Source: Methanomassiliicoccales archaeon (lineage in GTDB: Archaea; Thermoplasmatota; Thermoplasmata; Methanomassiliicoccales; JACIVX01). Taken from it: a stretch of DNA of 64,000 nucleotides. Below, one piece after another: positions 1 through 64,000 of this stretch. Each line of letters opens with the position of its first letter. The first letter of the stretch is position 1. The position numbers were made by a program, and so were the translations under genes. The notes below the pieces were generated by a model. The model did no database searches. It saw only the letters and a program-made list of their open reading frames with translations, and was not told where the DNA came from. The stretch covers positions 1-64,000 of the forward strand of contig JAWCLO010000002.1 in NCBI GenBank assembly GCA_038850735.1, written 5' to 3'.

Positions 1-471
1 ACCAGAAAAACAACTCCCGGTTTCAGAAAGTACGAAAAAAAAGCAGTTTTGATTGGGGGTGGTGATCCTCACCGTTTCAGACTTGATGATGCTATTCTCA
101 TAAAAGACAATCACCTCAAGATAGTAGGTAGTATAACGGAGGCGGTGTCAAAGGCCAAAACCGTTTCCTTCACTAAGAAAATTGAAGTTGAAGTTGAATC
201 CATTGAGCAGGCGGTAGAAGCAGCAAAGGCTGGAGCAGACATTGTAATGCTCGACAATATGCCACCTGAGCAAGTAGAAGTTGCGTCTCTTGCAGTAAAG
301 AAACTCAACGATCACATTCTTGTAGAAGTTTCTGGCGGTCTCACTCCTGAATCCGCACCAAAATATGCTAGGTATGCAGACATTATTTCACTCGGATACA
401 TAACGCATTCACCTAAAGCCATACATTTTAAACTCGAGATCACAAGCATAAAATCACCAGAGGGTAATTAG
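1..471 (+). CDS. nadC: Nicotinate-nucleotide pyrophosphorylase, C-terminal part (5' end outside window)
   Basis: Quinolinate phosphoribosyltransferase converts quinolinate and PRPP to nicotinate mononucleotide, CO2 and PPi in de novo NAD synthesis. The reading frame is open from base 1, so the gene begins upstream of the window. The visible part begins with TRKTTPGFRKYEKKAV, the conserved TRKTxPG(L/F)R block of the family. It continues with IGGGDPHRFRLDD, IKDNH and MLDN, which line the quinolinate and PRPP pocket, and ends with VSGG and the SLGxxTHS phosphate-binding end of the barrel. About 156 of an expected ~275-290 residues are present. The gene ends in TAG with no downstream partner on the same strand within 390 bp. 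Family assignment is very secure; only the N-terminus is missing. Confidence 0.96.
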   Translation, partial: TRKTTPGFRKYEKKAVLIGGGDPHRFRLDDAILIKDNHLKIVGSITEAVSKAKTVSFTKKIEVEVESIEQAVEAAKAGADIVMLDNMPPEQVEVASLAVKKLNDHILVEVSGGLTPESAPKYARYADIISLGYITHSPKAIHFKLEITSIKSPEGN

Positions 472-860
472 CTAGTCGAAAATCGGAGACATAGCCCGAG
501 CTCCTTAATTCAAGCAGATTACGAGAACTTGTAGTAATTCTCATTATAATATATTTCTTGACTCACGTGAAAAAACGGGCCATACATGAGGACATCTAAC
601 TGGAAATCTTTGGCGCGACATATAGCTACACTCTCTTAATATCTTGTGGAATCATGACCAGATCTTCAGGGATCTTGGAAAGATATCATTCTGCTTTGCA
701 GTAGAACCATCGAAAATGGAGATTGCCACATTTATCATCAAGCGGATTCATCGCATGATCTTTATAAAATTCACATGGAAAAAGAGATTCTCCTGCGATT
801 TATGCGATGTCCATATGGTTTATAGAAACTGAGAAATTTCATTATGTATTACGGTATCAT
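472..860. other. Intergenic stretch without a supportable gene
   Basis: AT-rich spacer between nadC and a small zinc-finger gene. A 62-codon open frame (644-832) has no ribosome-binding site and no recognisable family motif, so it is not called. No tRNA-like, repeat or clear hairpin structure was seen. Confidence 0.5.
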
Positions 861-1013
861 ATGGACATTGAAAAGGAATTATGCCAGTTTTGCGGAAAGC
901 CGGCAAAACATTTTCTTTACGCCGCTTTCGTATGCGACAGCGAAGAGTGTATTGAAAAAGCGCGCGCGGAGCGAGGTGGACCGGGGGGACACCTAAGGAT
1001 TAAATCTCAATAA
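861..1013 (+). CDS. Small zinc-finger protein (50 aa), function unknown
   Basis: A 50-residue protein starting MDIEKELCQFCGKPAKH. It carries a CxxC pair (CQFC) and a second CxxxxC pair (CDSEEC) about 17 residues later, which would bind one zinc ion in a treble-clef or ribbon-like knuckle. The frame could be extended upstream to 807, but the extra 18 residues look like non-coding translation, so the internal ATG is preferred. No strong Shine-Dalgarno sequence precedes it. The C-terminus is basic and glycine rich. Small proteins of this type are common in archaea and mostly uncharacterised. Nothing in the neighbourhood indicates a pathway. It is called because the cysteine spacing is deliberate-looking, but coding status is only moderately sure. 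Confidence 0.55.
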   Translation: MDIEKELCQFCGKPAKHFLYAAFVCDSEECIEKARAERGGPGGHLRIKSQ

Positions 1014-1084
1014 AAGTCAAGCAAATAATCAAATGATATTGCTCATTAGTCTCATAAAGAATCAGAAAGAGTGAGATGGAATGC

Positions 1085-1092
1085 TTTAAATA
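1085..1092 (+). promoter_or_regulatory. Putative archaeal TATA box for the zinc-ribbon membrane protein
   Basis: TTTAAATA lies about 35-40 bp before the TTG start of the next gene. That spacing would place transcription start about 10-15 nt upstream of the start codon. Pattern-based only. Confidence 0.4.
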
Positions 1093-1125
1093 GAAACTAG
1101 ACCACTTCATGCATTCGGTGTAAAT

Positions 1126-1605
1126 TTGAATGATGTAAGTTTTTGCCCTTATTGTGGCGAAAGAATTGTGTCAGGGGCGAATTTTTGCCCAAAATGTGGC
1201 AGGCAATTGCCAGTTACTGGCAGTAGTTCGTCAATGCAACAACAAAATTATGCGCCTCAGCCGAGAACGTATTCAGGAAGATCAAAACCAGAAGCTGCAA
1301 TTGTCCTCTCAATAATTGCGGGCGTTTTCATTCTTATTAACGGTATTTTGGTAGCTGCTCTTGGAGCCATATTGTTATTCTCATTCTTACCTGCTGGCAT
1401 CATTGTACTTGGCGCGGGTCTCATCTTTGGCCTGATCGTCTTTATCGCCGCGATTAAATTAAATCAGAAACCGGAAGAACACCTGATGTGGGGAGTCGTT
1501 ATACTCGTTTTCTCCATTTTGAGCATCGTGATAGGCGGTGGCTTCATAATCGGATTGATTTTGGGATTCATTGGCGGGCTTTTGGCAATCCTTTGGAATG
1601 AATGA
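1126..1605 (+). CDS. Zinc-ribbon membrane protein (DUF-type), 159 aa
   Basis: An N-terminal double-CxxC zinc ribbon (CPYCGERI, then CPKCGRQL, residues ~7-28) is followed by a Ser/Gln/Pro-rich linker (~30-55). Three to four hydrophobic segments then fill the rest (~58-80, ~83-110, ~122-157), many with Gly-rich packing patterns. This architecture, a zinc ribbon facing the cytoplasm and tethered to a small polytopic membrane domain, is common in archaea and usually has no assigned function. The chosen start is TTG at 1126, directly before NDVSFCPYC. It is preceded by a TATA-like element but only a weak ribosome site. The protein ends in WNE after the last membrane segment. A membrane-associated regulatory or structural role is possible but not shown. 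Confidence 0.78.
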   Translation: MNDVSFCPYCGERIVSGANFCPKCGRQLPVTGSSSSMQQQNYAPQPRTYSGRSKPEAAIVLSIIAGVFILINGILVAALGAILLFSFLPAGIIVLGAGLIFGLIVFIAAIKLNQKPEEHLMWGVVILVFSILSIVIGGGFIIGLILGFIGGLLAILWNE

Positions 1606-1795
1606 ATCAATCCGCCTCTCCGCAAAGATTTCGCTCGTAAATACCGGAATGTCGTTGTAGATGTCTTCGGCATAAGTATAGCATGAATGATCATGGACGA
1701 TACAAAAAGGAAGCAAAGAAAGAAATAAATCATCCCACAAAATTCATACAAATCGGATATCAAAAAAGGTAGTTGTGGATGATCCCAAGAGCAAC

Positions 1796-1804
1796 TTTTT
1801 AAAT
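1796..1804 (+). promoter_or_regulatory. Putative TATA box of the radical SAM activase gene
   Basis: TTTTTAAAT centred near 1800 sits ~26-30 bp before the ATG at 1830, as expected for a leaderless archaeal transcript. This argues against the upstream in-frame ATG at 1803, which would fall inside the box. Confidence 0.45.
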
Positions 1805-1829
1805 GTGCAAAACGCATGCAAACTGCGCA

Positions 1830-2531
1830 ATGAGAATTGCCGGTTTCGCCAAAACTTCGTTGGTCGATTGGGATGGCTTTGTGGCTTCCACAATTTATCT
1901 TCCAGGATGCAATTTTAGATGTCCAGCCTGCCATAATAGAGACCTGGTTTTTATACCAGAGAAATTAGACGAAATTCCGCTAAGCGAAATAGTAAAGTAC
2001 CTTGAAGATAACGCCGATTTCATAGATGGTGTAGTAATTACAGGTGGGGAACCAACGATCCAGAATGGATTGGCAGACTTCATTATGGTGTTTCGCGACA
2101 TGAACCTTAAGGTGAAACTCGATACGAACGGAAGCCAGCCAAGGATCCTGGAGGACTTGATAGATGATGAATTGCTTGATTTTGTCGCCATGGACATTAA
2201 AGGACCAATGAACGAAAAATATGACGATGTATCAGGAATAGAAGCACCATTGGATGATATAAAGAAGAGCATCTCAATAATCATGGATTCTGGGATCGAC
2301 TACGAATTCAGAACAACTGTTGTCCCTGTTTTCTTGGATACGCGTGACATTGAATCCATAGCTGCCTACATTGGCGGAGCAAAAAAATATGCTCTCCAGC
2401 AATTTCAGCCGAAGAATACTCTTGATGAGAGATTTACTGTCGTTCGACCATATTCTTCAGACAGAATAAGAGAAATGGCAGCGGTGGCAAAGAAATATGT
2501 TAGGAAGGTTATCATCAGAGGTCTCATTTGA
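1830..2531 (+). CDS. Radical SAM protein, anaerobic ribonucleotide reductase activase-like (NrdG family)
   Basis: This is a glycyl-radical-activating-type radical SAM enzyme. The cluster motif CNFRCPACHN (CX3CX2C, residues ~27-34) binds the [4Fe-4S] cluster that reductively cleaves SAM. VITGGEP is the GGE motif contacting SAM, and LDTNGS and MDIKGP are later conserved strands. Its length (233 aa from ATG 1830) fits the archaeal 'anaerobic ribonucleoside-triphosphate reductase activating protein' subgroup. The product would install the glycyl radical on a class III ribonucleotide reductase, but no nrdD gene is adjacent, so the partner is elsewhere or the target differs. The start at 1830 is favoured by TATA-box position. 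The next gene on the same strand begins ~100 bp downstream and has its own strong ribosome site. Confidence 0.85.
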   Translation: MRIAGFAKTSLVDWDGFVASTIYLPGCNFRCPACHNRDLVFIPEKLDEIPLSEIVKYLEDNADFIDGVVITGGEPTIQNGLADFIMVFRDMNLKVKLDTNGSQPRILEDLIDDELLDFVAMDIKGPMNEKYDDVSGIEAPLDDIKKSISIIMDSGIDYEFRTTVVPVFLDTRDIESIAAYIGGAKKYALQQFQPKNTLDERFTVVRPYSSDRIREMAAVAKKYVRKVIIRGLI

Positions 2532-2633
2532 ATCTTTATCAAAAGTGATAATACGCACTACATCTTTTTAGTAGCATGCCTACATGAAGGACTCTTGAGT
2601 GTAAGAGGCCGTTGGACAATTGGAGGGGTTTAA

Positions 2634-3347
2634 TTGTCGCAAAATGGTAGAATAAAAACATATGTAGAAGGATTTGACAAGGTTCTGGAAGGCGGTATAC
2701 CTGCGGGTAACATTGTGCTGATTGCGGGGACACCGGGAACAATGAAGTCGTCGCTTACGTACTATATATTGTATCATCACGCCACTGAGAGTGGAAAGAT
2801 CGGTGTTTATGTCACTCTCGAACAATCCAGAGAAAGTCTCCTTCGCCAAATGGAAAAAATGGGGATGCCAACGGAACCCGTTATTGATAAACTCCATGTC
2901 CTCGACCTCAGTCTGCTCAGAAAGAAATTGCGGCAGATCTCGGGAGCTGGTTCTTGGCTACACGTTTTCAAGGCCTATTTACAAAATCTTAACGAGAATT
3001 TAAAATACGAGTTGCTAGCAATCGATTCACTGGATGTACTGGAAACGATGGCCGAAATCACCAATAGGCGAACTGAGCTTTTCTATTTATTCCAATGGTT
3101 AAAAGAATTAGGTGCCACCGTCTTTCTGATTTCTGAAGCATCACCTGAGAAAATCCTTGAGGGGACATTTGATGAAGGATATCTTTCCGATGGAATAATT
3201 ACTCTCAAAATGCAAGTCGTTAGGGATGTTGAGACGCAAAGGCGCATTAGGTGCGTAAAGATGCGAGAAACAAATCACGATCCTTCGTATTTCACACTTC
3301 TTTTCAATGCAAATAGATTCCAGGTCACCAAAGTCATAAGCGAATGA
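2634..3347 (+). CDS. KaiC-like RecA-superfamily ATPase, paralogue 1
   Basis: A single-domain RecA/KaiC/RAD55-family ATPase of 237 residues. The Walker A motif is GTPGTMKSS (~32-40), with Met in place of the usual Gly before Lys. The position of the paired catalytic glutamates of KaiC reads TLEQS (~60-64), so the second acid is Gln. Walker B is LLAIDSLDVLE (~125-135), followed by FLISE and the C-terminal DGIITLK strand typical of KaiC domains. The TTG start is chosen because GGAGGGG lies 5 nt upstream. It is the first of three tandem paralogues and overlaps or abuts the second. KaiC-like proteins in archaea act in signalling and in motility or stress regulation; the actual role here is unknown. 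Confidence 0.85.
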   Translation: MSQNGRIKTYVEGFDKVLEGGIPAGNIVLIAGTPGTMKSSLTYYILYHHATESGKIGVYVTLEQSRESLLRQMEKMGMPTEPVIDKLHVLDLSLLRKKLRQISGAGSWLHVFKAYLQNLNENLKYELLAIDSLDVLETMAEITNRRTELFYLFQWLKELGATVFLISEASPEKILEGTFDEGYLSDGIITLKMQVVRDVETQRRIRCVKMRETNHDPSYFTLLFNANRFQVTKVISE

Positions 3348-3361
3348 GGCCTGGTGGACAG

Positions 3362-4864
3362 ATGAAGAAGAAATATGAATGCCCAAGATGCGGTGCTGGT
3401 ATCAAACCCGGCGATATACAGTGTGACAGATGTGGCGAAATATTGAAGCCTGTGGAGTCAAAAAAAGACACGCCATCACTTTCTGTCACGGTTGAGAAAG
3501 TTCTCAGTGAGGAAGAAGTCTCAGTAGCTTTTGGTCAATCAGAGTATCTTACGATTTCAAGGCAAAAGCAACTGCTCGTTCAAAGGGAAGCGGAGATTAC
3601 CAAAAAAGAAAAAGAATTGAAAGAAAAAGAAAGAAAATTGTTGGAGACGATCGAGGCACTTGAAAGAGATAATCAAGCACTTGAGGAAGCAATGAAGAGA
3701 TGCAAAGAATTTGAAACGGAACTAAGAGCGAGAGAGGAAGCTTTACTAAGCAGAGAAAGTGAGTTGGAAACGCTTGCTATGAAACTTGAGAAGCAGATGA
3801 GAGAACTTGAAATATCCGCTGGTTCTGGCAGGAAAATCAAGCTGACTGATGAGGAATTTGAGAGACTTTTGGCGCTCAAAGAGGACTATGAGAAAGCGCT
3901 GAATGAGGGGTACGCTCGATTAAGAAAGCAGATCGAAGAAGAGCTCAAGGAACGATTCGAGAAGCTTATACAGCTTCAGAAACAAATTGAGGCCGTTGAT
4001 ATATCCCATCGTATAATTCCTGAGACCCAAGATGGGAAAGTGAGAGATAGAGAAGAAAAAATATCAATAGAACCCGCTGAAACTTTAGATCTCAGTAGTA
4101 TCATTGAAGAACTAAAAAGGGAGGCCGATCTGCAAACAAAAACTATTGTCGGTAAAGAACCGATTGACATGAGAATAAGAACACACATTGAGAGACTTGA
4201 TGTTGCTATGGGAGGGGGGATTCCAGCTGGCAACGTGATTCTCATAAATGGCTGTGCTGGAACGATGAAATCAACGCTTGCTTACGCAATTCTTTACAAT
4301 TCCGCCATTCATGAAGGTCTCAATAGCATGTATTTTTCCCTCGAACAGAGTAGAGAATCGCTTCTTAACCAGATGGAGAAAATGGGGATGCCGAAGGAGA
4401 AGTCGGGAAACAAAGTTCTAGTCGTGGACATGATCGATCTTCGGAAGCGGATGGTGAAGGAGAGAGGAGATTGGCGCAACATTCTAATGAGGTATGTTGG
4501 AAATATAAAAAAGGAATGGGACTTCAAGATATTTGTTCTCGACTCAATAGAATCGTTTAAGTCATTGACAGACTATCAGCTTTCTCGCCAAGACCTCAAA
4601 GACCTATTTGACTGGTTCAGATCACTTAACATGACAGTTCTATTGATTTCAGAGAAACCGCTAGAGGTTCTCCTTGATAATGCGGAAAGCGAAGCATATC
4701 TTGCTGACGGGATTATTGAAATGCGCATGAAGGAGATTGATGACGTTAGAGTCCAGCGATGGCTAAGAGTTCTGAAAATGCGCGGCACTGAGATAGATCC
4801 GCGTTACTTCTCTTTTACGCACGATGGCAGTAGATTCAACCTAACTGTGCCTATAGTTGAATGA
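3362..4864 (+). CDS. Zinc-ribbon/coiled-coil/KaiC-like ATPase fusion, paralogue 2
   Basis: A 500-residue protein with three parts. An N-terminal zinc ribbon has two CxxC pairs (CPRCGAG and CDRCGEI, residues ~6-28). A long Glu/Lys-rich coiled coil spans roughly residues 70-215. A C-terminal KaiC-like ATPase domain (~265-500) follows. Its P-loop reads CAGTMKST and its second motif SLEQSRESLL, the same TMKS and LEQ signatures as the flanking paralogues; Walker B is IFVLDSIES. ATG 3362 is preferred over ATG 3344 because GGTGG lies 5 nt before it. The gene starts just after paralogue 1 ends, so translation is probably coupled. The coiled coil would promote oligomerisation and the ribbon suggests a nucleic-acid or protein contact; both are inferences. 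Confidence 0.82.
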   Translation: MKKKYECPRCGAGIKPGDIQCDRCGEILKPVESKKDTPSLSVTVEKVLSEEEVSVAFGQSEYLTISRQKQLLVQREAEITKKEKELKEKERKLLETIEALERDNQALEEAMKRCKEFETELRAREEALLSRESELETLAMKLEKQMRELEISAGSGRKIKLTDEEFERLLALKEDYEKALNEGYARLRKQIEEELKERFEKLIQLQKQIEAVDISHRIIPETQDGKVRDREEKISIEPAETLDLSSIIEELKREADLQTKTIVGKEPIDMRIRTHIERLDVAMGGGIPAGNVILINGCAGTMKSTLAYAILYNSAIHEGLNSMYFSLEQSRESLLNQMEKMGMPKEKSGNKVLVVDMIDLRKRMVKERGDWRNILMRYVGNIKKEWDFKIFVLDSIESFKSLTDYQLSRQDLKDLFDWFRSLNMTVLLISEKPLEVLLDNAESEAYLADGIIEMRMKEIDDVRVQRWLRVLKMRGTEIDPRYFSFTHDGSRFNLTVPIVE

Positions 4865-4960
4865 AGCCGATGTATAGTAGTTTAATTATGGAACAAGCTG
4901 AAATTGAAGAAAAATTAAATATTCCAGATGCCTTAATCGATACCTGCGGGATGGAAAATT

Positions 4961-5677
4961 ATGGTACACATCGAGAGAATCCGAACTTTTATCCACAACT
5001 TTGATGAAAATCTTCAAGGAGGTATTCCAAAAGGGCAGGTTGTGTTAATTACGGGAACACCTGGAACGATGAAATCTTCCCTTGCTTACAGTATACTTTA
5101 CCACAATGCGCTTCAAAACGGAATAAAAAGTGTTTACATGACGCTCGAACAATCCAAGGATAATCTTCTTCAACAAATGATAAGTATGGGCATGGATGAT
5201 GAGAGAGCGAAGGAATTCATTCATATTCTGGATCTCGGACTCATTAGAAAGAGCCTGACTCAGTTGAGCGCGAAGGGTACATGGCTTCAGGTCTTCAAAA
5301 TGTACGCGGATAGTTTAAAACGCAGCATTGGATACGAGCTGCTTGTTGTGGATTCTCTTGACGTTTTGGAAATGGCGGCGCAAATGGGCGAGAACCGCCG
5401 TACAGAACTTTTTTACCTGTTCGAATGGCTAAGAAACCTCGGAGTCACTTCTTTCCTCATTTCGGAAACTTCTCCAGAGAAGATGCTAGAGAACAAATAC
5501 GACGAAGGATACTTGGCTGATGGAGTGATAAGTCTTAAACTCCAGGAGATCGGCGAAACAGATATCCAGCGAAGGATAAGGGCGGTGAAGATCAGAAGCA
5601 CGAACCACAAGACTGGATATTTTTCGCTGCTATTCAGTGACGGAGTGTTCAGGGCCACTCAGGTAATAACTGAATAG
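4961..5677 (+). CDS. KaiC-like RecA-superfamily ATPase, paralogue 3
   Basis: A single-domain ATPase of 238 residues that closely resembles paralogue 1. It shares the same start pattern (IRTFIHNFDENLQGGIPKG), P-loop GTPGTMKSS, TLEQSKDNLL, Walker B LLVVDSLDVLE and the RRTELFYLFEWL helix. The strong similarity and same orientation point to tandem duplication. ATG 4961 follows a GCGGGATGG stretch ~9 nt upstream that may serve as ribosome site. It is separated from paralogue 2 by 96 bp, which contain no other gene. A tRNA-Val gene follows 56 bp downstream. The biochemical role is unknown. The family normally forms hexamers or filaments and can autophosphorylate, but the altered catalytic-glutamate pair makes that uncertain. 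Confidence 0.84.
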   Translation: MVHIERIRTFIHNFDENLQGGIPKGQVVLITGTPGTMKSSLAYSILYHNALQNGIKSVYMTLEQSKDNLLQQMISMGMDDERAKEFIHILDLGLIRKSLTQLSAKGTWLQVFKMYADSLKRSIGYELLVVDSLDVLEMAAQMGENRRTELFYLFEWLRNLGVTSFLISETSPEKMLENKYDEGYLADGVISLKLQEIGETDIQRRIRAVKIRSTNHKTGYFSLLFSDGVFRATQVITE

Positions 5678-5733
5678 ATCCAGATGGATAGAACCGTCAA
5701 GCATTAATAGAAGATTGATCTTTTTCGAAGTTC

Positions 5734-5826
5734 GGGCTCATGGTCTAGTGGTTATGACGTCGCCCTCACATGTCAATCAGTGACTGAGAACGGCGAAGTT
5801 CCCCGGTTCGAATCCGGGTGAGCCCA
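5734..5826 (+). tRNA. tRNA-Val (anticodon CAC) with 20-nt intron
   Basis: Acceptor arm GGGCTCA/TGAGCCC, T-arm CCCCGGTTCGAATCCGGGT, anticodon stem TCGCC/GGCGA. The spliced anticodon loop is CTCACAC (anticodon CAC). The intron at 5771-5790 lies at the canonical position 37/38. It forms a textbook bulge-helix-bulge: loop bases CTCA pair with intron TGAG, with 3-nt bulges CAT and AAC cut as CA|T and AA|C. The rest of the intron closes as a GTCA/TGAC hairpin. CCA is not encoded. Outside the loop it is identical to the tRNA-Val at 42786. Confidence 0.96.
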
Positions 5827-6282
5827 TATTTTTCAGAAGGCCCATTAATATGAATCAAAGTTGAATATTGATCTGATGTGCCCTTCAAAAAGCGACGAGA
5901 ATTATCCTACAATGCTCAGTAAATAAGGTCAACAGGCGCCGAGTGTCTACGCAGAATTGTTGCTGGTAATTACTACCGATAGTTTATATTCAAAAATGTG
6001 CCCTGAAAAATCTGTCTCTAACCATGAAAAACATGATAATATGAAATGGTAACGTGGTAAGATCTTGCTAGACTGAGGATATTGAATCGATTCATATTCT
6101 TTTCGTCTCACTATCTCCCTAGCCATCATTTTTGCAATGGCAAGAGGCTCAGATTGCAGCCAATTAATATGCCATTTCCTTAATAAATAAAAAAGATATC
6201 ACATCAAACAACAGAATCCCTAAAATAAGTCCCATATCCATATTAGCTCTAAGAGCGGCATTGCCTGAACAGGTGATATGCA
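5827..6282. other. Intergenic stretch without a supportable gene
   Basis: AT-rich spacer between tRNA-Val and the NAD(P)HX repair gene. A 60-codon minus-strand frame (5947-6129) shows no family features and no ribosome site. The last ~40 bp hold the ribosome site of the following gene (GGTGAT near 6273). Confidence 0.5.
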
Positions 6283-7860
6283 ATGAAAATTGCCACCGTA
6301 TCACAGATGAAGGATATGGATCGAAAAGCCATCGAAGTTTATGGCATGGACGAGTTGCTGCTCATGGAAAACGCAGGACTCGCAGTTTATGATGTAATAA
6401 AGAAAGAATTGTGTGGCGTGAGGGGGCTGAAATTTGCGGTTTTTTGTGGCCCCGGAAACAACGGCGGGGATGGGCTCGTTGTTGCAAGAAAAATACACTC
6501 AAATGGCGGAAAGGTCAAGGTTTTACTTTTGCAACCCCCGGTAGACTTCAGAGGGATCGCTAAGAAGAACCTAGACATGATAGAACGCAGAGGAATGGAA
6601 ATTTCCGTAATAACGTCTGTTGATGAGATAATGCACACTATTGATGAATGCGACGCGATTATCGATGCAATTCTGGGTACTGGGATAACAAAGGAGTTAT
6701 CGGGTCTTTTCAAAGAAGTCATTGAAGCCATCAATAGAAGCGGCAAACCGATTTTCAGCGTTGATATTCCCTCTGGGATCAATGGCAATAATGGTCTTGT
6801 AATGGGTGTTGCTGTGAGGGCAAATTTTACGATCACTTTTGGTTTGCCAAAAATAGGAAATGTAATCCATCCTGGTTATGAGTACTCTGGCAAACTTTAC
6901 GTATCTCATATTTCTTTTCCACCAGCACTATATGAGAACGATTCCTTGACAGTTGAGATCAACATACCAGATCAAATCCCTCCAAGAAAACAGGATGCTC
7001 ATAAAGGCACTTTTGGCGAAGTGCTTTTCATCGCTGGAGCACGTGGATACCTCGGAGCTCCATACTTTTCCGCCCTCAGCTTCCTTAAGGCTGGGGGTGG
7101 ATATTCGAGACTTGCTGCTCCTGCTTCGGTATCGTCCTTCATTGCTACCAAAGGAAGCGAAATAGTCATGATTCCCCAAAAGGAGACGCCGAGTGGCAGT
7201 ATAGCTTTCGACAATAAGGACTCGTTGCTTGAGCTTGCAAACAAAATGGATATGGTCGTCATGGGTCCGGGACTATCGCTTAATGAGGAAACCCAGGAAC
7301 TAGTTAGGTATCTCGCGGAGAATATAGAAAAGCCACTGCTAATCGACGGGGACGGAATTACCGCGATCTCGAAAAATCTAAATTGCATTAAGCGGAGAGA
7401 TAAAACAACGATCATCACGCCGCATCCAGGTGAAATGTCTAGAATAACGGGTGTTGGGGTGCAGGAAATTAGAAAAGACAGAATTGGTCTTGTAGAGCGC
7501 ACTGCGAAAGAACTCAACGCGATTGTAGTTTTGAAGGAGGGGATCTCTTTCATAGGTCGTCCAGATGGAAAAGTATTTATTAATATGAGCGGAAACTCAG
7601 GGATGTCTACAGCTGGAAGCGGCGATGTGCTCAACGGGAGCATTGCGGCAATGTATGGTCAAGGCATGCCGATAGAGGAGGCTGTCAAAGCAGGAGTCTT
7701 CATCCATGGCCTAGCAGGTGATCTGGCAGCTGATGCGATCGGTCAAGATGGAATGACTGCCCAGGACATACTCAACTTCATGCCTTCCGCCGTACGATAT
7801 TATCGCACTCACTATGATAGAATTTCACGAACTTTGTACGGGAAGATTACGGTCATATGA
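6283..7860 (+). CDS. nnr: Bifunctional NAD(P)H-hydrate epimerase / ADP-dependent NAD(P)HX dehydratase
   Basis: Repairs damaged nicotinamide cofactors. The N-terminal YjeF_N domain (~1-215) epimerises the R and S forms of NAD(P)HX. The C-terminal ribokinase-like domain (~225-510) dehydrates S-NAD(P)HX using ADP. Epimerase signatures are LMENAGLAV, VFCGPGNNGGDGLVVAR and SVDIPSGINGNNG. Dehydratase signatures are KGTFGEVLFIAGARGYLGAP, VVMGPGLS, IDGDGI, ITPHPGEMSRITG and the nucleotide-binding NMSGNSGMSTAGSGDVLNG. Length 525 aa is normal for the fused enzyme. GGTGAT lies 7-8 nt before the ATG. It stands alone, with a spacer of ~240 bp to the next gene. The assignment is very secure. Confidence 0.95.
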   Translation: MKIATVSQMKDMDRKAIEVYGMDELLLMENAGLAVYDVIKKELCGVRGLKFAVFCGPGNNGGDGLVVARKIHSNGGKVKVLLLQPPVDFRGIAKKNLDMIERRGMEISVITSVDEIMHTIDECDAIIDAILGTGITKELSGLFKEVIEAINRSGKPIFSVDIPSGINGNNGLVMGVAVRANFTITFGLPKIGNVIHPGYEYSGKLYVSHISFPPALYENDSLTVEINIPDQIPPRKQDAHKGTFGEVLFIAGARGYLGAPYFSALSFLKAGGGYSRLAAPASVSSFIATKGSEIVMIPQKETPSGSIAFDNKDSLLELANKMDMVVMGPGLSLNEETQELVRYLAENIEKPLLIDGDGITAISKNLNCIKRRDKTTIITPHPGEMSRITGVGVQEIRKDRIGLVERTAKELNAIVVLKEGISFIGRPDGKVFINMSGNSGMSTAGSGDVLNGSIAAMYGQGMPIEEAVKAGVFIHGLAGDLAADAIGQDGMTAQDILNFMPSAVRYYRTHYDRISRTLYGKITVI

Positions 7861-8058
7861 GACTTCATTCTTAAACAAAATGTAGTTTCAATCATAGGTA
7901 GCGTGAGCACAGTCTAACTGTTGATGATAGAATGCTGCATTCCTGATCAATTTCCTGTGAAATGATTTTCAAGCAGAAAGAAGATCTAATTCGAAGCTGC
8001 GAGAACTACGTGAATGATGCCTTCGGTCACGACGTTTGCAGGCTCTCGAAAACCTTAG

Positions 8059-8066
8059 TTTAATAT
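8059..8066 (+). promoter_or_regulatory. Putative TATA box for the DapA-Fae operon
   Basis: TTTAATAT about 40 bp before the ATG at 8104 would give a short leader that includes the GAGGG ribosome site at ~8089-8094. Pattern-based only. Confidence 0.35.
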
Positions 8067-8103
8067 CCTCAATTCTGTATCCCTCACTCAGAGGGTTGGA
8101 TTT

Positions 8104-9531
8104 ATGAGTAAGAAATTCAGACTCCAAGGAGTTTACCCCGCTCTCGTAACTCCCTTCGACAAGAAAGAAGACATAAACGAAGATGCTCTGAGAAGCCTGG
8201 TTAGGAACATCTTTGATCATGTGGACGGTTTTGTTCCGTGCGGCACAACGGGTGAATTCGAATACATGAGTTACGATGAGCGAAAACGTGTTTTCGATAT
8301 ATGCATTGATGAGGTGAATGGAAAGAAACCTGTCATCGCCGGTACAGGTGATCCTTGCACACGCAACGTGATTGAGCTGACGAAATATGCTCAAGACGCT
8401 GGCGCTGATGCGTGCTTAGTCGTTGCACCGTATTTCTTGCGCCCATCGGACAAAGGAATCTTCGAGCATTTTTACAGACTATCACGAGCCGTTGACATTC
8501 CAATCATTCTATATAACATACCCCAGACGACCGGTGGATACCTGCCAAGAAGAGTCATAGAGGATCTCGCTGACATCGACAATATCGTTGGGCTGAAAGA
8601 CTCATCTGGAAATCTAACATACACGATGGAAGTGCTTGAAAAGACGAAAGGTAAGATTGATATCGTAGTTGGGCACGATGAGGTTGTACTTCCGGCACTA
8701 GCTGGTGGGTGTTCTGGTATGATTCTAGCGAGCGCCCAAGTTTATCCTGATGTCTGGCAGAGAGTTTTCAGAGCTATTAAAGAAGGGAATCTCATAAAAG
8801 GAAGGGAAGAACAACTCAAAGTACAAAAACTCTCCAGAATTTTTTGCAGATATGGTGGGCCAGTTCCTATCAAGATCGCACTAAAATATATGGGAATAGA
8901 CATGGGAAAGACTAGAGGGCCCCTCAAAGAGGGTGGTGTAATTCTTCACGAAGATCGAGAGGAAATAAGACTTGAACTTGAAAAGATAGGAAAAGTCCCA
9001 GTTTCTCAGCCGCCTATCGAGACACCAGAGATCCCTTTGGAGAAGAGATTTGAAGATATAGGAATCACACCAGCAGATATCGTAAATGATGGGGTACTTA
9101 TAGGTAGCGCTTCTGCAGGTTCGGGTATAAACAAGGTACGAATAGATCTTGTTATTGGGAAAAAGGACGGTGTCGTGGGGGTATCGTTTGCGAGTCAACT
9201 CGTTTATTTAAGAAGAGGGTATGAAGCACTGCCAGCCATACTTGAGCCAAATCTCTCAGCAAAACCGAGCTGCCTCATTGTTCCAACGGTTGAATTGAAA
9301 AATCTAAGACAGGCAAACATCATGTATGGACCTGCACAAGCTGGAATTGCCAAGGCCATCGCGGATAAAGTGGAGGCTGCTGTAATACCTAGAGTGATGA
9401 TCGATACACATGTGATGTTAGCTAAGGCATTCGTGCATCCGAACGCGCTAGAACGAGACATCCTTTACAAGAACTTTTACGAGGCTACAATGGAGGCAAT
9501 AGACATGGCCTTCAGAAAGGGGGTGTTGTAA
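8104..9531 (+). CDS. DapA-family aldolase fused to formaldehyde-activating enzyme (Fae) domain, copy 1
   Basis: The N-terminal ~300 residues form a DHDPS/N-acetylneuraminate-lyase (DapA) barrel: CGTTGEF, VVAPYF, YNIPQTTGG (Tyr kept, but no Arg at the aspartate-semialdehyde-binding site of true DapA) and GLKDSSGN with the Schiff-base Lys. After a linker containing EDREEIRLELEKIGK, residues ~325-475 match Fae: RIDLVIG, ILEPNLSAKPSCLIVPTV, RQANIMYGPAQAGIAKAIAD, AFVHPNA and NFYEATMEAI. Known Fae condenses formaldehyde with tetrahydromethanopterin. At the site of the proposed Fae catalytic His (His17 in Methylorubrum extorquens) this copy has Arg. So an aldolase domain, of unknown aldehyde specificity, is joined to a formaldehyde-handling domain. 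It abuts the second copy without a gap. The fold calls are secure; the substrate is unknown. Confidence 0.88.
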   Translation: MSKKFRLQGVYPALVTPFDKKEDINEDALRSLVRNIFDHVDGFVPCGTTGEFEYMSYDERKRVFDICIDEVNGKKPVIAGTGDPCTRNVIELTKYAQDAGADACLVVAPYFLRPSDKGIFEHFYRLSRAVDIPIILYNIPQTTGGYLPRRVIEDLADIDNIVGLKDSSGNLTYTMEVLEKTKGKIDIVVGHDEVVLPALAGGCSGMILASAQVYPDVWQRVFRAIKEGNLIKGREEQLKVQKLSRIFCRYGGPVPIKIALKYMGIDMGKTRGPLKEGGVILHEDREEIRLELEKIGKVPVSQPPIETPEIPLEKRFEDIGITPADIVNDGVLIGSASAGSGINKVRIDLVIGKKDGVVGVSFASQLVYLRRGYEALPAILEPNLSAKPSCLIVPTVELKNLRQANIMYGPAQAGIAKAIADKVEAAVIPRVMIDTHVMLAKAFVHPNALERDILYKNFYEATMEAIDMAFRKGVL

Positions 9532-10998
9532 TTGCCCAGGGCAGAGTGGCTTAAAGGAATATATCCAGCAATCGTCACTCCTTTTAAAAGGGATGAGACT
9601 ATCGATGAAGATGCGCTCAGGAATCTCGTTGATCATTTGATAGATCACGTCAACGGATTTGTCGTGGCTGGAACTACAGGCGAATTCGTTTATTTAACAG
9701 ATCGCGAGCGGATGCGAGCATTAGAGATTGTCATCGACCAAGTTGGGAAGAAAGTCCCTGTGATTGCCGGAACCGGTGCAAGTAGCACAAAAGCCACAGT
9801 CGAACTGACTAAAAATGCGAAGGATATTGGCGCGGATGCCGCGCTCGTGGTGACCCCCTATTACTTCAACCCGACCTGGAAAGAGATATATGAGCACTTC
9901 GACGCTGTAAACGAGGTAGGCCTGCCCATTATCCTCTACAACATACCGCAGTGTGCTGGCATGCACCAGCAGTGGTGGACAACAGAAGGTTTGGCTTATC
10001 TTGACAATGTAATTGGCGTCAAAGATTCTAGCGGAGACATACCTTATATGACAGCACTATTCGAAAAAATTCGAGGAAAAATTAACATACTTTGTGGTCA
10101 CGATGAGGTCGGAACGGCAGCTTTACTCAGTGGAGCTGATGGACTCATTCTTGCAAGTGCAAACTTAATCCCCGATATTTGGCAGAGGATATACAAGCAC
10201 GTACAAAGAGGAGAAATAGAAGAGGCTAGGCAGCTCCAACAGAAGATACAGAAATTAGTGAGAATTATTGCCCGAACTAGCGGAAACCAGGCAGTGAAGG
10301 AGGGACTATGGATGACAGGCATTGATGTTGGCTACTCAAGAAGGCCGACTATGCCCGGAGACGCATTTAGACATGAAGACAGGGAGGAAATGAGAATTGA
10401 ACTCGAAGTTCTTGGCAAGATCAAACCCCGAGAGACGACCTATGTTCTTGGAGACAAAAGAATAGTCACGAGGGTTCCCGCTACGCCACAAACTCCAACG
10501 GTTGTTGACGGATTCGCGCTGAAGGTCGGAGAAGGATACGCTGGACCTCCTGATCATGAAATTGCTCACACCGACCTTTTGATTGGAATAAAGGGAGGGC
10601 CGGTTGAAATAGCTATTGAGAGGGCACTCCAGGCTGATGCTGGCCAAGGAAAGATGAGAATTGTTAACGATCTCCCTCGTACGCTGCTTGTACCAACCGT
10701 TACGCCTAGAACGAAAAAACAAGAGGAGTTGCTTTATGTGCACGCAGTGGCAGGCTTGAAATGGGCTATAGATGCGAGTATCCAAGATGGTTTCCTTCCC
10801 CGTGAGATTCTTGAAGACATAGTGCTTCTTGCGAACGTGTTTGTTCATCCTGCAGCTGCCAATAGACACCGAGTGAAAGTCAATAACTACAAGGCGGCAA
10901 GGTATGCGATAAGAAAGGCGATTGAGGGAAGACCTACTCTGGATGAAATATTTTACCAAAAAGAGTCAGTTAGGCATCCGTTCAAGTACACACCATAG
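9532..10998 (+). CDS. DapA-family aldolase fused to formaldehyde-activating enzyme (Fae) domain, copy 2
   Basis: Same two-domain architecture as the preceding gene, with clear divergence. DapA domain (~1-300): AGTTGEF, VVTPYYFNP, YNIPQCAG and GVKDSSGD with the Schiff-base Lys. The Fae-like domain (~328-488) keeps the catalytic His (EIAHTDLLIG) and the complete Fae C-terminus ending ESVRHPF. However, the conserved FGPAQ segment is replaced (LLYVHAVAGLKWAID), and FVHPAAANRHRVKVNNYKAA follows the usual strand. TTG start directly after the TAA of copy 1, with GGGGGTG just upstream, implies translational coupling. The pair therefore looks like subunits of one enzyme or two related steps. A 7-bp GC-rich hairpin follows the stop. 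Function is inferred from domains only. Confidence 0.88.
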   Translation: MPRAEWLKGIYPAIVTPFKRDETIDEDALRNLVDHLIDHVNGFVVAGTTGEFVYLTDRERMRALEIVIDQVGKKVPVIAGTGASSTKATVELTKNAKDIGADAALVVTPYYFNPTWKEIYEHFDAVNEVGLPIILYNIPQCAGMHQQWWTTEGLAYLDNVIGVKDSSGDIPYMTALFEKIRGKINILCGHDEVGTAALLSGADGLILASANLIPDIWQRIYKHVQRGEIEEARQLQQKIQKLVRIIARTSGNQAVKEGLWMTGIDVGYSRRPTMPGDAFRHEDREEMRIELEVLGKIKPRETTYVLGDKRIVTRVPATPQTPTVVDGFALKVGEGYAGPPDHEIAHTDLLIGIKGGPVEIAIERALQADAGQGKMRIVNDLPRTLLVPTVTPRTKKQEELLYVHAVAGLKWAIDASIQDGFLPREILEDIVLLANVFVHPAAANRHRVKVNNYKAARYAIRKAIEGRPTLDEIFYQKESVRHPFKYTP

Positions 10999-10999
10999 T

Positions 11000-11041
11000 C
11001 GAAAACCTTCATTAAATAGGGCATCAGGGTTTTCGATGCCC
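11000..11041 (+). terminator. Terminator-like region with two overlapping alternative hairpins
   Basis: GGGCATC (11019-11025) pairs with GATGCCC (11035-11041), followed within ~15 nt by a T-rich stretch. CGAAAACC (11000-11007) can instead pair with GGTTTTCG (11028-11035), part of which is the loop of the first hairpin. It starts 2 nt after the stop of the second DapA-Fae gene and probably ends that transcript. Confidence 0.5.
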
Positions 11042-11185
11042 TCTAATAACCATTTCTTTTTTAAGGGCGCAGAAAAATAACTCAGATTATAGCTTTAAGA
11101 GGTTACGACTTTCCATAATGTTCATTGGCTTGTATAGAAAAAGCCCATTGATAAGAAAAAATTCACGCGAGTAAGACTTCTCCTG

Positions 11186-11938
11186 TCATGTAACGCTTTT
11201 CGTCATTGGCTCGACATAATATTTGCAGTGGCTATAACCGCTTGCTAAGCATTCTGCGTCCATTATAATACTCAATCGCATGCCCATGCAGCTTTCTAAG
11301 ATTCCACCGATTATCCCCTCGTTTAGAATACAAAAACTCCGACCTGTCTCCGGCATCCGATGACAATTGTATTCGTCCCTTATGATCAAAATAAGAGGTC
11401 TGACTGAATATACACAGACCTCACCTAATTCGTGCTGCTCATAGAAAATCTTGATCTCTTTTATAACGCCGTCAAGAGTTGACGACTTTATACGCTTTGA
11501 TATTTCCGCGCCTATGAGTCTTCCGATATCTCTCAACATAGGCTCCATCCTGAGTCCAATCGATTCCATTCCTATAATGATAGATCGAATTACGCCCTTC
11601 AAGAAACTACTAGGCAATCCGATCGATCCTGCAATAGTATTACCTATTGCGAGTTTCAGATCTTCTCTCGGTTCGGCTGAAGATCCGATCGGTTTTGAGA
11701 TCAGAAAATAAACTTTCCTTCTACTATCCGTCGGATCATCTTTGAAAGAAATAAGATCATCTTTGACCAATTCTTCGAGGTGTCCTGATATTGTTGATTG
11801 TGCCTTTCCAGTGATGTCCGATATGTCGCTTAAACTGAGTTCCCTTTTTTGCAGCTCCAAGAGAATTCTTTGTCGAAGTGGATTTGATACCTGTTTTAAA
11901 CCCTTTGGAGTAAGATACACCTGAAAGAATCCATTCAT
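11186..11938 (-). CDS. MsvR-like transcriptional regulator: ArsR-type HTH plus V4R domain
   Basis: Residues ~8-75 are a winged helix of the ArsR type (PLRQRILLELQKRELSLSD, then GKAQSTISGHLEELVKDDL as recognition helix, then a basic wing). Residues ~95-245 are a 4-vinyl-reductase (V4R) domain ending ASGYSHCKYYVEP, with Cys residues at several positions (VCVYSV, YNCHRM, RSFCILN, ESCMG, AECLASGYSHC). The combination is that of MsvR, a redox-responsive regulator described in methanogens, in which V4R cysteines sense oxidation. It converges on the DapA-Fae operon and diverges from mtnA, with 193 bp between the two starts, so it may regulate itself and mtnA. Redox sensing here is inference. Confidence 0.78.
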   Translation of the reverse strand: MNGFFQVYLTPKGLKQVSNPLRQRILLELQKRELSLSDISDITGKAQSTISGHLEELVKDDLISFKDDPTDSRRKVYFLISKPIGSSAEPREDLKLAIGNTIAGSIGLPSSFLKGVIRSIIIGMESIGLRMEPMLRDIGRLIGAEISKRIKSSTLDGVIKEIKIFYEQHELGEVCVYSVRPLILIIRDEYNCHRMPETGRSFCILNEGIIGGILESCMGMRLSIIMDAECLASGYSHCKYYVEPMTKSVT

Positions 11939-12131
11939 TTGTCATCACCGGTTCAGCTAGTCCATAAGACTTCTAATGGGTGAGTCTATTTTTTATCAGA
12001 ATTGAAACACTATAAAAAGTATTTCGTAGGTGGATAATATGTCCATCCCATCTTCCCATGAGTACATGGTCGTACTGGCCCAAATAAACTCAAAAAATCC
12101 CTTAAGCCAGTAAATCGACAGATTTTGGTGG

Positions 12132-13202
12132 ATGGATCATCCAAACACCCCAAATATCTTTTCTACTGAGATGCTAATTCAGTCGCGTGAGAATGTGAAA
12201 GTCGTTATCGACGGAAAAGCTACTGACATGAGAGCCCTTTGGTTCGAAGACGGCAAACTGAAAATGATTGATCAGAGGTTGCTTCCTTTTGAAATTAGAG
12301 TGATTAGCCTATCTCATTGCAATGAAGTGGCAGAGGCAATAAAAAATATGGCAATACGGGGCGCCCCATCGATCGGTGCCGCTGCTGCATATGGCCTAGC
12401 CCTAGCAGTTATTGATAAAGAAGATATTTCGAATGCAGCTAACCTATTGAGAAAAACAAGACCAACTGCTTATGATCTTTTCTATGCAATTGATTATATG
12501 GTTCGATCTATTCAAGATGGAAGAGATCCTGTAGAAGCTGCGAATTCTTATGCCAATGCAATCGTTGAGCGATGCCGGCTTATTGGAAAGCATGGTTGTG
12601 AATTAATCAGAGATGGATATAGGGTTATGACTCATTGCAATGCAGGTGCATTAGCTTCAGTCGATATTGGGACAGCACTGGCACCAATACGCTTCGCTCA
12701 CACCCAAAGTAAGCATTTCTTCGTATATGTGTCTGAAACCCGACCACGACTCCAGGGAATGCGGCTTACATCGTGGGAGCTGCAAAACGAAGGAATACCC
12801 CATGCGGTGATCGTTGATGGGGCGTCTGGCCATTACATGAAAAAAGATGTTGACGTTGTTATTGTTGGCGCGGACAGAATAGCGTCTAACGGAGATTTTG
12901 CCAATAAGATAGGAACTTACGAAAAAGCGGTAATAGCTCATGAACTGGACATTCCCTTTTTTGTAGCAGCCCCAATTTCAACATTCGACTTCAATCTGAA
13001 CAACGGCGATGAAATACCTATAGAGCTACGAAGCGAAGAAGAGGTGATTGCAATCGAAAATGTTCGAATCGCACCTCGTGGCGTTATGGCACTTAATCCA
13101 TCCTTCGATATCACGCCGGGTAAATATGTTACAGGGTTCATAACGGAAATAGGAATTTTGAGACCATCTGAACTTGGCGAAATCGCCAAAATACGGAGTT
13201 GA
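12132..13202 (+). CDS. mtnA: S-methyl-5-thioribose-1-phosphate isomerase (MtnA family)
   Basis: An aldose-to-ketose isomerase of the MtnA/eIF2B-like family, acting on methylthioribose-1-phosphate or the 5-deoxyribose analogue. Motifs: AIRGAPSIGAAAAYGLALA, MTHCNAGALAS (catalytic Cys), VGADRIASNGDFANKIGTY (catalytic Asp), ISTFDF and GDEIPIE. The start is uncertain. ATG 12132 gives 356 aa, ATG 12171 gives 343 aa and ATG 12228 gives 324 aa; family members usually begin near the last of these. Only 5 bp separate it from a class II aldolase. This pairing is the hallmark of the 'DHAP shunt', which cleaves the ketose phosphate to dihydroxyacetone phosphate and an aldehyde to recycle methylthioadenosine or 5'-deoxyadenosine, the latter a radical SAM by-product. 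Related ribose-1,5-bisphosphate isomerases are a less likely alternative. Confidence 0.88.
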   Translation: MDHPNTPNIFSTEMLIQSRENVKVVIDGKATDMRALWFEDGKLKMIDQRLLPFEIRVISLSHCNEVAEAIKNMAIRGAPSIGAAAAYGLALAVIDKEDISNAANLLRKTRPTAYDLFYAIDYMVRSIQDGRDPVEAANSYANAIVERCRLIGKHGCELIRDGYRVMTHCNAGALASVDIGTALAPIRFAHTQSKHFFVYVSETRPRLQGMRLTSWELQNEGIPHAVIVDGASGHYMKKDVDVVIVGADRIASNGDFANKIGTYEKAVIAHELDIPFFVAAPISTFDFNLNNGDEIPIELRSEEEVIAIENVRIAPRGVMALNPSFDITPGKYVTGFITEIGILRPSELGEIAKIRS

Positions 13203-13207
13203 CCTGA

Positions 13208-13840
13208 ATGGGTGATGCAAAGAGACTCAAAGAAGAAATCGTTACGATTGGGAAGTTGCTTTATGAAAGAGGACTTGTCTCAGGTACGGCGGGAAACATC
13301 AGCGCAAGAGTTGATGATGAGTACATGCTTATCACACCTTCAGGCAGGTGTAAGGGATTTTTGATCGAGAGCGATATAATGACGGTCTCGATCAAGAGTG
13401 GCAAGGCCAAAGATAAGGGAACTCCATCGATTGAAACACCGCTCCATGCAGCGATTTACAATAGAAGAGAGGATGTCTTCGCGATCATTCATACTCATCC
13501 AGTTCACTGCACCGTGCTTGCAGTCGCTGGTAAAAAGCTGAACTCATCGCTCATTCCTGAGGGGGTTCTTGTTCTTGGAGACGTCCCGCTCATACCATAC
13601 AGAACACCAGGATCCACAGAATTGGCCTGTTTACTTGGCGATAATATCACAAATCGAAATGCTTTGTTATTGGAAAAACATGGAGCTGTAACTGTGGGCT
13701 CAAATTTATTGGAGGCTTTTCTTCGTCTCGAAACTCTTGAATTCATAGCGACTCTCCAGGTGCACCTTGGCTTGGAGATAGAAAATCTTGGCTTGAGCGA
13801 TGATGAGCTGCGGATCATTTTGCAGAAGAAGCAGCTATAA
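13208..13840 (+). CDS. Class II aldolase (FucA/AraD family)
   Basis: A zinc-dependent aldolase of 210 residues. Metal ligands are HTHPVH (~97-102) and the later EKHGAV His. SGTAGNISAR and TPSGRCKG bind substrate phosphate, and PSIETPLHAAIY supplies the catalytic Glu. It follows mtnA by 5 bp, so the likely substrates are 5-methylthioribulose-1-phosphate and 5-deoxyribulose-1-phosphate, giving dihydroxyacetone phosphate plus 2-methylthioacetaldehyde or acetaldehyde. MtnB-type dehydratases share the same fold, and fuculose-phosphate aldolase is a further alternative. Distinguishing them needs full active-site comparison. The operon context favours an aldolase of the DHAP shunt. Nop5 begins 28 bp downstream and may be co-transcribed. 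Confidence 0.85.
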   Translation: MGDAKRLKEEIVTIGKLLYERGLVSGTAGNISARVDDEYMLITPSGRCKGFLIESDIMTVSIKSGKAKDKGTPSIETPLHAAIYNRREDVFAIIHTHPVHCTVLAVAGKKLNSSLIPEGVLVLGDVPLIPYRTPGSTELACLLGDNITNRNALLLEKHGAVTVGSNLLEAFLRLETLEFIATLQVHLGLEIENLGLSDDELRIILQKKQL

Positions 13841-13868
13841 TAAGAGCAAAAACGGATATTTGCCCAAT

Positions 13869-14900
13869 ATGATCCTCGTCACGAAGTGGTTTGGCGTATT
13901 TCTATGCGATGATCACGATATTAAAAAGTTCGAATTGTTTCCCAAAGATGCTAAGATCATCGCCAAGAAACTAGCTGCAATCAGAAAAGGTGAAATTCTT
14001 CCAGAGGAAAAGAAGCTGGCGCAAAAAAAGATGCAGGTGGCGGAATTGCGGCTTTCTGAGCTCGGAAGACCTGTGAACTTTGACGGTTCATTTATCAAAG
14101 CGGAAGACTACGGATTTTCCGAAGCACTCATGCGTGAAGCGATGCTCGAACTGGGAAAAATGGGCGTGAAGGAATCAGTCCATCCTGATCGATGCGTATT
14201 GCAGGCAATTAGAGCCGTTGATGATATCAATGAATCAATTAATGTAATTAACGAAAGATTACATGAATGGTATGGCCTGTATTTTCCAGAACTATCCGAC
14301 TATGCAAAGGACATGAAGTATGTGAAGCTCATTGCAAAATTCACAAGAAAGGAAGAAATCATGAAAGAACTTGGTGTCGATCTGGAATCCCTAGGAGGCC
14401 AAATGTCAGAAGAAGACATACAAATTCTGAGAGAAGTCGCCGAGTCTCTAGATAAATTATACCAAGTCAGGGAGGGTCTCCAGAAATACATTGCCGATAT
14501 TATGAAACAGATTGCCCCAAACCTGGCAGCACTCTTATCGCCAAGCCTTGCCGCAAGATTGATTTCTTTAGCAGGTGGCCTCGAAAGGCTTTCAAAATTG
14601 CCATCGAGTACTGTGCAATTGCTCGGCGCTGAAAAGGCGATGTTTTTGCATTTGAGAAATCATAAAAAACCACCAAAACACGGCGTCATTTATCAGCATC
14701 CGATTGTTCATAAAGCACCATACTGGCAAAGAGGAAAGCTGGCGAGATCTCTTGCATCCAAAATAGCAATTGCCGCAAAAATAGACTATTGGCAAGGAGA
14801 GTACATCGGAGATAAATTAATAGAGGAGCTTGAAAAAAGAAAGAAAGAGATCGAAGAAAAATACCCCACGGCTCCAAGAAAACATCGAAAAAAGGGTTGA
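13869..14900 (+). CDS. nop5: Nop5/Nop56-related box C/D RNP core protein
   Basis: Scaffold protein of archaeal box C/D sRNPs, which bridges L7Ae, fibrillarin and guide RNA for 2'-O-methylation of rRNA and tRNA. An N-terminal fibrillarin-binding domain (WFGVFLCDD start) is followed by a long coiled coil. The Nop domain holds [37 protein letters not shown] (two adjacent parts of one motif), VQLLGAEKA and HGVIYQHP, then a Lys-rich tail. ATG 13869 is chosen because upstream in-frame residues do not match the family, and [12 protein letters not shown] is a typical beginning. In most euryarchaea the fibrillarin gene follows immediately. Here aIF5A follows, and the fibrillarin gene lies ~24 kb away in this window. 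Confidence 0.95.
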
Positions 14901-14911
14901 TATCAGCAAAA

Positions 14912-14919
14912 TATTTAAA
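14912..14919 (+). promoter_or_regulatory. Putative TATA box for aIF5A
   Basis: TATTTAAA at the end of nop5, ~30 bp before ATG 14948. It supports that ATG (or the ATG at 14936) rather than one overlapping nop5, and suggests a leaderless or very short-leader transcript. Confidence 0.5.
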
Positions 14920-14947
14920 CCGCATATCGTTACCAATGCCGATAGTC

Positions 14948-15334
14948 ATGTCGTGGACGCAAGCTGAAGTTAGGGAACTCAAGGAAGGTAGATACATTTT
15001 AATCGATGATGAGCCTTGCAGAATTATTTCAATCACAACGTCGAAACCAGGGAAACATGGAGAAGCAAAGGCTAGGATCGATGCAATAGGCATTTTTGAT
15101 GAGCAAAAAAGGAGTATTGTCCATCCAGTGAAGCATAAGGTCCAGGTTCCTATAATCGACAAGAGAAAGGCGCAGGTCCTTGCGATTGCAGGCGATGAAG
15201 CACAGTTGATGGATCTCGAGACTTACGAGAACTTTCAATTACACATTCCCGAAGAGTTGAAAGGACAGATTAACCCAGGCGATGAGATCATGTATCTTGT
15301 TGCAATGGGAAGGAGAAAAATCACAAGGGTCTAA
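14948..15334 (+). CDS. eif5a: Translation factor aIF5A (hypusine-containing)
   Basis: The archaeal homologue of eIF5A, which helps peptide-bond formation at difficult sequences. From ATG 14948 the protein is 128 aa, the usual length. [17 protein letters not shown] is the standard N-terminus, and [12 protein letters not shown] carries the modification Lys (Lys36 here) that becomes deoxyhypusine or hypusine. The C-terminal OB-fold domain follows ([19 protein letters not shown], then LETYENFQL). ATG 14936 would add MPIV. It is followed 2 bp later by agmatinase. That is functionally sensible because the modification is built from polyamines made from arginine via agmatine. Deoxyhypusine synthase is not in the window. 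Confidence 0.95.
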
Positions 15335-15336
15335 TC

Positions 15337-16197
15337 ATGAGTATCAGCAGCTTCCGCTTTGCGGATGCCAATGCCGATTATGAGAATGCGTACTTTATCA
15401 TCATGGGAATCCCCTTTGATCGAACAACTTCATTCCGCCCGGGAGCGCGATACGCGCCTAATTCGATACGAACATCTTCATACAATTTCGAGACTCTCCT
15501 TTTCGAGCACAACATCGATCTCATCGATGTGCCCATCCACGACGCAGGGGATTTTGAGGAATTCGGTTCAGCTGATGACATGGTGAAGGTTGTAAAAACA
15601 GAAGTCACAAATATTGTTAGAGATCAGAAGTTTCCTATATTTATTGGAGGGGAACATTCAGTTACAATTCCTACCGTGAGATCTTTTGATGATATCGGTG
15701 TAATCACCATAGACGCTCATCTAGACTTCAGAGATCAGTATCTCGGACAGAAAAATAGCCATGCATGTGTAACGCGAAGGATTGCGGAGCATGTTGGATT
15801 GGAAAATGTTGTTGTATTCGGAGTACGTTCAATTTCAAACGAAGAATTTTCTTGCAAGACGCCCAAGTACATAGATGCTTTCTCGATAAAGGAAATAGGT
15901 GTTAAGAGTGCGTTCAAAGACGCCCTAGATTCTATCCAGAAAAAAAAGATTTTTTTGTCCCTAGATATCGACGGTATTGATCCTGCATATGCACCCGGTA
16001 CGGGCACCCCTGAACCGTTTGGTCTATCGCCTTACGAAATTAAAGAGTGCATCAAAATGATAGCCCCCCGACTCGTAGGCTTCGATGTAACTGAAGTATC
16101 TCCTCCGTATGATAACGGTAACACAGCGTCCCTTGCAGCCCGCATCATAAGAGAGGTCATAGCACTCGCTTGGAAACATTGGAAATACCGTGATTAA
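15337..16197 (+). CDS. speB: Agmatinase (ureohydrolase family)
   Basis: A manganese-dependent ureohydrolase converting agmatine to putrescine and urea. All metal-binding motifs of the arginase fold are visible: GGEHS (~101-105), DAHLDFRD (~125-132) and SLDIDGIDPAYAPGTGTPEP (~211-230), plus FDVTEVSPPYD. Length 286 aa is standard. PFDRTTSFRPGARYAPNSIR is the usual N-terminal substrate-loop region. It lies in an apparent operon behind aIF5A and abuts the GDT1-family gene with no spacer (TAA then ATG). Within ureohydrolases, agmatinase is favoured over arginase by the archaeal context and the GTPEPFGLS segment. Guanidinobutyrase or related specificity cannot be excluded. Confidence 0.93.
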   Translation: MSISSFRFADANADYENAYFIIMGIPFDRTTSFRPGARYAPNSIRTSSYNFETLLFEHNIDLIDVPIHDAGDFEEFGSADDMVKVVKTEVTNIVRDQKFPIFIGGEHSVTIPTVRSFDDIGVITIDAHLDFRDQYLGQKNSHACVTRRIAEHVGLENVVVFGVRSISNEEFSCKTPKYIDAFSIKEIGVKSAFKDALDSIQKKKIFLSLDIDGIDPAYAPGTGTPEPFGLSPYEIKECIKMIAPRLVGFDVTEVSPPYDNGNTASLAARIIREVIALAWKHWKYRD

Positions 16198-16770
16198 ATG
16201 GACCTTACACCTCTCTTCTCTACGTTTTTGCTGATAACTTTGACGGAGATAGGCGACAAGACGATGATCGCTGTCATCACTCAGTCCTGCAGGCACTCTC
16301 GGAAATCCGTCTTCCTTGGTGCATTAGCGGCCTTGGGTATGGTCTCGGCAATAGGTGTGCTCATAGGCCAGGCAATTTTCGAAGTAGTCTCAAGACAGAT
16401 CATTGAGCTCATTGCAGGTGCAATTTTTATCGTTGCGGGCATCACAACGCTTCTTATGCCGGAAAAGAAGAAAGAATCTAAGTGGGATTGTTTTAGAAGC
16501 TGCGGAGGTTTCCTGGGCACTTTCATTCTTGTGACTTTGATGGAACTCGGTGACAAAACGCAGTTTTCTGTAATAGCACTTTCCGCGGAATCTGGTGCCG
16601 GATATCTGGTTTTCATTGGGGCACTAATGGGATTTGCACTTATTACGCTGATCGAAGTCCTCTTCGGGGGCGAACTAGGAAAGAGGGTCGAAAAGAAATA
16701 CATAAAACTAGCCAGTGCGATTGTATTCCTGATATTTGGTGCAGCATTCATTCTTCAAGCACTTTTATGA
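16198..16770 (+). CDS. GDT1/UPF0016 family cation transporter
   Basis: A six-helix membrane protein of 190 aa with two internally repeated halves. Each carries the family signature E-x-G-D-K-T (TEIGDKT at ~16-22 and MELGDKT at ~115-121). Members (yeast Gdt1, human TMEM165, bacterial MneA) move Mn2+ and Ca2+ out of the cytoplasm, and the paired acidic motifs form the ion path. A central charged loop (PEKKKESKWDCFRSCGG) separates the halves. It directly abuts the manganese enzyme agmatinase, so manganese homeostasis is a plausible link but only an inference. It ends 25 bp before the convergent end of the phosphohexomutase gene. Confidence 0.88.
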   Translation: MDLTPLFSTFLLITLTEIGDKTMIAVITQSCRHSRKSVFLGALAALGMVSAIGVLIGQAIFEVVSRQIIELIAGAIFIVAGITTLLMPEKKKESKWDCFRSCGGFLGTFILVTLMELGDKTQFSVIALSAESGAGYLVFIGALMGFALITLIEVLFGGELGKRVEKKYIKLASAIVFLIFGAAFILQALL

Positions 16771-16795
16771 TGTAAAGATATGAAATACAATACAA

Positions 16796-18157
16796 TCACG
16801 ACTGCAAATCGGAAATGATATCTTTCAACAAAGTTGTGTATTCCTCGTAATATTTTGTAGCAGTGGCCTTTGTTTTTCCCTCAACCATGACGCGAAGAAT
16901 AGGCTCTGTACCAGATGGTCTTATTAGAATCCACCCATCCTCAAGAAAAATCTTCATACCGTCTGTTGTATCAATGTGCATTCCCTCAGCATATTTCAGA
17001 AGTTTTGCCATGATCATCATTTTTTTCTCGTTACTACAGCCGATTTTTCCTTTGATCTGATAATATTTAGGAATATAGCTCAGGAGTTGTGATGGATGAC
17101 CCTCTTTCACAATAATCTCAAGCATTTTTGCAACAGTCATCAGACCGTCTCTACAATATTGGTGTTCTGGAAAAATCAAACCCCCATTTTCTTCGCCTCC
17201 GAACACGGCACCCAGCCTCATCATCTCCCTTGCAACAACTGGTGCCCCCACCTTCGTATACTTCACATGTCCTCCCACGGAACTTACTGCCTCCTCAACG
17301 CAGCGGGATGTGCTAACTGGGGTGACCACTAAACCACTTCCCTTCTCGCTTACTATGTGCTTGGCGATCAACGCAAGACTTCTGTCACCGTGAACGAAAT
17401 TTCCACGCTCATCGATAAATATAGTGCGGTCAGCATCACCATCATGGGCTATACCAATATCTGCAGATGTTTCTTTTACGAGGGCGATAAGACTCGATAG
17501 GTTTTCCTCGGTTGGTTCGCTTGGACGACCCGGAAATGTACCAAGTAGGGAACAATTCAATGTAATTACTCTTATACCCAGCGACTCCAAAAATAAAGGG
17601 GTCGTAAGAGAGCCTGCACCGTTTGCGCAATCAACTACGGCGCACAACGATGCGCTTTTTATTGCTTCTACATCAATCTTATTCTTTACTGACTCGAGGT
17701 AAAGCCGAAGAGCATCTGATTGGCATGTCAAGGATCCTACGTGATTCCACGCACTCATTTTGAAAGATCTATTGTAATAAATACTCTCGATTTTCTCTTC
17801 GTCTTCTCTCGGTATTTCGGTTCCATCAGCGGCTATGCATTTGATTCCATTGAATTCTGGCGGATTGTGAGACGCTGTTATAGCCACCCCACCAGAAAGT
17901 TGTTTAATTTTAACATAGTACTGGAGTGCGGGGGTAGGAAGTATTCCGAGATCGATTACACAACTTCCTGCCGACATGAGTCCTGCAGAGACCGCGAACT
18001 TTAACATGTCTCCAGAAATGCGTGAATCTGTGCAAATCGCATGAACACCAGGCGCAACTGTGCTGATGGCTTTTCCCAAATCGATTGCTATTTGAACATT
18101 CAAATCGGAATTGACAATTCCGCGTACGCCGTTTGTCCCAAAGAGCCTTGAAGACAC
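16796..18157 (-). CDS. Phosphoglucosamine/phosphomannomutase (alpha-D-phosphohexomutase), paralogue 1
   Basis: An alpha-D-phosphohexomutase of 453 aa. RLFGTNGVRG is the N-terminal loop, and TASHNPPEFNG carries the catalytic phosphoserine. DGDADRT is the Mg2+ loop, GEENGG the sugar-binding loop and RPSGTEPILRV the phosphate-binding loop. It interconverts hexose- or hexosamine-1- and 6-phosphates. It is the last gene of a minus-strand run (permease, two ATPases, DUF47, mutase), 10 bp downstream of DUF47. A second paralogue at 33319 sits with a GlmU-like partner, so this copy may be the phosphomannomutase or phosphoglucomutase, but the motifs do not decide. There is no obvious link to the transport genes beyond position. 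Confidence 0.9.
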   Translation of the reverse strand: MSSRLFGTNGVRGIVNSDLNVQIAIDLGKAISTVAPGVHAICTDSRISGDMLKFAVSAGLMSAGSCVIDLGILPTPALQYYVKIKQLSGGVAITASHNPPEFNGIKCIAADGTEIPREDEEKIESIYYNRSFKMSAWNHVGSLTCQSDALRLYLESVKNKIDVEAIKSASLCAVVDCANGAGSLTTPLFLESLGIRVITLNCSLLGTFPGRPSEPTEENLSSLIALVKETSADIGIAHDGDADRTIFIDERGNFVHGDRSLALIAKHIVSEKGSGLVVTPVSTSRCVEEAVSSVGGHVKYTKVGAPVVAREMMRLGAVFGGEENGGLIFPEHQYCRDGLMTVAKMLEIIVKEGHPSQLLSYIPKYYQIKGKIGCSNEKKMMIMAKLLKYAEGMHIDTTDGMKIFLEDGWILIRPSGTEPILRVMVEGKTKATATKYYEEYTTLLKDIISDLQS

Positions 18158-18167
18158 CTTCTACCAC

Positions 18168-18854
18168 TCACCGCGCCTTATGCTGTTCAGCCGTCAAAAG
18201 AATGTGTATGATGTCAGCAGCATCCTTGCAACTATCCGCAGAATTCTCTATTCCATGCAATATGTCTCTCATCAAGAATATCGCCCGCGGGTCCATTTGA
18301 GCGAATAGAATTTCTTTCTTTGTAACGAAGTACATATCATCAAGATTATGTTCTGCAATCTCAACTTCTCGTTCATATTTCACAACAAGTTCATCCTCAA
18401 CACCTAGATTATCGATGCTCATTTTCAGCATCTTTGTGGCGCGTTCGAGCTCGCCCGTCATCATGTGATATTTCTCCCAAAGAGACTTGGGGACTTCCAC
18501 TCCAGCCTCAATGATCATCTGCAGATTTAACGCTGCTTCCTTTCCCCAATCAGCAACATAATCCATTCTGCGAACTAGATGCATCAAATCCTCCCTTTCT
18601 CGTGCATCGAGATCGCCTTTGCTAAGCTCCGCGCTGATTGTTGATTCAAAATAGTCTGCCTCTCTTTCAGAAATCAGAAGCCTTTGAATCGCCTCAAGAG
18701 CCCTTTTGCGATCGCCTTCACCGATGAATCCGATTGCCCTATTAAGTTCAGTGATTGTATCACTCACTCGAAGAGCATGATTCCTTATACCATTCATAAT
18801 AACTGACTCACGACGCTTGCTAAACCAATCCAACAGCGATCCACCTTCACTCAA
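18168..18854 (-). CDS. DUF47/PhoU-like protein
   Basis: A 228-residue, nearly all-helical protein of the DUF47 family (PhoU relatives). The conserved acidic segments ISEREADYFES and REVEIAEHNLDDMYF, and the C-terminal MRDILHGIENSADSCKDAADII, form the two three-helix bundles with metal-binding acidic patches. DUF47 proteins usually accompany Pit-type phosphate transporters. Here the gene overlaps by 8 bp the end of an ABC transporter ATPase gene of the Fe/sulfate/molybdate-type importer group, so it may modulate that importer instead. The overlap strongly implies co-translation. The first residues include ORF start MSEGGSLLDWFSKRRES, a common DUF47 beginning. Confidence 0.85.
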   Translation of the reverse strand: MSEGGSLLDWFSKRRESVIMNGIRNHALRVSDTITELNRAIGFIGEGDRKRALEAIQRLLISEREADYFESTISAELSKGDLDAREREDLMHLVRRMDYVADWGKEAALNLQMIIEAGVEVPKSLWEKYHMMTGELERATKMLKMSIDNLGVEDELVVKYEREVEIAEHNLDDMYFVTKKEILFAQMDPRAIFLMRDILHGIENSADSCKDAADIIHILLTAEQHKAR

Positions 18855-19929
18855 GACTTATCGCCTCCTCAATTCCGCCCGGTCCCCTTGGATAAATAAG
18901 TGCATTCTCCTTTTCGAAAGATAAGTAAAGTTTGTCGCCGGACTTATATGCTTTTTTCATCGACGTATCGACATCAAACTCCACAGTTTCATCCGCATTT
19001 GTTCTTGATATGATACGCAAGTATGTTCCAACATACCGTATATCTTCAACGATAGAAGGTATTCCGTCTTTCGAAGGAAAGATATTTTCCGGTCTCACCG
19101 ACAACACAATGGCATCTCCTTCTTTGAGATTTGAAGATGGCCCTTTCACCTTTGTACCGTCCCTAAGTTCCACCTCAGTATTCTCAGACGACACACGTCT
19201 TATCCATCCTTCAAAGAAATTCATCTCGCCGATGAAATTAGCAGTAAACACGTTTTCCGGCTTCAAATAAATTTTCATAGGGGTTCCCACTTCAACTATG
19301 CGCCCTCGCCTCATGACAATGATCCTATCTGAAACGCTCATTGCCTCCTCCTGATCGTGGGTTACATGAATTGCTGTAAGACCCAGGGATTTAACAAGAC
19401 GTCTCAACTCATAACGTAAATCAATTCTAACCCTAGCATCGAGGGCAGAAAGGGGTTCATCTAGGAGTAACAGCTTTGCGCCGGTCGCGAGCGCTCTTGC
19501 AAGCGAGACTTTTTGCTGTTCGCCACCGCATAGAGAAGGGGGAAACATATTTATCTTTTCCAGCAATCTTACAAGCTCTAGATACTTTTTAGGAATCTGC
19601 TCAATTCCGTCTTTCACCCCCTTTACCCTTGGACCATAAGTTACGTTGTCATATACGTTGAGATGAGGGAAAAGGGCGATGTTTTGAAAAACATAGCCAA
19701 CATCCCTTTCTTCGGTTGGAACGCCTTTCATATTCCTACCGTCGATGAAAACATCTCCAGATGTAGGTTCTAGGATACCAGCTATAATCCTAACGAGCGT
19801 TGTTTTTCCGCATCCAGATGGGCCCAGAATTGTGATGTATTCGCCATCTTCAATTCTTAAATTAACATTATCGGCAGCAACGACTCGGCCCCACTTCATA
19901 GTGATATTTTTTAATTCCACGCTCGGCAT
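18847..19929 (-). CDS. ABC transporter ATPase of importer (CysA/PotA/WtpC type), copy B
   Basis: An importer-type ATPase of 360 aa. Walker A GPSGCGKTTL (~36-45), Q-loop VFQNIALFPH, signature LCGGEQQKVSLARAL (with Cys in place of the usual Ser), Walker B LLLLDEPLSALD and H-loop IHVTHDQEEA. The C-terminal ~120 residues form the TOBE regulatory domain typical of Fe3+, sulfate, molybdate/tungstate and polyamine importers. It follows ATPase A by 1 bp and the fused permease before that. No substrate-binding protein is encoded nearby. Two ATPases are consistent with a heterodimer serving one permease polypeptide with two halves. The substrate cannot be told from the sequence. Confidence 0.9.
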   Translation of the reverse strand: MPSVELKNITMKWGRVVAADNVNLRIEDGEYITILGPSGCGKTTLVRIIAGILEPTSGDVFIDGRNMKGVPTEERDVGYVFQNIALFPHLNVYDNVTYGPRVKGVKDGIEQIPKKYLELVRLLEKINMFPPSLCGGEQQKVSLARALATGAKLLLLDEPLSALDARVRIDLRYELRRLVKSLGLTAIHVTHDQEEAMSVSDRIIVMRRGRIVEVGTPMKIYLKPENVFTANFIGEMNFFEGWIRRVSSENTEVELRDGTKVKGPSSNLKEGDAIVLSVRPENIFPSKDGIPSIVEDIRYVGTYLRIISRTNADETVEFDVDTSMKKAYKSGDKLYLSFEKENALIYPRGPGGIEEAISLE

Positions 19930-19930
19930 C

Positions 19931-21022
19931 TCATTCTACCCTCAGCTCTTCATCAAGATTGCATTTCTCCAGAGAAAAGACCGAAGCCTTCTCTGGATTC
20001 CACTTAAGACCTACCTCGCTACCCTCTCGAACTTTCTTAATCCGTCCAACAGGCAACCTTGCTGAGCATCTGCCCAATGCTTCGACAAAAACATCAATAA
20101 ACATCGTTCTTCCTTCAAATATGACACGTTCGACTATGCCTCTCAAATAACCTTCCTCAGCTTCCACTATCTCCGAATTTCCGGTTTTTACGGCGATCAC
20201 TGCACACTCACCTATATTTAGATTTGAGCGGCGCGATGGCAAGATTCTGCCCTTCTCATCCTTAATGAGAGTTATTTCATCATTTCTTATGACAACACCC
20301 TTAAAGAAATTAGATTGACCAACGAAATTTGCAACAAAAGGCGAATTAGGACTGTCAAAAACATCCTCTGGCGTTCCTACCTGAGCGATTTTGCCTTTCC
20401 GAATGATCGCAATACGATCCGCCATTACCAGGGCTTCTTCTTGATCGTGCGTCACGTGAATGGTTGTAATGCCCAATGATTTCGCGATCGATCGCAGTTC
20501 TCGACGCAAGCTTAGTCTGAGTCGGGCATCAAGCGCACGCAGAGGTTCATCGAGCAACAATATTTCTGCTCCTGCGGCAAGCGCTCTTGCCAGAGCTGTA
20601 CGCTGTTGCATTCCTCCGCTAAGCTCTCTTGGATAAGCATCCGATCTCTGAGTGAGTCGAACCAAATCAAGCATCTCAGCCAGGGTCTTTTTCTTAGCCG
20701 TTTCAGTCCAATCTTTAATATTTGGACCAAAAATGATGTTCTCGGCTACTGTCATGTGGGGAAATAATGAGTAAGTCTGCGAGAGGAATACTGCCTTGCG
20801 TTCCTCAGGTTCCAAAGCCGTTACATCCCTGCCGTCAAAATAAATTCTTCCAGAATCAGGCAGGGTGAGACCTGCAATGATCCTTAGGGTTGTAGATTTT
20901 CCTGCGCCCGTTGGTCCGAGAATGCAAAGATACTCTTTATCCCTAACTGTAAGGTCGAGACCATCGATGGCCTGAATGTGACCATAAGATTTCTTTATGC
21001 ATTCCAGCTGTATCTCGGGCAT
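19931..21022 (-). CDS. ABC transporter ATPase of importer (CysA/PotA/WtpC type), copy A
   Basis: An importer-type ATPase of 363 aa. Walker A GPTGAGKSTT, Q-loop FLSQTYSLFPHM, signature LSGGMQQRTALARAL, Walker B LLLLDEPLRALD, H-loop THDQEEAL, then a TOBE domain. It starts exactly where the permease gene ends (21023), so the two are translationally linked. It is clearly paralogous to the downstream ATPase but diverged, and the latter has a Cys in its signature motif. That suggests asymmetric ATP sites in a heterodimer, an inference from other heterodimeric ABC proteins. The importer class handles inorganic anions, metals or polyamines. Confidence 0.9.
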   Translation of the reverse strand: MPEIQLECIKKSYGHIQAIDGLDLTVRDKEYLCILGPTGAGKSTTLRIIAGLTLPDSGRIYFDGRDVTALEPEERKAVFLSQTYSLFPHMTVAENIIFGPNIKDWTETAKKKTLAEMLDLVRLTQRSDAYPRELSGGMQQRTALARALAAGAEILLLDEPLRALDARLRLSLRRELRSIAKSLGITTIHVTHDQEEALVMADRIAIIRKGKIAQVGTPEDVFDSPNSPFVANFVGQSNFFKGVVIRNDEITLIKDEKGRILPSRRSNLNIGECAVIAVKTGNSEIVEAEEGYLRGIVERVIFEGRTMFIDVFVEALGRCSARLPVGRIKKVREGSEVGLKWNPEKASVFSLEKCNLDEELRVE

Positions 21023-22675
21023 CTAAAACCCCTTCCGTTTTCTCTTTGTTATATAGCGCAGGAAGAGCATCGCTAAATAGGATACAACAATAAGGGCTAT
21101 GCATGCAAGCCCTGCGGCATAGTAGTTCTGTTCTTTTACTAGCTCTACAATATATACCGGTGCAGTTATTGCTTCACTTACAACAGCTTGAGTTGCACCA
21201 GTTTCTCCAAGACTTCGTGTAAAAGCCATGATTGATCCTGCAAGTATTGAACCCTTGATCATCGGATAAAGCACTCTTCGAAATGCCTGGATCGGTTTTG
21301 CACCAAGGGTCCGAGCAGTCTCCTCAAATGCTGGATCGATTTCTTCAATAGCTCCCGCTACATTTCTAACCACCAAAGGATAGGTAAATGCAACGTGCGC
21401 CATGATGATCAAAAGTGTAGGTTCCGAAGGTATCAAAAATTGATCATTCCAAAATTGACCAAGTGAGTAACCAAGTGCAGCTGTCGGAACGATCAGGGGC
21501 ACATTAACAAGCAAATCCAATAAGCTAGATAATTTCCTTGATTCACTCCTCGAGATTAATATTGCCAAAGGAATTCCAAATGAAAGGTCAATCACGGTAA
21601 CTACGAAGGCGATACCAAATGAATAACCTAAGCTAGACCAGAACGGATCCCAGTCCCCGCCAGACGGTGTGCTTGTGGCAGCATATGAAAAAATAAAAAA
21701 AGATGGAATCAAAACAAAGAAAAAAAGAAAGGCAAGTGCCCCAAAATCCTTTAATCTCGGGGTAATGCCGCGGCTTAGGAACTTTTCTGGTCTCGGCCAT
21801 ACTTTACCAAAAGGTAAGCGAACCTTCATCATAATAATCTTCAATATGGCAAGGAGGACGAGTGCTAGGACTATAAGCAGAATACTCACAAAAGATAATT
21901 GTGGCACGAGTTCAGGATGAGCAACAGAAAGTTTTTTCCATTCACCTATAAGAGTGGGGCCAGTATTAAAACCAGCTGCGTTAGCCATTGTAGCAAGCGC
22001 AATCATCGTCCCCCCAGTTTCGCTCAGACTTCGTGAGAAGCACAGAATTGTTCCTGTAACCAATCCAGCACGAAAAAGGGGTAAGGTAATCGTCCGAACA
22101 GCTGTTAACTTGCTTGCGCCCAGAGTCTGTCCGGCAATCTCATATGTGACATCGATCTGTTCCAAAATCGCGGCTAAGGATCTTACCATATAAGGGTAAG
22201 AAAAGACGATGTGAAGGAGGATGACCAGGACCATTGGCGATGAAATTGCACCTAGGGCAAATGTAGGAGTATCCAAGGACGGCGGCGTGACTGCCCAAAA
22301 AATAGCACTCGAAAACCCAAGAGCTGCTGTAGGTACGGCCAAGGGCATGTCTATTAATGTATCGAGAAAGCTTTTCCCTCTGAACTCTTTGCGAACGAGT
22401 ATCCATGCAATTGGGAGTCCTAAAGCAAAATCAATAATTGTCACTATTGTGGCGATCTCAAAAGATGCAACAATGGCGTCCCAAATAAGGTTAAGAGTCT
22501 CATGGCTTCCAAGCACATTATTTTCAATTGCATCCCAATGCGTAAAAATATAAGAGAGAATGTAAACTGTTGGTAGAATAATAAAAAGCAGAAAAAAGGA
22601 AATGATAAAAGCGTTCCAGCCCTTTCGAAAACTCCTTTTACTTATAACACACAAAATCTTGTCAAGGCGGCTCAT
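21023..22675 (-). CDS. ABC transporter fused double permease
   Basis: A membrane protein of ~550 aa in which two binding-protein-dependent permease domains are fused, with about 12 transmembrane helices. Each half carries an EAA loop that docks an ATPase: EIAGQTLGASKLTAVRTITL in the first half and EETARTLGAKPIQAFRRVLY in the second. The arrangement resembles FbpB, ThiP and WtpB-type permeases. ATG 22675 is chosen because AGGGAAAG lies just upstream on the minus strand; an upstream in-frame start at 22717 would add 14 residues without a ribosome site. Two adjacent ATPase genes follow. No periplasmic binding protein is seen, so substrate capture must come from a distant gene. Confidence 0.9.
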   Translation of the reverse strand: MSRLDKILCVISKRSFRKGWNAFIISFFLLFIILPTVYILSYIFTHWDAIENNVLGSHETLNLIWDAIVASFEIATIVTIIDFALGLPIAWILVRKEFRGKSFLDTLIDMPLAVPTAALGFSSAIFWAVTPPSLDTPTFALGAISSPMVLVILLHIVFSYPYMVRSLAAILEQIDVTYEIAGQTLGASKLTAVRTITLPLFRAGLVTGTILCFSRSLSETGGTMIALATMANAAGFNTGPTLIGEWKKLSVAHPELVPQLSFVSILLIVLALVLLAILKIIMMKVRLPFGKVWPRPEKFLSRGITPRLKDFGALAFLFFFVLIPSFFIFSYAATSTPSGGDWDPFWSSLGYSFGIAFVVTVIDLSFGIPLAILISRSESRKLSSLLDLLVNVPLIVPTAALGYSLGQFWNDQFLIPSEPTLLIIMAHVAFTYPLVVRNVAGAIEEIDPAFEETARTLGAKPIQAFRRVLYPMIKGSILAGSIMAFTRSLGETGATQAVVSEAITAPVYIVELVKEQNYYAAGLACIALIVVSYLAMLFLRYITKRKRKGF

Positions 22676-22830
22676 TTCTTTCCCTAGCGCGCAATACCTG
22701 AAAAAGGATATCAACATAAATACCTAACCAATTCTAACCTACCGCATCGTCCCAACAAGTCCTACATTGAACCGAGAGACATATTCTCTTGGAATATTAA
22801 TGAGTCAAACGCATCTATAATTCCAGTGCG

Positions 22831-23790
22831 TCACGCGACAATTTTATCTTCGATAAATTCACCGTCTTCGATCTTTACATTTGGCCCAACAATCGAATTT
22901 CTGACGAAAGCTCCCTTCCCGATTCTAGTTCCTTCCATTATAAGGCTGTTTGATATCAGCGTCTCACTGCCGATCGTCGACGGCCCGTTAATGCACACAT
23001 AAGGTCCTATTGTTGCAGATTCGATTTCGGCATCTATTAAAAAATTTGGTGGGATCAATTTCGCCCCACGACTAAGCTTTGTCCTGTAGTTGCCGTCACC
23101 TCGAAGATCGAGCAGTGTCCTTTGAGCTGCTAAAAAGTTTTCCCGAGTTCCACAATCCAACCAATAACCAAGAAAATGATAACCATACAAACCGAGGCCA
23201 ATAATTCTTGGAAAGACCTCCCGCTCCAGGGAAACAAAGTTTTCGCCAATATAGTCAAATATTTTAGGATCAAAAACATAAATACCAGCATTAATCAAAT
23301 TTGAACGCGCTTGCCCAGGTGCCGGTTTTTCTACAAAGAATTCAATCCTGCAATCGCTAGATAGCTCCACTACTCCGAAATCGCTAGGATTATTTGCGTG
23401 CCATAGTGCAATGGTACCAATTCCCCTTTTCTCTAGATGGTAATCGATCATTGATTGAACATCTATTGATGAAATTATATCCCCATTGAAGGCTACAAAA
23501 GTGTCGTCGATATATCTGCTGACGTTCTTGAGTGCTCCACCAGTACCAAGAGGTTCATCCTCTTTCACAACAAGCAGTTCTTTATTTCCGCGATGATTTT
23601 TAAAATACTCCTCAAGCAACTCACTCTTGTAATTCGTAGCCAATATTACTGATTCGACGCACTTAGGGAGGGAATCGATGATGTGGGATATCAAAGGCCG
23701 ATCGAGAAGCGGTATTAGCGGCTTTGGGATTACATTTGACAAAGGGCGGAGACGAGTGCCAAAGCCGCCGGCAATAATAACTGCCTTCAT
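22831..23790 (-). CDS. Sugar-1-phosphate nucleotidyltransferase
   Basis: An NDP-sugar pyrophosphorylase of 319 aa. N-terminal nucleotidyltransferase signature AGGFGTRLRPLSNVIPKPLI, then EPLGTGGAL and FNGDIISS (metal Asp), VEKP and NAGIYVFDP. The C-terminal ~90 residues contain hexapeptide-repeat-like turns (GPYVCINGPSTIGSE, then GTRIGKGAFVRNSIVGPNV), forming a short left-handed beta helix. It makes an activated sugar (GDP-mannose, UDP- or dTDP-glucose) from a sugar-1-phosphate. Specificity is not readable. Position ~150 bp downstream of the ABC permease start (same strand) and 55 bp beyond the Sm-protein gene gives little context. ATG 23790 (MKAVIIAGG) is preferred to the ATG five codons earlier. 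Confidence 0.88.
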   Translation of the reverse strand: MKAVIIAGGFGTRLRPLSNVIPKPLIPLLDRPLISHIIDSLPKCVESVILATNYKSELLEEYFKNHRGNKELLVVKEDEPLGTGGALKNVSRYIDDTFVAFNGDIISSIDVQSMIDYHLEKRGIGTIALWHANNPSDFGVVELSSDCRIEFFVEKPAPGQARSNLINAGIYVFDPKIFDYIGENFVSLEREVFPRIIGLGLYGYHFLGYWLDCGTRENFLAAQRTLLDLRGDGNYRTKLSRGAKLIPPNFLIDAEIESATIGPYVCINGPSTIGSETLISNSLIMEGTRIGKGAFVRNSIVGPNVKIEDGEFIEDKIVA

Positions 23791-23844
23791 CTTCTCTAAT
23801 TCCATTCAACATTAATCAAATCAGCCAAATAAGTCCCGAGAAGC

Positions 23845-24060
23845 TCAGAGTGGCGCTATGCTAACGACGTTATTGCCTCTTAAAATAACAGTACCCAGTC
23901 GTCTTGTTTGATCGGCCGTACGTTCTTCTGTATCCTCCAAGACCATGTTCATATAATCATCATATCCCGTGAGTCTTCCTTCCAAGATTCTGTTGTCTTT
24001 CAACAGAAGAGATATTTTCTTGTTCATCGACTTCTCTAACAGTGCCAATGGCATTACCAT
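23845..24060 (-). CDS. Archaeal Sm-like (Lsm) protein, paralogue 1
   Basis: A 71-residue Sm-fold protein. Sm1 motif LLKDNRILEGRLTGYDDYMNM and Sm2 motif ILRGNNVV (the RG pair contacts uridine). Such proteins form hexameric or heptameric rings that bind U-rich RNA. It precedes a sugar nucleotidyltransferase on the same strand. A TATA-like TTTAAATT lies ~35 bp upstream (24093-24103), suggesting its own promoter with a short leader. A second Sm protein lies at 44954 next to eL37, the conserved neighbour of SmAP1, so this is probably the SmAP2-type or an additional paralogue. Two ATGs, 2 codons apart, are possible starts. Confidence 0.9.
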   Translation of the reverse strand: MVMPLALLEKSMNKKISLLLKDNRILEGRLTGYDDYMNMVLEDTEERTADQTRRLGTVILRGNNVVSIAPL

Positions 24061-24254
24061 AGTATCCCTATTATCCAGTCAATGTAGGTAAAGAATTTAA
24101 ACCTTTCTTTTTAGTCAGCCTGACAGGTATTTTAAAGCACCAAAAGAATTTGTATGATATTTGCCTGCGTAATTCCTTTCCTGCACTCTAAATAGTTCAG
24201 ATTGTAATTAGCTTGAATTAATCATCATGCAAACTTGAACTCACTAACATCTCG

Positions 24255-24764
24255 CTACTGCGCATTTGATCCTCTAGCTTGACTTTCTATCCATTTCCTT
24301 ATATCATCTCTTGTCGAGCCTGAAATGCCAAAATATTCAAGAAAACGCCGTGTTGTTCTCAATTCAAGCGTTTGTCCCTTCTTCCTCGCCAGGATGAGAT
24401 GCATGGAGCGTAGTATCTTCACTCCGTCATAAACCTCGTCACCGAGCATTTTTGCGAGATCGCTTTGAAGTATTGGCTGATGGTAAGCTATCATCGCCGC
24501 GACTTTCAACACTTTATCTGGTAGTTCCCGCTCTGCAAAGCGTAACGCGAACTTTCTGTACTCCTTTCTGAGCTGCATTGCATACCGATTTCCTATCTTA
24601 ACAACCTCAATTGCAGATTTCCGCTCATCATACTCAGTAGCAAGCAACTTTAGTGCATTTCTAATGTCCCTTGACGGAAAAGCCGTGTGAGATGAGATTT
24701 CTGATACACTAACAGGTTCCGATGATGAATACAAAATTGCTTCGACAATTCTCAGTAAATCCAC
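24255..24764 (-). CDS. scpB: Segregation and condensation protein ScpB
   Basis: The kite subunit of the SMC-ScpAB condensin. It has two winged-helix domains (LRIVEAILYSSSEPVSVSEI, then LKVAAMIAYHQPILQSDLAK and DGVKILRSMHLI). The 169-residue length is slightly short for the family. It begins 1 bp after scpA ends and lies in the operon order smc-scpA-scpB. ScpB dimers bind the central region of ScpA and regulate SMC ATPase cycling during chromosome compaction and segregation. The C-terminal 20 residues (RDDIRKWIESQARGSNAQ) are a variable tail. Confidence 0.93.
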   Translation of the reverse strand: MDLLRIVEAILYSSSEPVSVSEISSHTAFPSRDIRNALKLLATEYDERKSAIEVVKIGNRYAMQLRKEYRKFALRFAERELPDKVLKVAAMIAYHQPILQSDLAKMLGDEVYDGVKILRSMHLILARKKGQTLELRTTRRFLEYFGISGSTRDDIRKWIESQARGSNAQ

Positions 24765-24765
24765 A

Positions 24766-25683
24766 TCACATCACCGCTTCACCATCAGAGTAGTTTGGCA
24801 CGGTTGCCGCAGAATCCTCCAATGATCCAATATCCCAGGGAACTCTTGCTTCGACGAAAATCTCTCCATCCGGAAGATCGTCTTGCGAAATCGATATTCT
24901 CCCCATTTTAGCGAGAAATAGAAGTGCGACAAAGACCATTACTCGATCTTCTTTCGAGTCTTCCCATAGATCCGATATGCTCATTACACCTGGTCCACAC
25001 CGTTGAATTCGACCCCAAACAATCTCAACATCTTTTTCTAAATCCTCTGAATGAGCCTTTTCATCGAACTCTATACCTGCTGCTCGCATTTCTTCCCTAA
25101 TTTTTTCCCTTCTCAAGTTCGCTTCTGCTTCCCGTCGAGCTTCCTCGAATGCGTCTAGAAGTTCTAACAATGACACGGGCCTGGAACTTTTGTGCCTGAC
25201 AGCCTCAATGAGTTCTATGTCTTCTGCAATATTGTTTTCATCCGATCTCACGATTCCGATGTCGGTAAACTCGTCGAGATGATCAAAATCCCAATCACTG
25301 CAAAACAATTCATATGTTTCTGCCTGGCGATGCATCTCGAGCACCTTTTCGCTTTGTAATCTTAATATCATCCAGGCCATAAACAGTAATCTACCTGCGA
25401 TGATGAAGTTAATTTCGTCTTCCTGCATCTTCTTACTGTACAATTTCGCGAATTCCACCAGATCTATATCCCAGGGATCAAGACCGTGTGAGATGACGAG
25501 TTCGAAAACCAGCTGCAATGCTTTGTCGATAGGATTTAGTGCTAATGGTTGTGTTTGTGATTCGACTTGCTTGAAAAGCTCAAGGTAGTGATCAATTCTC
25601 TTAGCTCGATCTCCGTCATCTATGATAGACTTATGAAATAGTAAATGACTGAGTATCACTTCAGCGCTTTCGCAACTACTCAT
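24766..25683 (-). CDS. scpA: Segregation and condensation protein ScpA (kleisin)
   Basis: The kleisin subunit linking the two SMC heads. The N-terminal helical domain (~1-130) includes NPIDKALQLVFELVISHGLDP, seen as two adjacent segments, and WDIDLVEFAKLYSKKM, which are the SMC-neck-binding helices. An acidic, helical linker follows. The C-terminal winged helix includes EDRVMVFVALLFLAKMGRISI and sits on the SMC cap. Length 305 aa. It overlaps the smc stop by 4 bp (ATGA type), so the operon is co-translated. The presence of smc-scpA-scpB is typical of many euryarchaea, in contrast with coalescin- or Mre-based arrangements elsewhere. Confidence 0.93.
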   Translation of the reverse strand: MSSCESAEVILSHLLFHKSIIDDGDRAKRIDHYLELFKQVESQTQPLALNPIDKALQLVFELVISHGLDPWDIDLVEFAKLYSKKMQEDEINFIIAGRLLFMAWMILRLQSEKVLEMHRQAETYELFCSDWDFDHLDEFTDIGIVRSDENNIAEDIELIEAVRHKSSRPVSLLELLDAFEEARREAEANLRREKIREEMRAAGIEFDEKAHSEDLEKDVEIVWGRIQRCGPGVMSISDLWEDSKEDRVMVFVALLFLAKMGRISISQDDLPDGEIFVEARVPWDIGSLEDSAATVPNYSDGEAVM

Positions 25684-28600
25684 GCCGCACCCTCCGCAAT
25701 TCTATTATTCAGTTTCCCTTCACCTTCATGATAATCAGATAGATCTCCAATATTTGGCTTCATTATGACTGTGCTAATTCCACCTTCTTGCTTCGTGACG
25801 CCGATGATATGATCAGCCTTGTTTAACGTCACTTTCCGTAGTGAAATCTGTATGAATTGGGCTGTTTTGGACGCACGCTGTATTCTATGTGCAACAATAT
25901 CGGCGTTTACGGCATCAAGAAACATGTCCACCTCATCGAGTAAGTAAAATGGTGAAGGCTGGTATTCCTGGATGGCAAAAATGAATGCAAGTGCGGTAAG
26001 GCTCTTCTCTCCGCCACTAAGCGCCTCAAGCCTCAGAGTCTTGGCATTTCGCGGTTTTGCCTTGATGATGAGGCCGCCTTCAAACGGATTCTCAGGATTC
26101 TCAAGCACCAGTTCTGCCTCTCCTCCGCCTGACAACTCGGCATATGTCCGCTTGAAGTTCTCATTAACTGCTTCAAACACTTTTGAAAGGCCTAATTTCT
26201 TTTTCTCGTTAAGATCCTGAGTGAGTTTTAGAAGATCAGCCCTCTGGCTTTCGAGACGTTCAATCTCGGATTTCAAATCGCTGTATCTCTTGTTTTTTGC
26301 ATCGAAGTCCTCGATCGCCTTCAAATTGACTGCGCCCATTAAATCAAGTTCTCTTTCACATTTGCTGATTTTTTCTTTGAGAGCGTCCATTGATGGCAGA
26401 GGAGGAACGACTTCTATCCCGTACTGATGGATCTCGTCCTCTATTTCTCTCAGTTTGTCCTCAGCGACGCTTAGCTTTGTTTTTAGCCCGACTGAGAAAT
26501 CTCCTATCGTTTCAATTCTTGATTGGATCTTGTCTTTTTCCGCCTCGAGACCTGATTTTTCCCTCGTTAACGCTTCCCTTTTTTCCCTTAATTCATTGAT
26601 TTCCTTTCCCATCGATTCTTCAATCTTCTGCAGCGCGGCAAGTTCGACCTTAAAACGCTCCTCTTCTTGTTTAGCTTCCTCCACCTCTCGTAAGAGTTTT
26701 GCCATTTTTTCTAGCGAAGCATTTTCGGCTTTCTCTAGATCTTCGAGTCTATTCTTTGCAAGGTGTAATTTGCTTTCCAACGACTCCTTCGTCGACTTGA
26801 GATCTGAGACGAGTTTAACAAGTTCAATGACCTCGATTTGAAGAGCTTTGAGTTGTTTGGAAAGATCCGAAGGGGCGAGTTCACAAAGCCTCTTCTTTTC
26901 TTGATCACGAATACGGATCGATTCTTCCATCTGGCTGGTTGTAAGTTCTATTTTCTGCAATATCACCGCAAGCGCTTCTTTTGTCTTTTTTCTCTCTGCA
27001 TATTTTTCATCGAGATCGCGCTTCAATTGCTGCAATCTGGAATTGAGTTCAGCTCTCCTCGATTCTAAAGCCTTTATACGAATATCTTGCGCACCGCCTG
27101 AGTTATTCATTTCTCGGATTTTTCGCTCAATCTCAGCAAGCTCCAACCGAGTCTTTCTTAATTCCTCAGAAACCTTCTCAGATTCTTCCATCGCCTGTCT
27201 CAGTGCTTCGCCGACTTCTTCTAGCCTGCCTTTCATAGAAGATCCGAATTTGATAGGCATTCCTTCCAGTGTCCCGCCAATCATCGCTCCAGAAGCTTCG
27301 AGAAGCTCACCCTCCAAGGTAACGAGACGGACACCACCCATGAATTTTCGAGCTTTTTCAAGGTTTTCCATCACAACTGTGTCACCGAATACATACCAAA
27401 AGGCGGGTCTGTATCTCTCCTCAAATTTTACAAGGTCAATAGCGTATCCAAGCGACTCCCGTTCGGCAAGTATCGCCTTTCCCCTGGGCTTTCCATCCAT
27501 CATCCTACTCAAAGGCAGAAAGATTGCTCTACCAAGATTGTTTTTCTTTAGAAATTCAATGGCACGGGCCGCAACTTCATCATTCTCAACCACGATAGAC
27601 TGCATTCGTCCCCCCGCAGCAATATTCAACGCTACTTGGTACTTTTCATCGACAGTGGCAAGCTCGGCGATTGTCCCGTGAATTCCTTTTAGCTCCCCCC
27701 GATCGCGTGCCTCAAGTATGCTTCGGACAGCTCTCGTGTAACCTCGTGCTACATTGTCTGCCGCTTCTTGCTCCGCCTTCAATTGATTATATTCGCGGTT
27801 CAAACGCTGGATTGTCCGCTCCAATTCGTCCGCTTGTGAGCTAAGCCTAGACTCCATGTTTTTCTTTGCGTGATATTGCTCTTGGAGCGTCTTCATTTCC
27901 TTCGAATAATCCTTTTCTACTGCTTTCAATTGCCGTATATTCCAGTCGGCATCATTAATCTCGAATTCCAAGTTCTTTTTTGATTCTTCAAGAAATGAAA
28001 TCTCTGAATCAGTTCTTTCAATTCTTTCCTCCAGACGTTCCTTTTCTAACGTGAGAGTGTGTATTTCCTCCTCCTTTGCTCTGATTTCAGTATCTAGAGA
28101 AGAAATCCTCCTTTGGAGCGATTCTGATTCCTCATCGATTGCGCCAATTCTATGCTGGATTTCCTCAAGCATAGACTGCTTAGAAGAAAGCATGGCGGAT
28201 TTTTCCTCAAACTGCCCCTTAATTTCTTTCAACCTATCCTCGATTTCGATGTATTCTCTTTCTAAACGTTGCTTTTCCTCAGCTCTTGATTTAGAAGACT
28301 CCTTAAGTTCACTAATATCTTGTGCTGCTCTTTCCGCTTGATCTCGCAGCCTTGCAATTTGAATCTTGGCATTATCGATCTTTCCCTTTAGCTCCTTGAA
28401 GTTTTCTCCACCTTTCGTAGCTGCTTCCTCTTCAAGTCTCGCAATCGAAATCTCCAAGTCAGCAGCCTTTTGGGAAATTAACTCTTTTCTTGATTGGAGA
28501 GACGAAATTTCACGATCATATTGTTCAGTTTGCTTTCTGATAGATTCGATCTCAACAATTACGCTTTCCCTTCGTTTGTAGGCAAGCTGAGCTTTTGAGA

Positions 28601-29285
28601 GAGCGAGTTCGTCCTTTATTTGCAGATATTTTACCGCTAGCTCCCGCTCTTCTCTGAGCTGTTCTATCTGTTTTTCCAACTCGTTCAATATAATTGTGAT
28701 TCTTTCGATATTCTGTTCTGCTTCCTTCCTTTCAGTCTCGGCTTTCAATATTTCTTCGTCAAATCGACTAATACCAGATATATCATCAAGAATTTTCCTT
28801 CTTTCAAAATTCGACATTTCAACAATTTTCGTCACATCGCCTTGCTGGACGAAATTATATCCATCGGCACTAATTCTTGCATGGGCGAGAAGGGATTCAA
28901 ACTCGGTGAGAGTCGATTTGCGGTCGTTCACATAAAAATAAGAATTATACCCATCACCGTTCTCTGTTATTTTAACAAGACGCGTGAGTTTAACAGCATC
29001 AGCGTCGACAGGTATGAGTCTGTCTTTATTATCAAATACGAGAGAGACTTTCGTGTATTTGGCGGGCTGTTTTGAACTTCCTCCGTTAAAAATTAAATCT
29101 GTAAGCTTACCAGCCCTTATTGCTCTGGAACTTTTTGGACCCAAAACGAACAAAATCGCATCTGAAATATTGGATTTTCCAGATCCATTTGGTCCTGTTA
29201 CGGCAGTGTAGCCTTCAAGAAGAGGAATCACTAGTTTTTTCCCAAAGGATTTGAAGTTCTCGAGCTCGATCTGTTTCAGATACAT
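25680..29285 (-). CDS. smc: Chromosome segregation protein SMC
   Basis: A full-length condensin SMC of 1201 aa. The N-terminal ATPase half has Walker A GPNGSGKSNISDAI (~32-45) and the Q-loop FVQQGDV. Two long coiled coils flank a hinge (~515-670, with GIHGTIAELATVDEKYQVAL and GGRMQSIVVENDEVA). The C-terminal half has the signature LSGGEKSLTALAFIFAI and Walker B FYLLDEVDMFLD. The start is supported by GGAGG with 6-nt spacing before ATG. It is the first gene of the smc-scpA-scpB operon and its promoter must lie in the 560-bp spacer before the MFS gene. Everything looks intact. Confidence 0.97.
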   Translation of the reverse strand: MYLKQIELENFKSFGKKLVIPLLEGYTAVTGPNGSGKSNISDAILFVLGPKSSRAIRAGKLTDLIFNGGSSKQPAKYTKVSLVFDNKDRLIPVDADAVKLTRLVKITENGDGYNSYFYVNDRKSTLTEFESLLAHARISADGYNFVQQGDVTKIVEMSNFERRKILDDISGISRFDEEILKAETERKEAEQNIERITIILNELEKQIEQLREERELAVKYLQIKDELALSKAQLAYKRRESVIVEIESIRKQTEQYDREISSLQSRKELISQKAADLEISIARLEEEAATKGGENFKELKGKIDNAKIQIARLRDQAERAAQDISELKESSKSRAEEKQRLEREYIEIEDRLKEIKGQFEEKSAMLSSKQSMLEEIQHRIGAIDEESESLQRRISSLDTEIRAKEEEIHTLTLEKERLEERIERTDSEISFLEESKKNLEFEINDADWNIRQLKAVEKDYSKEMKTLQEQYHAKKNMESRLSSQADELERTIQRLNREYNQLKAEQEAADNVARGYTRAVRSILEARDRGELKGIHGTIAELATVDEKYQVALNIAAGGRMQSIVVENDEVAARAIEFLKKNNLGRAIFLPLSRMMDGKPRGKAILAERESLGYAIDLVKFEERYRPAFWYVFGDTVVMENLEKARKFMGGVRLVTLEGELLEASGAMIGGTLEGMPIKFGSSMKGRLEEVGEALRQAMEESEKVSEELRKTRLELAEIERKIREMNNSGGAQDIRIKALESRRAELNSRLQQLKRDLDEKYAERKKTKEALAVILQKIELTTSQMEESIRIRDQEKKRLCELAPSDLSKQLKALQIEVIELVKLVSDLKSTKESLESKLHLAKNRLEDLEKAENASLEKMAKLLREVEEAKQEEERFKVELAALQKIEESMGKEINELREKREALTREKSGLEAEKDKIQSRIETIGDFSVGLKTKLSVAEDKLREIEDEIHQYGIEVVPPLPSMDALKEKISKCERELDLMGAVNLKAIEDFDAKNKRYSDLKSEIERLESQRADLLKLTQDLNEKKKLGLSKVFEAVNENFKRTYAELSGGGEAELVLENPENPFEGGLIIKAKPRNAKTLRLEALSGGEKSLTALAFIFAIQEYQPSPFYLLDEVDMFLDAVNADIVAHRIQRASKTAQFIQISLRKVTLNKADHIIGVTKQEGGISTVIMKPNIGDLSDYHEGEGKLNNRIAEGAA

Positions 29286-29849
29286 AAAATACCTCCAGTG
29301 AAGAAGAAGTGTGAGATACTAATCGATAAACGATCAACTTGGCTGATAAGCATTTACGCATCCCATCCCTAAGGTCCGACACTTGTCGGACAATTTGTTA
29401 TTTAATCCGCGATATTTAAATTTAGCTATTCTGGTTATGAATTACATTTATTTAATAATGCCTCTCATTGAACAATATCTGATCATGGTTTCTGACTCGG
29501 CAATAAGCCGGCATAAGAATACATTGTCACCATCAAGGTAGATATTTTTGACTGGATGAGGATTTAACAGACTATTAAAATCAACAAATCGGCCATTATG
29601 AAGACTGTCTTCTCACGCACGTGAGGGGCAAGATTTCAGAGGTAGATGCATATAATGTAGAAGATGCCTCTAATGTAGAGATAGAAGTTAAAGGCAGAGA
29701 TTTCACTGCTGTTGTGTTTATCCTTGATTCATGACAAATGAAAGACTTGAATCCAGAAAATTTAAGAAAATTAATTAAGGGAATGGCGGCATACACATCA
29801 TGAAATCACGACAAGCAAATGCGTGATTTGGTCGGGTTGGGTGGATGGG
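29286..29849. other. Intergenic stretch between smc and an MFS gene
   Basis: Holds the divergent upstream regions of smc and the MFS transporter. A possible gene remnant (29591-29803, plus strand) is listed separately. The remainder is AT-rich, with ATTTAAAT-like elements near 29415-29425 but no repeat or RNA gene that could be supported. Confidence 0.5.
29591..29803 (+). pseudogene. Possible broken small gene with an in-frame TGA
   Basis: A plus-strand frame reads protein-like over ~70 codons: LTHVRGKISEVDAYNVED, ASNVEIEVKGRDFTAVVF, then TGA at 29732-29734, then in the same frame QMKDLNPENLRKLIKGMAAY up to a TGA at 29801. No ATG start or ribosome site was found; a GTG at 29621 is possible. 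The composition, with alternating hydrophobic residues and no low-complexity sequence, looks like a decayed or interrupted gene rather than random sequence. The family was not recognised. A sequencing error, a nonsense mutation or two separate small proteins would all explain it. Confidence 0.3.
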
Positions 29850-31154
29850 ATGGGAAGGGATGGGTCGAGAAAAGAGGACAGATGGTACTACATATTTCTT
29901 CCATACAACATGGCTGGAGGAAGTATAAACCCACTGGTACCACTTTTCGTTACAGAAGGGCTTGGCGGTAATGTTGCGCAGGCCGGAATAATAAGTGCGG
30001 TATCCTCTCTTGGTGGCGTCCCAGGAAATATTCTTTGGGGTAACCTATCGGACTCCCTCAAACGAAGACGTCCATTTATATTCGTTGGGTTCATCGGAAT
30101 GGCTTTTGCATTATTCTTGATGGCTATTTCAACGACAATCTCGATCTATTATTTTGCGAATTTCGTTTACGGCTTCCTCATAAGCGCAATTGCCCCGATT
30201 GCAACGGTGTTGGTAATCGAGTCTTTTGGTAAACGGGAATGGGCACAAAGGCTTGGGGATTTCAGCAAAATCAGCGGGATTGGCTGGGTAGCCGGTCTGA
30301 TTCTCGGCTCCGTATGGCTGGCGATCATGCCAGGATTTGTCGAATCTGCACTGCCTATGAGGGCGTTATTCTTGATTGCAGGTTTGCTGGCGCTCATATC
30401 ACTATTTCTTGCTATCAGATGGATACCGGAACCTGGCGAAAAGATTGATAGAAAGAACATTGAGGATTGGATATTGAAATTCCCGATGATATCATTTGAA
30501 AAGGTCAGGTTTTTGAAATACAAAATTATAAGCATCGTAAGGGTTAATACAATACACTTGGCTAGACATCATTTTTCCACAGATTTGAAAAAATTCTATA
30601 TGATAACTTTCATTGCTTTTGTTGGATTTCTTGTGTTCTATGCCGTACTGCCTATTTTCATGAAGAGCTATGTTGAAATTTCAACCTCAGAGGTTTTCGT
30701 CATATTTTTGGCAAGTTCGGTGGTTTCAGCAATTTCTTATTCCTCGGCTGGAACTTGGGTGAGTAAGTATGGCGGAAAGCGAATGCTTTCGATAGCATTA
30801 ATTGGCAGAACGATTCTTTTTCCATCATTCTTCTTCGTAACTTTTCTTCCCGTGTCAAAAACCATGATGGTTTTACTCCTCTCCACTCTGCATGGCATAA
30901 TAGGCCTATGCTGGGCGATCATAAGCGTGGCAGGGAATGCACTTGTTTCAGACATGGCATCTGCGGAATATCGCACTGAGTCGCTCGGAATATACAATGC
31001 TATCCAAGGAATTGGATCAATTCTTGGATCCGTAATTGGAGGAATTGTTGCTCAAGTCTTCGGATTCCTCGTGAGCTTCGGTGTTGCTGCAATCTTTGTA
31101 TTTACAGGCTTGATGATGCTTCTTCTCATCCTAAGGGCCGATAATACATCCTAA
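29850..31154 (+). CDS. Major facilitator superfamily transporter
   Basis: A polytopic membrane protein of 434 aa with about 12 helices. MFS motif A is present between helices 2 and 3 as GNLSDSLKRRRPFI. A long charged central loop (~200-265: PEPGEKIDRKNIEDW, then RVNTIHLARHHFSTDLKKF) separates the two six-helix halves. A motif A-like SYSSAGTWVSKYGGKRM occurs in the second half. ATG 29850 is preferred over an ATG 27 bp upstream because GGGTGG lies just before it. Drug efflux or sugar/peptide transport are both possible; nothing decides. It stands alone, with its 3' end 84 bp from the convergent flavodoxin gene. Confidence 0.87.
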   Translation: MGRDGSRKEDRWYYIFLPYNMAGGSINPLVPLFVTEGLGGNVAQAGIISAVSSLGGVPGNILWGNLSDSLKRRRPFIFVGFIGMAFALFLMAISTTISIYYFANFVYGFLISAIAPIATVLVIESFGKREWAQRLGDFSKISGIGWVAGLILGSVWLAIMPGFVESALPMRALFLIAGLLALISLFLAIRWIPEPGEKIDRKNIEDWILKFPMISFEKVRFLKYKIISIVRVNTIHLARHHFSTDLKKFYMITFIAFVGFLVFYAVLPIFMKSYVEISTSEVFVIFLASSVVSAISYSSAGTWVSKYGGKRMLSIALIGRTILFPSFFFVTFLPVSKTMMVLLLSTLHGIIGLCWAIISVAGNALVSDMASAEYRTESLGIYNAIQGIGSILGSVIGGIVAQVFGFLVSFGVAAIFVFTGLMMLLLILRADNTS

Positions 31155-31238
31155 ACGCAAGAAACGAGTAGAGATATTTAGCATGGATAGGAAGGCTTCA
31201 TCAGTTCATCGTGAAATTCGTTTGTCCCGGTAGGAGAT

Positions 31239-31697
31239 TCACTTTCTCGTTCGCAAAGCGCCAGCAATTTTTCGCCCAAAAGATACCGCCTTTGATTCTT
31301 CACCATGAGCCAATGGTCCCTTCATGCCTTCAACAATAAACCACTCTGGCGGTACGATGATATTTATACCGGCACTTTCCATAATTTTTTGAATTTTCTG
31401 GGCTCCACCCTTCCTGATCTGGGCAAACCTTGTATCAAATGCTGTTCCCAGTTTGGGAGATGTAGCGGACTTTATGCCAGATTTCAGAGTTCTTTTCAAA
31501 GCCCCCGTTGCACCCCCTACGTGAGTAGGCGTACCAAATATCCACACATCCGCAGATTTCAATTCATCGAGCGTTACAGAATCTACTTTTTTGCAGATAA
31601 CATTGTCATAACCTACTTCCTTCATACCAGCGCAAATTGAAAGGGCAATTTTCTCTGTATTTCCATATGATGTATCATATACTATCAGGGTTCTCAC
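31239..31697 (-). CDS. Flavodoxin family protein
   Basis: An FMN-binding flavodoxin-like protein of 152 aa. YDTSYGNTEKIA (~7-18) is the phosphate-binding loop (T/S-x-[T/S]-x-N-T pattern). ADVWIFGTPTHVGGATG is the second FMN-contact region (the 50s/90s loops), and FDTRFAQIRKGGAQKI the third. The GTG start at 31697 is chosen because GGTGATGGA immediately precedes it and the upstream in-frame residues are hydrophobic low-quality sequence unlike the family. Such single-domain flavodoxins carry electrons or act as FMN-dependent oxidoreductases in anaerobes. No redox partner is adjacent. Confidence 0.87.
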   Translation of the reverse strand: MRTLIVYDTSYGNTEKIALSICAGMKEVGYDNVICKKVDSVTLDELKSADVWIFGTPTHVGGATGALKRTLKSGIKSATSPKLGTAFDTRFAQIRKGGAQKIQKIMESAGINIIVPPEWFIVEGMKGPLAHGEESKAVSFGRKIAGALRTRK

Positions 31698-31945
31698 TCC
31701 ATCACCCAAGGGCAAATTATAACCATTTTGATTTATACAATTTGTGGAAGAACAAGCGATAATAACCTGAACAACCTGAACAATAAGCGAAATAATCAAT
31801 TATGTTTTGATTGTTCTTCTGATAGGTGTCAGTATCTGATTTTTCTTTGCTTCATTGACAGATCGAGTTTGCCGATTCGTAAGAGTGATAATGCAGTTAT
31901 GCCACAAAAGGAAATCGATGAGAACTGAAGCCTGATCGAAATGAG

Positions 31946-32030
31946 TGCAGGGAGGAGGATTTGAACCCCCGAACGCCTACGCGACGAGACCCTGAATCTC
32001 GCACCGTTGGCCAGGCTTGGTTATCCCTGC
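31946..32030 (-). tRNA. tRNA-Leu (anticodon CAG)
   Basis: Class II tRNA of 85 nt read on the minus strand. Acceptor GCAGGGA/TCCCTGC with discriminator A73, anticodon stem CGAGA/TCTCG with loop TTCAGGG (CAG). It has a long variable arm and T-arm with GGTTCAAATCC. No intron, CCA not encoded. Confidence 0.95.
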
Positions 32031-32221
32031 GTGCATAGCAAAAGAGAGTCATATCGTCGGAATACTAAAATGTTACCAAGTGGAAGTGACTAACAGATTT
32101 GTCAGGATATCCATTTATCCTTTGTTCGCTCACATACTGCGGAAGCCTTACTTAATGACTAAACTTTTTGAAAGATCGAAAGAGTCATATCAGATTAAAT
32201 GAATAAAAAAAGCGAGTCTAA

Positions 32222-32671
32222 ATGACATTAAAAGAATATGATAAAAGAAGAGACTTCTTAAAAACTTCAGAGCCTCAAGGAAAGGGCGGCAAAATCGAGG
32301 GTGAATTCGTCGTCCAAGAACATCACGCTTCGCATTTACATTTCGACTTTCGGATAGCTCTCGATGGCGTTCTTAAAAGCTGGGCGGTTCCTAAAGGTAT
32401 CCCCCTGAAAAAAGGAATAAAACGTCTTGCAGTCCAAACGGAGGATCACCCTATTGAATATATCAATTTCGAAGGGGTTATACCTGAAGGTGAATACGGG
32501 GCTGGTGAGGTGAGGATTTGGGATAAAGGTAAATACGACCTCATCGAAAAGGACTCAGATAAGATAATCATCGAACTTCATGGTATAAACATCGTAGGTC
32601 GGTATGCGCTCGTTAAATTCAAAGGGAAACAAGACAAAGGAATAAATTGGCTGATCTTCAGAATGATGTAA
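32222..32671 (+). CDS. Stand-alone LigD-type 3'-phosphoesterase domain protein
   Basis: A 149-aa DNA/RNA 3'-end-healing enzyme of the LigD PE family. The active-site block is VQEHHASHLHFDFR (His and Asp metal ligands), followed by SWAVPKGIP, DHPIEYINFEGVIPEGEYGAG and EVRIWDKGKY. In bacteria this domain is fused to the ligase and polymerase of the NHEJ enzyme LigD. In some archaea it occurs alone and removes 3'-phosphates and ribonucleotides from DNA ends. No Ku, polymerase or ligase gene is seen here, so its pathway partner is not evident. The ATG follows an AT-rich stretch with GCGAG as a weak ribosome site. Confidence 0.9.
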   Translation: MTLKEYDKRRDFLKTSEPQGKGGKIEGEFVVQEHHASHLHFDFRIALDGVLKSWAVPKGIPLKKGIKRLAVQTEDHPIEYINFEGVIPEGEYGAGEVRIWDKGKYDLIEKDSDKIIIELHGINIVGRYALVKFKGKQDKGINWLIFRMM

Positions 32672-32771
32672 TGCAATATCTCGTACACTCATTGAGGAGT
32701 TCGGCACCGAAAATCGAAAATTATCAAAAACAAAAGGCAAAACATCAAATAATAAATAATAGAAAAAAAGT

Positions 32772-33002
32772 TTACTTGGATTTTTTCATGATCTTCATCC
32801 AGCCGCCGCTTTCATAAACGGCAAGACCTCTTTTTGCGAGTGTCTTCTCAAATTCGTCCCAAGATATAATCTCGAGGCGTGGATTGTTTCCCTTGGTAAA
32901 CTGGACACCATTTGTTCCTTTAACGCGACCAGGTTTCAATCCCTTTTTCTTTGCAATTTCTTTTGCCTTGTCGAGGCTTATTTGCTCCATTACCAATTCC
33001 AT
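32772..33002 (-). CDS. Small conserved-looking basic protein (76 aa), function unknown
   Basis: A compact protein with an N-terminal helix (SLDKAKEIAKKKGLKPGR), a strand region (VQFTKGNNPRLEIISWDEFE) and a C-terminal GLAVYESGGWMKIMKK. The pattern resembles short archaeal and anaerobic bacterial hypothetical proteins with a WDEFE...GGWMKIM signature; I recall such sequences but cannot verify them. Lys and Gly rich, pI high. GGGAGGG lies directly upstream of ATG 33002 and makes either this ATG or the one at 32990 likely. A TATATAAAA-like element occurs near 33075-33082 on the minus strand. A small nucleic-acid-binding or toxin-antitoxin-like role is possible, without evidence. Confidence 0.7.
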   Translation of the reverse strand: MELVMEQISLDKAKEIAKKKGLKPGRVKGTNGVQFTKGNNPRLEIISWDEFEKTLAKRGLAVYESGGWMKIMKKSK

Positions 33003-33318
33003 TCCCTCCCATTTACAACTACTTAGATGGGCCAGTAAATAGCCACATTACTGGTATGTAATACTTTATCACCATATATAAAATTTTTCCTATATTGTTA
33101 AGCGTCCAGTATTTGATCCTTTTAAAAATTTTTTCCATCGTGTCCGTACAAACCAGAGGAATGGATAGTGCTGGCTTGTTGAGACAACCCCCCCCATATC
33201 TTATGGAGCTTCCCAAGGGAATCGATGCCCTGCAAAAGCCCAAGAAAAAATCAATCATAACTCCCATTCCGAAAGTAAAAAATCATTCAATCGTTTTCTC
33301 TATCAAAGGCGATCTGCT
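33003..33318. other. Intergenic stretch between small protein gene and glmM-like gene
   Basis: Contains divergent upstream sequences, a run of eight C (33188-33195 region) and no supportable gene. An overlapping plus-strand frame (33095-33448) is read out of frame with the mutase and shows no family features. Confidence 0.5.
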
Positions 33319-34626
33319 GTGCCAAGACTCTTTGGGTCATCCGGAATCAGAGGCATCGTACCTGGAGAGATTACAATCGACATGGCACTTGAGCTTGGTG
33401 CCTCAATCGGATCATGTTATGATAAAATTGCAGTTGGAAGAGATGTAAGAACAACGGGAGACATGCTCCGGGCTGCGCTTTCCTGTGGAATCTTGGCCTG
33501 TGGTGGCGATGTCTATGATGCGGGAATATTACCCACACCAACCCTTGCTCTTGCAACAAGAGATTATGATTGCGGCGTCATGTTGACAGCCTCACATAAC
33601 CCTCCTGAGTACAATGGCTTCAAATTTTGGAATAAAGATACTTCTCCATTTGATGATAACCAGATGGCAAAGATCGAGAAGCTCCTCTATAACAGGGAAT
33701 TCAGGTTTACTGATTGGAAAAATGTTGGAAAAGTGCATTTGCTAGATAGGGCGATCGAATCACATATTACACGAGTCGCAAAACTAGTGGGTAGCATTGA
33801 CTGCAAAGTTGTATTAGATTGCGGATGTGGTGCATCATCCCTTATCGGTCCTCGGCTACTTAGAGAGCTGGGATGTAAAGTTGTCACCATCAATGCTAAT
33901 CCCGATGGTTCCTTTCCTGGAAGATTGCCAGAACCTACTGAAGACCAGTTATCTTTGTTAAAGGCAACCGTTGTAAGAGAGGAGGCGGTTGTTGGAATTG
34001 CGCATGATGGCGATGGAGACCGAGTGGTTGTAGTGGACGAAATGGGCAAGTACATCGATGGAGATAAGATGCTAGGATTGCTGGGTTCGATGCTTGGTGA
34101 AAAGGGAGTTGTAACAACAATCGATTCGTCCATGATTATTGATGAAATGATAGGAGGAAAGATTATCAGAACGAGAGTTGGAGATACTTACGTCTCAAGC
34201 GCAATGAAACGAGAGGGATTAGAATTCGGCGGTGAACCATCAGGAACATATATCTATTCAGAAAATTCCCTATGCCCAGATGGAATATATTTCGCAGCTT
34301 TCATCGCAAAGATTGCTGCTGAGACCAAACTTTCTCATGCTATTAGTGAAATTCCAGATTTCCCGCGTAAACGCATTTCGTTTAATTTCGATCGATCAAA
34401 GCGAGGAGAAATTCAAAGAAGACTTGATGATCAGATGGCCATAATCGAATGTGATGAACTGATTTCACTCGATGGATATCGCGTTCAGTATGAAGATGGG
34501 TGGTTCCTTATACGTCTCTCGGGCACTGAGCCCAAACTGAGAATTACTGCGGAGGCTCGAACTCCCGATGGATTAGATAGGATAATGGATATCTCAACAG
34601 CTATAGTGAAAAGGTGCATTACATGA
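33319..34626 (+). CDS. glmM: Phosphoglucosamine mutase (alpha-D-phosphohexomutase), paralogue 2
   Basis: 435 aa with the phosphohexomutase motifs RLFGSSGIRGIVPGE, TASHNPPEYNGFKFW (phosphoserine), HDGDGDRV (Mg2+), GGEPSGTYI and RLSGTEPKLRITAEA. The GPSG-like GGEPSG loop and the adjacent GlmU-like gene support glucosamine-6-phosphate to glucosamine-1-phosphate conversion for UDP-GlcNAc synthesis. GTG start at 33319; no strong ribosome site. The stop overlaps the next start (ATGA at 34623), so the two enzymes are co-translated. It is a second copy relative to the gene at 16796, about half similar by eye. The GlmM assignment rests on context more than on specificity residues. Confidence 0.9.
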   Translation: MPRLFGSSGIRGIVPGEITIDMALELGASIGSCYDKIAVGRDVRTTGDMLRAALSCGILACGGDVYDAGILPTPTLALATRDYDCGVMLTASHNPPEYNGFKFWNKDTSPFDDNQMAKIEKLLYNREFRFTDWKNVGKVHLLDRAIESHITRVAKLVGSIDCKVVLDCGCGASSLIGPRLLRELGCKVVTINANPDGSFPGRLPEPTEDQLSLLKATVVREEAVVGIAHDGDGDRVVVVDEMGKYIDGDKMLGLLGSMLGEKGVVTTIDSSMIIDEMIGGKIIRTRVGDTYVSSAMKREGLEFGGEPSGTYIYSENSLCPDGIYFAAFIAKIAAETKLSHAISEIPDFPRKRISFNFDRSKRGEIQRRLDDQMAIIECDELISLDGYRVQYEDGWFLIRLSGTEPKLRITAEARTPDGLDRIMDISTAIVKRCIT

Positions 34627-35849
34627 GGGCTTTAGTGTTAGCAGCCGGTGAAGGTACACGGTTAAGACCCTTAACTTCGAATACTCCAAAGCCGCTTCTA
34701 CTCGTCGCAGGCAAACCATTCTTGAGCCATCTTTTCTCTTCGGTCAAGGAAGTTGGTATAAATAAGATAACCCTCCTGGTAGGTTGGCGAAGCAATAGGA
34801 TCAAAGAATACTATGGCGATGGCAAGAGCGTCGGGATTTCTATTGGCTACCTAGAACAGGAGAAGCGGATGGGGACTGCCCATGCCGTAGGCATTGCCGA
34901 ACGGGTGATGACAGAAAGCTTCCTTTGCATCAATGGCGATGTGGTAATCTCACCAGATGACATAAAGGAAATGATGAAACTACATTCAAAACATAATGCA
35001 ATAGTTATTGGTGCGGTAGCTGTGGATGACCCAGGCAGATTCGGTGTTCTAGAGACACACGAAGATAAACTGAAGAAGATCGTGGAGAAACCTAAGAAGC
35101 CGACTTCTAATCTTGTCAATGCCGGCATATTTGTTTTTACCCCTGAGATATTTGACTGGATTAGAAAAACAGGTCTATCTCCGCGAGGAGAATTTGAGAT
35201 CACAGATACCCTTAGCATGATAGCAGCAACGGAGGACCTGTATGTCTATCCACTGAAGGGTGAATGGATTGATGTGGGACAGCCTTGGGATCTCCTGCTA
35301 GCAAATGAGATACTCATGAAGAGAGTCGCACACTCTATTCAAGGGGACGTGGAAGAAGGGGTACATCTAATAGGAAACGTTGTCATAGAGCAGGGTGCTA
35401 GAGTAAGAAGCGGTAGCTATATTGAAGGGCCAGTTTATATATCCAAAGGATGTGATATCGGCCCCAATTGCTACTTACGGCCTTTTACTTGCTTAGGAAA
35501 CGATGTACGAGTTGGCAGTGCTGTAGAAATAAAAAATTCTATTGTCATGAACAGAACCCATGTTTCCCACCATAATTATGTAGGGGATAGTGTCATCGGA
35601 GAACGATGCAACCTGGGGGCTGGGACAAAAATCGCTAATCTTAGATTTGATAATAAAACGATTAAAATGACAGTTAACGGTGAACTGATCGATACGGGCA
35701 GGAGAAAGCTTGGTGCCATAATCGGCGATGATGTTAAAACAGGCATCAATAGCATGATTAATGCAGGAACGATTATTGGGGAATCAAGCATAATTGGCCC
35801 AGGTGCTCTGGTTAAGGGAGTAATTGGACCGCGAAGTAAAGTCTTCTAG
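34623..35849 (+). CDS. GlmU-like bifunctional sugar-1-phosphate nucleotidyltransferase/acetyltransferase
   Basis: 408 aa with an N-terminal nucleotidyltransferase (LAAGEGTRLRPLTSNTPKPL, then GTAHAVG, INGDVVIS, VEKP and NAGIFVFTP). A C-terminal left-handed beta helix follows from hexapeptide repeats (VHLIGNVVIEQGARVRSGSY to VIGPRSKVF), with NLGAGTKIANL and RRKLGAIIGDDVKTGINSMI typical of the acetyltransferase active site. Archaeal proteins of this type convert glucosamine-1-phosphate to UDP-GlcNAc. The ATG at 34623 overlaps the glmM stop. Together the two genes complete UDP-GlcNAc synthesis from glucosamine-6-phosphate, feeding N-glycosylation or envelope glycans. Confidence 0.91.
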   Translation: MRALVLAAGEGTRLRPLTSNTPKPLLLVAGKPFLSHLFSSVKEVGINKITLLVGWRSNRIKEYYGDGKSVGISIGYLEQEKRMGTAHAVGIAERVMTESFLCINGDVVISPDDIKEMMKLHSKHNAIVIGAVAVDDPGRFGVLETHEDKLKKIVEKPKKPTSNLVNAGIFVFTPEIFDWIRKTGLSPRGEFEITDTLSMIAATEDLYVYPLKGEWIDVGQPWDLLLANEILMKRVAHSIQGDVEEGVHLIGNVVIEQGARVRSGSYIEGPVYISKGCDIGPNCYLRPFTCLGNDVRVGSAVEIKNSIVMNRTHVSHHNYVGDSVIGERCNLGAGTKIANLRFDNKTIKMTVNGELIDTGRRKLGAIIGDDVKTGINSMINAGTIIGESSIIGPGALVKGVIGPRSKVF

Positions 35850-35852
35850 AAT

Positions 35853-36245
35853 TTATTCACGGATGACTTCGAGATCGAAAACATTGCCATTCCTATCATA
35901 TGCTTTCCAACTATTCATGTTAAAAGGCGCACAAGTGATCAGATGAACATATCCAAACCGACTAAACATTTGAATATCCGCCTCAGATGGCAAATTGCTG
36001 AACGACGGATGCGAATGAACTGTTCCTACAACAGAAAAATCGATAGGGAGCATGTGCAGGCGTAGAAGGCCCGACTGTTCACCGGAAATTGTCCCGGGGA
36101 GCAGGAGTATCTCTGTTATGATTCCCTTTTCCGCTCTGAGAAGAGCGACAAATTCATTCGGAAAGCTATTCCTAGCCGCTTCGTTGATTGTATCAATTAC
36201 CGCCTCATCAATTCCCCATACACGCTTCTTCTTTTCTTTATTCAT
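35853..36245 (-). CDS. JAMM/MPN+ family metalloprotease-like protein
   Basis: 130 aa with a complete JAMM zinc-peptidase motif. HSHPSFSNLPSEAD gives HxH-x7-S-x2-D, and an upstream Glu (PNEFVALL) is the catalytic acid. JAMM proteins remove ubiquitin-like modifiers, such as archaeal SAMPs, from targets. Here the gene is the last of three overlapping minus-strand genes (IMPase, NAD kinase, JAMM), with a 4-bp ATGA overlap with NAD kinase. Why an isopeptidase sits with NADP metabolism is unclear; it might simply be co-expressed. The N-terminus is Lys rich (MNKEKKKRVWG). The motif-based family call is strong and the substrate is unknown. Confidence 0.9.
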   Translation of the reverse strand: MNKEKKKRVWGIDEAVIDTINEAARNSFPNEFVALLRAEKGIITEILLLPGTISGEQSGLLRLHMLPIDFSVVGTVHSHPSFSNLPSEADIQMFSRFGYVHLITCAPFNMNSWKAYDRNGNVFDLEVIRE

Positions 36246-37048
36246 ATCGAACCCATAAGTTTTTCTCGCATTTTGGAGTAGAAACTACGGCCAAATCCGA
36301 TGAATTTTGCCTTCTTTTCTGAGGCAGCTAACTCGACGACTTCTTCCCCGCTCATTTCGTATGATTCCTGTCCATCAACTACACATACACACGGCTTCGG
36401 TCTTGTTAATCGAATCTTGATATGGCTCGAAGCGGGAACGACAAGGGGTTTTGCAGCAAATTTGAAAGGCGCCATAGGTGCAATTACAAAAGCGTTGACT
36501 CGCGGATCCAATATTGATGCTCCGACGCTCATCGCATAGCACGTTGAACCTGTTGGGGTCGCAACGATAATGCCGTCAGCCCTTACGTCCACAACAAGCT
36601 GATCATCCACGAACACCTCAAACTGCCTTATTTTTGCGATGTTTGCCGTATGAATCACTGTTTCATTCATTGCGTCGTAAAGCCTTTTTCCGCCAACAAC
36701 CGTTTTGAGTTTAAGTCTCTCTTCTATGAGGTACTCGCCAGCGAGAATTTTCCGAATCCCTTCTTCTAACATATCTGCGCCCACTTCAGTAAGGAATCCA
36801 AGAACCCCGGCATTAACCCCAAAAATTGGAGAGTCGTTGCGCTGTAGTGATCGTAGAATTGTGCCATCCCCGCCAACAGTGATGAGTATATCTACATTCA
36901 TATTTTCAATTCGGTATCCTGCATGCCCCAATTTCTGGGCAACCTCCCTTTCCAGCAATACCTCATGTCCAGACAAGAGATCTACAATCTTCTTGCATAT
37001 GTTAAGAGCGTCCGGAACATCGACATTCGCCGTAATACCAAATTTCAG
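36242..37048 (-). CDS. nadK: NAD kinase, apparent CTG start
   Basis: Phosphorylates NAD to NADP. Motifs: ITVGGDGTILRSL (the GGDG nucleotide site), VNAGVLGFLTEV, NETVIHTANIAKI, DGIIVATPTGSTCYAMSVGA, PMAPFKF and VVDGQ. Its nearest ATG-like start candidates (TTG 36976) would remove the first Rossmann strand. In frame upstream lies KFGITANVDVPDALNICKK, which is the expected beginning. The only codon at the right place is CTG at 37048-37046, with a perfect GGAGGTGAT 3-4 nt upstream and overlapping the TGA of the preceding phosphatase as CTGA. From there the protein is 268 aa, a normal length. The non-canonical start is inferred. Confidence 0.88.
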   Translation of the reverse strand: MKFGITANVDVPDALNICKKIVDLLSGHEVLLEREVAQKLGHAGYRIENMNVDILITVGGDGTILRSLQRNDSPIFGVNAGVLGFLTEVGADMLEEGIRKILAGEYLIEERLKLKTVVGGKRLYDAMNETVIHTANIAKIRQFEVFVDDQLVVDVRADGIIVATPTGSTCYAMSVGASILDPRVNAFVIAPMAPFKFAAKPLVVPASSHIKIRLTRPKPCVCVVDGQESYEMSGEEVVELAASEKKAKFIGFGRSFYSKMREKLMGSI

Positions 37049-37818
37049 ATGATCACCTCCTTTACAGCACGGTCTCCAAATGCAAGAAAATTACTTCTTG
37101 CTGAGAGATCAAACGGCATGTCCAAGGGTTCACCGCTAAGCGTCACGACATCACCACCTGCTTCCCTCAATATCAGTGCACTAGCGGCGATATCGAATAC
37201 GCGAATAGACTTCTCGCGCACTTCGCAATTCATGTAATAGGCATCAACCCTCCCATCAGCTACCATGCACATTTCCAGCGATGCACAACCTAGCGATCGT
37301 GTCTTTACAGATTTGCGGGCGACGATCAGTGTATCTGGATGGGAATACATACCCATATATACAAGAAAAGTTGACCTTGTACGATCAAAACTCTTTGTGC
37401 TAATTTTTTTCCCATCCAAGACCGCACCTTTGCCCCTTTCGGCGTAATAAGTTTGACCCGTTACGATGTTCCTCACAAGACCAAATTCGATATCACTGAG
37501 TGATGAGGTTCCAATGGCAAGCGATACGCTGTAAAAGGGAATTCCCAAAATTGCATTATGAGTGCCATCTACAGGATCAATCACGAGCGTTTTTTCATAT
37601 CCCCTATCAAGATATCCAATTTCCTCGCTGAGAATATTAAACGGTAGATCTCTCTCTTCAATGAACTGCAGAATCGCATCTTCTGCAACCTTATCTATCT
37701 TGCAGGTAGGAGTTCCATCTGCTCCAATGCATATTTCTTTGCCCCTTTCAAAGGATTCTGGAAGAGAGACAATATCATTAGATACCTTGCAGGCGATACT
37801 CTCGAGTATTTCGCGCAT
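37045..37818 (-). CDS. Inositol monophosphatase family phosphatase (FBPase or NADP phosphatase)
   Basis: 257 aa with the Mg2+-dependent, Li-sensitive phosphatase fold. Motifs are LSEEIG, VIDPVDGTHNAILGIPFY (D-x-x-D-G-T/S) and RVFDIAASALILREAGG (the C-terminal Asp ligand). Archaeal members act as fructose-1,6-bisphosphatase and inositol monophosphatase. In Methanocaldococcus jannaschii a homologous domain is fused to NAD kinase and hydrolyses NADP. Here it is encoded immediately before NAD kinase with overlapping stop and start codons. That favours an NADP phosphatase or balanced NAD/NADP role, though gluconeogenesis remains possible. AGGAGGTGAT at its very end is the ribosome site of the next gene. 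Confidence 0.9.
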   Translation of the reverse strand: MREILESIACKVSNDIVSLPESFERGKEICIGADGTPTCKIDKVAEDAILQFIEERDLPFNILSEEIGYLDRGYEKTLVIDPVDGTHNAILGIPFYSVSLAIGTSSLSDIEFGLVRNIVTGQTYYAERGKGAVLDGKKISTKSFDRTRSTFLVYMGMYSHPDTLIVARKSVKTRSLGCASLEMCMVADGRVDAYYMNCEVREKSIRVFDIAASALILREAGGDVVTLSGEPLDMPFDLSARSNFLAFGDRAVKEVII

Positions 37819-38119
37819 CTTCTTTCAGAACGTAATTCGTTGCTTAATAGCTTTGTTTAATCGCTAAGTCTGACTCGCGAAAAAGCAATTGCATGAAAAG
37901 AGCGGTGATTTGTATAGACCTTCACTTGAATCTCTGATGATGTAGATCTACCATTGCGTCGGATTGAAGAATATGCAGATCGCTCTTAATTCGAATGGAA
38001 AGCATAATTTCGAGACAAATGCCTGGGCCAATTCTGCTCGCATCTCAAAAGCTACTCTTTTCAAAAAGGGATCAGTGACGTAGTAGAGTTTAAAAATCAT
38101 TAGGTACTCAGAATACTTG
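37819..38119. other. Intergenic stretch with divergent promoters
   Basis: Divergent spacer between the IMPase-NAD kinase-JAMM operon (minus) and the fibrillarin operon (plus). TTTAAAAAT at 38089-38097 is a good TATA box for fibrillarin, listed separately. A minus-strand frame crossing into fibrillarin (37948-38211) shows no family features. Confidence 0.5.
38089..38097 (+). promoter_or_regulatory. Putative TATA box for the fibrillarin gene
   Basis: TTTAAAAAT centred ~27 bp before ATG 38120, the standard distance to the transcription start. It suggests a leaderless mRNA starting at that ATG. Confidence 0.5.
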
Positions 38120-38791
38120 ATGGAAAACATCATGGTTCTTCGCAATACAGCATTCCCAGGCGTTTTCACCGATTCGGAGAATCTATACACCAGGAACCTC
38201 ACTCCATCCATGAAGGTTTACGGCGAGCGGTTGATATGTTATGGAGGCCATGAGTATAGAGAGTGGGCGATACGGAGGAGTAAATTAGCTGCTTATCTAA
38301 AACTAGGAGGGTCTTTTTTTCCGTTTAATGATCAATCGAAAGTTTTGTATTTAGGTGCGGCAAGTGGCACCACAGCATCACATATTTCAGACATCGTGAC
38401 TAATGGCAAGGTGTACTGCGTTGAAATATCCCCTCGATCATTCCGTGATCTGCTACTACTTTGTAATAAGCGAAAGAACATGATCCCCATACTTGCCGAT
38501 GCGAATAAACCAGAATTCTACCAGATGATAGTCGGTGATGTTGATGTTGTGTATCAAGATGTCGCGCAGAAGGACCAAGTATCCATCTTCCTCAAAAACA
38601 TGCGGTTATTTAAGGCCCAATCTGGTTTGATCTCCGTTAAATCGAGATCTGAAGATGTGACACGAAAACCTAATGAAATTTATGAGGAGGTGGCAAGTAG
38701 AATTCGATCTGACGGAATGATATTAATTGAGATGCTTCCGCTAGATCCTTTCGAGAAGGATCACGCAATGATCGCGGTGAGAAGAAAATGA
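38120..38791 (+). CDS. flpA: Fibrillarin-like rRNA/tRNA 2'-O-methyltransferase
   Basis: The SAM-dependent methyltransferase of box C/D sRNPs. AFPGVFTDSENLYTRNLTPS and VYGERLICYGGHEYREW form the N-terminal domain. VLYLGAASGTTASHISDI is the SAM-binding glycine loop, YCVEISPRSFRDLL follows, and YQDVAQKDQ holds the catalytic Asp of the K-D-K-H set. SVKSRS supplies the Lys and MLPLDPFEKDHAM the C-terminal Lys/His. 223 aa is normal. It overlaps the NUDIX gene (ATGA at 38788). Its usual operon partner nop5 lies ~24 kb upstream, next to aIF5A. ATG 38120 is chosen from TATA-box distance; ATG 38132 would remove four residues. Confidence 0.95.
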   Translation: MENIMVLRNTAFPGVFTDSENLYTRNLTPSMKVYGERLICYGGHEYREWAIRRSKLAAYLKLGGSFFPFNDQSKVLYLGAASGTTASHISDIVTNGKVYCVEISPRSFRDLLLLCNKRKNMIPILADANKPEFYQMIVGDVDVVYQDVAQKDQVSIFLKNMRLFKAQSGLISVKSRSEDVTRKPNEIYEEVASRIRSDGMILIEMLPLDPFEKDHAMIAVRRK

Positions 38792-39147
38792 GACTGGTTA
38801 TTGCAGTCGCCGTTCAGGATTCACGATTTCTGCTTGTTTATAATCCAAAAAGAAAGGGATGGGAATTCCCCGGTGGCGTTGTTGAAGAAGATGAGACCGA
38901 CAGAGAAGCATGCGTTCGAGAATTTAGGGAAGAGGTTGGTTTTGATTTTATCCCTACACACGAGATCAAAACTATGCAATTCACACTTTACATAGGAAAA
39001 ATGGGAAAAAATATTGGTAAGGGGGAAATGAAATGGTCTTTCTTCGAGGAACTGCCTGAAAATATGGCATTTCCACGTGCCGAATACATCACAATTCTAA
39101 AAGAAATTCGTAATTTGAAAAAGGAAAATCCATTAATGAAATTTTGA
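38788..39147 (+). CDS. NUDIX hydrolase
   Basis: 119 aa with an exact NUDIX box (G-x5-E-x7-REUxEExGU) spanning GVVEEDETDREACVREFREE and VGF. It hydrolyses nucleoside diphosphates linked to other moieties and often cleans damaged nucleotides or caps. The ATG overlaps the fibrillarin stop, giving translational coupling. That could hint at a role in RNA metabolism such as 5'-end or modified-nucleotide processing, but there is no direct evidence. WEFPGG before the box and a short C-terminal helical tail complete a minimal domain. Confidence 0.88.
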   Translation: MRLVIAVAVQDSRFLLVYNPKRKGWEFPGGVVEEDETDREACVREFREEVGFDFIPTHEIKTMQFTLYIGKMGKNIGKGEMKWSFFEELPENMAFPRAEYITILKEIRNLKKENPLMKF

Positions 39148-39323
39148 GAATCACTTAAACAAAGATATGAATAGAACTTTCTGGTCATATTTGTGTTTAC
39201 ACTACAAGATCAAGTATACGAATAGCATTACTTCAGGAATCGACATCGTAAATCCAGGTGGATGTGCATCGACTATAAAATGATTGGCCGGATGAGCAAG
39301 CGGATATAATTCATACGGTGAAA

Positions 39324-39332
39324 CTTAAATAC
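39324..39332 (+). promoter_or_regulatory. Putative TATA box for the S15 operon
   Basis: CTTAAATAC ~65 bp before the S15 start, allowing a ~35-nt leader with the ribosome site TTGGAGG (39379-39385). Pattern-based. Confidence 0.4.
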
Positions 39333-39392
39333 TACAACATGAATTGGCGAATGCTTCGCTCTTAGAGTGGCTCGTTAATTTGGAGGATTAAA

Positions 39393-39848
39393 ATGGCTCG
39401 AATCCACGCCAGAAGAAGAGGAAAATCTGGTTCAAAAAGACCGCTGATCAAGAAGAATCCAGAGTGGGTTCCCATAGGTAAAGATGAGGTCGAAAAACTC
39501 ATTGTAAAGCTTGCGAGAGATGGACTGACAACAGCAAGGATTGGTATAGTACTACGTGATAATTACGCCGTACCGAGTGTAAAGCTAGCGACCGGGAAAA
39601 GCATTTCTCAGATACTAAGAGAAAACGGTCTGACCCCCGAAATTCCCGAAGATCTTGCTGCCCTCATGAAAAAGGCCATCAATGTAGATTTGCACTTGGC
39701 CCAAAACCGCAAGGACTTTGGCGCAAAACGAGGACTCCAGCTGGTCGAATCAAAAATCAGGAGGCTAATTAAGTACTATAAGAGAATAGGCGCCCTCCCT
39801 GGAAATTGGACATATTCACTCAAGACCGCGGAGCTTCAGATTGAGTGA
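39393..39848 (+). CDS. rps15: Small ribosomal subunit protein uS15 (archaeal S15)
   Basis: 151 aa, the archaeal/eukaryotic-type S15 (S13e relative). The N-terminal extension MARIHARRRGKSGSKRPLIK is followed by the four-helix core with LAQNRKDFGAKRGLQLVESK, which contacts 16S rRNA helix 22. It ends KYYKRIGALPGNWTYSLKTA, a hallmark of this protein. TTGGAGG sits 7 nt before the ATG. A DHH nuclease gene follows by 5 bp, an arrangement seen in many euryarchaea. Intact. Confidence 0.97.
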   Translation: MARIHARRRGKSGSKRPLIKKNPEWVPIGKDEVEKLIVKLARDGLTTARIGIVLRDNYAVPSVKLATGKSISQILRENGLTPEIPEDLAALMKKAINVDLHLAQNRKDFGAKRGLQLVESKIRRLIKYYKRIGALPGNWTYSLKTAELQIE

Positions 39849-39853
39849 GATGA

Positions 39854-42195
<2,342 letters not shown>

Positions 42196-42220
42196 TCAAA
42201 CGTCTCCGAGCTCAAAGCAT

Positions 42221-42469
42221 TTAATCTTCCTTTGATGAGAGTGCAAGACTATTTAGTTTATTCAGAATCGGAATGGCACCTTCAATGATTTCATCATCTA
42301 CAACTAGAATAGGAACATTTCTGTTGAGGATTTCGAAATACGCAGCCTCTGCGAGACCTTCAGGCGAGGCCGTATCTACAATATTTACACTGAGATTCCT
42401 AGGTATTCGTTCTTTGACAAATTCGCATTTTTGGCAACCCGGCTTCGTAAACAATAGAATCTCTGGCAT
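42221..42469 (-). CDS. Glutaredoxin-like redoxin
   Basis: 82 aa with a thioredoxin-fold half: PEILLFTKPGCQKCEFVKER holds a CQKC redox pair at residues ~12-15, followed by a cis-Pro loop NVPILVVDDEII. The length and CxxC spacing resemble NrdH-like redoxins and small archaeal glutaredoxins. It would shuttle electrons from a thioredoxin-reductase-like partner or serve ribonucleotide reductase. No direct operon partner is evident other than kae1 downstream. The C-terminal tail is Ser/Glu rich. Confidence 0.82.
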   Translation of the reverse strand: MPEILLFTKPGCQKCEFVKERIPRNLSVNIVDTASPEGLAEAAYFEILNRNVPILVVDDEIIEGAIPILNKLNSLALSSKED

Positions 42470-42785
42470 CTAGATCAGGTGAGTGAAATCTGCTCATTAC
42501 ATTAATATCTTGCGATGCTGAGGCATAATGGTAGCTTTTTTCTGGAATTCTTTACAACACCACGTACCATGAAGTCGTGTTTTTCCATTCGAGAACGCGT
42601 TAAGTGATGAATATGAACCATCGGGTTGACACAAAGAAATCTTGAATCGCTGCTTAGACCTAAGCTAGCATGGTTGTTCTGGGAGGTTAAAACCCTGTCG
42701 ATGTGCATATCCACGAGGTAAGGATTAGTCCTTCTTTCAAGGGCGAAAGGAATATAGCATCGAATTAATATTTTCCAAAGCCAAA
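42470..42785. other. Intergenic stretch upstream of tRNA-Val(GAC)
   Basis: No supportable gene; a 70-codon minus-strand frame (42502-42714) lacks a ribosome site or motif. The 20 bp before the tRNA are AT rich (AATTAATATTTT), compatible with a TATA box for the tRNA. Confidence 0.5.
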
Positions 42786-42879
42786 GGGCTCATGGTCTAG
42801 TGGTTATGACGTCGCCTTGACATCCTCTTTTTGGAGGTCAGAACGGCGAAGTTCCCCGGTTCGAATCCGGGTGAGCCCA
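42786..42879 (+). tRNA. tRNA-Val (anticodon GAC) with 21-nt intron
   Basis: Same body as tRNA-Val(CAC) at 5734, with the mature anticodon loop TTGACAC. The intron at 42823-42843 (position 37/38) forms a bulge-helix-bulge. Loop TTGA pairs with intron TCAG (one U-G), with bulges CAT and AAC, and the intron interior is a CCTCT/GGAGG hairpin with a T4 loop. CCA is not encoded. Confidence 0.96.
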
Positions 42880-43073
42880 CTTACAGCAATTCAGAAAGAT
42901 CCTTGAATTCCTCATTTCCTTGTGATTGGATAAATGCTATTGTTGTATCTACACAACTTGATCTGGACTAGCATATTTGCATCCCTTATAGAAGGAAACG
43001 CCTATATCTTTTACGAGAAAGTGGAATGAGAGGCTGGTTCATAAAAGCTCGCCAATGAAATTAATCAAAATGA

Positions 43074-43146
43074 TGGACCGGGCGAGATTTGAACTCGCGA
43101 CCTCTACCATGCCAAGATAGCGATCTTCCAGCTGATCTACCGGCCC
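43074..43146 (-). tRNA. tRNA-Ala (anticodon GGC)
   Basis: 73 nt on the minus strand. Acceptor GGGCCGG/CCGGTCC contains the G3-U70 wobble that defines alanine identity. Anticodon stem CTATC/GGTAG with loop TTGGCAT. Discriminator A, no intron, CCA not encoded. Confidence 0.95.
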
Positions 43147-43323
43147 ATGCAACTGCTCCAATAGGATTTTCGATATTAAACTTTATCATCGCGTACCACG
43201 AATTCATTAGCCAGTTATTGTGTAAATAATGCTTGTTTAATGATGACATTGTAATAAATGAAGATTTCATTCATCCTGAGGTACTCGATCAAGATAAGCG
43301 GAAACATTTTTTGCAGCTGATAA

Positions 43324-44730
43324 TCAATTCACTTCGATATCCAACTTCTTCTGAAATCTCATCTTCTCGCCAGGAATGTTCGTTGGGTATTCGGCTGTGA
43401 GGCAGCCAAGACATAATTCTGTTTCAGGAATCTCCAGGGCCTCCACAAGACCCTTTATGCTTATATAGCCAACACTGTCCGCTGTTATTATTTTAGAAAT
43501 CTCCTCATACGATCGGTTGACAGCTATAAACTGATCGCGGGTCTTCATATCAATACCATAATAGCAAGGTGCACGAATCGGAGGGCAACCAACACGTACG
43601 TGGACTTCTTTAGCACCTGCCCTTCTGACCATCTGTACAATTTTCCGCATCGTTGTGCCGCGCACAATGCTGTCATCGACGATGACCACTCTCTTCCCTT
43701 CCATCGTCGATCTAATTGGATTCAATTTGAGAACGACACCTTCATCTCTTTGATTTTGTTCTGGCATTATAAAAGTCCTCTCAATATACCTATTCTTCAT
43801 GAATCCTTCTTCGTATCTTATTCCAGAATGCTCCGCAAACCCGAGGGCGTGCCCTCTGCCAGAATCTGGAACCGCGACAATGACGTCCGCATCAACTGGC
43901 TGTTCCTCTGCTAGTTTTCTTCCAATGCGCTTCCTTACACCGTAGACCTCTTTCCCGTCGATCACAGAATCAGGACGCGCAAAATACACCCATTCAAACA
44001 TACAGTGGGCACTATGTGCGGCACTTGGGAATTTAGTAGAAGTAAAGCGCTCAGGCAATATTTCGATGATCTCTCCTGGCTCGACATCTCTTATAAATTC
44101 CCCGCGAAGAATATCGAAAACAGCGCTTTCAGAAGCTATTGCAAATCCATTGTGGACCTTTCCTATACAAAGGGGTCTAAAACCATATGGATCCCTCACG
44201 CCAAAGATACGCCCACTAATGATTAGCACCAGAGAATATGCGCCATCGATGATTCTCATCGTGTTTTTTATCGCCCTTATAGGATCACCATACTGAGCTA
44301 ATTCGTTAGCAAGGATTCTGATTATGATTTCAGAATCTGTGTTGGTCAAGAAGGCCCAACCCTCTGACTGGAGTTTCTTCCTTACCTTATCTGCATTTAC
44401 AATATCACCATTGTGGCCTATCGCCAGCTCACCTGCAGAAGTCGAAACAACGAGAGGTTGACAATTCTCAATGCTCGAAGTACCCGTAGTTGAATATCGC
44501 ACATGTCCGATGCCCACATTCCCTTTCAACGAGTCGAACTCTCTACCAACTAGCACTTCATGTACTAGCCCCATTCCTCTAACATATTTAATACCGTCAT
44601 CATAAACTGCAATGCCAGAGCTTTCTTGACCGCGATGCTGAATTACCCGAAGCGCCCTCTTTAGCATTGGAGCCACATTTCCATTTAAAGCGGCTGCCAC
44701 GACCCCGCAGCTGTGCTCGGGTTTGTCCAT
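43324..44730 (-). CDS. purF: Amidophosphoribosyltransferase
   Basis: Transfers the amide nitrogen of glutamine to PRPP in the first step of purine synthesis. 468 aa. After a seven-residue propeptide the catalytic Cys begins the mature protein (HSCGVVAA). RVIQHRGQESSGIA and IGHVRYSTTG are class II glutaminase motifs. VVIVDDSIVRGTTMRKI is the PRPP loop. Cysteines near the C-terminus (CPPIRAPCYYG, then CLGCLTAEYP) match the [4Fe-4S] ligands of Bacillus-type enzymes. GAGGTGA precedes the ATG. The eL37 and Sm genes lie just upstream on the same strand, an arrangement seen in other euryarchaea, so they may form one transcript. Confidence 0.96.
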   Translation of the reverse strand: MDKPEHSCGVVAAALNGNVAPMLKRALRVIQHRGQESSGIAVYDDGIKYVRGMGLVHEVLVGREFDSLKGNVGIGHVRYSTTGTSSIENCQPLVVSTSAGELAIGHNGDIVNADKVRKKLQSEGWAFLTNTDSEIIIRILANELAQYGDPIRAIKNTMRIIDGAYSLVLIISGRIFGVRDPYGFRPLCIGKVHNGFAIASESAVFDILRGEFIRDVEPGEIIEILPERFTSTKFPSAAHSAHCMFEWVYFARPDSVIDGKEVYGVRKRIGRKLAEEQPVDADVIVAVPDSGRGHALGFAEHSGIRYEEGFMKNRYIERTFIMPEQNQRDEGVVLKLNPIRSTMEGKRVVIVDDSIVRGTTMRKIVQMVRRAGAKEVHVRVGCPPIRAPCYYGIDMKTRDQFIAVNRSYEEISKIITADSVGYISIKGLVEALEIPETELCLGCLTAEYPTNIPGEKMRFQKKLDIEVN

Positions 44731-44748
44731 AAGGCTTTCACCTCAGAC

Positions 44749-44916
44749 CTAATGGATTTTGGCCCAGCTGTAGGATCTCAATTTTGCACTCCTACCGTAA
44801 CCACAAGAGGCGCAGTATCCTTCTCTAACATTATACGCTTTCTTCCCGCACCTGCGACAAGGGATGTGGGTCTTTCGGTTTGCATGCTTGCCTTTTGAAG
44901 GTGTACCTTTAACCAT
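44749..44916 (-). CDS. rpl37e: Large ribosomal subunit protein eL37
   Basis: 55 aa: starts [20 protein letters not shown], with zinc ligands CRRCG and CASCGYG, and ends SYSWAKIH. This is the archaeal/eukaryotic zinc-ribbon protein eL37. GGGAGAG lies before the ATG. It sits between an Sm-like gene (37 bp upstream) and purF (18 bp downstream); the Sm-eL37 pairing is conserved in many euryarchaea. It is small, so easily missed, but the sequence is unambiguous. Confidence 0.96.
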
Positions 44917-44953
44917 TTATTCTTCTCTCCCTTTTATGATCATCTAAATGCCA

Positions 44954-45169
44954 CTATGGCGAAATGTATATGACATTATCGCCTCTCACAATGGCGATGT
45001 CCAATTTTCTCACGACCTCTTTATTGACAAGCTCTTCTACATTTCGCAGTACGAGGTTCATATGAGGATCATATCCGTCTAGTATTCCGCGGTATTCTCT
45101 GTTTGCCTTAAGTTCTACGATGACAGGCTTGTTGATAGCCTGATTAAGAACTGTGAGAGGTTTCTGCAT
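44954..45169 (-). CDS. Archaeal Sm-like protein SmAP1
   Basis: 71 aa with Sm1 ([20 protein letters not shown] then HMNLVL) and Sm2 ([14 protein letters not shown]) motifs. It forms RNA-binding rings; it is the homologue of Hfq and eukaryotic Sm proteins. It lies immediately upstream of eL37, the common genomic position of SmAP1. It is the second Sm-like protein in the window (first at 23845) and differs clearly in sequence, so the organism has at least two rings or a mixed one. Confidence 0.94.
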
Positions 45170-45235
45170 ACTCTGTCACCAGTGTGCCCGATTACGCCCA
45201 GACTATTTTAATCTTTGCGTTTATTTCGATCGATC

Positions 45236-46369
45236 TCATACATACGCACCAATTGTCGGTGCATCCAGTAAATCCATGTCGAAGAAAATAATGGCTTCTT
45301 TCATCAAATTTTCGTCAAGTTTACCTCCCTTGATCCTGATGAGCAATGAGCTACGAAATAGAAGATCCAAGAGTGCTGTGCCTATAATTCCAAAGTACAC
45401 ATTGGAAAGAAAGTCCTCATACTTGTATTGGTCGACTAAGTAGCAAGCATATCCAAAAGTGCTGTCTCTTTTATTTAAGATCGAGAGATACCATGCGAGA
45501 ATTCTCTTTGCACTGGCATCAGGAAGTATTAATTCAACGTCTCTTGGATCAATTGATTCCGTTTGCTCTAAAGATCCATCATCATTTAGTCGATACCAGA
45601 TGATCTTTTTATTTTTCAAGTAGAATACATTCCAATTACCCTCCTCATCACAATATATGGGCGCATCCACGATTCTAGAGACCCCAATCGAACCGAGAGT
45701 TGCCTCCATAGCTGCATCTACAATATCATCATATTTGATATCCTGATCACTTTTATTAACTTCTACAATGCTTAATTCCGACTTCTCAATAGTCATGTCC
45801 AGCATTCTCGCCAGGAATTTAACATCCAACAATCTGTCAAATGATTCGTCAATTTCCTTCTGCAATTCAACAGGTTTCCTCCATATCCCCGCATCTACGC
45901 AATTTGAAACGAAATCACAATATACGACCCTGGAATCATCCAAAACCTCAATTAATGTGGCTAGATTACTATTGGCCATTTCTAGAGCCATTGCCTCTAA
46001 ATCTTCTCCATAATTGGTCCACACACCTCTACAAGAAAGATCGACAATTATCTGGATTCTGTTAAGAACATGAAAGTGCGTCGGAAACTGTCGACAAAAA
46101 TAAGGTCTCATGTCATAGATGCTACACTTTCTATTGTTGAGAAATGAGCAAGGCCCTTGCCCTTTTTGAAGCCGAATAGCATAATGATCATGGGGGATTG
46201 TTTTCCTGCAAACCAAGTTTGAATATTTTTTGAGGAACATATCAACCTCATTCCCAGCAAGTTCAGGTTGACAGAGGCAGCAAAGTTGGCATCTATCAAG
46301 ACATTTAAATTTGACTCCTCGGAGGAGCGAAGTGTCAACGCTTTGACTTATGCTTGGGTTCCGCGACAT
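45236..46369 (-). CDS. YkgJ-family Cys-cluster protein with long C-terminal region
   Basis: 377 aa. The N-terminal third (~15-125) is a CxxxCxxC-type metal-binding domain of the YkgJ/FliB-like family: KCLDRCQLCC, then GPCSFLNNRKCSIYDMRPYF and CRQFP. These cysteines would hold an iron-sulfur cluster or zinc. The remaining ~250 residues show no motif I recognise; they are helical with acidic stretches. The gene lies downstream of dihydroorotase, with a 35-bp overlap between the two reading frames on the same strand. The true start may be at a downstream codon (GTG in SVDTSLL). Methyltransferase or metal-handling functions have been suggested for YkgJ relatives, without firm evidence. Confidence 0.8.
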   Translation of the reverse strand: MSRNPSISQSVDTSLLRGVKFKCLDRCQLCCLCQPELAGNEVDMFLKKYSNLVCRKTIPHDHYAIRLQKGQGPCSFLNNRKCSIYDMRPYFCRQFPTHFHVLNRIQIIVDLSCRGVWTNYGEDLEAMALEMANSNLATLIEVLDDSRVVYCDFVSNCVDAGIWRKPVELQKEIDESFDRLLDVKFLARMLDMTIEKSELSIVEVNKSDQDIKYDDIVDAAMEATLGSIGVSRIVDAPIYCDEEGNWNVFYLKNKKIIWYRLNDDGSLEQTESIDPRDVELILPDASAKRILAWYLSILNKRDSTFGYACYLVDQYKYEDFLSNVYFGIIGTALLDLLFRSSLLIRIKGGKLDENLMKEAIIFFDMDLLDAPTIGAYV

Positions 46370-47609
46370 TCACACCCATCCTTTCGCCAATAATTGAGTT
46401 TTCTTCTATGATCGGCATTCCGCGCAAGATTACAGCATATGGAAAAATTGCTTCTCGTCCCTCATATACAGTCCACCCGCATTTGCTGTGAAGCATCTCG
46501 GCTTTGATTTTATCAATTTTCTTGAAATCTACCACCATCAGATCGGCATCAAAGCCTATATCAATTCTTCCCTTACGAATTCCAAAGATCTCTGAGGGGG
46601 CTTCACAAGCACTGCGCATTAGAACCTTAATATCAACTAGGTCCCGTTTCACGAGAGCGAGCATCAGAGGAATTGATGTCTCAACACTCGGCATGCCACA
46701 AGGGGCTTCGCTAAAGTCCTCATTTTTTTCCTCAATCGTATGCGGAGCGTGATCTGATGCTAGAACATCGAAGCGCCCGTTTACAAACGCAGAAAAAAGT
46801 CGAGTTCTTTCTGCTTTTGTTCTCAGGGGAGGATTGACTTTCGCGAAAGCACCATGACCACATTGATTATCCAGCAGTAAGTGATGTGGGGTCACCTCTG
46901 TGGAATATTTCGTCCCTTCAAGCGCTTCCAGGTCCTTTGAGCTTGAGATATGACAAATATGAACGCCCTTCCCCGAATATAATGAAACAATCTTTTTTAT
47001 GGCTTTCACCTCAGCATCTATTGGCCTGCTGCACTCGTGATCGACAAGATCGGATGCTTGACCATGAGCAATTAGATTCTCGTCCTCTGCATGAATGCAT
47101 AGAGGCTTGTTTGTCTTTATTACAGCCCTCAAGATATCCCCAATCTCTTGCTCATCTTTCACCAATAATGGTCCAGAAACCGAGCTCATGTACAATTTGA
47201 AACCAACAACTAGATCTGAGATCTGCTGGGGGTCTGCATCGGAGCTACAACCCCCAAAGATTCCAAAATCGACCCATGCCTTTTTAGAAATGATGTTAAG
47301 TTTCTCCTTTGCCGCATCAATGGAGATCACGGGGGGGATCGTATTTGGCATATCGAAAACACATGTAACTCCGCCGAAGGCTGCTGAAATACTACCACTC
47401 TGGAAGTCTTCCTTGTGCGTTAACCCTGGATCTCTGAAATGAACATGAACATCTACGGCTCCTGGCAATATCACTTTTCCGCTGTAAGTGATACGCTTAT
47501 CTCCTTTGAGAATTTTCTTTATGGATACAATTCGTCCTTCATCTATTCCGAGGCAACATTCGATAAAATTCCCTTTGTATAGTACCTTCCCCTCAATGAC
47601 TGTTTCCAT
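46335..47609 (-). CDS. pyrC: Dihydroorotase
   Basis: A zinc amidohydrolase cyclising carbamoyl-aspartate to dihydroorotate in pyrimidine synthesis. 424 aa of the class I type. PGAVDVHVHFRDPGLTHKED holds the first His pair, CIHAEDE and HICHISS follow as further ligands, and ASDHAPHT carries the catalytic Asp. GFKLYMSS contains the Lys that becomes carbamylated. It starts 4 bp after the AMMECR1 gene. The far C-terminus (after MPIIEENSIIGERMG) extends into the YkgJ-type gene by overlap. Other pyr genes are not in the window. Confidence 0.94.
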   Translation of the reverse strand: METVIEGKVLYKGNFIECCLGIDEGRIVSIKKILKGDKRITYSGKVILPGAVDVHVHFRDPGLTHKEDFQSGSISAAFGGVTCVFDMPNTIPPVISIDAAKEKLNIISKKAWVDFGIFGGCSSDADPQQISDLVVGFKLYMSSVSGPLLVKDEQEIGDILRAVIKTNKPLCIHAEDENLIAHGQASDLVDHECSRPIDAEVKAIKKIVSLYSGKGVHICHISSSKDLEALEGTKYSTEVTPHHLLLDNQCGHGAFAKVNPPLRTKAERTRLFSAFVNGRFDVLASDHAPHTIEEKNEDFSEAPCGMPSVETSIPLMLALVKRDLVDIKVLMRSACEAPSEIFGIRKGRIDIGFDADLMVVDFKKIDKIKAEMLHSKCGWTVYEGREAIFPYAVILRGMPIIEENSIIGERMGVNVAEPKHKSKR

Positions 47610-47613
47610 AGAA

Positions 47614-48207
47614 TCACTTTAAAGTCTTCCTCACGATCGCTCCATAGGGTTCTTTTTCTGCAAATATCTCAGCTTGAAATTTCAGAAATCGCGAACGTTT
47701 GTCAAGCCAGCAATCAGGAGTTAATCCTGCCTTCATGCACGTGTGTTCGAGGAATTCTTCTGCATTCCAGCCATATTCAACCGGCACTTGTGGCAATAAA
47801 AGACCGCGAAATGGGCCAATTTCGACTATCAATCCGTCTTCGCCAACAGTAATCAATTCTGGCAGTTTTCTGGGATCGTCGGTTTCAATCGGCTGAGGTG
47901 GAGTAAGTACGCTCACCTCGACAACGATGTGCATAAGCTCTTCCTCTCGCAGCGGAGGAAATCTGGGATCATGGCATGCCGATTCGGCGGCCAGAACCAA
48001 TGCTTTTGCAAGCGGATATATTGGTTCAGGATAGCCAATGCACCCCCGCAAATCGTGCTCAGGATAGGTCGATAGCGTCACAAACACCCCTCGCTTATCA
48101 TTAAAGCTCTCTGGCATTTCAATATTCTTGGGTTTCTGAAATCTTGCCACAGAATCAACAACTTTTCTGGCAATCTGTACTGCAATTTCCCCTTCTTTAT
48201 TATCCAT
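47614..48207 (-). CDS. AMMECR1 domain protein
   Basis: 197 aa of the AMMECR1/MEMO-associated family, with the universally conserved LRGCIGYPEP segment (~54-63) and HDPRFPPLREEEL. ISVLTPPQPIE-like strand, GLLLPQVPVEYGWNAEEFL and CWL complete the pattern. The archaeal protein structure is known (Pyrococcus PH0010 type), but the biochemical function is not established. In archaea it is often next to MEMO-like and radical SAM (AmmeMemoRadiSam) genes; here neither is adjacent, and it leads a run with pyrC. A ribosome site AAGGAGATG lies just upstream on the minus strand. Confidence 0.92.
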   Translation of the reverse strand: MDNKEGEIAVQIARKVVDSVARFQKPKNIEMPESFNDKRGVFVTLSTYPEHDLRGCIGYPEPIYPLAKALVLAAESACHDPRFPPLREEELMHIVVEVSVLTPPQPIETDDPRKLPELITVGEDGLIVEIGPFRGLLLPQVPVEYGWNAEEFLEHTCMKAGLTPDCWLDKRSRFLKFQAEIFAEKEPYGAIVRKTLK

Positions 48208-48376
48208 TCAAGTCACATCTCCTTCAATCTCATTTTCTTGAACGAATTTATCACTTGCGAATCTAACTCAAAAGAGAATCGGAAATTGGGGTAATAAAAT
48301 CAGATTCTTGTATTGAAGTCTTCGAAGCTGCGTATGTTCAAAAAGAATTTCTACCTTCACAGACTATCATATAACC

Positions 48377-48934
48377 ATGAGCAGCAGGGGAGACGACATA
48401 CTCGTTGAAGAGATCATGACGAAATCGCCAGTGATCGGCAATCCAGAAATGACGGTGCAAGAAGCAGCTAAAGTTATGAGAAATGAAAAGGTTGGAAGTC
48501 TGGTTATAGTCCAGGATGGCGAAGCTATTGGGATAGTGACAGAGCGAGACATTGTCAACAAAGTTGTGGCCGAAAACAAGGTGCCTTCAAAGATCAAAGT
48601 AAAGGAGATCATGTCTTCGCCGTTGATAAGCATTGGTCCCAAGGAAAGCGTTGCTTCTGCTGCAAAGAAAATGTCGACATTGAAAGTGAGACGGTTGCCT
48701 GTGGTCAAGAATGGAAAATTGATAGGTATAGTAACCGAGAATGACATTCTGAAGTTATCTCCATCTCTGATCGAAATCACCAGAGAGTGGGCACGCATAA
48801 GGAGCGGAACGAAATCCGATTCGACACCAAGAACCACAGAAGGCTACTGCGATAACTGCGGGTCATATTCGAGCGAACTGCGATTCCACGAAGGACAACT
48901 TCTATGCTCGACTTGTTACGATCAAACACTATGA
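48377..48934 (+). CDS. Tandem CBS-domain protein with C-terminal zinc ribbon
   Basis: 185 aa. Two CBS motifs (~10-65: VEEIMTKSPVIGNPEMTVQE; ~75-135: VKEIMSSPLISIGPKESVAS), each ending in GIVTERDI or GIVTENDI, form one Bateman module that senses adenine nucleotides or SAM. A short zinc ribbon follows (YCDNCGSYS, then CSTCYDQ). The architecture is common in archaea, where it is thought to regulate partner enzymes or bind nucleic acid; no partner is identified. Its last 6 bases overlap the convergent end of the AOR gene. Confidence 0.88.
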   Translation: MSSRGDDILVEEIMTKSPVIGNPEMTVQEAAKVMRNEKVGSLVIVQDGEAIGIVTERDIVNKVVAENKVPSKIKVKEIMSSPLISIGPKESVASAAKKMSTLKVRRLPVVKNGKLIGIVTENDILKLSPSLIEITREWARIRSGTKSDSTPRTTEGYCDNCGSYSSELRFHEGQLLCSTCYDQTL

Positions 48935-50803
48935 TTCCAATGAACGACGATCAATCTCAGTTTTGTTCCAATTAATCAGATGATTAAGTCCAAGTTGTGC
49001 TAGTTTCTCCTTCGTTGGAATTCCTTTCAGATCCCAACCACGAGCAATAAAGTATTCTGAGAGCATCTCCTCTGCCTCTTTTTCCGTCAGCACCGCTCCC
49101 TTGGATGCACCTGAAGAAATTGGTTCGCATGTAATTCTCTTTGGCAGGCGATAGCTTTCCCTTCCGATCCCAGCCCGTAGATTGAAGATTTGCTTGACAT
49201 TGTTAATCCGTTCACCGATGAGCAGAAGCTCTTCTTCAGTGTATGATTTTCCGATTGCCACACTTATGAGATCAATGAAGCCCTCAATTTTGAAAAACCC
49301 CCTCGAGAATTTACAAATTCCAAGGCAATCATAGATCATCATAAAATCTTCCATGGCTTTGACCATTATACCCTTATCCTTTGTGGACAAACGATCTACA
49401 CCTTCAAAACGCCAAAATTTTCCAGTAAGATCGAGAGCGTAAAATCCTGATCTAAGGTGACATGCACCCCTTGATGATGTCATGAAACCAAGACCCATTC
49501 CCTTTAACCCTCTTACATCGTACGCGGGGGGTTCCATACCTTTGACATGCAATGCGTAGTCTTCACTATCACCTCCAATTGTCTTGGCTATTCGAGCGAC
49601 ACCTTCCCCGAAGAGCGCCCCCAATCCCTCACGTTTGCCGATCAACTCGACCATCTTCGGAACTGCCTCGGAATTTCCAAATCTGCAATCAATTCCTATA
49701 TCTTTCACACTAAGAAGACCTCTTTCAACGAGCTCCATCACAAACCCTATAACAACCCCGGTTGAAATTGTATCAATACCGAACAGATCACAGAGCTCAT
49801 TTGCTTTTGCAAGTGCCTCGATATCGGGGTTGCCACATTGCCCACCGAGGGCATAAAGAGTCTCATATTCAATACCATCTAATAGCGTTCCAGCGTAGCG
49901 TCCCTCACGTATGACAAATAGCTTTCCACATGCCTTCGTGCATGCAAAACATGCCTTGTTCTTGAGACTATATTTAGGGGCCCAATAATATGGATCGATC
50001 TCCTTTCTTTCGTCAAAAACAGACTCCTTCCAATTCTTTGTTGGGAATACACCGCGCTCTGAATTCACCCATTCCAGAAACTCTCCACTGCCATACTTTG
50101 TATCCTCGATAAATGCGTTGCTCTTTTCCATGATTTCTTGCCATTTTAACGCTAGAGAAATCAGGCGCTCGGCATCATAAACTGGAAGATCGCCGTTTCC
50201 TCTGACCCCGATTGCTTTCAAATTCTTGGATCCGAGTACGGCACCTATCCCTGCCCTCCCTGCTTGCCTACCCTCACAGTCAATACACGCATACCTAACA
50301 AGAGTCTCGCCAGCTGGGCCAATCGTTGCCACCACGTAATCCCCATGATCGTGCTTTATAGCCATCTCGGCTTCCCTCGTTGAAAGTCCCCAATATTTCG
50401 ATCCACTCTCAAAAATGACGCTGCCGTTATCAATGAGTAGTATGACTGGTTCCTTAGCTTTCCCCGTAATTCTGATTACATACGCACCCGTCATTTTCAT
50501 TTGAATGCCGATGCCACCGCCCATGATCGATTCTGCAATCGTCCCAGTAAGTGGAGATTTTGAAACAAATGCGGTTTTACTAGCAGTAGGAATGGGCAAT
50601 CCAGTCAATAGACCTGGTGCAATCACTACGGGATTTCGAGGGCTGAAGGGGTCGATCTTTGGATCTGCCGCATCTGTGAATAATTTCACGGCGAGCCCCT
50701 CACCACCGAGGTAATTTGCTTTCAGATCATCAGCAATTTCCGTTCTCGTGAAACTCAAATCAGAAAGATCAATGTCTAGCAAATGCCAGCAGTGCTCTTT
50801 CAA
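48929..50803 (-). CDS. Aldehyde:ferredoxin oxidoreductase (tungsten, AOR family)
   Basis: A 624-aa AOR-family protein with W/Mo-bis-pyranopterin and one [4Fe-4S] cluster. It oxidises aldehydes to acids with ferredoxin as acceptor. The N-terminal domain includes NYLGGEGLAVKL and GGGIGIQMKMTGAYVIRITG (pterin side). The Fe-S cluster ligands read CFACTKACGK (~CxxCxxxC) plus a late DCLGICKFS Cys. AGIGAVLGSKNLKAI and KGMEPPAYDVRGLKGMGLGF are pterin and metal contacts. Its ferredoxin-like subunit overlaps upstream by 4 bp. Substrate choice (acetaldehyde, formaldehyde, aromatic aldehydes) is not readable. Two aldolase types elsewhere in the window generate aldehydes, so a link is conceivable but speculative. 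Confidence 0.92.
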   Translation of the reverse strand: MKEHCWHLLDIDLSDLSFTRTEIADDLKANYLGGEGLAVKLFTDAADPKIDPFSPRNPVVIAPGLLTGLPIPTASKTAFVSKSPLTGTIAESIMGGGIGIQMKMTGAYVIRITGKAKEPVILLIDNGSVIFESGSKYWGLSTREAEMAIKHDHGDYVVATIGPAGETLVRYACIDCEGRQAGRAGIGAVLGSKNLKAIGVRGNGDLPVYDAERLISLALKWQEIMEKSNAFIEDTKYGSGEFLEWVNSERGVFPTKNWKESVFDERKEIDPYYWAPKYSLKNKACFACTKACGKLFVIREGRYAGTLLDGIEYETLYALGGQCGNPDIEALAKANELCDLFGIDTISTGVVIGFVMELVERGLLSVKDIGIDCRFGNSEAVPKMVELIGKREGLGALFGEGVARIAKTIGGDSEDYALHVKGMEPPAYDVRGLKGMGLGFMTSSRGACHLRSGFYALDLTGKFWRFEGVDRLSTKDKGIMVKAMEDFMMIYDCLGICKFSRGFFKIEGFIDLISVAIGKSYTEEELLLIGERINNVKQIFNLRAGIGRESYRLPKRITCEPISSGASKGAVLTEKEAEEMLSEYFIARGWDLKGIPTKEKLAQLGLNHLINWNKTEIDRRSLES

Positions 50804-51249
50804 AATGAGACCTCCATCATTGCAAGGATCTTTCGAAAATTCTCTTTCTTTATCTCCTCATACTTAATGGCGCCGAAGGGGCAAAACTTCACGCAAAGCG
50901 GATCGCCGCCGCACAGGTCACATTTCCTCGCCACACCACTAACCCTTATAACTCCATATGCACACGCCCTTTCGCACAATCCACAGCCAGTGCACCTTAC
51001 TTCATCGACAACGAGTGCTTTTCCATCAAAGAAAATCGCATCTTCAGGGCAGACTTCCGCGCAGCACTTGTTCTCCTCATTTTGACACTGAGCACACACA
51101 AAAGGGATGTCTGTTGCGATGTCTTTCCGCACAACTCTCAACCTAGCTTTTTCCAGGCTCACTACTCTTTCATGCGAAAGCGAGCAAATGATCTCACAAA
51201 ACCTGCAACCTGTGCAGTTCTCGGGATAAGGAACAAGACACATCGGCAT
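50800..51249 (-). CDS. Polyferredoxin subunit of the AOR (4Fe-4S dicluster type)
   Basis: 149 aa of the DMSO-reductase-type electron-transfer subunit. It has at least four [4Fe-4S] sets: NCTGCRFCEIIC, CAQCQNEENKCCAEVCP, RCTGCGLCERAC, and CDLCGGDPLCVKFCP. This gene immediately precedes AOR and overlaps it by 4 bp (ATGA), so they form a two-subunit oxidoreductase. The subunit would pass electrons from the tungsten site to ferredoxin or another carrier. Such pairs occur in anaerobic archaea and bacteria using AOR-type enzymes. Confidence 0.92.
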   Translation of the reverse strand: MPMCLVPYPENCTGCRFCEIICSLSHERVVSLEKARLRVVRKDIATDIPFVCAQCQNEENKCCAEVCPEDAIFFDGKALVVDEVRCTGCGLCERACAYGVIRVSGVARKCDLCGGDPLCVKFCPFGAIKYEEIKKENFRKILAMMEVSF

Positions 51250-51399
51250 TCAAATCCCGAGGAGGAATTGCCTCATAAAATAAAATAGTTAATTGATTAT
51301 CTCGTGCTTACTCCAACTGGTACGACTTTTTTCTTCGAATTTCAATTACAAAGCAAAGTAATTGAATAGGAACATTTTAATGGTGAAGAGTATCGCAAA

Positions 51400-51702
51400 T
51401 CACTCGAGGTCAATTTTCTTAACAGTTCGTTCTCCCTTTTGAACAGTTTCTATAGTTTGCAGGTTTGCATCAATTATGCTTTTCAGCATGAGAAGAAATT
51501 CCTTCTTGGCTGCAAGATAATGCCTTCTCGCTTCTTTTGGAATTCTAGACTCTGGAATCATAGCATCCAATGCAAGCAACATCTCAGCACCAGCCTTCAC
51601 TAAATGGCTACGAGCTTCCTCTGAAATAATTGATTCTCGAAATCCCTCTCGCCCCCCACTACCAGTTTCTTCCTTTCTCTCATCTTCAGGCATTTTCTTC
51701 AC
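51400..51702 (-). CDS. Small helical protein (100 aa), possible partner of the Get3-like ATPase
   Basis: Hydrophilic N-terminus (MPEDERKEETGSGGREG) followed by a helical core: HLVKAGAEMLLALDAMIPES, RRHYLAAKKEFLLMLKSIID. No family recognised. It overlaps the end of the ArsA/Get3-like gene by 17 bp on the same strand, so the two are surely co-transcribed. A regulatory or substrate-handling role for the ATPase is a guess. Two ATG starts, 3 codons apart, are possible (51702 and 51693). The Lys/Glu-rich composition matches local genes. Confidence 0.72.
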   Translation of the reverse strand: MKKMPEDERKEETGSGGREGFRESIISEEARSHLVKAGAEMLLALDAMIPESRIPKEARRHYLAAKKEFLLMLKSIIDANLQTIETVQKGERTVKKIDLE

Positions 51703-52861
51703 TCCTCCTAAACCTGATGAGCAGTCGACCGTTTCTGAACTCTGCCCTTTCAGCCTCCTTCTTGATAAGCGAATAAGGTAGAGTTATCGAGCGGCGATAT
51801 GCACCAACCTGCACAATTAATGAGTCTTCAGATTTATATAATTCTACTTGTTCTTTTGTCGAAAAGGGCAATTTTAGCGAAAGCGTTTCGACGCCATTGT
51901 CCTCAAAGATCTCCATCGGCTTTTCTTTTGAATATATTATGGTAGGATCAGAGTCATCAAAGAGCATTTTACCAAGCGCATTAAGCGATTCCATGCCAAC
52001 GAGTTCAGTTCGCATTTGAGTAGCTTTAAGTATTTTCAGCGGACTGAAAGCTTCCTCGATCAATTCCATGTAGCAGCGCTGTTCCTCCAGTTTCTCTTTG
52101 AAGTAATCATCGCTACAATCTGGCAGTATCTTATTTACAACTAGACACTCAACTGTCAAATCGTAAAGACAGAGATAGGTGAAGGCCCGCTTCGTTTCAT
52201 TAATAACCATTTTCTCTGGGTTAACAACTAACCTTACTGTGGTGATGTCGGGATTTGTCAAAATTCCTCGTATAGAGTACATTCTAGCCCTGAGTTCATC
52301 GATGTCTTTTAGTACCGCCTCAGACGGCAGTGGAGTTTTCATCACTTTGCCGACGGTGGCCCTTGCAAGCTTCAAAAGATTTCTAAAGACCTTGTACAAC
52401 TTATCAAAGTACCAATTGGATATCTCGGGAAAACTCAATAGTCTCAGGGTATCTGCTGTCGGCGCGGTATCAATAACAACAACATCATAAGCGTCCGTCC
52501 TTTGGAAATCCCACAGATAGAAAAGAGCTGACATCAAATCCATTCCGGGCCATATTGCCATTTCCTGGGCTGCAACGCCTTCGACGCCTACAGCCTCCAA
52601 AAAATCAGAGAGATATTTCTGAATCTCCTTCCAACGGTGCTCAAGCTCATAAAGAACATCCACTTCAATTGCATCAAGATTGCTTTCGATTTTACTGATC
52701 TTACCAGAAAGCTGCATATTAAATGAATCAGAAAGGGAATGAGCGGAATCCGTGCTCATCACGATCGTCTTATATCCATGCCTCGCGGACTTCAGCGCTG
52801 TTGCGGCAGCAACAGACGTTTTACCGACGCCGCCTTTGCCTGTATATATTATTACCCTCAC
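51686..52861 (-). CDS. ArsA/Get3-type ATPase with C-terminal HSP20-like domain
   Basis: 391 aa. P-loop YTGKGGVGKTSVAA (with the deviant signature Lys of the SIMIBI class), switch I MSTDSAHSLSDSF, switch II VVIDTAPTADTLRLLSFPEI and A-loop LVVNKILPD. The last ~75 residues form an HSP20-like domain (LKLPFSTKEQVELYKSEDS, then LIVQVGAYRRSITLPYSLIK) known in ArsA_HSP20 proteins. The family targets tail-anchored proteins or moves metalloids. Archaeal members usually do the former or an unknown task. GTG 52861 is chosen over GTG 52882 because GGAG lies 9 nt before it. A 100-aa gene overlaps the 3' end. Confidence 0.9.
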   Translation of the reverse strand: MRVIIYTGKGGVGKTSVAAATALKSARHGYKTIVMSTDSAHSLSDSFNMQLSGKISKIESNLDAIEVDVLYELEHRWKEIQKYLSDFLEAVGVEGVAAQEMAIWPGMDLMSALFYLWDFQRTDAYDVVVIDTAPTADTLRLLSFPEISNWYFDKLYKVFRNLLKLARATVGKVMKTPLPSEAVLKDIDELRARMYSIRGILTNPDITTVRLVVNPEKMVINETKRAFTYLCLYDLTVECLVVNKILPDCSDDYFKEKLEEQRCYMELIEEAFSPLKILKATQMRTELVGMESLNALGKMLFDDSDPTIIYSKEKPMEIFEDNGVETLSLKLPFSTKEQVELYKSEDSLIVQVGAYRRSITLPYSLIKKEAERAEFRNGRLLIRFRRSEENA

Positions 52862-52882
52862 GCAACCCAACTCCGATGCCAC

Positions 52883-53755
52883 TTCATTATTGAGAAATGT
52901 AGTATTTTCGGTACGTAATCGAAAATGATCATAAATAATAATTGATTTTGAAATGATTCAATACAGAATATATTCGAGTGCCATACCTGGAACCCAATTT
53001 AACCAAATCAAATATGTCATTTTACTTTTCCTTGTAAGAAAACTGAAACATAATATGCCTTATGAAACATCAATAAAAAATACAAATGGAATGCAATAAT
53101 CTGAATGAATGAGCTAGTGGAAATTAGGGCATGCCTGTTCTTAATGAGAGTGGTAACATGTGATATTCCTGCCAAAACTGAGATCATGCAGTCATTGGCG
53201 TTTTGATGATGAAGTTCTTCGAGCTACTATGAATTAGATCTTGTGCCATGCATTCACTTAGCAGAAGAAAATCGGAATATGACAGCCAATTAATGCTAGC
53301 AATTGCTCCAATATCCCCCCCCTCCCTCACCTTCAACGGGCCATGCGAGTTCTGCGGTTCATCTGCGTCGCTCCAAAAAATTATTTTTTCGTCTTCTAAT
53401 CAATTTTGTTTCCCGTCAAATGGTCGGTAAATAATAGCTCCGATTATAATATTGTCGCTGGCTTCAATCAATTCGATTTTAGTTTTCGGCGACGACCAAA
53501 ATAATCTAAAGGTTTTAGACACGACTATGAATATACGAAACAAGTAGATTATGATTTAGAATAAAGCCCAAATGGGCCTTTATTTTTCCTCTCAATTAGA
53601 TCCAGTAGCATGTTGTCGAACATCCTCAGATTGTGAACATCTCTGATGAGGCCTAGAACATTCGTTATAACATTTGATTTAATAGAATCTTGATGATCCA
53701 GCAGTGATCAGTAATGATCATTCGCTACATGTGACACTCGTTTCTCCTTCACTGA
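52883..53755. other. Large gene-poor intergenic region (873 bp)
   Basis: No frame with family features was seen on either strand; a 60-codon plus frame (53248-53430) is not convincing. A palindromic GCCCAAATGGGC hairpin at 53566-53577 is flanked by T-rich runs and may terminate the leftward PhoU-like transcript. A run of eight C lies near 53314-53322. The region is AT rich, and a small structured RNA could be hidden here, but nothing can be supported by eye. Confidence 0.5.
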
Positions 53756-54856
53756 TCAATTCATGGAAGTAGCAGGAAGAGTGGTTTCAACCGTTCTGTT
53801 CAACGTAATTTCAGCAATATTCTGGCAATACTCCATTATTCTTCTAGAGGCGTCAAGCATGAGCCCCAAAACAAGTGTCACTTTAGGGTCCATGCGCTTA
53901 CCAAATAGCGCAAGAGCAATCTTCCTTTCCGAAGCAGCACATTCGTCTAGTTGTGAGAATATCTTGTCTGCCTCGCGATAGTCTCCTATGAACATCGCTT
54001 TTAATGTAAGATCAAACATCTTGTGCATCGAAAAACAAAAACTTGTGATTTGAGAATATATCTCTTTGTCTATATCTATCTCTGAATAAGAGCTCCCCTT
54101 CTTGTCAAACTTCATGACTGATGCGACATTCTTCGCTACATTCAATGCATTATTGGAAATATTCCTGATATCATTAATGACTATACGATATCCAAGAAAC
54201 TCTTTTTTGCTCTTGAATCCCAGATCCTTGTAAGAATTTCGCTCTAAATGGTATTTTAATTGGCGAATAACGTACAGATCCAGTCTTTTTATGTCACTGT
54301 TGAAATTAGTAATATTTTGTATGAAATTAACATTCTCGTTCTTCAGGGAAAGAATCGCCTCTTTATTGGCCTCTAGGGCGAGAATCGCCATTCTTTTAAT
54401 TGCTGCTTCAACAGAGAGGTTTGGATGGTTGACGAGAATTTGGATTATAATTTCACTTTCGCACTCGTCAATAATTTCTGCACCGAGAAGCTCCACTTTT
54501 GTCAATTCATTCACGGATTTGCGATGTTTCTTGAAACATTCTTCATTTTCGAATTTTAGACGTATCATATCTGCACCAACAGCATATAATGAAGTTATTT
54601 TCCGACATAAGGAAGAAGTATCATCTTCGTACCTGACGCGAACGCAGTATTCCTTTGTATTAGCTTTGTTTAAAGATACGCTGTCATCAAATTTTCTAGG
54701 AACAAGAAGGGCAGAGCCATCATCGAGAACATTGAATGTTATTTCGCTTCCCTTTGCAAGCTTCGATTCCAATACCCAGTCCTTTGGCAGGGATACTATA
54801 TATGAGCCCCTTCCAACACATTGAATTCTTCTTGAACCAAGATCCTTCTTATTCAT
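53756..54856 (-). CDS. AbrB-PhoU-type transcriptional/phosphate regulator
   Basis: 366 aa. N-terminal SpoVT/AbrB-like swapped-hairpin DNA-binding domain (RRIQCVGRGSYIVSLPKDW, then LAKGSEITFNVLDDGSALLV) joined to two PhoU-like helical bundles. This AbrB-PhoU combination is an archaeal form of PhoU thought to act as a DNA-binding phosphate-response regulator. ATG 54856 has GGAG 9 nt upstream and is preferred to TTG 54865. The gene is divergent from an orphan gene and the glutamate synthase operon, with ~100 bp between starts, so it could control that operon. This is inference from position. It is AT rich compared with many neighbours. Confidence 0.82.
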   Translation of the reverse strand: MNKKDLGSRRIQCVGRGSYIVSLPKDWVLESKLAKGSEITFNVLDDGSALLVPRKFDDSVSLNKANTKEYCVRVRYEDDTSSLCRKITSLYAVGADMIRLKFENEECFKKHRKSVNELTKVELLGAEIIDECESEIIIQILVNHPNLSVEAAIKRMAILALEANKEAILSLKNENVNFIQNITNFNSDIKRLDLYVIRQLKYHLERNSYKDLGFKSKKEFLGYRIVINDIRNISNNALNVAKNVASVMKFDKKGSSYSEIDIDKEIYSQITSFCFSMHKMFDLTLKAMFIGDYREADKIFSQLDECAASERKIALALFGKRMDPKVTLVLGLMLDASRRIMEYCQNIAEITLNRTVETTLPATSMN

Positions 54857-54923
54857 ATATCGCAACTCCGTTAATACATAATTTATTTATTTCTCTATGG
54901 TTAGGAGGTTATCAATTACGCGA

Positions 54924-54934
54924 ATATAAATACT
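54924..54934 (+). promoter_or_regulatory. Putative TATA box for orphan gene and glutamate synthase operon
   Basis: TATAAATACTT lies ~26-30 bp before ATG 54957. A second TATATAAAA element overlaps the start region (54945-54953). Either may drive the rightward operon. Confidence 0.45.
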
Positions 54935-54956
54935 TTTGATCAAAGATATATAAAAT

Positions 54957-55424
54957 ATGCTAGATTATGTGAAACCTACGGTGCGACAAATGAAAATAGG
55001 AAATATCAAAAATGTAACTATTTGCACGATCAGCAAGGGTCATACAAATTCAATGTCCTGTCTCGATGATGAGGTACCAATAATTACGAATATAAAAAGA
55101 AAAAATTTTAACGATTATTGTGGTAAGAATCAAAATTTGAAGATTCATTCAGGAAAGAGTAAGCTCTTAGATAAGATGAAAACGGAACACAAGACTTACA
55201 ATCTATTTCCATTGTTCAAACTAGATGAAATTGGAAGCACAAATGAATTTACTCCAAATGAAAATAGAATAGCCACAATAAATAATCGATATGCCCATTT
55301 ACTAATCTTCAACAGGAAAAACGGCGAATGGTTCATACATGCTCATTCTATCCATAAGGATCCGAAGATAAGATTGGATATAAACAAAGAACTTATTTTT
55401 CACAATAAGGGAAAATCAAAGTAG
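54957..55424 (+). CDS. Orphan protein (155 aa) heading the glutamate synthase operon, function unknown
   Basis: I do not recognise a family. The protein is rich in Lys, Asn and Ile, has few hydrophobic helices, and is predicted soluble. Motif-like parts are TICTISKGHTNSMSCLDDEV and a C-terminal YAHLLIFNRKNGEWFIHAHS that looks like two beta strands with a His pair. The gene ends 22 bp before the glutamate synthase glutaminase gene, suggesting co-transcription. The start could be ATG 54957 (leaderless, TATA-supported) or ATG 54990 (MKIGNIKN). Its AT-richness relative to neighbours may mean recent acquisition or weak constraint. A regulator or adaptor of glutamate synthase is a guess. Confidence 0.6.
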   Translation: MLDYVKPTVRQMKIGNIKNVTICTISKGHTNSMSCLDDEVPIITNIKRKNFNDYCGKNQNLKIHSGKSKLLDKMKTEHKTYNLFPLFKLDEIGSTNEFTPNENRIATINNRYAHLLIFNRKNGEWFIHAHSIHKDPKIRLDINKELIFHNKGKSK

Positions 55425-55446
55425 GCTTGACTATGAGGTGGTATAG

Positions 55447-56592
55447 ATGAGTGGCAAATTGGATTGTAAAAGACAGTTTCCTGATAAAATAATCAGCTCC
55501 TGTGCATTATTTGGAGTTATCAATCTTGACGAGGAAAGATTTGGCTCAGCAGATCCCGTAAGAGCGATCTCATTGATGCGTGAGCGTGGAAATGGATTAG
55601 GGGCCGGATTTGCAATATATGGCATATATCCAGAATTCAAAAATGATTATGCAATGCATTTGATGTATACAAATTCATATGCAAAAAAGATAACTGAAAA
55701 GTATTTGTCGAAAAATTTCCGAATATTAATGAGCGAGGAAATTCCAATAGAGAATAATCACGCAATTGGCAAAGCTCCTATTTTTTGGAGATACTTTCTT
55801 GAACCAAGCATATTTGCAGATAAATTAGGAAAAATGGGGGAGGATGATTTAGTTGTTGAAGCAGTCATGCGAATAAACGCTCGCATAGATGGTGCATTTG
55901 TGATGTCAAGCGGAAAGAATATGGGAGTATTCAAAGGAATCGGATTTCCTGAAGATATTGCTAGCTTCTTCTGTCTTCATGAATATCGTGGCTACATGTG
56001 GATCTGCCATGCTAGATTTCCAACAAACACGCCAGGGTGGTGGGGAGGAGCTCACCCATTCAGTCTTTTGGATTGGTCTGTAGCTCATAACGGCGAACTC
56101 TCATCATACGGAACAAATCGACGCTATCTAGAGGCACATGGATACAAATGCACTATGCACACTGACACTGAAGTAATCACATACGCGTTTGATCTCCTGA
56201 GCAGAAGAAGTAAACTGCCAATGAGTCTTGTAGCAAGAGTCATGGCACCACCGTATTGGACAGAAATCGATCTAATGGAAACAAGAAAGAGAACGCTGCT
56301 GACCACACTCAGAATTATGTATGCTAGCTTGATGCTAAATGGTCCCTTTTCAATTGTGGTAGGACACCACGGTGAGATGATCGGTCTAACAGATCGGAAG
56401 AAGCTGAGACCATTGGTTGCAGGTAAAAAGGATAATGTCTTTTATGTTTCCACAGAGGAATCTGCGATTCGCCTCATATCTCCTGTACTAGATTCAATCC
56501 AGCGACCATCTGGCGGAGAATTGATTGCCGTGAGATCTAATCGATTGTTTGTTCCAGAGACTTCCTCAATAGAAGGGGCGGTGTTGGTTTAA
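55447..56592 (+). CDS. Glutamate synthase, glutaminase subunit (archaeal GltB1/GlxB type)
   Basis: 381 aa. The class II glutamine amidotransferase domain releases ammonia from glutamine. The catalytic Cys follows an N-terminal leader (SSCALFGVINLDEERFGSAD). CHARFPTNTPGWWGGAHPFS, AHNGELSSYGTNRRYLE, HTDTEVITYAFD and FYVSTEESAIR fit archaeal glutamate-synthase glutaminases. AGGTGG lies 8 nt before the ATG. It is the first of three genes (glutaminase, FMN/Fe-S domain, GXGXG domain) that correspond to one polypeptide in bacterial GltB. A role in a GlxBCD-type or methylamine-linked glutamate synthase is an alternative. Confidence 0.92.
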   Translation: MSGKLDCKRQFPDKIISSCALFGVINLDEERFGSADPVRAISLMRERGNGLGAGFAIYGIYPEFKNDYAMHLMYTNSYAKKITEKYLSKNFRILMSEEIPIENNHAIGKAPIFWRYFLEPSIFADKLGKMGEDDLVVEAVMRINARIDGAFVMSSGKNMGVFKGIGFPEDIASFFCLHEYRGYMWICHARFPTNTPGWWGGAHPFSLLDWSVAHNGELSSYGTNRRYLEAHGYKCTMHTDTEVITYAFDLLSRRSKLPMSLVARVMAPPYWTEIDLMETRKRTLLTTLRIMYASLMLNGPFSIVVGHHGEMIGLTDRKKLRPLVAGKKDNVFYVSTEESAIRLISPVLDSIQRPSGGELIAVRSNRLFVPETSSIEGAVLV

Positions 56593-58104
56593 GTGAAGAG
56601 CCATCTAATCTCGGAGTACTCTATCGAAAGGGATTATTCTAAGTGCACAGATTGTGGAATCTGTATAGGACAATGTTCTTACAATGTGCATTATCGTGAT
56701 GTAAAGGAAAACAAGATCTTGAGTCGTGACGAACATTGTGTTAATTGCCTGCGGTGTGTTGTGTTTTGTCCCGTGAAAGCGATTTCCGTCAGAAATAATC
56801 CAAATGCATACAAAAGCAATTTCCATTGGACTCATGATACAATTATCGACATCAAAAAAAGAGCCGAATCTGGCTGCGTAATTTTGAGTGGTATGGGAAC
56901 TGATAAACCCTATTTAACTTATTGGGATAACATCCTGTTGAATGCATGCCAAGTTACGAATCCCCCAATAGATCCGATAAGAGAGCCGATAGAGATAAGA
57001 ACCTACTTAGGCAGAAAGCCGCAATCAATGGAGTATGAATATGATGGCGGGGAGACATGCTTGGCATCAGGATTTTATCCACAGCTTTGCCTCGAAACGC
57101 CAATTCTGTTCGCTGCTATGTCTTACGGTGCTGTGAATTTGAATGTTCAAGAGACATTGGCAAGAGCTGCTATGGAATGCGGTACATTATTTAATTGCGG
57201 TGAAGGTGGACTCCATCCAAAACTTCACAGATATGGAAAACACGCCGTTGTACAAGTTGCATCCGGGCGCTTTGGTCTTGATTTGAACTACCTTAATATA
57301 GGATCCGCCATCGAAATAAAAATTGGCCAAGGGGCTAAACCTGGAATTGGCGGACACCTACCTGGTGAAAAAGTTACAGAAGATGTCGCAACTGTGAGGA
57401 TGATACCAGCTGGAACAGACGCTATATCACCCGCTCCCCACCACGACATATATTCAATTGAAGACTTAAATCAGCTAATCTGCGCTTTAAGGGAGGCAAC
57501 CGATTATACTAAACCGATAGCCGTAAAAATAGCCGCAGTACATAATTCAGCTGCTATTGCTTGCGGTATTGCGCGTGCTGGAGCCGATATTATTGTCTTG
57601 GATGGTGTGCGCGGTTCAACGGGAGCTGCACCCAAAGTGATAAGAGACAACGTGGGCATCCCCGTTGAACTGGCACTCGCCGCGTCAGATGAGAGACTCA
57701 GGGAAGAGGGAATAAGAGATGAAGTCTCGATCATAGCCGCGGGTGGCATCAGAAGCAGCGGAGATATACTGAAAGCAATCGCCCTTGGTGCAGATGCTGT
57801 CTATATAGGTACGGCAGCACTTGTTGCAATGGGGTGCACCCTCTGCCAAAAATGTAATACCGGGAAATGTCCGTGGGGTATCGCTACTACAAGACCTGAA
57901 CTGGTAGTAAGATTGAATCCAGAAGAGGCAAGTCAAAGGCTCGTCAATCTCATCAATGCATGGAATGCAGAAATAAAAGAATTGTTGGGTGCAATGGGGA
58001 TGGATTCAATTGAGAGTCTTCGTGGTAATCGTGAGCAATTAAGAGGTGTTGGTTTACAGGACCATGAACTTAAGATCCTCGGCATAAGAGCCGCAGGAAA
58101 TTGA
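56593..58104 (+). CDS. Glutamate synthase, FMN/Fe-S synthase subunit (archaeal GltB2/GlxD type)
   Basis: 503 aa. An N-terminal dicluster ferredoxin domain (CTDCGICIGQCSYNV, then CVNCLRCVVFCPVKAI; ~16-60) is followed by the FMN-binding synthase barrel (~110-500): ILFAAMSYGAVNLNVQETLA, AKPGIGGHLPGEKVT, ISPAPHHDIYSIEDL, KIAAVHNSAAIACGIARAGA and LDGVRGSTGAAPKVI, then ADAVYIGTAALVAMGC. A C-rich loop (CTLCQKCNTGKCPWGI) holds the third cluster. It makes two glutamates from 2-oxoglutarate and ammonia. GTG start right after the TAA of the glutaminase; the next subunit follows after 3 bp. Electrons come from ferredoxin or an NAD(P)H subunit not seen here. Confidence 0.93.
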   Translation: MKSHLISEYSIERDYSKCTDCGICIGQCSYNVHYRDVKENKILSRDEHCVNCLRCVVFCPVKAISVRNNPNAYKSNFHWTHDTIIDIKKRAESGCVILSGMGTDKPYLTYWDNILLNACQVTNPPIDPIREPIEIRTYLGRKPQSMEYEYDGGETCLASGFYPQLCLETPILFAAMSYGAVNLNVQETLARAAMECGTLFNCGEGGLHPKLHRYGKHAVVQVASGRFGLDLNYLNIGSAIEIKIGQGAKPGIGGHLPGEKVTEDVATVRMIPAGTDAISPAPHHDIYSIEDLNQLICALREATDYTKPIAVKIAAVHNSAAIACGIARAGADIIVLDGVRGSTGAAPKVIRDNVGIPVELALAASDERLREEGIRDEVSIIAAGGIRSSGDILKAIALGADAVYIGTAALVAMGCTLCQKCNTGKCPWGIATTRPELVVRLNPEEASQRLVNLINAWNAEIKELLGAMGMDSIESLRGNREQLRGVGLQDHELKILGIRAAGN

Positions 58105-58107
58105 TAG

Positions 58108-58911
58108 GTGATTTTGGTGTTCGGAAAGCACAACACAGAAATCGCTTCTGCAGGTAGTGTGCTGAAAATTGATGAAAATTCAGCTAGCATAGACGCAAAT
58201 GGAATGCATTACAGACAGTTGAATGCTCTTCTTAAAGAACTTGAACGTGGCGGAATTGAAGAAATAAAAATCTACAACGTGTACGGCCAGAGATACATCG
58301 GAACAGGACTAAAAGAATCCACTGAGATTAAGATATACGGCATACCAGGGAACGATCTAGGGGCCTTTATGAACGGACCGCGAATACATGTTTACGGCAA
58401 TGCACAAGACGGAAGTGGAAACACGATGGATAATGGACTGATCATTATACACGGAGATGCTGGGGATGTAACTGGTTATTCCATGAGGGGAGGAAAAATA
58501 TTCATAGAGGGCAATGCTGGGTTTCGTACTGGCGTTCATTTGAAACAATATGGTAATAAGAATCCCACGATACTCATAGGTGGATGCGCTGGTGACTTTC
58601 TCGGAGAGTATATGGCCGGAGGAAGAATCATACTTCTGAATATAGGTAAGAGCAATTTCAATGATGTGAAACACATGGGCATAGGCATGCACGGTGGTGA
58701 AATCTTCATCAGAGGTGTCATTAGGCAATCTGGGAATATGGCGGGATGCGTTACTGAAGCTAGTGAATTTGACCTTCGATTGATCGAAGAGCTAGTTAGC
58801 GATTATCTGAAATACTTTGACAAAAGAATATCAGTAGATAAAATAATGAGCGATAGATTTACAAAAATAATTCCTTCTTCTTCAAGACCATTTAGAAGAT
58901 TATATCATTAA
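58108..58911 (+). CDS. Glutamate synthase, GXGXG-domain subunit (archaeal GltB3/GlxC type)
   Basis: 267 aa with the right-handed beta-helix of GXG repeats: YIGTGLKESTEIKIYGIPGN, AQDGSGNTMDNGLIIIHGDA and GYSMRGGKIFIEGNAGFRTG, then GCAGDFLGEYMAGGRIILL. In fused glutamate synthases this domain packs between the glutaminase and FMN parts. It completes the three-gene operon. GTG start at 58108 just after the upstream TGA; a ribosome site is weak (GATAGG). Downstream is a 459-bp gap. The Formylmethanofuran dehydrogenase subunit C family shares the fold, but the operon settles the call. Confidence 0.9.
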   Translation: MILVFGKHNTEIASAGSVLKIDENSASIDANGMHYRQLNALLKELERGGIEEIKIYNVYGQRYIGTGLKESTEIKIYGIPGNDLGAFMNGPRIHVYGNAQDGSGNTMDNGLIIIHGDAGDVTGYSMRGGKIFIEGNAGFRTGVHLKQYGNKNPTILIGGCAGDFLGEYMAGGRIILLNIGKSNFNDVKHMGIGMHGGEIFIRGVIRQSGNMAGCVTEASEFDLRLIEELVSDYLKYFDKRISVDKIMSDRFTKIIPSSSRPFRRLYH

Positions 58912-59370
58912 TTTTGGGCAAATAAATAAAATCGATGATATCCAATAGTACGTAAAAAGCTATCAGCTTGATTATCTTTCGCCACGAAATTCTATTCAAT
59001 CAGTTCATGCTAATAGTTCATGCAAAAATCGATGAATCACACTGTCTCGATATCGTACTACCAGTCGGAGGAAAACAACTTTGGGAATAAGGGTTAGGAT
59101 TAACACAAGAATACACTTATCCTAATGCCTCGAACTTTGCATTCATTGTGCAAAAACCTTCAATTTTCAAGAGTTTCATCATGAATCGTCAATATTGTAA
59201 TCATAATGCGATAAAAGCACTGATCAAACATTTGTGCCACATTCAATCTACGAGATTATGTCCTTTCACGAAAATTTTGTTATCTAAAGCTGCAAGGACT
59301 CTCGGATTTTGGCAAAAATACGACTGATAATTTACTCCTACAGATAGAATCCACAAGTTGAGAAAAGCGG
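58912..59370. other. Intergenic stretch without a supportable gene
   Basis: AT-rich spacer between the glutamate synthase operon and the convergent tRNA-Met. No reading frame with family features, repeat or hairpin of note was found. It contains the 3' ends of both transcripts. Confidence 0.5.
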
Positions 59371-59475
59371 TGCCGGGGACGGGGTTCGAACCCGTGACCT
59401 TCGGATATCCCTGGTGGTCATCACGAAGTAAAGACCCTATGAGTCCGACGCTCCACCAGGCTGAGCCACCCCGGC
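59371..59475 (-). tRNA. tRNA-Met elongator (anticodon CAT) with 31-nt intron
   Basis: Acceptor GCCGGGG/CCCCGGC, D-arm GCTCAGCCTGGTGGAGC, anticodon stem TCGGA/TCCGA. The spliced loop is CTCATAA (CAT), and the T-arm contains GGGTTCGAACCCC. Elongator tRNA-Met of euryarchaea usually begins GCCGGGGTGGC. The intron at 59407-59437 (position 37/38) is inferred from the loop. The central bulge-helix-bulge is less perfect than in the two tRNA-Val genes. The first 39 nt are also the end of the eS1 gene, whose TAG stop spans the exon-intron junction. The Ile2-type (lysidine/agmatidine) alternative is unlikely. Confidence 0.9.
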
Positions 59476-60210
59476 TTTGAGTTCTTTTTCATTCGGTGCC
59501 GAAGCATTATCTGCAGATTGGGGGGTAACATCCGCTGTAGTTTGCTCTGATCCACCAGTTACAGATACATGTGTTTCCGCGGCAGCTTCAGATAGAGCAG
59601 TCTCTGGAATCGGCGTTCCCATTTCAAGAACCTCAGTCCTACGAATCTCCATCCTCTTTATCGGCACTATGATTTTACAAGCTTTGGAGAGCTCTTTCGC
59701 CAAATCTCCCGATATTATGGAGCGAACCAGGTCTGAAATCGTCATTTCTCCTACCAGCTTATTGATGGTATCAGTCATTATCGCCCTAATTGCCGTTTCT
59801 TGAGACGATTGGATTCTCTTTTCCGTAACGCTCATTGGCTTAATACGCACCAAATAACCGTCTTTCGTTCTCGCATCAACAACATGATCCGTCTTGGTTC
59901 TTCGGCGTCTAGTTAATCGGCGCACATAATCACTCGTTAAGTCCTGGCCAACAAATACAGTTTTTGCATCAAAACCATTGATTTCACTTATTCTAAATTT
60001 AAGCTTGACATGCATCTTCGAAAAGTCGCCAGTAAGGTCGTGGACAGTTACCTCTGTGGTTCTGCCCATTAGCAAACTGGGATCCGCCGCAGGAGTTTCA
60101 CCTATTTGCATCTCATTGAACATTTTTGGAGCGTAAATCTTGTACCACTCCTTTGCTTTCCATCGATCCTTAACTTTTCTGGTCGCCGTTTTCGTTTTTT
60201 TCGAGACCAT
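59437..60210 (-). CDS. rps3ae: Small ribosomal subunit protein eS1 (S3Ae)
   Basis: The archaeal/eukaryotic S1-like (S3Ae) protein. Family motifs: DRWKAKEWYKIYAPKMFN, DLTGDFSKMHVKLKFRISE, DYVRRLTRRRRTK and LVRIKPMSVTEKRIQSSQET, plus KRMEIRRTEVLEMG. ATG 60210 is chosen because GGAGG lies 6 nt upstream; ATG 60216 is too close. After residue ~205 comes a ~50-residue Ala/Glu/Thr/Ser-rich tail (PETALSEAAAETHVSV to the end) not seen in most archaeal homologues. Its last 12 residues (AGVAQPGGASDS) and the stop are encoded by the 5' exon of tRNA-Met. The overlap and the tail probably arose by loss of an earlier stop. Confidence 0.95.
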   Translation of the reverse strand: MVSKKTKTATRKVKDRWKAKEWYKIYAPKMFNEMQIGETPAADPSLLMGRTTEVTVHDLTGDFSKMHVKLKFRISEINGFDAKTVFVGQDLTSDYVRRLTRRRRTKTDHVVDARTKDGYLVRIKPMSVTEKRIQSSQETAIRAIMTDTINKLVGEMTISDLVRSIISGDLAKELSKACKIIVPIKRMEIRRTEVLEMGTPIPETALSEAAAETHVSVTGGSEQTTADVTPQSADNASAPNEKELKAGVAQPGGASDS

Positions 60211-60216
60211 TAACAT

Positions 60217-60714
60217 CCTCCGCCTTGGGCAAGTTCCGAAATGAGTCTTTATATTAATAAGTTTGCCAACAGTTTATCCTCTGGTAATTAAGAGAGACAA
60301 TAAAACTTCTCTACATTAATATCTTTCAAGTTAGCGAGGTGTGGCGAATTTAATAAGAAACTACTTTTGTATGCATCCTGCATAAATAATATAATGAGGT
60401 CAAACCGAAATTTTGACAAATTTCAAATGATAAATATTTAACAAATTCAAATAAAGATTGTTATCGCTTAAGATATGTTCATTTCTTATGATCTTTCACT
60501 TTGAGTTTCGATATACGGGAGGTCAACGTATAGTATAAGGGCTGAGAAATATGCCATATTTAAATTAATGAAATTTGAATGCTTTCATCATATATTTCCG
60601 AAATTAGCTAAGAAAAATTCTAAAACCGAATAATTGCAATTATATTTTTGCGAATAACCGAATTATATGAGGCAATTTTTTTTAGAACGATCAGCTATTT
60701 CTCAGCGATCAACT
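60217..60714. other. AT-rich intergenic region between divergent genes
   Basis: Holds the start regions of eS1 (minus) and the LarA-type gene (plus). Many AT-rich elements could be TATA boxes and no single one stands out. A short 5' extension of the LarA frame (ATG 60667) falls here and is considered non-coding. No repeat or RNA gene supported. Confidence 0.5.
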
Positions 60715-61956
60715 ATGAAGATTTCTATACCATACGGCAGGTGCGGTAAACAGGAATTTGAGATACCTGACAACAATTTCATGGGGATAATTTGTCCAAA
60801 TGAAGTTGACGTCCACGACGAAAGAAAAACGATTAAAGGCGCAATCGACTCTCCTATCAATCTTCCTTGCCTCGAGAAATTCCTATCTGGTGCCAAGAAC
60901 GTCGTTTTTATCGTGAACGATGCGACAAGACCGACCCCTACGTCTAAGGTACTTGACGTACTGGATGAGATTATGGATCTTGAGGCGGCGAAGTACCTCA
61001 TCGCAACAGGGAGCCATCGATCACCAACGCCAGAAGAGTACAATTTCATCTTTGGACGGCATTTCGAAAGACTCGCGCAAAAGATACACTCCCATGATTC
61101 AAAGAAGGACGAAATGGTCTACATCGGAAGGTCGAAGAATGGAACAGAAATGTGGTTGAATCGCATTGTTATCGACGCAGACCGTTTAATCGTAATTACC
61201 AGCGTGGAACCGCATTATTTTGCTGGTTACACGGGCGGGCGAAAGTCTTTTTTTCCGGGTCTTGCCGCTTATGAAACGATTGAACAGAACCATAAGCTCG
61301 CCATGCGCCCAGAAGCTAAGATTCTTGCCCTCGAAGGCAACCCCGTCCACGAAGATATGATGGATGCTTTATCCGCATTAGATCTAAAAAAATTTTTTTC
61401 AATTCAGCTTGTCCTTGATAGACACCAAAGAGTCTACCGTGCTGCAGCGGGCGACCTCAACATTGCATTTAGACAAGCAGTCGAATGGGCGAACGAGGTA
61501 TTTGTAGTGCCTATCAAGACCAAGGCTGATGTTATCGTCAGCGTGGCCCCATATCCAATGGATGTCGATTTATATCAATCCCAAAAAGCCCTTGACAATG
61601 CCAAATGGGCGCTCAACAAAGGTGGGATAATAATCCTTGTCTCCCAGTGTCGATCCGGTGTGGGACATGATACTTTTTACAAACAGCTCACTCTTTCCGA
61701 CGACCCCCATAAGATCCTGGAGAATCTATCGAAGGACTACAAGCTCGGCTATCATAAGGCTGCGAAAATCGCTGAGATGCTTCTAGAATCCCAGTTATTT
61801 GCGGTGACGGATCTCGATCCTGATCTGCTGAGAAAAGCTAATATAACGCCTTTCAATAGCGTTCAATCTGCCATCGATGCAGCCCTCAACGTGAATAAAG
61901 ATGCAAAGTTCCTTGTCCTGATGGATGGCAGTGTGACTGTCCCAAAGGTGAGTTAA
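60715..61956 (+). CDS. larA: LarA-family nickel-pincer hydroxyacid racemase/epimerase
   Basis: 413 aa from ATG 60715 (MKISIPYG, the normal beginning). Key residues for the nickel-pincer nucleotide cofactor are in place. DATRPTPT carries the substrate-binding Arg, TGSHRSP the first His, and EPHYFAGYTGGRKSFFPGLA the His and, ten residues later, the Lys that holds the cofactor. EQNHKL provides the nickel-binding His sixteen residues beyond that. LarA racemises lactate; many relatives act on other 2-hydroxyacids. It abuts an Fe-S oxidoreductase gene (1 bp gap), suggesting oxidation of a racemised hydroxyacid. No larB, larC or larE genes for cofactor synthesis are in the window. Confidence 0.9.
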   Translation: MKISIPYGRCGKQEFEIPDNNFMGIICPNEVDVHDERKTIKGAIDSPINLPCLEKFLSGAKNVVFIVNDATRPTPTSKVLDVLDEIMDLEAAKYLIATGSHRSPTPEEYNFIFGRHFERLAQKIHSHDSKKDEMVYIGRSKNGTEMWLNRIVIDADRLIVITSVEPHYFAGYTGGRKSFFPGLAAYETIEQNHKLAMRPEAKILALEGNPVHEDMMDALSALDLKKFFSIQLVLDRHQRVYRAAAGDLNIAFRQAVEWANEVFVVPIKTKADVIVSVAPYPMDVDLYQSQKALDNAKWALNKGGIIILVSQCRSGVGHDTFYKQLTLSDDPHKILENLSKDYKLGYHKAAKIAEMLLESQLFAVTDLDPDLLRKANITPFNSVQSAIDAALNVNKDAKFLVLMDGSVTVPKVS

Positions 61957-61957
61957 T

Positions 61958-63073
61958 ATGGCTGAAATAATTGAAGCACAACATCTAAGAAGCAAATTGA
62001 AGACCCTTTTGACCTGCACATACTGTGGCTTCTGCAAGAGTGTCTGCCCTGTTTTTGAGGGTGTCGGTTGGGATCCCAGCGTGGCAAGGGGGCGAATGAT
62101 CCTCTCGTACGGTTTGCTGCAAAAGGAGATACCTGCTGATCCGTCGGTTGTTGAGGCGCTCTTCCAATGCACCACTTGCAAAGACTGCGAGAGAAGGTGC
62201 CCGTCTAGCATAGAGGTGGTTGAAGTTGTTGAAAATGCCCGAAAGGATCTCGTAGCTAACGGAATCATTTTGCCGTCTCATAAAAAAGTGATCACCAATA
62301 TTCTGTCCTACGGCAATCCTTATGGTGAGCGGGATTCGGTAGCTCAACGGATTGGTATAAAACCGAGAAACGCGGAAGTGGGGTATTTCATTGGCTGCAC
62401 CTCAGCGTACAGAAATAGAAAAAGCGCTGATGCGACAGTTTCCTTATTGCATAAACTAGGTGTAAATTTCACATTGCTCGATGAGGTGTGTTGCGGGAGC
62501 GTTATGCAGAGAATAGGATGGAATGAAGATGACCTCATATCACTCATGGAGAGAAACCTGAAGGCAATAGAAGCAAGTGGCGCTGATGAAGTGATTTTCT
62601 CGTGTGCTGGTTGCTATCGTATGTTTAAGGAAGAATATCCAAAATTTCTAAAAATCAATTTCAAAGTCAAGCACGTTTCTGAATTCCTGTCTGAAAGAGA
62701 TTTGAAGTTACTTCCCTTGAGCGCTACAGCCACTTATCACGATCCATGTCATCTTGGAAGACACTGCGGCGTTTTCGATCCGCCGAGAAAAGTCCTATCT
62801 ATGATACCACAACTCATTTACAAGGAGATGCCAAGGAGTAAGGACACTGCGAGATGCTGCGGTGGTGGAGGCGGAGTGAGATCTGCCTTTCCTGACTTGT
62901 CCGCAAAGATAGCAGCACGAAGAGTTGCGGAAGCTAGTTTCGCAGAATACCTCATTACATCATGCCCATTTTGCGTTAATAATCTCAGCATGGGAAAAGA
63001 ATTGACTCAAGCAACTGTAAAGGTTATAGATCTCGTGGAATTTGTAGATTTGTTGTTAAAAGGTAGAACATGA
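61958..63073 (+). CDS. Fe-S oxidoreductase with CCG domains (HdrD/GlcF/LldE type)
   Basis: 371 aa. The N-terminal part holds two [4Fe-4S] motifs (CTYCGFCKSVCPVF and CTTCKDCERRCPSS). The C-terminal part has two CCG modules (EVCCGSVMQRIG with CAGCYRMF; CHLGRHCG with ARCCGGGGGVRSAF and CPFC), which bind unusual noncubane clusters in heterodisulfide reductase HdrB/D. Glycolate and lactate oxidases (GlcF, LldE) share this form. Adjacent LarA suggests a hydroxyacid-oxidising system delivering electrons to a quinone or ferredoxin, but a FAD-linked dehydrogenase is not in view. Its stop overlaps the next start (ATGA at 63070), so the three genes are likely one operon. Confidence 0.9.
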   Translation: MAEIIEAQHLRSKLKTLLTCTYCGFCKSVCPVFEGVGWDPSVARGRMILSYGLLQKEIPADPSVVEALFQCTTCKDCERRCPSSIEVVEVVENARKDLVANGIILPSHKKVITNILSYGNPYGERDSVAQRIGIKPRNAEVGYFIGCTSAYRNRKSADATVSLLHKLGVNFTLLDEVCCGSVMQRIGWNEDDLISLMERNLKAIEASGADEVIFSCAGCYRMFKEEYPKFLKINFKVKHVSEFLSERDLKLLPLSATATYHDPCHLGRHCGVFDPPRKVLSMIPQLIYKEMPRSKDTARCCGGGGGVRSAFPDLSAKIAARRVAEASFAEYLITSCPFCVNNLSMGKELTQATVKVIDLVEFVDLLLKGRT

Positions 63074-64000
63074 TCGCTCGCATAAGGTCTTATGCATCCC
63101 TTTGCGAAGCTCAAGATGAATTATCCCGGCTTGGCTTTGAAAATTGTATAAAAGATGTTGAGGATGTAGATGGCCTAATATTCTGTTTTGTAGAGGACGA
63201 GAGAGAGCTACCAAGCTCTAGTGAATTCGAGAAAATCGCAAGAACGCATAGTTGTGTGGTTGGAAAAAGCAGATCTAGAAAATTTTTCAGGTATCTTATG
63301 ATTGGCTCCCCGAGCGCCTATCGTGAAATGCTTGATCATCACGCTGATAATGAAGTGATTGCACATATCAACATTGCCCTGAAGAATTTCAAATCGTCTA
63401 AAGTGGCACCAGTCCCACTTATGAGACATCAGCTATCGTTTGAAAGAACACTTGTAATGGGTATCCTTAATGTGACTCCTGATTCTTTTTTTGATGGCGG
63501 AACGTATATCGATAAAGAAAAAGCCGTTAGAAGGGTCTTTGAAATGGTTGATGAAGGCGCTGACATCATAGATATCGGCGGCGAGTCTACACGACCATTC
63601 TCAACCCCAGTTCCTGAAAACATCGAACTTCAAAGAGTCATGCCAGTTCTTCAGGAGATCGTTCCGTGCATATCGATCCCAGTTTCGATAGATACGCGGA
63701 AACCTCGTGTTGCGGAGAAAGCTATTGAACTCGGTGCGGAAATCATAAACGACGTATCAGGGCTCCGAGATCCCCAAATGCTTGAGGTTATTAGCGAAAT
63801 GGGGGTGCCTGTCATAGTCATGCATATGCTTGGAGATCCTCAAACAATGCAATTGAATATCCATTATGAAGACGTAATCGGAGAAATTGCATATTTCCTT
63901 GCAAAGAGTATGAAAGAGGCAGAAAAGAGAGACGTTGATACTCGAAAAATCATCATCGATCCTGGAATAGGCTTTGGTAAGGAAACAGAGCATAATCTTG
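63070..64000 (+). CDS. folP: Dihydropteroate synthase (3' end outside window)
   Basis: The reading frame runs from ATG 63070 to the window edge (~310 codons seen). Classic DHPS motifs appear from residue ~130: MGILNVTPDSFFDGG, IIDIGGESTRPFS, SIDTRKPRVAEKAIELGAE, INDVSGLRD, VIVMHMLGDPQTMQ and DPGIGFGKE. The enzyme condenses a dihydropterin pyrophosphate with p-aminobenzoate or, in archaea, an arylamine precursor of methanopterin. The first ~125 residues (IARIRSYASLCEAQDELSRL onward) are an N-terminal extension typical of some archaeal and bacterial DHPS. The gene overlaps the Fe-S oxidoreductase by 4 bp. A link to pterin-dependent Fae chemistry in the window is suggestive only. Confidence 0.93.
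   Translation, partial: MIARIRSYASLCEAQDELSRLGFENCIKDVEDVDGLIFCFVEDERELPSSSEFEKIARTHSCVVGKSRSRKFFRYLMIGSPSAYREMLDHHADNEVIAHINIALKNFKSSKVAPVPLMRHQLSFERTLVMGILNVTPDSFFDGGTYIDKEKAVRRVFEMVDEGADIIDIGGESTRPFSTPVPENIELQRVMPVLQEIVPCISIPVSIDTRKPRVAEKAIELGAEIINDVSGLRDPQMLEVISEMGVPVIVMHMLGDPQTMQLNIHYEDVIGEIAYFLAKSMKEAEKRDVDTRKIIIDPGIGFGKETEHNL

Follow-up and report, generated by a model that had tools for sequence, protein, structure and literature searches.

A conserved family of aldolase-Fae fusion proteins in archaea and Anaerolineae, with Fae active-site features divided between two paired copies

Introduction

Why should an archaeon keep, side by side, two genes that each join a DapA-type aldolase to a formaldehyde-activating enzyme (Fae) domain? 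The question is raised by the first 64,000 nucleotides of contig JAWCLO010000002.1 from a Methanomassiliicoccales archaeon (assembly GCA_038850735.1), which are referred to here as the window. A first-pass annotation, made from the letters alone, was aware of no described fusion of this kind, and no description of a DapA-Fae fusion was found in the literature searched. Being conserved and under purifying selection when compared at synonymous sites, the pair is not a product of chance, and it belongs to a real fusion family that has apparently not been described before. The explanation that we prefer overall, at a probability of about 0.45, is that the two proteins, A and B, form a single hetero-oligomeric bifunctional enzyme with a composite Fae site and a chemistry that links one-carbon (C1) units to pyruvate.

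Two adjacent fusion genes

The two genes and their domains are as follows.

8104-9531, + strand: copy 1 (A), a DapA-type aldolase fused to Fae; 475 aa, ATG start, with orthologues
8122-8931, + strand: DHDPS/NAL-superfamily barrel of copy 1 (residues 7-276)
9100-9516, + strand: Fae domain of copy 1 (residues 333-471)
9532-10998, + strand: copy 2 (B), a DapA-type aldolase fused to Fae; 488 aa, TTG start
9550-10362, + strand: DHDPS/NAL-superfamily barrel of copy 2 (residues 7-277)
10525-10983, + strand: Fae domain of copy 2 (residues 332-484)

The TTG of copy 2 directly follows the TAA of copy 1, and orthologues have an ATG at the same position. Both proteins match the Pfam DHDPS profile PF00701 above its cut-offs (E 5.2e-67 for copy 1 and 3.4e-74 for copy 2), and their C-terminal halves match the Fae profile PF08714 well above its curated gathering cut-off of 27 bits (2e-38 and 132.3 bits for copy 1; 2.2e-28 and 99.7 bits for copy 2). 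The architecture first proposed for both reading frames, an N-terminal DHDPS/KDG-aldolase barrel followed by Fae, was thus borne out by the Pfam search that had been suggested as its check, and every motif quoted in its favour is found in the two proteins. With the NCBIfam model one_C_fae, copy 1 scores 139.6 bits, above the cut-off of 118, and copy 2 falls just below it at 115.6. When compared with the PDB by phmmer, both C-terminal halves match only Methylobacterium extorquens Fae chains (1y5y/1y60, plus an Avd construct of the same sequence). A whole-genome search of the source genome (1.66 Mb, 98% complete) found no Fae besides this pair.

Distribution and phylogeny

Fae is present in 10 of 147 Methanomassiliicoccales genomes, spread over three families, and always as a DapA-Fae fusion bar one fragment at a contig edge. 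A genome survey found the same architecture outside the order in Bathyarchaeia, Asgard archaea and Anaerolineae. In the last of these, 43 of 396 genomes carry Fae, which is stand-alone and canonical in two and a fragment in one. Exactly two matches, mostly adjacent, occur in 37 of the 41 Anaerolineae genomes with non-canonical Fae: one ends at about model position 139-150 and so lacks the C-terminal arm, while the other spans positions 1-158 (match counts for all genomes; sampled ones were read individually). Some 42 Asgard genomes have two weak matches, like the two Thorarchaeota that were read individually, and single-copy fusions are found in Lokiarchaea-like and Bathyarchaeia genomes, some of which, among those checked, also have Fae-Hps.

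In a tree of Fae domains the fusions form one clade (100/99), as they do, less strongly, in a tree of DapA domains with wide outgroups (SH-aLRT 89). Within the DapA-domain tree, the A and B copies of Methanomassiliicoccales and Anaerolineae each make up a clade with 100% support, and the two clades are divided in two in the same manner. These matching clades indicate that the pair was inherited together, and it looks as if A and B had travelled as a unit between archaea and bacteria. The thorarchaeal copies are long-branched, and a single A/B split for all groups is not rejected in the DapA-domain tree (AU p 0.38 and 0.29); in the Fae-domain tree thorarchaeal A groups with A (100/100), and thorarchaeal B, weakly, with B (67/56).

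A Fae active site divided between two chains

The residues considered here are numbered as in M. extorquens Fae. We take His22 to be the acid catalyst, Lys71 to be a pterin-binding residue and Gln88 to lie at the pterin; the C-terminal arm presumably becomes ordered on ligand binding. Copy 1 keeps EPNLSAKP (9244-9267) and Gln412, which corresponds to Gln88 (9337-9339), but has Arg346 (9139-9141) at the His22 position and no arm. Copy 2 has His346 in the place of His22 (10567-10569) and keeps the arm as ESVRHPF (10963-10983), but its PNLxxK loop is deleted and Val406 occupies the Gln88 position. The motifs that the first-pass annotation gave as examples were already divided in this manner, copy 1 alone having GPAQ and PNLxxK, and copy 2 alone AHxDL and the HPF arm. 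It had assigned a Fae domain to each copy; the domain is indeed present in both, but neither alone holds the full site, and the two halves are complementary.

The same division runs through the family, as counted over 92 fusion rows. Gln88 is found in all 37 A copies and the PNLxxK loop in most of them, whereas His22 is kept in 2 of 37 and the arm in none. Conversely, His22, Asp24 and His121 are present in all 24 B copies and the arm in 23, Gln88 in none, and the loop is deleted. The Fae active site is complete in single-copy fusions; they alone, and neither A nor B, combine His22, Gln88 and the PNLxxK loop in one chain. The split is not identical everywhere: thorarchaeal A lacks His22, Asp24 and the arm, and thorarchaeal B lacks the loop but retains Gln88. 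Every canonical row has Lys71, yet nearly all fusions carry another residue there, mostly Thr.

The structure 1y60, from Acharya et al. in 2005, is said to be a homopentamer that holds methylene-H4MPT in a cleft between adjacent subunits. Because Fae binds its pterin between subunits and the losses in A and B are complementary, these patterns are best read as pointing to an obligate A+B complex whose Fae site is composite. A and B would be subunits of one hetero-oligomer, at whose interface B would give His22, Asp24 and the arm, and A the PNLxxK loop and Gln88; the two probably function only jointly, as a single enzyme in two parts, and at the level of sequence the case for such an obligate heteromer is good. 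The homopentamer precedent itself counts against this arrangement, since a ring of five does not allow strict A/B alternation. Could A and B instead be of separate origin and serve two functions, their complementary pattern being a coincidence? The pair is not always adjacent, as in some Anaerolineae the two genes lie on different contigs or 30 kb apart, but A and B are nearly always both present, their clades have matching group structure, and the losses are opposite at each Fae position checked, all of which makes this unlikely.

The aldolase barrels

Both barrels have the Schiff-base lysine (K165 in copy 1, 8596-8598; K164 in copy 2, 10021-10023) and the Tyr of YNIP. At the position of DHDPS Tyr107, a residue that we take to reach into the neighbouring active site of the dimer, copy 1 has Phe111 (8434-8436) and copy 2 Tyr111 (9862-9864). 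The difference recurs elsewhere: A copies from Methanomassiliicoccales and Anaerolineae have Phe, and most B copies have Tyr, which is a second, weak pointer to A:B dimers.

In E. coli DHDPS, Arg138 binds the carboxylate of aspartate semialdehyde. The corresponding Arg after YNxP is missing in both copies (YNIPQTTG and YNIPQCAG). Outside one Methanomassiliicoccales genus, g21, it is likewise missing from A, B and single-copy fusions without exception, while a canonical DapA elsewhere in the source genome has it (YNVPSRTSSN). The earlier view that these are not true DapA proteins therefore stands. An extra lysine-pathway DHDPS with a decaying accessory domain is very improbable: although dapA is the best NCBIfam match of both barrels, and above its cut-off, such a role is already contradicted by the missing Arg, by the separate canonical DapA and by Fae domains that are conserved and show no decay.

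The barrels would rather be pyruvate (Schiff-base) aldolases of the DHDPS/N-acetylneuraminate lyase (NAL) superfamily. They carry a G-[HYW]-D-E motif resembling that of N-acetylneuraminate lyases, and both copies score far under the cut-offs of the NCBIfam models NanA, PRK04147 and Arch_KDGaldase. An AlphaFold2 model of a FaeA-DapAB-FaeB read-through (pLDDT 79.5, pTM 0.62) is matched by Foldseek about equally well to N-acetylneuraminate lyases and to DHDPS. Outside g21, all fusions, whether A, B or single-copy, have the Schiff-base Lys, the YNIP Tyr and GTTGE, with the exception of one single-copy row that has small changes in these motifs.

In g21 both aldolase sites are dead. The A copy has Ala for the Schiff-base Lys and GAEGE for GTTGE, and has lost YNIP; the B copy has Leu for the Lys, SDVGE for GTTGE and HNVC for YNIP. 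The Fae features are nevertheless retained on both chains (genomes G129 and G130 were aligned, and G131 was added in the rate test). Between g21 species, the barrels give dN/dS values of 0.06-0.10 and the Fae domains values of 0.05-0.11, and such low values mean that the dead barrels remain under constraint, in the role of a scaffold or binder. The coupling of aldolase to Fae proposed at first is weakened by this: where both aldolase sites are lost and both genes stay under purifying selection, channelling between the two activities is not needed, and it is thus not universal in the family.

Neighbouring genes

Downstream of the pair lies the following gene.

11186-11938, - strand: MsvR-like V4R/HTH regulator, a neighbour throughout the order, also without the fusion

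In families f1 and f4 and in genus g21 of family f2, the A-B pair stands at the same place, upstream of the MsvR-like gene, MtnA, a class II aldolase and Nop. This MsvR-MtnA-Ald2-Nop block is mostly conserved in the genomes of the order without the fusion too, which indicates that the pair is ancestral at this site and was often lost, and that its neighbours say nothing about its function. For the same reason, a context of 5'-deoxyadenosine/MTA salvage (MtnA with the class II aldolase) was rejected as merely positional.

The best lead to the pathway may be offered by two protein families. N1 (about 312 aa) stands beside the fusion in Anaerolineae, one Bathyarchaeon and two Asgard genomes, and N2 (about 428 aa) in Lokiarchaea-like and Bathyarchaeia genomes. 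Neither has a convincing match in Pfam, NCBIfam or the PDB; N1 gives a weak Pfam U32 hint and a single-sequence model of pLDDT 38. N1 is found neither in Methanomassiliicoccales nor in Thorarchaeota, and some Anaerolineae that lack the fusion have it.

One-carbon carrier and metabolic context

If A and B are one enzyme, what might it do? Judging from the chemistry of the two families, the Fae site may exchange C1 units reversibly between a reduced pterin and formaldehyde, and the aldolase may hand the formaldehyde to pyruvate or take it back, with 4-hydroxy-2-oxobutanoate (HOB) as the four-carbon partner; the direction is part of the same guess. The carrier would be tetrahydromethanopterin (H4MPT) in Bathyarchaeia, Asgard archaea and Anaerolineae, and probably folate in this organism. 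Mch is absent from all 17 Methanomassiliicoccales tested, the source genome included; among genomes with the fusion from other groups, 9 of 11 have it. No beta-RFAP synthase was found in the order, again including the source genome; it exceeds the cut-off only in two Bathyarchaeia and is split in a third. Without these two enzymes, H4MPT is probably not the carrier here, contrary to what was first proposed, and folate is likelier. Concordantly, Methanomassiliicoccales have been described as missing ftr and mch and possessing the H4F branch (PMC10804542).

It is possible, if somewhat unlikely, that A and B do form a complex whose Fae domains are now a scaffold that binds a pterin or another metabolite, beside a live aldolase acting on another aldehyde (a 2-keto-3-deoxy sugar acid, acetaldehyde or glycolaldehyde). 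The lack of Mch and beta-RFAP synthase in the source genome would fit this, as would the replacement of Lys71, the G-[HYW]-D-E motif with the mixed NAL and DHDPS fold matches, the dead aldolase of g21 and, in some Anaerolineae, AOR, a class II aldolase and an FGGY kinase close to the pair. Against it, His22, Asp24, His121, the arm, Gln88 and the PNLxxK loop are almost always kept, spread over two chains, and Mch accompanies the fusion in most genomes outside the order.

The first-pass annotation also considered the biosynthetic direction, in which pterin-bound C1 and pyruvate would give a 2-oxo acid and then homoserine. With HOB as that acid, the enzyme would replace homoserine dehydrogenase. 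No match to this dehydrogenase was found in the fusion genomes of both Thorarchaeota, three Bathyarchaeota and two Anaerolineae, and only partial matches in two further Bathyarchaeota. Moreover, with other aldolases, E. coli can join pyruvate and formaldehyde to HOB by aldol condensation and aminate the HOB to homoserine, although HOB is there called a non-native metabolite (PMC8879981). However, homoserine dehydrogenase is present in the source genome and in most fusion-bearing relatives, and the metagenome-assembled genomes without it may be incomplete or auxotrophic, so that this direction is quite improbable. With its own homoserine dehydrogenase and canonical DapA, this organism needs the pair for neither homoserine nor lysine supply. 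The original interpretation thus holds in part: the domains and the departure from DapA stand, while the H4MPT carrier and the need for homoserine do not apply here.

Returning to the preferred two-part enzyme, its history can be drawn only as a doubtful sketch. A pterin-linked pyruvate hydroxymethyl transferase/lyase, made of aldolase and Fae, may have been duplicated and its Fae split into two obligate half-sites; this split form would have spread between archaea and Anaerolineae, and one Methanomassiliicoccales lineage would later have lost its aldolase sites while keeping the split Fae.

Relation to known systems and significance

Among the closest known parallels is Fae-Hps, widespread in archaea, whose Fae likewise has a TIM-barrel enzyme as its fusion partner, one presumed to consume or liberate formaldehyde. 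Several genomes of Bathyarchaeia and Asgard archaea have both Fae-Hps and a single-copy DapA-Fae. In DapA-Fae, however, the partner is an N-terminal pyruvate Schiff-base aldolase and not a C-terminal Hps; Lys71 is replaced, and there is a duplication with complementary losses. No C-terminal hexulose-6-phosphate synthase domain was found, as NF009833 covers the Fae part only, far below its cut-off. Compared with stand-alone Fae of M. extorquens (1y5y/1y60), the fusion Fae domains are about 30-44% identical and His22, Asp24, Gln88 and the arm are recognisable across A and B together, but the pair is fused, its Lys71 is replaced, and no single copy of it has all the residues. The barrels share with DHDPS/DapA (TIGR00674) the fold, GTTGE, the YNxP Tyr and the Schiff-base Lys, and differ from it in the missing substrate Arg, in KDSSG versus KEASG and in the G-[HYW]-D-E motif. 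They resemble N-acetylneuraminate lyase and other NAL-superfamily aldolases in pyruvate Schiff-base chemistry, the G-x-D-E motif and fold matches, yet fall below every NAL and KDG-aldolase NCBIfam cut-off and are fused to Fae. Finally, the pyruvate-formaldehyde aldolases of the synthetic homoserine cycle would perform the reaction proposed here, but the enzyme named in the review is RhmA, which is not a Fae fusion (PMC8879981).

A Fae match in the genome of an anaerobic sediment organism does not by itself mean formaldehyde oxidation. If our reading is right, A and B would be a natural obligate heteromer that arose from duplicates losing opposite halves of one active site, a loss that could be read from sequence across archaea and bacteria. 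The family would then add a second class of Fae fusion to the one represented by Fae-Hps, and the joining of pyruvate to pterin-bound C1 would become testable as a natural route to four-carbon 2-oxo acids.

Retention of a degenerate aldolase in one genus

Both copies of the paired DapA-Fae fusion (A and B) are under strong purifying selection in three species of the Methanomassiliicoccales genus g21, despite dead aldolase sites: the Schiff-base lysine, GTTGE and YNIP are gone, as seen in genomes G129 and G130.

A+B pairs in g21
L123:7766-10668
L124:7382-10284
L125:3648-6550

Genes surrounding the fusion

Two conserved families adjoin DapA-Fae in other lineages. N1 (about 312 residues, signature 'GIPGRDAYDLPTS') does so in Anaerolineae, Bathyarchaeia and Asgard genomes; it matched nothing in NCBIfam or PDB, and Pfam gave no more than a weak hint of U32. 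N2 (about 428 residues), for which Pfam, NCBIfam and PDB gave no convincing match, adjoins the single-copy fusion in Lokiarchaea-like and Bathyarchaeia genomes.

Genes adjoining DapA-Fae
L250:2826-3773, +, N1
L046:8162-9109, +, N1
L246:2501-3430, +, N1
L239:6201-7136, +, N1
L236:3648-4931, -, N2 (single-copy)
L245:460-1743, -, N2 (single-copy)
L050:11509-12780, +, N2 (single-copy)

Downstream of the A-B pair, two Anaerolineae genomes carry genes for an aldehyde ferredoxin oxidoreductase, a class II aldolase and an FGGY kinase (L250:7332-11474; L251:6702-10885), the last matching autoinducer-2 kinase best, but below the cut-off. Upstream of the pair in the window (2634-5677) lies a tandem of three related genes, grouped as one cluster. 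The middle gene encodes 506 residues and those on either side of it about 237 each; Pfam identifies the third as a KaiC-family ATPase.

Bathyarchaeial Fae-Hps-like proteins (L206-L235) commonly have some 80-120 extra N-terminal residues ahead of Fae. In two Bathyarchaeia (L049:11584-12444; L051:1999-3432), the fusion is followed by a nucleoside-phosphorylase-superfamily gene and an amidohydrolase gene, a placement that is perhaps due to chance, or that perhaps reflects nucleoside salvage.
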